This document shows, piece after piece, positions 1 to 21,538 of a DNA stretch of 21,538 nt. The stretch comes from a virus. The position numbers and the translations under genes are program-made. The notes under the pieces are model-generated. The model worked only from the letters and a program-made list of their open reading frames with translations. It was not told the DNA's origin and did not search any database. Where the stretch lies: IMG/VR virus record IMGVR_UViG_3300030388_001475, positions 1 through 21,538 of that record; one strand, given 5' to 3'. Position 1 is the stretch's first letter. Every line of letters starts with the position of its first letter.

Positions 1-159
1 AATAAGAAGTTTAATTCTTTAAATAAAAAATATTTAAGAACTGAAAAAAACACAGTAGTTTATACTGATTTTGAACAAATGGATTTGTCAGAGAAATTAG
101 AAAATATACAAATAGAAATGAGTAAAATATCTACTGAATTAGAAGAATTAGAAAACTAA
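1..159 (+). CDS. C-terminal fragment of an unknown protein (cut by window start)
   Basis: An open frame runs in from the left edge and ends at TAA 157-159, leaving 52 C-terminal residues. The last part is rich in Glu, Leu, Ile and Lys with heptad-like spacing, as in a short coiled coil. The fragment ends in a run of Glu and Leu residues. I do not recognise a family. The next gene, a RecE-like nuclease, often has a single-strand annealing protein beside it, but nothing in these residues shows that this is one. The codon pattern (AAA, TTA, GAA) matches the early genes that follow. Confidence 0.6.
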   Translation, partial: NKKFNSLNKKYLRTEKNTVVYTDFEQMDLSEKLENIQIEMSKISTELEELEN

Positions 160-166
160 ATAAAAC

Positions 167-183
167 CGGGGTTCGATATCCCG
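167..183 (+). other. Short hairpin resembling a tRNA T-arm
   Basis: CGGGG (167-171) pairs with TCCCG (179-183), the last pair being G-T. The 7-base loop TTCGATA fits the T-loop pattern TTCRANN. No acceptor, D or anticodon arm is visible around it, so this is not a complete tRNA. It could be a chance hairpin, a small regulatory stem between the two flanking genes, or a tRNA 3'-end remnant of the sort used as an attachment site. Confidence 0.35.
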
Positions 184-214
184 TTAAGTATAAATAAAAA
201 CAAAAACAAATATC

Positions 215-340
215 ATGGAAAAATTAGTTGAATTTTTAGAATATAGGGTTCAAGCCTTAGAAAAAAGAATAAATGAATTAGAGCAAACCGTAACCGAACA
301 AAATAATTATATTTTGGGCGAACAAAAAAAAGAATCATGA
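215..340 (+). CDS. Small coiled-coil protein, unknown function (41 aa)
   Basis: ATG 215 opens a 41-residue frame that ends at TGA 338-340, overlapping the next gene start by 4 bases (ATGA), so translational coupling is likely. The leader is A-rich (repeats of AAAACA), as usual for Bacteroidota. The protein is almost all helix-forming residues, with Leu, Ile and Val at heptad spacing in residues 4-28, so a short coiled coil is likely. No catalytic or metal-binding motif is seen. Its place directly upstream of the RecE-like nuclease suggests an accessory role in the same operon, but that is inference. Confidence 0.6.
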   Translation: MEKLVEFLEYRVQALEKRINELEQTVTEQNNYILGEQKKES

Positions 341-1098
341 AAACATTATTTGACAGTAACGAAATTTATCATTCGTCACCCGGAATTAGCGCTTCAGGTT
401 TAAAAACAATATTTAAAAAATCGGTTTATCATTTCTTAAATCAAAAACGTTTTGAATCTTCGGCGATGGCTTTAGGTTCTGCGGTTCATTGCGCTATGTT
501 AGAGCCTGAATTGTATTACAAAGATTACCATGTAATGCCCAAAATAGATAGGCGTACAAAAGCCGGAAAAGAAGCGTTTGAAATTGAAACAAAAAAATCG
601 GATGGTAAATTATTATTAGCTTTAGAAGAACACGATAAAATCACGAAAATATTAAAGAACTTTAGAAATCACGATTTGGCGCAAAAATATTGTCAAGGCG
701 AAATTGAATTGTCACACTATAAAAAACATGAAAATATTGATGTACGAATAAGGCCCGACGCTTTGAATAGAATAGAAAACTTTATTTCAGATGTTAAAAC
801 GTGCCAAGATAACGCACCGATGGCATTTAAAAGGGATGTTTATAAATATGGCTATCACCTACAAGCGGCGTTTTATTCGGATATGTTAGGAGTTCCGGCG
901 GAAAACTTTCGTTTTATTGCCGTTGAAACAAATTATCCGTTTTCGGTTGAGGTTTATGGTTTGAGTAATGAAATGATTGAACAAGGGCGTAAGGGTTGGA
1001 AAAGGGCTTTTAACGATTGGAAAATATACGTAGAAACGGGTATAATTTCGGGTTACAATTGGAATGATTTTAATAATGACGGAAGTTTGGTTTTATAA
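337..1098 (+). CDS. RecE-like PD-(D/E)XK exonuclease
   Basis: This 253-residue protein matches the phage PD-(D/E)XK nuclease-like family related to the C-terminal domain of RecE (exonuclease VIII). Visible motifs in order are G47-S-A-V-H51 with the following AMLEP (the GxxxH region), R-P-D141 (the catalytic Asp region), D152-V-K154 (the DxK core) and Q175 to Y180 (the QxxxY motif typical of RecB-type nucleases). Such enzymes digest one strand from double-strand ends to make 3' overhangs for annealing-based recombination. No annealase (RecT, Erf or Redbeta) is visible inside the window, though one could lie to the left. The start overlaps the upstream stop (ATGA). The DnaA-like gene follows two bases after the stop codon, so they share an operon. 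Confidence 0.85.
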   Translation: MKTLFDSNEIYHSSPGISASGLKTIFKKSVYHFLNQKRFESSAMALGSAVHCAMLEPELYYKDYHVMPKIDRRTKAGKEAFEIETKKSDGKLLLALEEHDKITKILKNFRNHDLAQKYCQGEIELSHYKKHENIDVRIRPDALNRIENFISDVKTCQDNAPMAFKRDVYKYGYHLQAAFYSDMLGVPAENFRFIAVETNYPFSVEVYGLSNEMIEQGRKGWKRAFNDWKIYVETGIISGYNWNDFNNDGSLVL

Positions 1099-1100
1099 AT

Positions 1101-1496
1101 ATGGAGTTAGAATTTTTAATAAAAAAAGTAAATCAACATTTTAACGTTGATATTTCACTAAATTCAAGAAAACGCCGGGATGTAATGTCCCGCGCAGTAT
1201 TTTATTGGTTTGCACGAGAAAAAACCGGACACACACTACAACGAATTGGTTCAATTGTTAATAGGGACCATTCTTCGGTTGTTTATTCAATGCAAAATTT
1301 TGATAATTGGGTTAATTCCGATTTGCATTTTAAAAATGAGTTTGAAAAATTAGAAGTGTTGCTTTTTAACGAGATTAGCGTTGAAAAACTAACAGAAGAA
1401 AAATTGTTATTAAAATATAAATTTCTTAAAATTGCAAATGAAATATTAACGGATGAGGTTTTAAATTTAAAAAAACAATTAAAAAATAAGAAATGA
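1101..1496 (+). CDS. DnaA domain IV-like DNA-binding protein
   Basis: Residues about 18-68 look like DnaA domain IV, the helix-turn-helix part that binds DnaA boxes. The segment R55-D-H-S-S-V-V-Y-S matches the family signature RDHTTVLHA, and the preceding helix (RAVFYWFAREKTGHTLQRIG) matches the usual LxRELTGxSLPEIG pattern. There is no AAA+ ATPase domain. Instead residues 95-131 form a Lys/Glu/Leu-rich probable coiled coil that could mediate dimerisation. The protein may bind DnaA boxes in the phage origin, or compete with host DnaA for its sites or dnaA promoter; both are inference. It sits between two nucleases in the early operon. Confidence 0.8.
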   Translation: MELEFLIKKVNQHFNVDISLNSRKRRDVMSRAVFYWFAREKTGHTLQRIGSIVNRDHSSVVYSMQNFDNWVNSDLHFKNEFEKLEVLLFNEISVEKLTEEKLLLKYKFLKIANEILTDEVLNLKKQLKNKK

Positions 1497-1543
1497 TAAA
1501 AGAAATAAAATTAATTATACAAACTTTAAAAAACGTTTTATAA
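1493..1543 (+). CDS. Possible 16-residue linking ORF
   Basis: ATG 1493 overlaps the upstream TGA by 4 bases (ATGA), and its TAA (1541-1543) overlaps the next ATG by one base (TAATG). The peptide is a short Lys/Ile/Leu-rich helix. Its only support is that it fits both overlaps exactly. It may be a translated peptide, or just a path that lets ribosomes reinitiate on the VRR-NUC gene. It may also be chance. Confidence 0.25.
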   Translation: MIKEIKLIIQTLKNVL

Positions 1544-1920
1544 TGGCAAAAATAAATCCGTTTGAAAAATATTTAAAAGGCGAAGATTTATTGCAACGTG
1601 CCGTTATGAATTATATTAAAATGCAATATCCTAAGGTTATTTTTACGCATCCAATGAATGAAGGTAAACGAACTCCTTTTGAACAATATAAAATGAAATA
1701 TTTAGGAGCAAAACCCGGAATTCCTGACTTGTTAATTTTTACACCAAATAAAAATAAAAACGGATTAGCGCTTGAATTAAAATATAAGTATAATAAACCG
1801 ACACCAAATCAAAAAGATTGGCTTAGATGGCTTGAAAATAGTAATTGGGCGGTTAATTGGCATAATAATTTCGATGATTGTATAAAAACAATTGACGATT
1901 ATTTTAACAATGAAATTTAA
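1543..1920 (+). CDS. VRR-NUC domain nuclease
   Basis: The 125-residue protein fits the compact phage VRR-NUC family. The PD-(D/E)XK core is visible as G59-I-P61-D62 followed by E78-L-K80. After it comes PTPNQ (86-90), the helix start with a conserved Gln typical of VRR-NUC, then a Trp-rich end. An acidic residue followed by Q18 in the first helix completes the pattern. Stand-alone VRR-NUC proteins are small phage nucleases thought to act on branched or structured DNA. Whether this one resolves junctions or trims recombination intermediates cannot be told. The size is normal for the phage type. The start at 1543 is preceded only by an A/T-rich leader. Confidence 0.85.
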   Translation: MAKINPFEKYLKGEDLLQRAVMNYIKMQYPKVIFTHPMNEGKRTPFEQYKMKYLGAKPGIPDLLIFTPNKNKNGLALELKYKYNKPTPNQKDWLRWLENSNWAVNWHNNFDDCIKTIDDYFNNEI

Positions 1921-1931
1921 AATTAAATAAA

Positions 1932-2177
1932 ATGAAATATAATGATGTTTATTTTGATAATACCAATCAAAAAATTAGATGGACTCAATCCGCGCCTGAA
2001 GGTATTGCGGTAACTTACGAGTATGTAGGTTCCACAACAAGGGTTGAATTCGACTTGTTTATTGAGTTACTTTGGTATAAGTATGAAGATACTTTTATTG
2101 ATATAAACGAGTTAAAAAAAATCTTTAAAGAATTACGAACTTTTTGTGATTCTGTAAAGAATAATTACACTTTATAA
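1932..2177 (+). CDS. Hypothetical protein (81 aa)
   Basis: ATG 1932 follows the A-rich leader AAATTAAATAAA, 11 bases after the previous stop. The first 45 residues look like a beta-rich module with alternating polar and hydrophobic residues, and the rest is helical. It has one Cys and no recognisable motif. I do not recognise a family. It closes the first early transcription unit: a promoter and a structured leader follow directly downstream. Confidence 0.6.
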   Translation: MKYNDVYFDNTNQKIRWTQSAPEGIAVTYEYVGSTTRVEFDLFIELLWYKYEDTFIDINELKKIFKELRTFCDSVKNNYTL

Positions 2178-2188
2178 AGAAATATCTT

Positions 2189-2196
2189 TATATTTG
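2189..2196 (+). promoter_or_regulatory. Promoter -7 element TATATTTG
   Basis: TATATTTG is a perfect match to the Bacteroidota -7 consensus TAnnTTTG. No clear TTG lies 17-23 bases upstream, so the -33 element is weak. Transcription would start at about 2200-2203, at the foot of the hairpin described next, giving a structured leader of roughly 95 bases ahead of the initiator gene at 2296. Confidence 0.6.
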
Positions 2197-2282
2197 TTGT
2201 GATATTGTCGTGGATATCGTAAAAAAAATTAATGGAATCCTATTGATGAAGCGCCCGCGACCGCTGAATTGATAGGGTTTTA
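2197..2282 (+). ncRNA. Structured leader RNA with two hairpins and a predicted kissing-loop contact
   Basis: Hairpin 1 pairs 2197-2205 with 2214-2222 (9 bp, two G-U pairs) around the loop TGTCGTGG (2206-2213). Hairpin 2 pairs 2233-2247 with 2268-2282 (15 bp, five G-U pairs), then a tandem GA/GA internal loop (2248-2249 with 2266-2267), then AGCG (2250-2253) with CGCT (2262-2265) around the loop CCCGCGAC (2254-2261). GTCGTGG (2207-2213) in loop 1 pairs with CCGCGAC (2255-2261) in loop 2 over 7 bp with one G-U. The many G-U pairs favour a + strand RNA over a DNA cruciform. The 3' arm is followed by T-rich DNA, so hairpin 2 could also act as an attenuator. No known family was recognised. Confidence 0.6.
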
Positions 2283-2295
2283 CTTTTATTAAAAT

Positions 2296-3219
2296 ATGGA
2301 AATAAACAAAATTTACAAACCAAAGAAATTTTCAAGATTTACAATTGTACCTAATAATATTTTTAGGCACAAAGAAATATCAGCAAGTGCAACCGGTTTA
2401 TATTGTTGGCTTTTTTCACATGATGCAAAAACGGAAATGACGGTTCAATTTATATGTGGCCATTTTAAAGACGGAAAAGACGCCATTAATAAACGAATAA
2501 AAGAATTAATAAAAGAAGGTTTTTTAGTTCGTAAGGAGTTAAGAACGGGTGGAAAATTTGCCGGTTATAATTATTATTTAAACGATAAGCCTAAGAAAAT
2601 AACCGCAACCGGAAAAACCGTAACCGGAAAAACCGCGGCGGTAAAACCGGACCCGGTTAATCCGCAACAAAGTAATACTATAAACACTAATATAATAACT
2701 AATAAAAGAAATACTAAAGTACAAACAACTATAAAATCAAAAACGCCATTATACAATGAAATGATAATTAAGGCATTTCCGCATTTTATAAAATTATTTC
2801 CTAATCAATATAAACCAAAAGGCGAAACACAAAAAAATAAATGGTTGGATTGTTTAGATAAAATACAAAGAATTGATAAATATGATTTAAGGGATGTTTA
2901 CGAGGTTACAAAATCACTTCGAAATGATGACTTTTGGCAAACTAATTTTTTAAGTATTTTAAAATTTAGAAATTTAGATAAAAACGGTATTAAATATATT
3001 GATAGATTTATGTTAAATCAAAAGGCAAAAACAAAACCCGTTGGATATTCAAAAGTTAAAGGAATTATTGAATACTTTATTTATAATAGTCCGGCCGACG
3101 GAAATAAAGAATTAGGCGCAAAAACAAAAGGCGGTCAATTATTTGAATTTCATATTAAACAATTAATGCACACAAACGAATTTAATGAATTAAAAGATTA
3201 TGTAATTAAAAATAAATAA
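2296..3219 (+). CDS. Replication initiator / helicase-loader-type protein with N-terminal winged helix
   Basis: Residues about 10-95 look like the N-terminal winged-helix domain of phage replisome organisers: a PNNIFRHKEISASATGLYCWLFS opening, a recognition helix region around GKDAINKRIKELIKEGFL, and a wing ending in YNYYLND. Residues about 96-150 are a low-complexity Thr/Lys/Asn linker with TGKT repeats. Residues 151-307 hold a helical C-terminal domain. Its DDFWQTNFLSILKFRN segment resembles the conserved Trp-Phe-Leu-Leu patch of DnaD or lambda O-type C-terminal regions that recruit the helicase. The likely role is binding the origin and loading the primase-helicase encoded at 4040. The linker DNA carries GC-rich repeats that may be the origin. 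Confidence 0.7.
   Translation: MEINKIYKPKKFSRFTIVPNNIFRHKEISASATGLYCWLFSHDAKTEMTVQFICGHFKDGKDAINKRIKELIKEGFLVRKELRTGGKFAGYNYYLNDKPKKITATGKTVTGKTAAVKPDPVNPQQSNTINTNIITNKRNTKVQTTIKSKTPLYNEMIIKAFPHFIKLFPNQYKPKGETQKNKWLDCLDKIQRIDKYDLRDVYEVTKSLRNDDFWQTNFLSILKFRNLDKNGIKYIDRFMLNQKAKTKPVGYSKVKGIIEYFIYNSPADGNKELGAKTKGGQLFEFHIKQLMHTNEFNELKDYVIKNK
2601..2658 (+). repeat. Iteron-like repeat cluster inside the initiator gene, candidate replication origin
   Basis: AACCGGAAAAACCG occurs twice in tandem (2607-2620 and 2622-2635) with a 15-base period. It is followed by the inverted repeat ACCGC-G-GCGGT (2632-2642) and by AACCGG-AC-CCGGTT (2645-2658). The cluster is GC-rich in an AT-rich genome, and 2659-2750 immediately downstream is very AT-rich and could unwind. 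Initiator-binding repeats inside the initiator gene linker followed by an AT-rich stretch is the lambda O/ori arrangement. A coding repeat (TGKT) alone could also produce the tandem copies, but it would not require the palindromes. Confidence 0.5.
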
Positions 3220-3220
3220 A

Positions 3221-3640
3221 ATGAGATTTGAAAATCAAAAAGATATTGAAAGGGAAAACAAAGCCATTAAAGCGTTTTTAAAACCCTTTAACGGTACTTT
3301 TAAAAAGTTGGGTCGCAATGATATTGATTTTATAGTTTATGACCTTAAAGGAGCTATTTTGGCTTTTGTTGAAGTTAAAGGTAGATTGAGAAATATAGAC
3401 AATTCATTTCCTTTACCCATTTCAGTAAAAAAATTAACTAAGTTATTAGATAAAAAAATAAATCCCGTTATTATTTGGGCGTGTTTTGATGGCATTATAT
3501 TCTCCGAAGTAAAAGATTTAAAAGGTGAGATAAAAATTGGCGGACGTAAACCGCGAAAAGGTTCGTCAAATGATATTGAATTAATGGCTTACTATGTAAA
3601 TGATATAACTAAAAACAAATTTAAATTTATAAAATATTAA
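3221..3640 (+). CDS. Probable PD-(D/E)XK nuclease-like protein
   Basis: The 139-residue protein has an N-terminal helix with acidic residues (E9-R-E11), then D34-I-D36 on a predicted strand, and E51-V-K53 at the end of the next strand, followed by Gly-Arg. This spacing fits the Dx(n)ExK core of PD-(D/E)XK folds, and the hydrophobic strand just before E51 (AILAFV) supports it. The rest is a helix, another strand (PVIIWACFDG) and a Lys/Arg-rich tail that could bind DNA. It may be a structure-specific or restriction-like nuclease. The exact family is not recognised. It starts one base after the initiator stop, so the two are coupled. Confidence 0.5.
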   Translation: MRFENQKDIERENKAIKAFLKPFNGTFKKLGRNDIDFIVYDLKGAILAFVEVKGRLRNIDNSFPLPISVKKLTKLLDKKINPVIIWACFDGIIFSEVKDLKGEIKIGGRKPRKGSSNDIELMAYYVNDITKNKFKFIKY

Positions 3641-3642
3641 AA

Positions 3643-3981
3643 ATGAATAGAGAATTAAAAAAAGGCTTAGAATTAGTATTATTATTAGATTTAATTATTG
3701 CAACAATGGACGATTATAATTTAAAAGGACCCGTAAAAAATAAAGCTAATTTATTCAGAAATTCTATTGAATCGAATGTGAATAAAATAGTAGATAAATG
3801 TATGATACATGACGAAGAATTTTTTCAAAACGCATCAAAACGAAAAGAGCGGATGATTAAACAATTAGCAAGTTTAAGCGAAGACGACAATATTTTACTA
3901 AGTGACTTTGTAGATAAATTTATTTCTAATATAGAAATTGTCCGTAAAAAAGGAATTGTATTTTTTGACAAACTTTTATAA
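3643..3981 (+). CDS. Hypothetical helical protein (112 aa)
   Basis: ATG 3643 lies two bases after the previous stop codon. The protein is predicted to be almost entirely helical. Its N-terminal Leu-rich segment (residues 8-21, LELVLLLDLIIATM) is hydrophobic but interrupted by acids, so it looks like an amphipathic helix and not a clear membrane span. One Cys and one His are present without a metal-binding pattern. No family is recognised. It is the last gene before the promoter at 4012. Confidence 0.6.
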   Translation: MNRELKKGLELVLLLDLIIATMDDYNLKGPVKNKANLFRNSIESNVNKIVDKCMIHDEEFFQNASKRKERMIKQLASLSEDDNILLSDFVDKFISNIEIVRKKGIVFFDKLL

Positions 3982-4011
3982 ATAAATATTATGTAATTAA
4001 AAAAATTCTTT

Positions 4012-4019
4012 TACTTTAG
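4012..4019 (+). promoter_or_regulatory. Probable promoter -7 element TACTTTAG
   Basis: TACTTTAG differs from TAnnTTTG at one base. It shares the preceding string ATTCTTTTAC with the promoter at 6635, which supports a real signal. It lies 20 bases before the primase-helicase start, with an A/C-rich leader between. No -33 TTG is evident. Confidence 0.45.
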
Positions 4020-4039
4020 CAAAAACAAAAACAAAACAA

Positions 4040-5713
4040 ATGAAAACTTTTAACGATTTTAATATTGACGTTGGCAATAAATCCGCCGGAAAATTAAAAA
4101 CTAAATGCCCAAAATGTAGCGATTCAAGAAAAAATAAAAGAGATAAATCATTGTCGGTTGATATTGACCAAGGTTTATTTAATTGTCACAATTGCGGTTG
4201 GTCCGGTACAACAAAATTCCAAAAGAAACCCGACTATATTAAACCAAGAAAAATTGAAGTAAATTTAAGTAAAGAAATTATAAATTGGTTTGCGTCCCGT
4301 AAAATATCGGAAGCTACTTTATTACATTGGAAAATTGGCGAATCAAAAGAATATTTTCCTCAAGTTGGAAAAGAACGCCGCGCCGTAAATTTTAATTATT
4401 ACAGAAATAAAGAATTAGTAAACGTTAAATTTCGTGACGCGGAAAAGAATTTTAAAATGGTTTCGGGTGCTGAACTTGTTTTTTATGGTTTGGATAATAT
4501 TACAGAAATGGAAACGGTTTATATTGTTGAAGGCGAAATGGATGCGCTTTCGTTACATGAAGCCGGTATTTATTCGGTTTGTAGTGTACCAAATGGAGCA
4601 TCTAAAGGAAATGCGCGTTTAGAATATTTAGATAATTGTTTCGAATACTTTAAAGATAAAAAACAAATTATTCTTTGCACCGATAACGACGAAGCCGGTT
4701 TGGAATTGCGTAATGAATTAGCGCGAAGGTTCGGAGCATATAAGTGTAAATATGTTGAATTTGGCGATTTTAAGGACGCTAACGAGGTTTTAATATCTAA
4801 AGGCGGCGAAGTATTAAGAAATTTTATAAAAGGTGCTAAAAACTTTCCATTGGAAGGCGTTTTAAATATAAATGATATTTGGCAAAATGTTTTAAATTAT
4901 AATGAAAACGGTGTAAAAAACTATTCGATAGGCTTACCTAATTCCGATACTTATTTTAAACTTGCTTTTGGTGAGTGGACCGTTGTTACCGGAATACCTA
5001 ATTCAGGTAAATCGGACGTTGTAGACCAAATTTGTTGTAACATGGCGATAAATTACGGCATGAGATGCGCAATGTTTGCACCCGAATCATTTCCATATGA
5101 GGGCCATATTAAAAGAATTGCAAACAAATTAAATGAAAAAAATTGTAATAACGATGATTTAAACCAAACAAAAGATTTTATTGAAGACCATTTTTTTTGG
5201 ATTAAAATTGACTTAGAAAATTTGTCTTTAGAAGGGATTTTAAATTCTTTTCGTGAATTAGTATTTCAAAAAGGGGTTAACGTTGTGGTCATTGACCCTT
5301 GGAATATGCTCGACCATTCGGCCCAAAGGGACCATTCATATATTGGAAAAGCGCTTTCGTCTATAACGCAATTTTGCCAACAAACTAACACACATTTATT
5401 TTTGGTAGCACATCCAAGAAAAATTGAATCTGAAAATGGTAACTATAAAAAACCAACGTTGTATGATATTTCAGGAAGTGCGGATTTCTTTAACAAGGCC
5501 TATAACGGAATTATTGTTTTTAGATGTATCGGGCAAAAGACGCAATATAAATCGGATATTGTTAAAATGTATATAGAAAAGGTTAAGCGTAAGGAAAACG
5601 GGCAATTAGGTGAATTCGAGATTGCTCCGGATTTTGAAGCCGGCGGAATTTATAAGGATATTGATTTGGCAAATAAAAAGTTTGAAGTTATAACCGACAA
5701 TTTACCGTTTTAA
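4040..5713 (+). CDS. Phage primase-helicase (T7 gp4-like)
   Basis: Three domains are visible in 557 residues. A zinc ribbon lies at 23-52 (C23-x2-C26 and C49-x2-C52). A TOPRIM primase domain carries E164-G-E166-M-D168 and D215-N-D217 in CTDNDEAG, followed by the FKDANEVL segment typical of T7-like primases. A RecA-fold helicase domain has Walker A at 317-326 (TGIPNSGKSD) and Walker B at 415-422 (VVVIDPWN, D419), plus a later VAHPRK segment seen in replicative helicases. The protein would synthesise primers and unwind the replication fork. The length and domain order are normal. It has its own probable promoter, and the next gene starts at the last base of its stop (TAATG). Confidence 0.93.
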   Translation: MKTFNDFNIDVGNKSAGKLKTKCPKCSDSRKNKRDKSLSVDIDQGLFNCHNCGWSGTTKFQKKPDYIKPRKIEVNLSKEIINWFASRKISEATLLHWKIGESKEYFPQVGKERRAVNFNYYRNKELVNVKFRDAEKNFKMVSGAELVFYGLDNITEMETVYIVEGEMDALSLHEAGIYSVCSVPNGASKGNARLEYLDNCFEYFKDKKQIILCTDNDEAGLELRNELARRFGAYKCKYVEFGDFKDANEVLISKGGEVLRNFIKGAKNFPLEGVLNINDIWQNVLNYNENGVKNYSIGLPNSDTYFKLAFGEWTVVTGIPNSGKSDVVDQICCNMAINYGMRCAMFAPESFPYEGHIKRIANKLNEKNCNNDDLNQTKDFIEDHFFWIKIDLENLSLEGILNSFRELVFQKGVNVVVIDPWNMLDHSAQRDHSYIGKALSSITQFCQQTNTHLFLVAHPRKIESENGNYKKPTLYDISGSADFFNKAYNGIIVFRCIGQKTQYKSDIVKMYIEKVKRKENGQLGEFEIAPDFEAGGIYKDIDLANKKFEVITDNLPF

Positions 5714-5940
5714 TGATGAAAAAAATTAATAGGGTAACCGATGAACACCGTAAGGCCATGCAATGGTGTTTGAAAAATAATATAAAAGTTTATATTAACC
5801 CCTCGCATTCAGGTTTAAAAGTTGAAATTAATGATAATGGTAGAAAAATTTGTTCTCCTAAGTACTACAATAACGAGGAAGCCTTAAATAAGTGTTGGGA
5901 ACTTTATTTGTATCTTTACAATAAATATTGGACAGTATGA
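5713..5940 (+). CDS. Hypothetical protein (75 aa)
   Basis: ATG 5713 overlaps the TAA of the primase-helicase by one base. A second ATG follows directly and is an equally possible start. The protein has a basic N-terminal helix, then a strand-turn-strand region (IKVYINPSHSGLKVEIN), then a Tyr- and Trp-rich helix at the end. The pattern recalls small phage proteins with a single alpha/beta unit, but I do not recognise a family. Coupling suggests an accessory to replication. Confidence 0.55.
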   Translation: MMKKINRVTDEHRKAMQWCLKNNIKVYINPSHSGLKVEINDNGRKICSPKYYNNEEALNKCWELYLYLYNKYWTV

Positions 5941-6122
5941 TTTTTAATTTTAATACAATAATTTTTCCTATTTATGGATTTATGTTAGGCGCTAATTATT
6001 GGAACTCTGAAATGAATGAAGATTTTGATGAAAACGATTTAATTAACGAAACCGAACATTGTTTGCAATTTATGTTTTTATTTGTTGGAATTTCTTTTGT
6101 ATGGTATAAAGAAAAAAATTGA
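5937..6122 (+). CDS. Hypothetical small protein with two hydrophobic segments (61 aa)
   Basis: The start chosen is ATG 5937, which overlaps the upstream TGA as ATGA; a TTG nine bases earlier is less likely. Residues 4-20 (NFNTIIFPIYGFMLGAN) and 43-57 (CLQFMFLFVGISFVWY) are strongly hydrophobic, separated by a very acidic stretch (NEDFDENDLINETE). This suggests a small two-helix membrane protein with an acidic loop. Its role is unknown. It is unusual to see a membrane protein in the middle of a replication operon, so it might affect host physiology or defence; that is inference. Confidence 0.5.
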   Translation: MIFNFNTIIFPIYGFMLGANYWNSEMNEDFDENDLINETEHCLQFMFLFVGISFVWYKEKN

Positions 6123-6562
6123 TAAAATTAGTTAATATAAAAACTATTAATGAAACGCCCGGCAATCCTCGTTTTATTAAAGACGCAAAATTTAAGCTAT
6201 TAGTTCAGTCAATTAAAAAATCTCCTTGGATGATGAATATTCGGCCAATTGTTGTTGATGAAACAATGACAATATTAGGCGGAAATATGCGTTTAAAGGC
6301 TTGCAAATCGGCCGGGTTGTTTGAAATTCCTATTCATATTGAAAGCGGATTGACTGAAGCGCAAAAACGCGAGTTTATAATAAAAGATAATTCCGGGTTT
6401 GGTGAATGGGATTGGGATATTTTAGCAAATGAATGGGATGTAAAACAACTAATTGAATGGGGTGTTGATTTACCGGTTTTTGATTTACCTTTAGATGATG
6501 AACAACCTAAAGACGAAACAAATGATGATGATAAACACGTTTGTGAAATGTGCGGTAAATAA
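6119..6562 (+). CDS. ParB-like nuclease/CTPase fold protein, TTG start
   Basis: Residues about 3-95 match the ParB N-terminal-like domain. The opening strand (VNIKTINETPGNPR) fits, the helix LLVQSIKKSP precedes IRPIVVDE, and TILGGNMRLKACKSAG (52-67) corresponds to the ParB motif usually written DGxRRLxAxxxxG, here with GGNMR. The domain begins at residue 5, so an internal ATG would delete it; the start must be TTG 6119, which overlaps the upstream TGA. Phage proteins of this type are often fused to a DNA methyltransferase, but none follows here. The C-terminal tail is acidic and ends in C142-x2-C145, half of a possible zinc site. Confidence 0.75.
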   Translation: MIKLVNIKTINETPGNPRFIKDAKFKLLVQSIKKSPWMMNIRPIVVDETMTILGGNMRLKACKSAGLFEIPIHIESGLTEAQKREFIIKDNSGFGEWDWDILANEWDVKQLIEWGVDLPVFDLPLDDEQPKDETNDDDKHVCEMCGK

Positions 6563-6583
6563 AAGTTTTCGTAAAGTTTTCGT
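6562..6583 (+). repeat. Perfect 11-bp tandem repeat, possible operator
   Basis: AAAGTTTTCGT occurs twice without a spacer (6562-6572 and 6573-6583), directly after the ParB-like gene and about 50 bases before the promoter at 6635. One repeat per helical turn would place two identical protein sites on the same DNA face. It may be a regulator-binding site for the downstream cassette, or a chance duplication. Confidence 0.45.
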
Positions 6584-6611
6584 AAATAAATGAAAAAATT
6601 CTTTTAAAAAT

Positions 6612-6642
6612 TTGTTTAATTGAAAATATTCTTTTACATTTG
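6612..6642 (+). promoter_or_regulatory. Promoter: TTG, 20-base spacer, TACATTTG
   Basis: TACATTTG (6635-6642) is a perfect TAnnTTTG -7 element. TTG at 6612-6614 lies 20 bases upstream, inside the usual range for the -33 element. This is the best two-part promoter in the window. It drives the cassette starting at 6677. Confidence 0.65.
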
Positions 6643-6676
6643 TATTGTTAATAATACGGAACAAAACAAATATATT

Positions 6677-7045
6677 ATGAAAACATTAGAAACATTAAAA
6701 CAAGAGTTCATAACACTTGAGACTAACTATAAAGCTAATCCGTTACCAATGGGAACAGAGTATAATTCATTTGCTAAGAAATGGAAAAGTCTTAAGTCTC
6801 AAATTAAGAACTACGACAATTCTACTAACATTATGAAAAGAGATGGTCTTAAGGTTTCTAAGAGTGGAGTAGGTTACAAGGTTGAGTTTCAAGGGATAGT
6901 TGCAGAGCTTTGGTTAGATGGTTGTGTTACTGATTATTGGGCCATTGATGTAGTGGAAGGTGATTTAGATTTCGAATTTATGGAACACGAAACTAAATCA
7001 GATGCGATATGGTATTTGTACAACTCTATATTATCTAATAACTAA
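6677..7045 (+). CDS. Hypothetical accessory protein in a moron-like cassette (122 aa)
   Basis: The start is ATG 6677, preceded by the A-rich leader ACAAAACAAATATATT. A TTG 57 bases upstream lies inside the promoter and is not credible. The N-terminal third is helical and Lys-rich. The C-terminal two thirds look like an alpha/beta fold with a strand-rich core (GYKVEFQGIVAELWLDG) and a final helix (SDAIWYLYNSIL). No family is recognised. Use of CTT and AAG is higher than in neighbouring early genes, which hints at a different origin. It has its own promoter and is followed by a long hairpin, as morons often are. Confidence 0.6.
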   Translation: MKTLETLKQEFITLETNYKANPLPMGTEYNSFAKKWKSLKSQIKNYDNSTNIMKRDGLKVSKSGVGYKVEFQGIVAELWLDGCVTDYWAIDVVEGDLDFEFMEHETKSDAIWYLYNSILSNN

Positions 7046-7051
7046 ATAACT

Positions 7052-7117
7052 AAAGGGGTGTAACTATTAGCTTTTTAAACTTGGTCGTTGCGGAGCAAAA
7101 TAGAGCATCCCTTTTTT
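7052..7117 (+). terminator. Long multi-segment hairpin with T-run, terminator-like structured RNA
   Basis: AAAGGGGTG (7052-7060) pairs with CATCCCTTT (7106-7114), 9 bp with one G-U. Inside it CTATT (7064-7068) pairs with AATAG (7099-7103). Further in, GCTTT (7070-7074) pairs with GGAGC (7092-7096). Six T residues (7112-7117) follow. The total is about 19 bp with small internal loops and a 17-base apical loop. It lies between the 122 aa and 71 aa genes of one cassette, so it could act as a partial terminator, a 3'-end stabiliser or a regulatory RNA. Confidence 0.5.
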
Positions 7118-7150
7118 AATGTAAAAAAACTTAATTTAAAAATAAATATT

Positions 7151-7366
7151 ATGGAAGATTGGAAAGACTTATTGTATAAAAGCTATGAAGATAAAAAAGA
7201 TACTATTAAGAACGATACTATGAACGAAACAATAGAGCGAATTAAGTATTTAGCTAATTTAATGGACAACACGTTTTTAGTTAAACAAATAGAATTGTTA
7301 GAGTTGCAAATTGATTACGAAATAATAAAAGCCAAAATAAAAACAATTGACTCCCTGCCAAAATAA
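7151..7366 (+). CDS. Hypothetical small helical protein (71 aa)
   Basis: The start is ATG 7151, preceded by AATAAATATT. A TTG at 7088 lies inside the upstream hairpin and is not credible. The protein is acidic-basic mixed and fully helical, with Leu/Ile heptads in residues 33-60 (LVKQIELLELQIDYEIIKAKI), so a coiled coil is likely. No family is recognised. Its stop codon lies inside the terminator hairpin at 7350-7378. It is the second gene of the cassette inserted between the early and packaging operons. Confidence 0.55.
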   Translation: MEDWKDLLYKSYEDKKDTIKNDTMNETIERIKYLANLMDNTFLVKQIELLELQIDYEIIKAKIKTIDSLPK

Positions 7367-7378
7367 GGGAGTTTTTTT
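7350..7378 (+). terminator. Rho-independent terminator
   Basis: ACTCCCT (7350-7356) pairs with AGGGAGT (7366-7372) across a 9-base loop, followed by seven T residues (7372-7378). The stem overlaps the last codons and the stop of the 71 aa gene. It separates that cassette from the packaging operon. Confidence 0.8.
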
Positions 7379-7395
7379 ATATCCGTTTATTTATT

Positions 7396-7403
7396 TAACT
7401 TTG
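7396..7403 (+). promoter_or_regulatory. Promoter -7 element TAACTTTG, start of the packaging operon
   Basis: TAACTTTG is a perfect TAnnTTTG match, directly after a terminator. Only four bases separate it from ATG 7408, so the transcript would begin at or next to the start codon, giving a leaderless or nearly leaderless mRNA. The -33 position holds T-rich DNA without a TTG. Confidence 0.6.
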
Positions 7404-7407
7404 CAAT

Positions 7408-7782
7408 ATGGCAACAAAAACAAACATATTAAAAAAGGGATTACTTGACGCGTTAGAACAATCATTAGGAATTGTCACAACCGCGTGTAAAATAGTCGGT
7501 TGCAACCGTTCAACTTTTTACGGACACTATAACCGGGATTCTGAATTTAGGGCCGCAGTTGATGACCTACAAAATATAACTTTAGACTTTGCAGAATCGC
7601 AATTGCATAAACAAATTAAAGACGGCAATACAACCGCAACAATATTTTATCTAAAAACAAAAGGTAAAAAGCGCGGATATATTGAACGAAAAGAAGTTGA
7701 AATGAGAGCCGAAGTATCTACAACAAAGCTATCAACGGAAGCGCAAAAGAAAATTGACGATATTTTAAACGATGAATATTAA
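7408..7782 (+). CDS. Terminase small subunit-like DNA-binding protein
   Basis: This 124-residue protein directly precedes and overlaps the large terminase. Residues about 10-45 form a helix-turn-helix (LLDALEQSLGIVTTACKIVGCNRSTFYGHYNRD), followed by a long helix (FRAAVDDLQNITLDFAESQLHKQI) and the segment TTATIFYLKTKGKKRGY, which is characteristic of phage small terminase proteins of this type. Small terminase rings bind the packaging site in phage DNA and hand the DNA to the large subunit. The acidic C-terminal tail would contact the large subunit. It opens the late operon. Confidence 0.8.
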   Translation: MATKTNILKKGLLDALEQSLGIVTTACKIVGCNRSTFYGHYNRDSEFRAAVDDLQNITLDFAESQLHKQIKDGNTTATIFYLKTKGKKRGYIERKEVEMRAEVSTTKLSTEAQKKIDDILNDEY

Positions 7783-9127
7783 TACAATAATAAAGGAAAA
7801 ATGTGAAAATTCCTTGTTATTCTTTACGCGTTATATTTTTAAAGAAAACACCGGAAAAAAGTTTGAAGCCGCTGAATTTCATAAAACCTTAGTCGATACG
7901 CTTGAACGCGTTTATAATGGCGAAATCAAAAGATTAATTATTAACGTTCCGCCAAGATATGGGAAAACAGAAATCGCGGTAAAAATGTTTATAGCTTGGA
8001 GTTTAGCAAAGCGCCCATCTTCAAAGTTTATACATTTAAGCTATTCCGACGCGTTGGCATTGGATAACAGTTCCATGACAAAAGAATATATTAATTCCGA
8101 TTCATTCCAAAGAGTTTGGAATATAGATTTAAAAAAAGATTCACAAAGTCAAAAGAAATGGTACACAACCGAAGGAGGCGGAGTTTATGCGACGTCTTCA
8201 GGGGGTGCAATTACGGGTTTTGGGGCCGGAAGTGGTGGCGCTATAATTATTGATGACCCTTTGAAGCCTGACGATGCCTTATCCGACGTTAAACGGTCTT
8301 TTATTAATAATCGGTATAATACAACTATTCGCTCGCGTGTTAATAGCAGAGAGGTGCCTATTATTGTTATTATGCAACGATTGCATGAAGAGGATTTAAG
8401 CGGTTATTTATTAGACGGCGGTTCGGGTGAGCATTGGCATCATTTAAAATTGCCTGCATTAGATGACGAAAACAATCCGTTGTGGCCGGAAAAGCATTCA
8501 TTTGAAGAACTTGAATCAATTAGGCAAGCCGACCGTTATACGTTTGCGGGCCAATATTTACAACTTCCGTCACCGCCCGAAGGTGGAGAATGGCGTAAAG
8601 GTTGGTTTCAAATCATTAATAAAGCAGAAATGCCGGGAGATATCGTTTGGGAGATGTATATTGATGGCGCTTATACAAAAGACACTAAAAACGACCCGAC
8701 CGGGATACAAATAAGCGGTAAAAGTGGTGATAATTTATATATATTTAAAAGCATAGATAAATATTTAGAGATGCCGGAATTAAAATCTTTTATTTCTAAC
8801 TTTGTTAAGTCTTGCGGTGTTAATATAACGCAAATATTAGTTGAACCCAAAGCGTCCGGTAAATCTTTAGTTCAATTATTAAGGCGTGAAACAAGTTTTA
8901 ATGTTTCGGAATTAAAAACAAATTTCGTTAGATATTCAAAGATTGAAAGGGCGCGTGCGTCATCGCCTTTTATTGAAGGTGGACGCGTTGTATTGATTAG
9001 AGATAATTGGAATGATGCTTATTTACAACAAGTAAGTACGTTTCCAAATGCTAAACATGATGAGCATATCGACGTCACTTCCTATTCAATAGAACGAAAC
9101 TTAATAAACAATTTCTTCATAGTTTAA
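7772..9127 (+). CDS. Terminase large subunit
   Basis: The 451-residue protein carries the full set of large terminase motifs. The ATPase has a Walker A-like loop at 60-67 (PPRYGKTE), Walker B at 157-163 (AIIIDDP) and a coupling motif region at 198-209 (IVIMQRLHEEDL). The C-terminal RNase H-like nuclease has three acids in the usual order: D298 (YIDGAY), E358 (LVEPKASG) and D434 (HIDVTSY). It drives DNA into the prohead and cuts the concatemer. It overlaps the small subunit gene by 11 bases. The length is typical for phage terminases. Confidence 0.95.
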   Translation: MNINTIIKEKCENSLLFFTRYIFKENTGKKFEAAEFHKTLVDTLERVYNGEIKRLIINVPPRYGKTEIAVKMFIAWSLAKRPSSKFIHLSYSDALALDNSSMTKEYINSDSFQRVWNIDLKKDSQSQKKWYTTEGGGVYATSSGGAITGFGAGSGGAIIIDDPLKPDDALSDVKRSFINNRYNTTIRSRVNSREVPIIVIMQRLHEEDLSGYLLDGGSGEHWHHLKLPALDDENNPLWPEKHSFEELESIRQADRYTFAGQYLQLPSPPEGGEWRKGWFQIINKAEMPGDIVWEMYIDGAYTKDTKNDPTGIQISGKSGDNLYIFKSIDKYLEMPELKSFISNFVKSCGVNITQILVEPKASGKSLVQLLRRETSFNVSELKTNFVRYSKIERARASSPFIEGGRVVLIRDNWNDAYLQQVSTFPNAKHDEHIDVTSYSIERNLINNFFIV

Positions 9128-9144
9128 AACAATTTTTAATTTTG

Positions 9145-9152
9145 TATTTTTA
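9145..9152 (+). promoter_or_regulatory. Probable promoter -7 element TATTTTTA(C)
   Basis: TATTTTTAC matches TAnnTTTG except for A in place of G, followed by C. The same TAnnTTTAC form recurs at 12381, 16130 and 16565, each shortly before a gene start. It lies 25 bases before the portal gene. Confidence 0.45.
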
Positions 9153-9177
9153 CGAAAATTTTATATCAAAATAAAAT

Positions 9178-10629
9178 ATGGCTTCATTTTTAGACAAATT
9201 AAAATCAATCGTTAGCAAAAATCAAACACAAAACACAAATATAAATTATAATAAAGCGATTTATAATTGGTTAGGTGAGTCGATTGTTTGGAATTCAGAA
9301 AATGACGATTCATATATAACGGAAGGTTACCGAAAAAATTCGACTATTTATTCATTAATTAATTTAATAACAAAAGCGGCGACAACAATTCCGTTTCAAA
9401 TTTATGAAGTTAAAAGCGAAAATGATTATAAAAGATATAAAGCATTAACAAGCGGAACCATAGATTCGACGACTATAAATAAAGCCGCTTTATTACAAAA
9501 GAAATCATTAATTGAATTAAGCGATACCGATTTGCACGAACTTTTAGAACGTCCTAATCCTGCTCAATCTTATAATTCTTTTATAACCGAAGTTATTTCA
9601 TTCGGTAAATTAACCGGAAACCGTTACATTTATGGAATTGGCCCGGAGTCAGGGCCTAAAATTGGTAAAATTTCTGAAATGTATGTAATGCCATCGCAAG
9701 CAATGGAAATTGTTTCGGGCGGTATTATGCAACCGGTTTCAAAATATAAATTAGAATACAATGGAACGTTTGAAATTCCGGCTTCTGAAATATGCCATAT
9801 AAAAGATTTTAACCCTTACTATGACGGTACGGGGTCGCATTTATACGGTCAATCGCCATTGCGTGCGGGTTTACGTTCATTAACAACTAATAATGAAGCG
9901 GTACAAACCGGAGTTAAATATTTACAGAATCAAACGGCAAGAGGTTTATTAATGTCAGAGGAAGGTGATTTAAACGAAGTGCAAGCGCAACAATTAAAAG
10001 ATAAATTTAGAAAACAATTTCAAGGTTCCGACAATGCCGGTGATGTAATTATTACACCGAAAAAATTATCATGGGTTAACTTTGGTTTAAATGCTGCGGA
10101 TATTTCTTTAATAGAACAATATAACGCATCAGTCAAGGATTTATGTAATATTTACAACGTTCCTGTTCAATTATTAAACAATACTGATTCGAGTTCTTAT
10201 AATAACATGAGAGAGGCTAAAAAGGCTCTTTATCAAAATGCGGTTATTCCTGAACTACTTAAAATAAAAGACGAATTAAATCGTTGGTTGGCTCCAAAGT
10301 ATGGAAATAAACTATGTATTGAATTTGATTTTACAGTTATACCGGAACTTCAAGAGGAAGCCGATAAAGTAGTTGACCAATTAGCAAAGGCTTGGTGGAT
10401 AACACCTAACGAAAAACGTTCTGTAATGTCGTACGGGGTTGATGAAGAAAACGAAACTTTAAATGATTATTTTGTGCCGGCAAATTTAATTCCTGTAAAA
10501 GCTAACGAAATCGATGCGCCTATTGAGTCAATAGATGTTGACGTTAATAAGTTTTTAACACCAACGGAAACACCTAAAAAAGAAATAAAAGGGATTAAGG
10601 TTGCAACGTATGACGATAAACAAAAATAA
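9178..10629 (+). CDS. Portal protein (HK97 type)
   Basis: This 483-residue protein matches the HK97-type portal family in length, position and pattern. Features seen are the ITKAATTIPFQIYE opening, the LLERPNPAQSYNSFITEVISFGKLTGNRYIY segment, ICHIKDFNPYYDGTGSHLYGQSPLRAG (the conserved clip-proximal region), the LSWVNFG segment, and CNIYNVPVQLLNNTDSSSYNNMREAKKALYQNAVIPELLKIKDELNRWL (conserved stem and crown region). Twelve copies form the ring at one capsid vertex through which DNA enters and leaves. It follows the terminase after a short promoter-bearing gap and overlaps the MuF gene by 20 bases. Confidence 0.93.
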   Translation: MASFLDKLKSIVSKNQTQNTNINYNKAIYNWLGESIVWNSENDDSYITEGYRKNSTIYSLINLITKAATTIPFQIYEVKSENDYKRYKALTSGTIDSTTINKAALLQKKSLIELSDTDLHELLERPNPAQSYNSFITEVISFGKLTGNRYIYGIGPESGPKIGKISEMYVMPSQAMEIVSGGIMQPVSKYKLEYNGTFEIPASEICHIKDFNPYYDGTGSHLYGQSPLRAGLRSLTTNNEAVQTGVKYLQNQTARGLLMSEEGDLNEVQAQQLKDKFRKQFQGSDNAGDVIITPKKLSWVNFGLNAADISLIEQYNASVKDLCNIYNVPVQLLNNTDSSSYNNMREAKKALYQNAVIPELLKIKDELNRWLAPKYGNKLCIEFDFTVIPELQEEADKVVDQLAKAWWITPNEKRSVMSYGVDEENETLNDYFVPANLIPVKANEIDAPIESIDVDVNKFLTPTETPKKEIKGIKVATYDDKQK

Positions 10630-12181
10630 GTGGCAAACTGCATTCGAAAAGGAATTAGATAAATCAGAAAAACGCCAATTATCAAAAGTAAAGCGCTATT
10701 ATAAAAGCGAATACAATAAAGGTATAGAGAATTTTTTATCTGAAAATCAAACCAATTTTCAATTACTTTTTAATGCGACCGAATTACAAAAAATATATAG
10801 AAACCTATATGTTGAAATCGGTTTAAATTTTGCTAAATGGTACGCAAAAGGATTTGATAAATTTTTATCTAAAGGCGTAAATCCTAACCAATACGTTAGT
10901 GGTTGGGAAAACTCGTTTGCCTCTTTTGGTTCGGCGGTTGGTGCGCAGCGTGTAACGTTAGTCTCAGGGACCGCAAAAAAAACACTTATTCAAGTAACTG
11001 AAAAGTTAATGCGAGACCCTGAATTTCAGGCGTTAGGTAACACCGAAAAGGGCCGAATATTAAGAAATCAATTTAATAGATATTCGCAATATCAATCGGA
11101 ACGATTAGTTCGAACGGAAGCAACCAACGCGGCAAACTTTGCAACAATGGAATCTTCAAAAACAATATTTCCGGGCGCACAAATGCGTAAGGAGTGGATA
11201 GCATCATTTGACGACAGAACCCGAAGCACACATTCAGAAGCGGGCGCAAGTGAACCAATACCATTTAATGAAGCGTTTATGGTTGGTGGTTCTTCTATGA
11301 TGTATCCGGGAGACCCGAGCGGTCCGTCTTCTGAGGTTATTAATTGCCGTTGTAGTGTAGCGCCTTTTCCGGTAAAAGGAGCGCAAACAGTTGGAGAAAT
11401 AACAGATATAAACTTCGGATTAGGTGGTGCGGCGTCAACCGGATTTGGTTTGACTGATGTTGTTTCGGCGATTAGTTCAACGTTAGTTGGTGCGGCTGAA
11501 AACGTTGTTGAAGGTGCGGTAAAAACAATTTCAGAAGCTAAGAAAAGTATTTTAAGCATGTTTGAAAAGCAAGGTTGGATTGTAGAAAAAACACAGTTTT
11601 CCCGAACATTACAAATAAAAAACTATAATCAAAGAATAAATATATTAAATAAATTATTTTCAAAATACAATTTTGGCTCGTCAGGTAACTTTACTAATAA
11701 AATTACTTTGCGTTTTAAGTCAAGTACAAGAGCTTATGGTAGTATATCTATCGGGCGTTTTAGTGGTGACTTAAGAAAAATAAATCTTGGCGATTTAACC
11801 GACGCGTTTTCTAATCGGGAGCGATTAATTTTCAAAAAAAGGTTTTCTAAAAGATTTAAAAGTGCGGTTAATGAGTCAAATATTGACATTGCTACAACGG
11901 TGCATGAAATGGGCCATGTTATGGCGCGTTCTGAACTTATGAGCCAACGTGAATTTTTTAATAAATTATCTAAAATAAGGGCCGAATATAGAAAAGATAT
12001 ATTAAAATTTCGTAACGATTCAAATTATAAATCATTTAACGAAATATTTTTAGGCCGTTACGCGAATACAAATATCGATGAATTTTTAGCCGAAGCATTT
12101 ACGGAATACACCCTTCATTCAAACCCTTCAAAATATGCGCGTTTAGTCGGTGAGTTAATAGATGAAACATTTAAATTTTAA
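10610..12181 (+). CDS. MuF-type head morphogenesis protein with C-terminal HExxH metallopeptidase-like domain
   Basis: The start is ATG 10610, giving 523 residues; a TTG nine bases earlier is less likely. Residues about 150-255 carry the MuF (SPP1 gp7-like) signature: R168-T-E-A-T-N, W-I-A-S-F-D-D-R-T-R then H, and N245-C-R-C. Such proteins sit inside the capsid near the portal and can be ejected with DNA. Residues 256-425 are a Gly/Ala-rich linker and a basic beta-rich region. Residues 426-523 carry T-V-H432-E-M-G-H436, a zincin HExxH site, and D490-E-F-L-A-E495-A-F, a plausible third zinc ligand. A normal MuF protein lacks this part, so it is a fusion. The overlap with the portal gene is 20 bases. 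Confidence 0.85.
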   Translation: MTINKNKWQTAFEKELDKSEKRQLSKVKRYYKSEYNKGIENFLSENQTNFQLLFNATELQKIYRNLYVEIGLNFAKWYAKGFDKFLSKGVNPNQYVSGWENSFASFGSAVGAQRVTLVSGTAKKTLIQVTEKLMRDPEFQALGNTEKGRILRNQFNRYSQYQSERLVRTEATNAANFATMESSKTIFPGAQMRKEWIASFDDRTRSTHSEAGASEPIPFNEAFMVGGSSMMYPGDPSGPSSEVINCRCSVAPFPVKGAQTVGEITDINFGLGGAASTGFGLTDVVSAISSTLVGAAENVVEGAVKTISEAKKSILSMFEKQGWIVEKTQFSRTLQIKNYNQRINILNKLFSKYNFGSSGNFTNKITLRFKSSTRAYGSISIGRFSGDLRKINLGDLTDAFSNRERLIFKKRFSKRFKSAVNESNIDIATTVHEMGHVMARSELMSQREFFNKLSKIRAEYRKDILKFRNDSNYKSFNEIFLGRYANTNIDEFLAEAFTEYTLHSNPSKYARLVGELIDETFKF

Positions 12182-12184
12182 ATA

Positions 12185-12367
12185 ATGTCACCAAAAGAAG
12201 ATTATATTTGTAATAATTGCAAACATTTAAGGCCAATAATGGGAGGTTGTAAGGCGTTCCCTGAAGATATACCTTTCGGAATGGGTGTTTTATTTCAACA
12301 TGATAAACCTTTACCTGAACAAAAAAACAATATTGTTTTTGAACGTGGTGAACCCGAAGAAATATAA
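12185..12367 (+). CDS. Small Cys-containing head-operon protein (60 aa)
   Basis: ATG 12185 follows the MuF stop by three bases. The 60-residue protein has C9-x2-C12-K-H followed by G-G-C22-K-A-F-P, then IPFGM and a Phe-Gln-His. The three Cys and one His could bind zinc. The Cys pair, CKAFP and a terminal IVFERGEPEE resemble small proteins commonly found between the portal or MuF gene and the protease gene of HK97-type phages; their role is not known. The position in a head operon suggests an assembly or virion role. Confidence 0.65.
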   Translation: MSPKEDYICNNCKHLRPIMGGCKAFPEDIPFGMGVLFQHDKPLPEQKNNIVFERGEPEEI

Positions 12368-12380
12368 ATTACAAAAACCG

Positions 12381-12388
12381 TATATTTA
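12381..12388 (+). promoter_or_regulatory. Probable promoter -7 element TATATTTA(C)
   Basis: TATATTTAC is of the TAnnTTTAC form, 14 bases before the protease ATG at 12403, followed by an A-run and a T-run. It would give extra transcripts for the protease and major capsid genes. Confidence 0.45.
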
Positions 12389-12402
12389 CAAAAATTTTTT
12401 TT

Positions 12403-13092
12403 ATGAATCAAATTCTTTACAAAGCGGCGCCAATCAATGAATTAATTGATGCGGACGAAAACGCCGGAATTATTAAAGGTTACGGAAGTATTTTTGGAAA
12501 CAAAGATTCCGATAATGATATTATAACAAAAGGCGCTTATAAAAAGACAATTGCCGAAAATGGTGAACGTGTTAAGTACTTGTATCAGCACGATATGAAC
12601 CAACCAATCGGGAAAATGCTCGAATTGTACGAAGACGATAAAGGTTTGGTGTTTGTTGCACAAATTGCAAAAACTCAATTAGGAAAAGACGTTGTGGAAC
12701 TTATGAAATCCGGCGTAATTACTGAAAATAGTGTCGGTATTTTACCAATACAAGGCAAGGATAAAGGCGATTATCGCGAAATTAACGAAGTTAAACTTTA
12801 CGAAATTAGCGCGGTTACATTAGCAGCAAACGACCAAGCCAAAATATTAGACGTTAAAGGAAACGTGGATTTGGATAAACTTTCAAAGCGTTATGATAAT
12901 TTAGCGAAACTATTAAAAAAAGGACAAATTTCGGACGATATGGGTTTTGCTATTGAAGCGGAAATTTTAAAATTAAAATCATTATTTATTGAATTCACAA
13001 AGCCGGTTGAAAAAATCACTTTGCCGAATGTTGAGATAAAAAACGATGATTCTGAAGTGTATAAGTATTTAATTAATTCTTTAAAAATCTAA
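12403..13092 (+). CDS. HK97-type prohead protease (family S78/U35)
   Basis: The 229-residue protein matches the prohead protease family. It opens with IIKGYGSIFGNKDSDNDIITKGAY, the usual GYASVFxxxDxxxDxxxPGAF pattern. Candidate catalytic residues are H63 (YQHDMNQPIG), S110 (ENSVGILP) and E134 (LYEISAVTLAAN), in the order known for HK97 gp4. It would cleave the delta domain of the capsid protein and itself during maturation. The C-terminal 80 residues form a Lys-rich helical tail, as in other members that carry a self-cleaved or scaffold-like segment. The major capsid gene follows after 7 bases. Confidence 0.9.
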   Translation: MNQILYKAAPINELIDADENAGIIKGYGSIFGNKDSDNDIITKGAYKKTIAENGERVKYLYQHDMNQPIGKMLELYEDDKGLVFVAQIAKTQLGKDVVELMKSGVITENSVGILPIQGKDKGDYREINEVKLYEISAVTLAANDQAKILDVKGNVDLDKLSKRYDNLAKLLKKGQISDDMGFAIEAEILKLKSLFIEFTKPVEKITLPNVEIKNDDSEVYKYLINSLKI

Positions 13093-13099
13093 AAAAAAG

Positions 13100-14284
13100 A
13101 TGGAAGAAAATGTAAAAAATCAATTAGACCAATTAAACATGGCTATTGATTCAAAGATTGAAAAATCTAACAAAGAAGTTCACAACGCTACTATTATAAA
13201 AGCAAGTGAATTATTAAAAGACGAAGTAAGTTTAGTAAACAAGAATTTAAACGAGCGTTTAGATGCAATGGAAATCGCAAACAAAAAGCAATTTAATTCA
13301 AATAAAAAAATGTCATTCAAAGGCGCTTTAAACGAAGCAATCCAAAACGGAGCGATTGAAGGAATAGCAAAAGGAAATTCAAGAAGTGCATCTTTTGAAA
13401 TCAAAGCAGATATGACTATCGCCGCTGATTTTACGGGAGAAGTTATACCGGCTGATAGAGTTGCGGGATATAAATTCGACCCAACAAGACCGGTTCACAT
13501 TAGACAATTACTTGCAATGGGGTCAACTCAAAGCGACGTTGTAAGATTTGTAAAAGAATCAGGATATACTAACGGTGCTGCAATTGCTGCCGAAGGTGCT
13601 ACATTAGCACAATCTGATTTTGATATGACTGCAAGCGATGCAAACGTTAGAAAAATCGGAACTTATTTCCGTATTTCTGAAGAAATGCTAGCTGATACGC
13701 CTCAATTAACTTCATATCTTTCAGCGCGTGCGCCGGAAAAATTATTAGAAGTTGAAGATACGCAAATATTAAGCGGAACGGGTGCAAACTCTCAATTAAA
13801 AGGTATTATGACTGATGCGGCTGCATTTGCTGCGGGTTCTTTTGCTGATACAGTTGAAAGTGCAAATGATTTTGATGTAATTGTTGCATCATTAAATCAA
13901 TTAGCATTAGCAAACTATAATGCAGATTGTATTTTATTAAATCCTACAGATTTTCATAAAATATTATTATTAAAAGATACTACAAACAACTATATTAAAG
14001 ACCAAGTTTATGGCGGGTTACAACCTTCATTTATGGGTGTTAAAGTTGTTTTAAATACTTCAATAGCTGCGGGAAGTTTCTTAATCGGTAACTTTGCAGT
14101 TGGAACACAACTTTGGGTTAGAGATGGCGTAAATGTTGAATTCTTTAGAGAGGATGGAACTAACGTAAGAGATGGTTTTGTTACTGTTAGAGTATCTGAA
14201 AGAGTAGCATTAACTAACTATTTACCAAATGCGTTTGTTACGGGAACTTTCGCAGTTGGAAGAGCGGCTTTGGAAACTCCATAA
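13100..14284 (+). CDS. Major capsid protein (HK97 fold)
   Basis: The 394-residue protein fits the HK97 gp5 family in size and order. Residues 1-75 form a charged helical delta-domain-like segment. The mature shell region has DFTGEVIPADRVAGYKFDPTRPVHIRQLL, the RFVKESGYTNGAAIAAEGATLAQSDFD strand region (E-loop area), a SEEMLADTPQLTSYLSARAPEKLLEVEDTQILSGTG helix, and NPTDFHKILLLKD followed by GGLQPSFMGVKVVLNTSIAAGSFLIGNFA. This is the usual pattern of the A-domain. The gene ends just before a strong terminator. Confidence 0.93.
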   Translation: MEENVKNQLDQLNMAIDSKIEKSNKEVHNATIIKASELLKDEVSLVNKNLNERLDAMEIANKKQFNSNKKMSFKGALNEAIQNGAIEGIAKGNSRSASFEIKADMTIAADFTGEVIPADRVAGYKFDPTRPVHIRQLLAMGSTQSDVVRFVKESGYTNGAAIAAEGATLAQSDFDMTASDANVRKIGTYFRISEEMLADTPQLTSYLSARAPEKLLEVEDTQILSGTGANSQLKGIMTDAAAFAAGSFADTVESANDFDVIVASLNQLALANYNADCILLNPTDFHKILLLKDTTNNYIKDQVYGGLQPSFMGVKVVLNTSIAAGSFLIGNFAVGTQLWVRDGVNVEFFREDGTNVRDGFVTVRVSERVALTNYLPNAFVTGTFAVGRAALETP

Positions 14285-14305
14285 TCGTTAAAATTTTATA
14301 TTTTG

Positions 14306-14339
14306 AAAGGCCTGAATTAATTTTCGGGCCTTTTTTTTT
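14306..14339 (+). terminator. Strong Rho-independent terminator after the capsid gene
   Basis: AAAGGCCTG (14306-14314) pairs with CGGGCCTTT (14325-14333), 9 bp with one T-G pair, around a 10-base AT loop. Nine T residues (14331-14339) follow. It ends the head operon. Confidence 0.9.
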
Positions 14340-14426
14340 GCCCTTTATTTATAGGGGTTAACAAACAAAATGAAAAAAAACTTTAAAATAAAAGTGAAAA
14401 TATTTTTTTAATTCAATAATGCGTTG

Positions 14427-14434
14427 TAGATTTG
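14427..14434 (+). promoter_or_regulatory. Promoter -7 element TAGATTTG
   Basis: TAGATTTG is a perfect TAnnTTTG match. It lies 25 bases before ATG 14460. The leader after it (GGAACAAAAACAAAACAAGATT) closely resembles that of the cassette at 6658-6676. The -33 position is T-rich without TTG. Confidence 0.6.
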
Positions 14435-14459
14435 TAGGGAACAAAAACAAAACAAGATT

Positions 14460-14618
14460 ATGAAAAACTTAGAAACAAAAACACCGGCAACTATTAATCA
14501 CTTTTTAAATTTAAAGTTTCATTTAATAGAGTCACTTAAATTACAGGGTGCTAAATCTAATTGGATATACCCAACATTGAAAAATTTAAATATACATAAA
14601 ATACATTTTAATAAATAA
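14460..14618 (+). CDS. Hypothetical small protein in second moron-like cassette (52 aa)
   Basis: ATG 14460 opens a 52-residue frame. The first residues MKNLET match MKTLET of the protein at 6677, and the nucleotides around the start are alike as well. After that the two proteins differ. The rest is basic with helical character and no recognised motif. It is followed by a hairpin whose first half (ACTAAAGGGGTGTAA) is identical to that after the 6677 gene. It could be a short real gene or a truncated relative whose body was replaced. Confidence 0.5.
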   Translation: MKNLETKTPATINHFLNLKFHLIESLKLQGAKSNWIYPTLKNLNIHKIHFNK

Positions 14619-14622
14619 AACT

Positions 14623-14644
14623 AAAGGGGTGTAAAAACCCCTTT
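14623..14644 (+). terminator. Hairpin AAAGGGG/CCCCTTT, terminator-like
   Basis: AAAGGGG (14623-14629) pairs with CCCCTTT (14638-14644) across an 8-base loop. The T-run is short (four, inside the stem end), so termination may be partial. The next gene starts 15 bases downstream, so it may instead control readthrough or translation of that gene. Confidence 0.55.
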
Positions 14645-14659
14645 TAAAAACAAAACAAG

Positions 14660-14911
14660 ATGAAAGAATTTAAAAGAGTAAGAACATGGAAGGATGTTAC
14701 TAATGACCCTAGGGTGGATAGTGTAGAGGTAACAAATGAAGAGGCTAAGTATTGGGTTTATCTAAAGTTACCGTTTTATAACTACAAGACTCAATGTATG
14801 AGTTTACCTTGTAGAACTATTGAGGAGGCGTGTTGGAATTTGAATGGTGATATTAAGAGAGCTACGATTTCAAAGAGTGGAAGGATGATTGAGATAGATG
14901 GTGATGATTAA
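14660..14911 (+). CDS. Hypothetical accessory protein (83 aa)
   Basis: ATG 14660 follows the leader AAAACAAAACAAG. The protein looks like a small alpha/beta unit: VDSVEVTNEEAKYWVYLKLP (strands) followed by CRTIEEACWNLNGDIKRATIS (helix and strand). Three Cys are present without a clear zinc pattern. No family is recognised. Six of its eight lysines use AAG, while nearby phage genes mostly use AAA, and GAG and AGG are also frequent, so it may have come from a different source. It belongs to the cassette that starts at 14427. Confidence 0.6.
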   Translation: MKEFKRVRTWKDVTNDPRVDSVEVTNEEAKYWVYLKLPFYNYKTQCMSLPCRTIEEACWNLNGDIKRATISKSGRMIEIDGDD

Positions 14912-14944
14912 ATATTAATTAAATAAATATATAAATATAAAAAC

Positions 14945-15073
14945 ATGAAAGGAATTAAAAGAAAAATTATCGCTCAATTAGTAAATCTTAATATTAAGCC
15001 ATTTAAGACGGTTATTTTAAAAACCGGTATAATCTGCGAGCATTATGCTAACGGTAAGGTAAAAGTCATTTAA
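14945..15073 (+). CDS. Hypothetical small basic protein (42 aa)
   Basis: ATG 14945 opens a 42-residue frame ending at TAA 15071-15073, one base before the next start. The leader (ATAAATATAAAAAC) is typical. The protein has a basic N-terminal helix (KRKIIAQLVNLN) and a beta-like end (KTVILKTGIICEHYANGKVKVI). It could be a small DNA- or RNA-binding protein, but no family is recognised. Confidence 0.5.
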   Translation: MKGIKRKIIAQLVNLNIKPFKTVILKTGIICEHYANGKVKVI

Positions 15074-15074
15074 A

Positions 15075-15410
15075 ATGAATGAATCAACGCATTTTGAGTT
15101 CGAGTTGTCTGTTAAATTAAATAGGACCGGAATATTTTTGCTTAATGGTAAAACAATAACACAAAAATTTAGAGTACCACGAGAGCAATTGAATAAAGTT
15201 TTTAAGAATCAATACATTTTCGGAACAAAATATAAAAGAGATTTAAAACAATTAGATTATTTAGTTCAGGGATTTAAAGAAAAGGTTTCGGATAAAATAA
15301 ATATTGAAATTATGAATGATTCAAGAAGATTTGAAATAGTTTTGACAAGACAAAACAGATTTGAAGAATGGTTGAAAAATATTGAAATCAATATAAAAGA
15401 AATATTATAA
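15075..15410 (+). CDS. Hypothetical protein (111 aa)
   Basis: ATG 15075 follows the previous stop after one base. The protein starts with a likely beta sheet (HFEFELSVKLNRTGIFLLNGKTITQKFRV), followed by a mostly helical, Lys-rich region with a central strand pair (INIEIMNDSRRFEIVLTRQ) and a final amphipathic helix. Net charge is positive. No catalytic or metal motif is seen and no family is recognised. It belongs to the run of small genes between the capsid and connector genes. Confidence 0.55.
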   Translation: MNESTHFEFELSVKLNRTGIFLLNGKTITQKFRVPREQLNKVFKNQYIFGTKYKRDLKQLDYLVQGFKEKVSDKINIEIMNDSRRFEIVLTRQNRFEEWLKNIEINIKEIL

Positions 15411-15420
15411 AAGGCGCCTA

Positions 15421-15570
15421 ATGAAAAACGATTCGAATAAATTATTTATCGTTCATAAAAAGAAAAGAATTTTTATTCATAGTTTAGCGCAATTAAAAGA
15501 AATACAAAACCAAACGTTTTTTAAGAAATTAAAAAGAAGCGTTTTAAGAATACTAAATTTTAAATTATGA
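15421..15570 (+). CDS. Hypothetical small basic protein (49 aa)
   Basis: ATG 15421 opens a 49-residue frame whose TGA overlaps the DUF3310 start as ATGA. The protein is very Lys/Arg-rich (HKKKRIFIHSL and FFKKLKRSVLRILNFKL) with two amphipathic segments. It might bind nucleic acid or membranes. The exact overlap with the next gene supports translation; no function is recognised. Confidence 0.5.
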   Translation: MKNDSNKLFIVHKKKRIFIHSLAQLKEIQNQTFFKKLKRSVLRILNFKL

Positions 15571-15782
15571 GCAATACACCCGAACATTATGAAAGTGGCG
15601 AGGATTACGATTTAATTGATGTTATAAAGCATTATAATCTAAACTTTAATTTAGGCAATGTAATAAAGTACGTTTGCCGCGCCGGTAAAAAGGAAAATGA
15701 AATTCAAGATTTGGAAAAGGCAATTGATTATTTAGAACGTGAACTTTATTATTTAGAGACTGAAATTAAATATAAAAAATAA
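15567..15782 (+). CDS. DUF3310 family protein
   Basis: The 71-residue protein matches the DUF3310 family, widespread in phages. P5-E-H-Y opens it, IDVIKHYNLNFNLGNVIKYVCRAGKK is the central signature, and the end fits the DLEKAIDYLERELYYL helix. Members have been labelled nucleotide kinase-related, but no phosphate-binding loop is visible here and the role remains unknown. The length is normal for the short form. It is coupled to the preceding gene by ATGA. Confidence 0.85.
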   Translation: MSNTPEHYESGEDYDLIDVIKHYNLNFNLGNVIKYVCRAGKKENEIQDLEKAIDYLERELYYLETEIKYKK

Positions 15783-15784
15783 AT

Positions 15785-15907
15785 ATGAGTTATTTTGACA
15801 ATTTCTATCCTGAAGACGAAAAGGAATTCGCTTGCAATATTTGTGATAAAGCCATTGATGAACCCGGGGTTTGTTCTGAGAAATGTTGGCAAATTAATAA
15901 CCTTTAA
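15785..15907 (+). CDS. Mini zinc-finger-like protein (40 aa)
   Basis: ATG 15785 begins two bases after the DUF3310 stop. The protein has an acidic N-terminus (residues 5-14) and then C17-x2-C20 and C30-x3-C34, a plausible four-Cys zinc site resembling small treble-clef or zinc-ribbon units, with W35 next to it. Such tiny zinc proteins in phages often bind host proteins, but no target can be named here. Codon use is ordinary for the island. Confidence 0.55.
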   Translation: MSYFDNFYPEDEKEFACNICDKAIDEPGVCSEKCWQINNL

Positions 15908-15918
15908 AAAAAACCATT

Positions 15919-16065
15919 ATGAAAGCTATTAAAGTTATTTTGTTTATTTTATTCATGTTATTTGGACTTAGACAATTTTTTATTTTCAATGATATTTGGG
16001 CCGGAACGTTCCTTTCAGTAATAGGAATTTCTATTGCATTAAATAAAAAAGAAGATGTTTTATAG
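15919..16065 (+). CDS. Small two-helix membrane protein (48 aa)
   Basis: ATG 15919 opens a 48-residue frame. Residues 4-23 (IKVILFILFMLFGLRQFFIF) and 26-42 (IWAGTFLSVIGISIALN) are strong membrane-spanning candidates with a short connecting loop and a charged C-terminal tail (KKEDVL). The topology predicts both ends on the same side. It may be a small holin-like, antiholin or superinfection-exclusion protein; the sequence cannot decide between these. A terminator follows within 30 bases. Confidence 0.6.
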   Translation: MKAIKVILFILFMLFGLRQFFIFNDIWAGTFLSVIGISIALNKKEDVL

Positions 16066-16093
16066 GTCTTTTTATTAATATTTGATTTTGTTT

Positions 16094-16128
16094 AAAAGCC
16101 GTTTTCTTTGTTGAAGACGGTTTTTTTT
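16094..16128 (+). terminator. Strong Rho-independent terminator
   Basis: Positions 16094-16106 pair with 16113-16125: a 13-bp stem (two G-U pairs) around loop TTTGTT, followed by T residues to 16128. It ends the small-gene island and overlaps the next promoter. Confidence 0.88.
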
Positions 16129-16137
16129 GTAGTTTTA
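16108..16137 (+). promoter_or_regulatory. Promoter: TTG, 19-base spacer, TAGTTTTA(C)
   Basis: TTG (16108-16110) and TAGTTTTA (16130-16137) are 19 bases apart. The -7 element is of the TAnnTTTAC form. The -33 half lies in the loop of the upstream terminator hairpin, so the two signals share sequence. The -7 element ends four bases before ATG 16142, which points to a leaderless or nearly leaderless transcript. Confidence 0.5.
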
Positions 16138-16141
16138 CAAT

Positions 16142-16504
16142 ATGAATGTTAATTTATTCGGTTGTTTAGCGGAGTATAAGTTTGCAGTTATGGCAATGGA
16201 ATACGGAATTAATGTTTCGTTTCCTTTAATACATTCGTCTCCTTATGATTGTATTATTGAAACAAAAAAAGTTCTAAAAAAAATACAAATTAAAGCAATT
16301 TCAACGGGCAAAGACAAGGCCCGGTGTTATTTATTAGATTCAAATAGAAATGCTTATAAAAAAGAAGATGTCGATTTTTTCGCGGTTTGGGTTCAATATC
16401 ATAATGGATTTTATATTTTTAAAAATGAAAATTTAAATAAAACGATGGTTATTAATAAAGGCGGGATTTATTCAAAAAATTTTAATAACTTTGCGATGTT
16501 ATAA
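16142..16504 (+). CDS. Free-standing PD-(D/E)XK endonuclease (group I intron endonuclease-like)
   Basis: The 120-residue protein resembles the PD-(D/E)XK endonuclease family that includes I-Ssp6803I-like intron enzymes. In order: G7-x-L-A-E11 (first helix with the catalytic Glu), GINVSFPLI then P34-Y-D36 (catalytic Asp), and Q49-I-K51 (the QxK variant of ExK). The YKKEDVDFFAVWV strand at 72-84 follows. The family cuts specific DNA sites and can promote gene mobility. No intron is visible around it. The gene has its own promoter and is bracketed by terminators at 16094-16128 and 16528-16565, so it is a one-gene transcription unit. Confidence 0.75.
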   Translation: MNVNLFGCLAEYKFAVMAMEYGINVSFPLIHSSPYDCIIETKKVLKKIQIKAISTGKDKARCYLLDSNRNAYKKEDVDFFAVWVQYHNGFYIFKNENLNKTMVINKGGIYSKNFNNFAML

Positions 16505-16527
16505 TGTTTTCATATTTGTTTTTGTTT

Positions 16528-16565
16528 AAAAAGTGCCGCTAATTTATTAGTGGTGCTTTTTTTTT
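16528..16565 (+). terminator. Strong Rho-independent terminator with G-U rich stem
   Basis: Positions 16528-16542 pair with 16547-16561, a 15-bp stem with three G-U pairs and loop TTTA. Nine T residues (16557-16565) follow. The G-U pairs make it work best on + strand transcripts. Confidence 0.88.
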
Positions 16566-16572
16566 ATCTTTA
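16565..16572 (+). promoter_or_regulatory. Probable promoter -7 element TATCTTTA(C)
   Basis: TATCTTTAC is of the TAnnTTTAC form and directly abuts the T-run of the preceding terminator. It lies 14 bases before ATG 16587 and would start the connector operon. Confidence 0.5.
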
Positions 16573-16586
16573 CAAAAATTTATATT

Positions 16587-16799
16587 ATGAATTTAAAAAT
16601 TAAGCAGTCAATTTTAAGAAATGGAAAGCGATACAATGAGGGTGATAGTATAGATTTGCCTGAAAATATCGCAATCGTTTGGATAAAAAAGGGCCTTGCA
16701 TCTAAAGTTACTAAAAAGAATAACAAAGCAAAGTTTGAAACCAAAGAATTAAAAGTTGAATACATAGAAACAAAAGATAATGCGCCAAATAAAAATTAA
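16587..16799 (+). CDS. Small head-tail region protein (70 aa)
   Basis: ATG 16587 is preceded by the leader AAAATTTATATT. Residues 1-40 (KIKQSILRNGKRYNEGDSIDLPENIAIVWIKKGLASKV) fit a small beta-rich domain common in phage head regions: a lysine-rich strand, GKRYxxGD, then LPEN..AxxWIKKGLA. The rest is a charged Lys/Glu tail. Related small proteins occur beside head-tail connector genes, where they are usually annotated only as hypothetical. The gene overlaps the connector gene by 20 bases. Confidence 0.6.
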   Translation: MNLKIKQSILRNGKRYNEGDSIDLPENIAIVWIKKGLASKVTKKNNKAKFETKELKVEYIETKDNAPNKN

Positions 16800-17298
16800 T
16801 TCAACAATAGGAAGCGAAATAATAACGGTTCAAGAGGTTAAAGATTACGTTCGAATAGATACAAGTTCGGATGATAATTTAATTGCGTTAATGATTACGC
16901 AAGCACGAATTTGGTGTGAAAACTATATTTCGCGCGATATTGTTTCAAAAGATAGAACGTATTATTTAGATTCTACAAACGGACTTTTTGATTTACCTTT
17001 TGGGCCGGTGTCAAGTATAGTTGCTATAACAGTTAATTTAATTGCCACTACTGATTTTGAGATTTTAGGATTAGATAATGAAACAATTGAATTAGACGGC
17101 GGTTCAGCGGACCGGGTTAAAATTAATTATATAACAAGCGGATTAAATGATTCATTAATCAAACAAGCGATATTGCAATTAATATCAACGTATTACGACA
17201 ATCGCGCCGACTATGATACAAGTGATTCGGGTTCGGTTGAAGAAATACCAACGTCAACAAAAAAGATTTTAACTTCTTATAAAGCAATGTTTTTATAA
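16780..17298 (+). CDS. Head-tail connector protein (HK97 gp6-like)
   Basis: The 172-residue protein fits the gp6-like connector family. It shows TVQEVKDYVRIDTSSDDNLIALMITQARIWCENYISRDIV, matching the usual LxEVKxxLRIDxxxDDxxLxxLIxAAxxxxExYxxR pattern. A beta region with the FDLPFGPVSSIVAITV segment follows, then a helical end (LNDSLIKQAILQLISTYYDNRADY). These proteins form a ring below the portal that joins head and tail. The start at 16780 is supported because the conserved domain begins soon after it; the ATG overlaps the upstream gene. Confidence 0.88.
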   Translation: MRQIKINSTIGSEIITVQEVKDYVRIDTSSDDNLIALMITQARIWCENYISRDIVSKDRTYYLDSTNGLFDLPFGPVSSIVAITVNLIATTDFEILGLDNETIELDGGSADRVKINYITSGLNDSLIKQAILQLISTYYDNRADYDTSDSGSVEEIPTSTKKILTSYKAMFL

Positions 17299-17624
17299 TG
17301 CAAAGCGGAAAACTAAATTCAAAGATTATTATTAAACGTTTAGTAAGAACGGCCGACAATTTTGGGGGGTTTACATCTACTTTGTCAGATGTTGCAACGG
17401 TTTGGTGTGATTTAAAGCAAATTAGCGGCGAAATTAACGAAAAGTTTGGTAAACGCGAACATGAAATTCAAGTTGAAGTATTATTGCGTAAGAAGACGGC
17501 GGATTTGATTTTAATAGGTGATATTTTTATTGTACAAAACGGAACTCAAAAATATAGAATAAACGAAAAGTATCAATTTGATTTGGATTATTTAACAAAA
17601 TTAACGGCCACAAAATCTAATTAA
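17298..17624 (+). CDS. Head-tail adaptor / head closure protein (SPP1 gp16-like)
   Basis: ATG 17298 overlaps the connector stop (TAATG). The 108-residue protein has the family layout of phage head-tail joining proteins: M-x-S-G-K-L opening, strands IIIKRLVRTADNFGGFTSTLSDVATVWCDLKQISG, then KREHEIQVEVLLRKKTADLILIGDIFIVQNGTQKYRINEKY. It is predicted to close the head after packaging and receive the tail. Its place between the connector and gp10-like genes is the usual one. Confidence 0.85.
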   Translation: MQSGKLNSKIIIKRLVRTADNFGGFTSTLSDVATVWCDLKQISGEINEKFGKREHEIQVEVLLRKKTADLILIGDIFIVQNGTQKYRINEKYQFDLDYLTKLTATKSN

Positions 17625-18059
17625 ATGGGTGTTAAAATAAATCAATCCGATTTAAATAGCTTAAATAAAAAGTTAAATTATTTACGTCGTTTTGATTCAA
17701 AAACTCTTTCGGTAGAATTAGGTAGAACCGGTTTAGATATTTCAAGAAAAGCAAAACAAGCGGCGCCGGTTGATAAAGGAACGTTAAAGCAATCCATAAG
17801 GGCCGAAGTAAAAGGAAAAACGGTTGAAGTAATCGCGGGCGCAAAATATGCTCCTTATGTTGAATTTGGGACCGGTGGATTAGTCAAGTTAGATGATATG
17901 TTAGAACTTGGCATTCCGTCAAGTTATGCCGAACAATTTAGGGGTCAAGGGATAAAAGAAGTTAATTTACCGCCAAGGCCTTTTTTCTTTAGTTCAGCGC
18001 GTGAGGGTTTAAGGGATTTAATGATACGGTTAAAAACAAAATTAAATAAAGGAAAATAA
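17625..18059 (+). CDS. HK97 gp10-like tail component
   Basis: The gene starts at the base after the previous stop. The 144-residue protein carries the gp10-like signature: RTGLDISRKAKQAAPVDKGTLKQSIRAEVKGKTVEVIAGAKYAPYVEFGTGG (residues 32-86), followed by PPRPFFFSSAREGLRDLM. The family is found between head closure and tail completion genes of siphoviruses and takes part in head-tail joining. The length is normal. Confidence 0.9.
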   Translation: MGVKINQSDLNSLNKKLNYLRRFDSKTLSVELGRTGLDISRKAKQAAPVDKGTLKQSIRAEVKGKTVEVIAGAKYAPYVEFGTGGLVKLDDMLELGIPSSYAEQFRGQGIKEVNLPPRPFFFSSAREGLRDLMIRLKTKLNKGK

Positions 18060-18061
18060 AT

Positions 18062-18505
18062 ATGTTAGAAGCGATACATTTTTTGAGGCGCGGAATTATT
18101 GCAAAATTAAATAATGCAATTACTTTAAACGGGTCCATAGTTCCGATTTATGGTAGAATTCCAACAAGTGCAACGTATCCGTTAATTAGGGTTTATAGTG
18201 TTTCGACAGATGAAGATATACAGAATCAAACTTCTTTCATGACGGAAACAATTACACGAATTGAATGTGTAACCCGGTTTTATTCAGATGACGGTGGCGA
18301 GTTAGATGTTAATTTAATGGTTTCGCAATGTTTAAATTTAATAAGAACCCGTTCAAGTGGTTATGTTAATTTAAGCGCAAACGGTTTCAAAGTATATACT
18401 TCTGTAAATAAAGGAGTTAAATATATTGAAGATGATTTAAGTGATTATACATATTTTAGGGCCATTATAGAAATATCAAATAAAATTGAGCAAATAGTTA
18501 CATAA
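18062..18505 (+). CDS. Tail completion / tail terminator-like protein
   Basis: The 147-residue protein fits the DUF3168 or tail terminator type by position and fold pattern. An N-terminal helix (AIHFLRRGIIAKLNNAI) is followed by VPIYGRIPTSATYPLIRVYSVSTDEDIQNQTSFMTETITRIECVTRFYSDDGG, a long helix (DVNLMVSQCLNLIRT), and a beta end with DDLSDYTYFRAIIEISNKI. These proteins cap the tail tube end facing the head. The direct family match is less clear than for the three preceding genes. Confidence 0.72.
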   Translation: MLEAIHFLRRGIIAKLNNAITLNGSIVPIYGRIPTSATYPLIRVYSVSTDEDIQNQTSFMTETITRIECVTRFYSDDGGELDVNLMVSQCLNLIRTRSSGYVNLSANGFKVYTSVNKGVKYIEDDLSDYTYFRAIIEISNKIEQIVT

Positions 18506-18513
18506 AAAAAAAT

Positions 18514-18999
18514 ATGTCAAATAAAAAATCATACAAAGATAGAAACGGCACAACTCGCGTTGGTGATGCTTTGAGGTGGTTATTTAAACAAGGGAAAAAC
18601 ATTGCGCCGGAAATTCTTACAATTGCCGGAAATGTTACCGGTATTGATTCCTTAAAATTATTAGCGAATAAAATAAAAAACGATGATAATATTGAGCCAA
18701 AAGATAAAGAACTTTTGTTAAAAGAATTAGAATTCGATTTGATTGAAATGAATGAAGTAACTAAACGTTGGGAGTCAGATAATAAAACAGACAGTTTTTT
18801 AACGCAAAATATCAGGCCCCTAACGTTAGCATTTTTAACCCTAACCCTATTTATCTATATCGTATTAGATAGTTCTTTAAATGGCTTTAAAATCAGCGAT
18901 AAATGGATTGATTTACTTAGTTCGTTATTGCTTTTAGTTTATGGCGGTTATTTTGGCGCCCGTTCGGCTGAAAAGATTGTAAAAAGTTGGAAAAAATAA
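18514..18999 (+). CDS. 3TM-type phage holin
   Basis: The 161-residue protein fits the GTA/phage 3TM holin family. It has an N-terminal region with a weak hydrophobic segment (IAPEILTIAGNVTG), a long acidic helix (KDKELLLKELEFDLIEMNEVTKRWESDNKTDSFLTQNIRPLT), and two clear membrane helices at about 105-122 (LTLAFLTLTLFIYIVLD) and 128-149 (WIDLLSSLLLLVYGGYFGARS). RPLT before the first span is characteristic of the family. It would form membrane holes at lysis. It lies directly after the tail completion gene, with no endolysin next to it in the window. Confidence 0.85.
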   Translation: MSNKKSYKDRNGTTRVGDALRWLFKQGKNIAPEILTIAGNVTGIDSLKLLANKIKNDDNIEPKDKELLLKELEFDLIEMNEVTKRWESDNKTDSFLTQNIRPLTLAFLTLTLFIYIVLDSSLNGFKISDKWIDLLSSLLLLVYGGYFGARSAEKIVKSWKK

Positions 19000-19047
19000 A
19001 ACTATTCTAAAAGTTTTAGGTTAAATTTTTAATTACTTATATTTTTG

Positions 19048-19055
19048 TATTTTTG
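19048..19055 (+). promoter_or_regulatory. Promoter -7 element TATTTTTG
   Basis: TATTTTTG is a perfect TAnnTTTG match in the 75-base gap after the holin, 19 bases before ATG 19075. It would start a new unit for the fibre-like genes. No TTG stands at the -33 position. Confidence 0.55.
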
Positions 19056-19074
19056 TGATAAATAAAAAATTATT

Positions 19075-19347
19075 ATGAGTTCAAATTTATATAGTACAAG
19101 CGAATTTCAAAAACTATCATTTGGCGACAAGGGTTTAAGAATTATAAGTGCCGGTTCAACTTCAGTTACCGGAGAAAATTTTTGCGCAATTCAAGCGATT
19201 GAAAATTCAACAATTAGTTGTGATATTGATACGGTTGGGGGTGATACTTCAATTACTTCATTAACTTTAGTTGCGGGCGGTGTTATTTACGGAAGTTTTG
19301 ATGACGTAAGTATTGCGGCGGGAAAAATAGTTGCTTATTTAAGATAA
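19075..19347 (+). CDS. Small beta-rich protein, probable virion component (90 aa)
   Basis: ATG 19075 is preceded by AAATAAAAAATTATT. The protein is beta-rich with many Ser, Thr and Gly residues. A central part (ENFCAIQAIENSTISCDIDTVGGDTSITSLTLVAGGVIYGSFDDVSIAAGKIVAYLR) looks like a small jelly-roll or beta-sandwich unit. No catalytic site is visible. Similar small beta proteins occur in the structural regions of Bacteroidota phages. Its place next to the fibre-like genes suggests a surface or adsorption role, which is inference. Confidence 0.6.
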   Translation: MSSNLYSTSEFQKLSFGDKGLRIISAGSTSVTGENFCAIQAIENSTISCDIDTVGGDTSITSLTLVAGGVIYGSFDDVSIAAGKIVAYLR

Positions 19348-19353
19348 AAAATT

Positions 19354-19500
19354 ATGATTGGATTAGGTTTAAGAATACATATTAATCAATTAGGAACCTT
19401 TTTTTTGTCTTTAATCGTAAGAAATTATGTTATTAGAGTTAAAGCGGCCGGCGGAATTGTTGAATCAATAGAATGTTTACAAACACGACTTTCGTTTTAG
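19354..19500 (+). CDS. Hypothetical small protein (48 aa)
   Basis: ATG 19354 begins six bases after the previous stop and ends at TAG 19498-19500. The middle has a hydrophobic stretch (LGTFFLSLIV), and the end has VIRVKAAGGIVESIECLQTRLSF. The RVKA-GG-VES segment is a pattern I associate with small structural-region proteins, but I cannot name a family. It may be a virion component encoded beside the 90 aa protein. Confidence 0.5.
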   Translation: MIGLGLRIHINQLGTFFLSLIVRNYVIRVKAAGGIVESIECLQTRLSF

Positions 19501-19527
19501 AATTAAAATATAAAATAAAAAAATAAT

Positions 19528-20751
19528 ATGCCTACACAACCAACAATTGCAATGATACCTTCGGGTTACGGATTGGAAAAAATATATTCTGTTTTACCTA
19601 CAAACGGGGACGCAGATTTACAGTTTTCACGTGGAAGCGTTGCAACGAGAGTCGATAAAAGCGGTTTAATTTCTAACGTACAATCGAATTTTCCACGTTT
19701 AGATTATTTAAATAGTACTTGTCCGAGTTTACTATTAGAGCCTCAGAGAACTAATTTATTAACTTATAGTAATGATTTTGCGGGAAGTACTTATAATAAA
19801 AATAGTTTTGCTTGTTTAGCAAATCAATCTATAAGTCCTGAAGGTTTAAATAATGCAAGTTTAATCTATCAAACTGCAAACGGAGATAGAGATTTTTACG
19901 TAGATACTCCAAATAGAATAGATGTTTTTAGTGTTTACGCAAAATCAGCGGGAAAAGATTTTTTTGTAATTTTTTCTAAGGCGGGTACAAATCCCGCTTG
20001 GTATAATTTAGCAAATGGGACTCTCGGAACTGTACCAAGTGGTACTACGGCAACTATTACTCCGGTAGGAAATGGTTGGTATCGTTTAACATATTACAGA
20101 AATGTATCAGGGGTATTTCAATTTTTTAAACCAATAGATAGCAATGGTTCAGCCATTGGGATTGCATCGGGTACTGATGGAGCTTTAATTTATGGCGCAC
20201 AATTAGAAAGCGGAAGCTTTGCTACTTCTTACATCCCAACTACGGGAACAAGTGTGACACGAAATGCAGAAACTGCAAGTAAAACGGGGGTTGACGCTTA
20301 TATAAACGATTCAGAGGGTGTTTTGTTTGTTGAGATTTCTAATTCAGAAACTACTAATGGGTCTTATTTAGGAATATCTAATGGAGGTACAAGCGAAAGA
20401 TTAATAATAGGAAATGAGGGAGGTTTTTTAAGGGTTTATACAGATGTTAATGTTGATGGAAATGTGCAATCAGCAAATACAGATTTTAACAAAATAGCAG
20501 TTAAATATAATTCTTCTAACACTTCTATTTATTACAATGGTTTTTTAATAAAAAGTATTAATCAATCGGCTAATTTATCAGGAATAAGCGCGTTAAAATT
20601 CACTTCAGGTGGTATTGCACAAAGTTTCTACGGAAAAATAAAAGATTTAAGAGTTTACAACACCGCTTTAACAGATAGCGAATTAGAAACGCTTGTGTCT
20701 TACACTTCATTCAACGCTATGGCGTTAAACTTTAATTATACAATATACTAA
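19528..20751 (+). CDS. Spike/fibre-like protein with C-terminal LamG-like domain
   Basis: The 407-residue protein opens with a module (residues 10-75) containing FSRGSVATRVDKSGLISNV, PRLDY and LLLEPQRTNLLTYS, a pattern typical of phage spike and fibre proteins. Residues about 75-245 look like a carbohydrate-binding beta-sandwich (VGNGWYRLTYYRN, then YGAQLESGSFATSYIPTTGTSVTRNAE). Residues about 255-390 look like a LamG/concanavalin-like domain ending in FYGKIKDLRVYNTALTDSELETL. It likely binds surface glycans of the host. A paralogue follows immediately. Confidence 0.75.
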   Translation: MPTQPTIAMIPSGYGLEKIYSVLPTNGDADLQFSRGSVATRVDKSGLISNVQSNFPRLDYLNSTCPSLLLEPQRTNLLTYSNDFAGSTYNKNSFACLANQSISPEGLNNASLIYQTANGDRDFYVDTPNRIDVFSVYAKSAGKDFFVIFSKAGTNPAWYNLANGTLGTVPSGTTATITPVGNGWYRLTYYRNVSGVFQFFKPIDSNGSAIGIASGTDGALIYGAQLESGSFATSYIPTTGTSVTRNAETASKTGVDAYINDSEGVLFVEISNSETTNGSYLGISNGGTSERLIIGNEGGFLRVYTDVNVDGNVQSANTDFNKIAVKYNSSNTSIYYNGFLIKSINQSANLSGISALKFTSGGIAQSFYGKIKDLRVYNTALTDSELETLVSYTSFNAMALNFNYTIY

Positions 20752-20752
20752 T

Positions 20753-21538
20753 ATGGCAAACACACTAAAATTTGGTTCGGGAAATTGGGCGGCAAAAAAG
20801 GATTCTATTCTTGCTTATAATGATGAGAATTCAAACTTTAAACCTTTACCTTTTACGACTTCAAGAGCATCAACCGCTACAAGAATAAACAAAGCGGGAT
20901 TAATTGAAAAGGTAGAAAATGGAATTCCAAGAGTGGACTATTTAGGGAATACTAAAGGTGCTTTGAAATTAGAGCCTCAGTCTACGAACAAAATACAATA
21001 TTCGGAATCGTTTGGTCGAGGTTATTGGACAAAAAGCGGTGCGACTATTCAAGGAGACCCGAGTACTGCGGGAGCGGAACAAGTTGTAAATGGGAGTTTT
21101 GCTACTGATACGGATTGGAATAAAGAAGCAGGGTGGTCAATTAGTAGTGGAAAATTAATTGCGAACACATCATCTTCAACCGCTTGTTATCAAGTTGGGG
21201 GTTCAACACCAATAATTACGGGAAAAACGTACCAAGTTAAATTTGAAATTACGAGTTATACGGTTGGTTCTGTTAATTTAAGAGCGGGAACAGAAGCGGG
21301 TATTACTAATTTCAATACGGTTGGAGTTCATACGGTGACAATGGTTGCGGGTGGTGCTTTACAGATACGATTTGCGTCGGTAGGTACAACGGTTTTAACA
21401 ATAGATAATTGTAGCGTAAAAGAAGTAAAAGGTTTCGCCTCGCCAAGTGCAGATACTCCTTTAGGTGCTTTTAAGTTGGTTGAAAACAGTTCTAATTCAG
21501 TTCATACAATAAGATCTCAAGAAACTACTGTAAGCGGA
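20753..21538 (+). CDS. Second spike/fibre-like protein, N-terminal part (cut by window end)
   Basis: ATG 20753 starts one base after the previous stop, and the frame stays open for 262 codons to the window edge. The N-terminal 90 residues are paralogous to those of the preceding gene: FTTSRASTATRINKAGLIEKVENGIPRVDYL, then LKLEPQSTNKIQYSESF, match its FSRGSVATRVDKSGLI, RLDYL and LEPQRTNLLTYSNDF. Residues about 115-225 hold an extra domain with VVNGSFATDTDWNKEAGWSISSGKLIA and IDNCSVKEV, the pattern of a CBM4/9-like carbohydrate-binding module, which is inserted in the spike segment. Confidence 0.72.
   Translation, partial: MANTLKFGSGNWAAKKDSILAYNDENSNFKPLPFTTSRASTATRINKAGLIEKVENGIPRVDYLGNTKGALKLEPQSTNKIQYSESFGRGYWTKSGATIQGDPSTAGAEQVVNGSFATDTDWNKEAGWSISSGKLIANTSSSTACYQVGGSTPIITGKTYQVKFEITSYTVGSVNLRAGTEAGITNFNTVGVHTVTMVAGGALQIRFASVGTTVLTIDNCSVKEVKGFASPSADTPLGAFKLVENSSNSVHTIRSQETTVSG

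Follow-up and report, generated by a model that had tools for sequence, protein, structure and literature searches.

The replication initiator gene of the window, the whole 21,538-base virus record analysed here, is preceded by a leader RNA with two hairpins whose loops are complementary to each other, and comparison of related sequences makes it nearly certain that both hairpins and the loop-loop helix form. We consider it probable that this leader is a promoter-proximal conditional terminator (an attenuator) with an intramolecular kissing-loop fold, which would gate the replication genes. At the level of sequence, comparison among phages establishes the two hairpins, the loop-loop helix, a GA/GA or AGUA/GAA module in hairpin 2, a T-tract, the position of a promoter box and the place ahead of a replication operon. 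The leader of the window lies between a small upstream ORF, which ends at 2177, and the gene at 2296–3219 on the plus strand, which encodes an HTH_36/DnaD-like helicase loader, the replication initiator. The latter is followed, in this order, by a PDDEXK nuclease gene, a gene of unknown function and a primase-helicase gene.

Architecture of the leader

The −7 promoter element TATATTTG at 2189–2196 (plus strand) fits TAnnTTTG, as a preliminary description of this DNA had claimed. In Flavobacterium johnsoniae the G of the −7 element lies at −5, according to PMC6847099, and transcription of the leader is therefore predicted to start at 2201, which, given the 4-nt gap behind the box, is the first base of hairpin 1. 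Among the leaders with upstream sequence, TAnnTTTG ends 0–6 nt before hairpin 1 in 21 of 31, compared with 1.1% of random 20-nt windows; 11 of these 21, including the window, have a gap of 4 nt. Several leaders lacking TAnnTTTG have another AT-rich upstream sequence in common.

Hairpin 1 (2201–2218, plus strand) consists of a stem of 2201–2205 paired with 2214–2218 and a loop of 2206–2213, in which 2207–2213 are the kissing bases. It had been described as a 9-bp hairpin from 2197; the inner five pairs stand, while the outer four are by eye unconserved and, with a start at 2201, would be untranscribed. An A/T-rich linker (2219–2237; 13–25 nt across 32 leaders) connects it to hairpin 2 (2238–2277). 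The latter has a lower stem (2238–2246/2269–2277), a 4 × 4 internal loop UGAA/UGAA (2247–2250/2265–2268) with GA (2248–2249) opposite GA (2266–2267), an upper stem (2251–2253/2262–2264) and a loop at 2254–2261. The first pair of the internal loop is possibly U-A in the window and is U-U in the other 22 close leaders. From the preliminary reading of hairpin 2 as 15 bp, a GA/GA step and 4 bp, the GA/GA step holds and the conserved part is reduced to 9 bp, the 4 × 4 loop and 3 bp, the further outer pairs varying by eye in the alignment. Loop 1 (GUCGUGG, 2207–2213) and loop 2 (CCGCGAC, 2255–2261) are complementary over 7 bp including one G-U, with four Watson-Crick pairs in a row. Folded as a single sequence without the loop-loop helix, the leader reaches −27.2 kcal/mol (z −2.94), and 1 of 200 shuffles is as good.

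Hairpin 2 is followed by a T-rich tract TTTTACTTTTATT (2278–2290, plus strand), which is absent from the preliminary description and resembles the tail of an intrinsic terminator. In the 32 leaders segmented by hand, 13 of them from the close family, the first 10 nt after hairpin 2 hold 7–9 T without exception; the tract of the window is the most broken among them, with a longest run of 4 T. As a background, 4.8% of GG dinucleotides in low-GC loci have at least 7 T behind them. All 32 leaders have the form of an intrinsic terminator, namely a lower stem of at least seven pairs and then a T-tract (the stem of L252 excepted). A terminator consensus scan, whose rule was a stem with a loop of 3–8 and no internal loop, missed hairpin 2 of the window and yielded no excess of terminator-like sites over shuffles.

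The internal loop of hairpin 2 is GA opposite GA in 23 of the 32 leaders, AGUA opposite GAA in seven and neither in two (lillamy and phi46:3). We take these modules to be tandem sheared G-A and loop-E (bulged-G) modules, respectively. In L252 (3883–3990) and L234 (near 3900), the sides of an AGUA/GAA-like internal loop are exchanged between the strands; L252 is counted among the seven.

Covariation and distribution among phages

A search with the initiator protein gave 59 loci in viral contigs; the upstream sequence of 30 was looked at, and the leader is present in 28 of these loci, found by protein alone, and missing in L036 and L037. A pattern for hairpin 2 gave 44 stretches, from which seven (L184, L193, L199, L203, L206, L214 and L220) were judged chance matches from their context, and all 37 kept also passed a later regular expression. 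The alignment A1, with 23 distinct leaders including that of the window, was built from the protein and pattern searches. Standard pairs fill 94.4% of its cells, against a mean of 89.7 in 500 shuffles; double-sided changes occur at 8 pairs against 3.2 and in 25 cells against 5.3, and none of the 500 shuffles equalled A1 on paired cells, double-change pairs or double-change cells. When the 3′ partners are slid by 1–3 columns, pairing falls to 28–60%. All five stem pairs of hairpin 1 have changed on both sides, with 91.1% of the cells paired.

In A1, all 161 cells of the loop-loop helix are paired, which bears out the complementarity that had been read from the window. Two of its seven pairs covary (C-G/U-A and C-G/U-A/A-U/U-G), and five never vary. 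This invariance is partly by choice, because the hairpin-2 pattern and the regular expression fix five of the seven pairs; the two covarying columns were free on both sides. With a free loop, the pattern gave 38 stretches, all already known except L224, whose loops are GUAACGG (loop 1) and CCGUUAC (loop 2), which adds a double-sided change at a pair that had so far been invariant. The stems of the 32 leaders, counted without the lower stem of L252, hold 497 Watson-Crick, 54 G-U, no A-C and 2 other cells; the plus-strand RNA is therefore the functional strand, in agreement with the earlier assignment. The compensated stems and loop-loop helix across the 23 leaders also support the folded leader RNA that the preliminary description had placed ahead of the initiator.

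Distant leaders in the same place in other phage groups were found by pattern and protein searches. With the covariance model built on A1, L059 scores 43 bits (E 1.1e-5; loops GAGUCUC/GAGACUC). The loop pairs are GCUCUCAC/GUGAGAGC in L236, GCUUCCAC/GUGGAAGC in L258, CUUCCAAC/GUUGGAAG in L257, GUAGCGG/CCGCUAC in L244 and GGGCAU/AUGCCC in L242. The query proteins of L228, L231 and L232 are 99–100% identical to that of L228, yet the three have different loop pairs, CCUCCC/GGGAGG, GAUACCAC/GUGGUAUC and GACACCAC/GUGGUGUC, respectively. Cultured phages of Cellulophaga, Flavobacterium, Polaribacter, Olleya and Croceibacter also carry the leader, with the loop pairs CUUCUGAC/GUCAGAAG in Cellulophaga phi18:3, CUCUCACAA/UUGUGAGAG in phi46:3, phi13:2 and phi19:3, GUGGUGG/CCACCAC in Olleya Harreka_1, GUGAGACG/CGUCUCAC in lillamy and its kin, and GUGAGAAG/CUUCUCAC in morran. 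The change from lillamy to morran is compensated, as are the loop differences between the close relatives L002/L003 and L231/L232.

The loop pairs read by hand have 6–9 Watson-Crick bp in 24 of 26 cases, and their mean Watson-Crick match is 7.0 for cognate against 2.73 for non-cognate loops, with none of 100,000 reassignments reaching the observed sum. Machine-folded loops of 25 distinct leaders give a cognate sum of 156 against 111 for the best of 100,000 permutations; the folding mis-called the loop for L260, L261, L232 and the replication leader of L264, owing to small hairpins within the loop or to a match that began inside hairpin 1, and these rows were kept. The exceptions are L261, which has lost most of the loop-loop helix and retains 3–4 bp, L228, in which 6 bp are followed by a mismatch, and the window itself, with its four consecutive Watson-Crick pairs (7 bp when the G-U is included).

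Several accepted distant leaders score 19–27 bits with the model (19–43 overall in one set), and scores of up to 25.7 bits arise from partial matches by chance (L206) and of up to 24.8 on reverse strands; since the score alone is insufficient, the weaker leaders were accepted on place, full length and loop complementarity. The pattern matches L226 and L227 were set aside by eye as chance. The only match in genome contigs, from a Deltaproteobacteria MAG, covers the hairpin-2 part alone at 22 bits and was also judged chance; the pattern fits the close family only. A 14-base loop pattern gave, among the matches listed in viral contigs, GC-rich noise, and none was used as a leader. When the leader was compared at the nucleotide level with cultured phages, 56 matches came up, all short and weak and none of them spanning most of the query.

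A scanner independent of any family required only loops that match over 7 nt, at least 4 bp in the first hairpin, at least 9 bp in the second, and a T-tract. It reported 43 distinct sites in 1.08 Mb of low-GC loci, whereas 0.31 Mb of shuffled sequence gave no site. By place and strand, 34 of the 43 are leaders, close relatives counted in, and nine (L021-, L023-, L040-, L181, L210, L224-, L237, L241- and L270-) are by eye on the wrong strand or inside genes. In 27 phage and virus records (1.22 Mb in overlapping pieces) it found 23 distinct sites against 4.4 per shuffle pass (257/58), and 13 with the TAnnTTTG box against 0.2 (12/58); seven of the 23 were set aside by eye, namely those in morran (minus strand), elemo (~16617), P2559S (~14607), crAss001, G011, G007 and G008 (~19303). 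With a 6-nt match the same records gave 33 sites against 13 per shuffle pass (534/41), and 15 with the box against 0.3 (13/41). Because the scanner demands complementarity, its matches cannot test covariation.

Twelve further cultured Bacteroidota phages, four from primase matches and eight by accession, were chosen regardless of the leader, and six have it before the replication operon: Flavobacterium elemoA, FCOV-F13 and 11b, Polaribacter P12002L, Croceibacter P2559S (a 6-nt loop match, with the box present) and Cellulophaga phi10:1. In 11b and phi10:1, the gene that follows was assigned to replication through phrog_19415 and phrog_29280, two families without a known function that are weakly related to primosomal or replication families. 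In Bacteroides B40-8 a candidate leader precedes an antirepressor gene, and none was accepted in PJN03, Nekkels_2, phi38:1, crAss001 and P12024S. The covariance model alone, at E up to 1, gave matches in six of the 12 records, of which P12002L (62.5 bits) and 11b were accepted; it missed the leaders of elemoA, FCOV-F13, P2559S and phi10:1.

The gene behind the leader is mostly a replication initiator, helicase loader or primosomal protein gene, or a small ORF followed by one, and the initiators are of different families (HTH_36/DnaD-like, DUF6291/phrog_19415, O-like and primosomal, some assigned by eye). Exceptions are an HNH endonuclease gene behind the second leader of tooticki and its kin and behind the leader of phi46:3, and, in phi18:3, a small gene preceding a gene for a GTP-binding domain. 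Two leaders occur in one phage in L264 (312–412 and 1362–1460), one before an HNH endonuclease gene and the other before the replication operon, each loop matching its own partner only.

In 22 relatives with another initiator N-terminus, the 150 nt read hold no leader and the ATG comes right after the promoter region; the covariance model, run on 11 of the 22, gave no good match. In 13 of the 22, exactly 5 nt separate the end of TAnnTTTG from the ATG, so the messages of those relatives would be nearly leaderless. The leader is present despite that other N-terminus in L031, L187 and L212, and also in L224; the RNA therefore tracks the promoter position and not strictly one protein domain.

Proposed control of the replication genes

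According to the attenuator reading, a leader RNA of ~75–100 nt would begin at the base of hairpin 1 or close to it, and hairpin 2 would be an intrinsic terminator between the promoter and the phage replication genes. Pairing of the two loops over 6–9 bp would lock the leader in a compact, closed-ended fold. Most transcripts would end at hairpin 2. Read-through would depend on the state in which the kissing complex is found and would switch the initiator on; the complex might be opened by a phage or host factor recognising the fold or by changed co-transcriptional folding. From the form of hairpin 2 we infer that it terminates transcription; we propose that this termination is regulated and that the leader controls initiator expression. 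Among the modes of control listed in the preliminary description, attenuation fits best, because hairpin 2 and the T-tract have the form of an intrinsic terminator and because the ATG lies 11–18 nt beyond this element, as read by eye in close relatives. This distance is too short for another promoter of usual form in the close relatives, and with a terminator between promoter and gene, initiator message from that promoter must read through hairpin 2. No alternative antiterminator pairing or competing fold was seen in the leaders.

A wider version of the attenuator reading, which we put forward only tentatively, is that one trans factor, or RNA polymerase, reads the common three-dimensional fold (the loop-loop helix with the GA or loop-E module) rather than the sequence and opens replication and other early genes together. 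Kissing-loop terminators would be a regulon switch common in Bacteroidota phages, and the loops would diversify freely or keep the leaders of co-infecting phages apart.

It is rather unlikely, if a serious alternative, that the leader is made as a stable trans-acting small RNA of ~75–100 nt with a hairpin at both ends. The promoter box, the 5′ hairpin and the terminator-like hairpin do resemble a complete small RNA gene, and the fold would protect both ends of the RNA. The genes behind it would have to be expressed by leak or from elsewhere, and in close relatives the space from hairpin 2 to the ATG has no room for a promoter of usual form; moreover, the loops differ so widely among phages that they offer no common target sequence, and from phage to phage the RNA is mostly kept ahead of replication genes.

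Less probable again is a copy-number or exclusion control, in which the loops of the terminated leader pair with nascent leaders of the same phage and raise termination, like plasmid antisense RNAs, so that the loops mark incompatibility groups. The place before replication initiators, the compensated loop changes between close relatives and the presence of two leaders with non-matching loops in one genome would all suit such a role. However, each molecule carries both partners and would thus satisfy its own pairing, and compensated drift under a purely structural role yields the same pattern. By eye, no conserved reverse-strand TAnnTTTG box for a counter-transcript was seen in the window and one relative. 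In addition, tooticki6-1, which has two leaders, is called lytic in PMC7077304; this counts against copy control and also means that lysogenic immunity, which we disfavour, is not the general role. Of 13 records, two match an integrase profile; seven of the 13 are virus contigs and possibly fragments.

We think it very improbable that the folded leader modifies RNA polymerase in cis, in the manner of put or nut sites, so that terminators, its own included, are ignored. The position at the predicted 5′ end of the transcript would agree with this, and more than one leader of the same architecture per genome would suit a common factor, but termination accounts better for the T-tract behind hairpin 2.

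Two other options of the preliminary description fared less well than attenuation. Ligand sensing found no positive support, as no conserved pocket beyond the internal-loop module of hairpin 2 and no alternative fold was seen in the leaders, and the loop sequences are variable. A role for the RNA at the origin is less likely: there are phages with related initiators that have no leader, and copies of the leader also precede HNH endonuclease and other genes; the iteron-like repeats of the window (described below) sit inside the initiator gene rather than in the leader. A leader peptide was rejected: in the close family, as judged by eye, hairpin 2 is crossed by an ATG frame of 8 codons, and this frame is shortened or absent in the distant leaders read in the same way (L059/L260, L258 and phi18:3). 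A kink-turn (box C/D-like UGAUGA...CUGA) was rejected because the flanking pairs, where U-G and G-U change to U-A, A-U and G-C, pair as a straight stem, and a hammerhead core was ruled out by eye.

Known systems and neighbouring elements

In the rep attenuators of pT181/pIP501-type plasmids, a separate antisense RNA pairs with the leader. The present leader resembles them in having an intrinsic terminator, here by sequence form, in an initiator leader and in the involvement of hairpin loops, and differs in that both partner loops lie within one leader. The CI RNA immunity of phage P4 works through a processed RNA that acts in trans, and its role is in lysogeny. It has in common with our case premature termination (predicted here) in the leader of a phage replication operon and complementary leader segments; unlike in P4, the loop-loop pairing here is inside one leader and occurs also in a phage called lytic. 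The order of promoter, short terminated leader (again predicted here) and operon recalls the lambda pR′ leader with 6S RNA and Q antitermination, for which we know of no kissing hairpins. Similarly, HK022 put RNA has two hairpins right after a phage promoter, and to our knowledge these are not terminators and have no loop pairing. RNA I and RNA II of ColE1 kiss through whole loops over ~7 bp in replication control, in that case between two RNAs and not inside one leader.

The preliminary description recognised no known family, and Rfam 15 gave the same answer for the leaders searched. The whole window has no match at gathering threshold, with the three best permissive matches at 2100–2360 falling far below it, and 12 further sources with leaders or candidates gave only DUF805b RNA and tRNA, both away from the leaders; the DUF805b RNA lies in Flavobacterium phage morran (L270, 57–91; 52 bits). 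No description of the leader was found in open-licence literature on kissing-loop terminators in phages, Bacteroidetes RNA motifs, P4 CI RNA, put RNA, pT181 and Cellulophaga phage transcriptomes, or in passages of PMC8040213. Attenuators and terminated leaders as such are known; the kissing-loop architecture and its spread in Bacteroidota phages were not found described. The leader adds an RNA architecture in which a terminator-like hairpin kisses the first hairpin of the transcript, with clear covariation, and it points to an undescribed replication control common to Flavobacteriia phages with initiators of several families. Since cultured hosts exist, direct testing is possible, and Bacteroidota genetics would benefit from a terminator gated by programmable loop pairs.

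Several other elements were seen near the leaders. A separate small gene of the window (1101–1496) has the DnaA C-terminal DNA-binding domain as its sole Pfam match, and a DnaA-annotated gene is also found upstream of the leader in Cellulophaga phages phi18:3, phi46:3, phi13:2 and phi19:3. Within the initiator gene of the window, 2595–2665 contain four 27-nt copies of a AACCGGAAAAACCG-type repeat with a spacing of 14–15 nt, similar to iterons; by analogy with the lambda O gene, where origin repeats lie inside the initiator gene, they are a candidate replication origin. A second conserved small hairpin, GGUAAUCUUAAAACC or close to it, is located just before the ATG of the small ORF following the leader (L262, 3275–3312; L264, 1465–1500; L270, 1520–1560; L263, 1460–1510; L356, 10340–10384), and is possibly a translational operator. 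The small ORF behind it belongs to phrog_33177 in both cases tested, L262 and L356.
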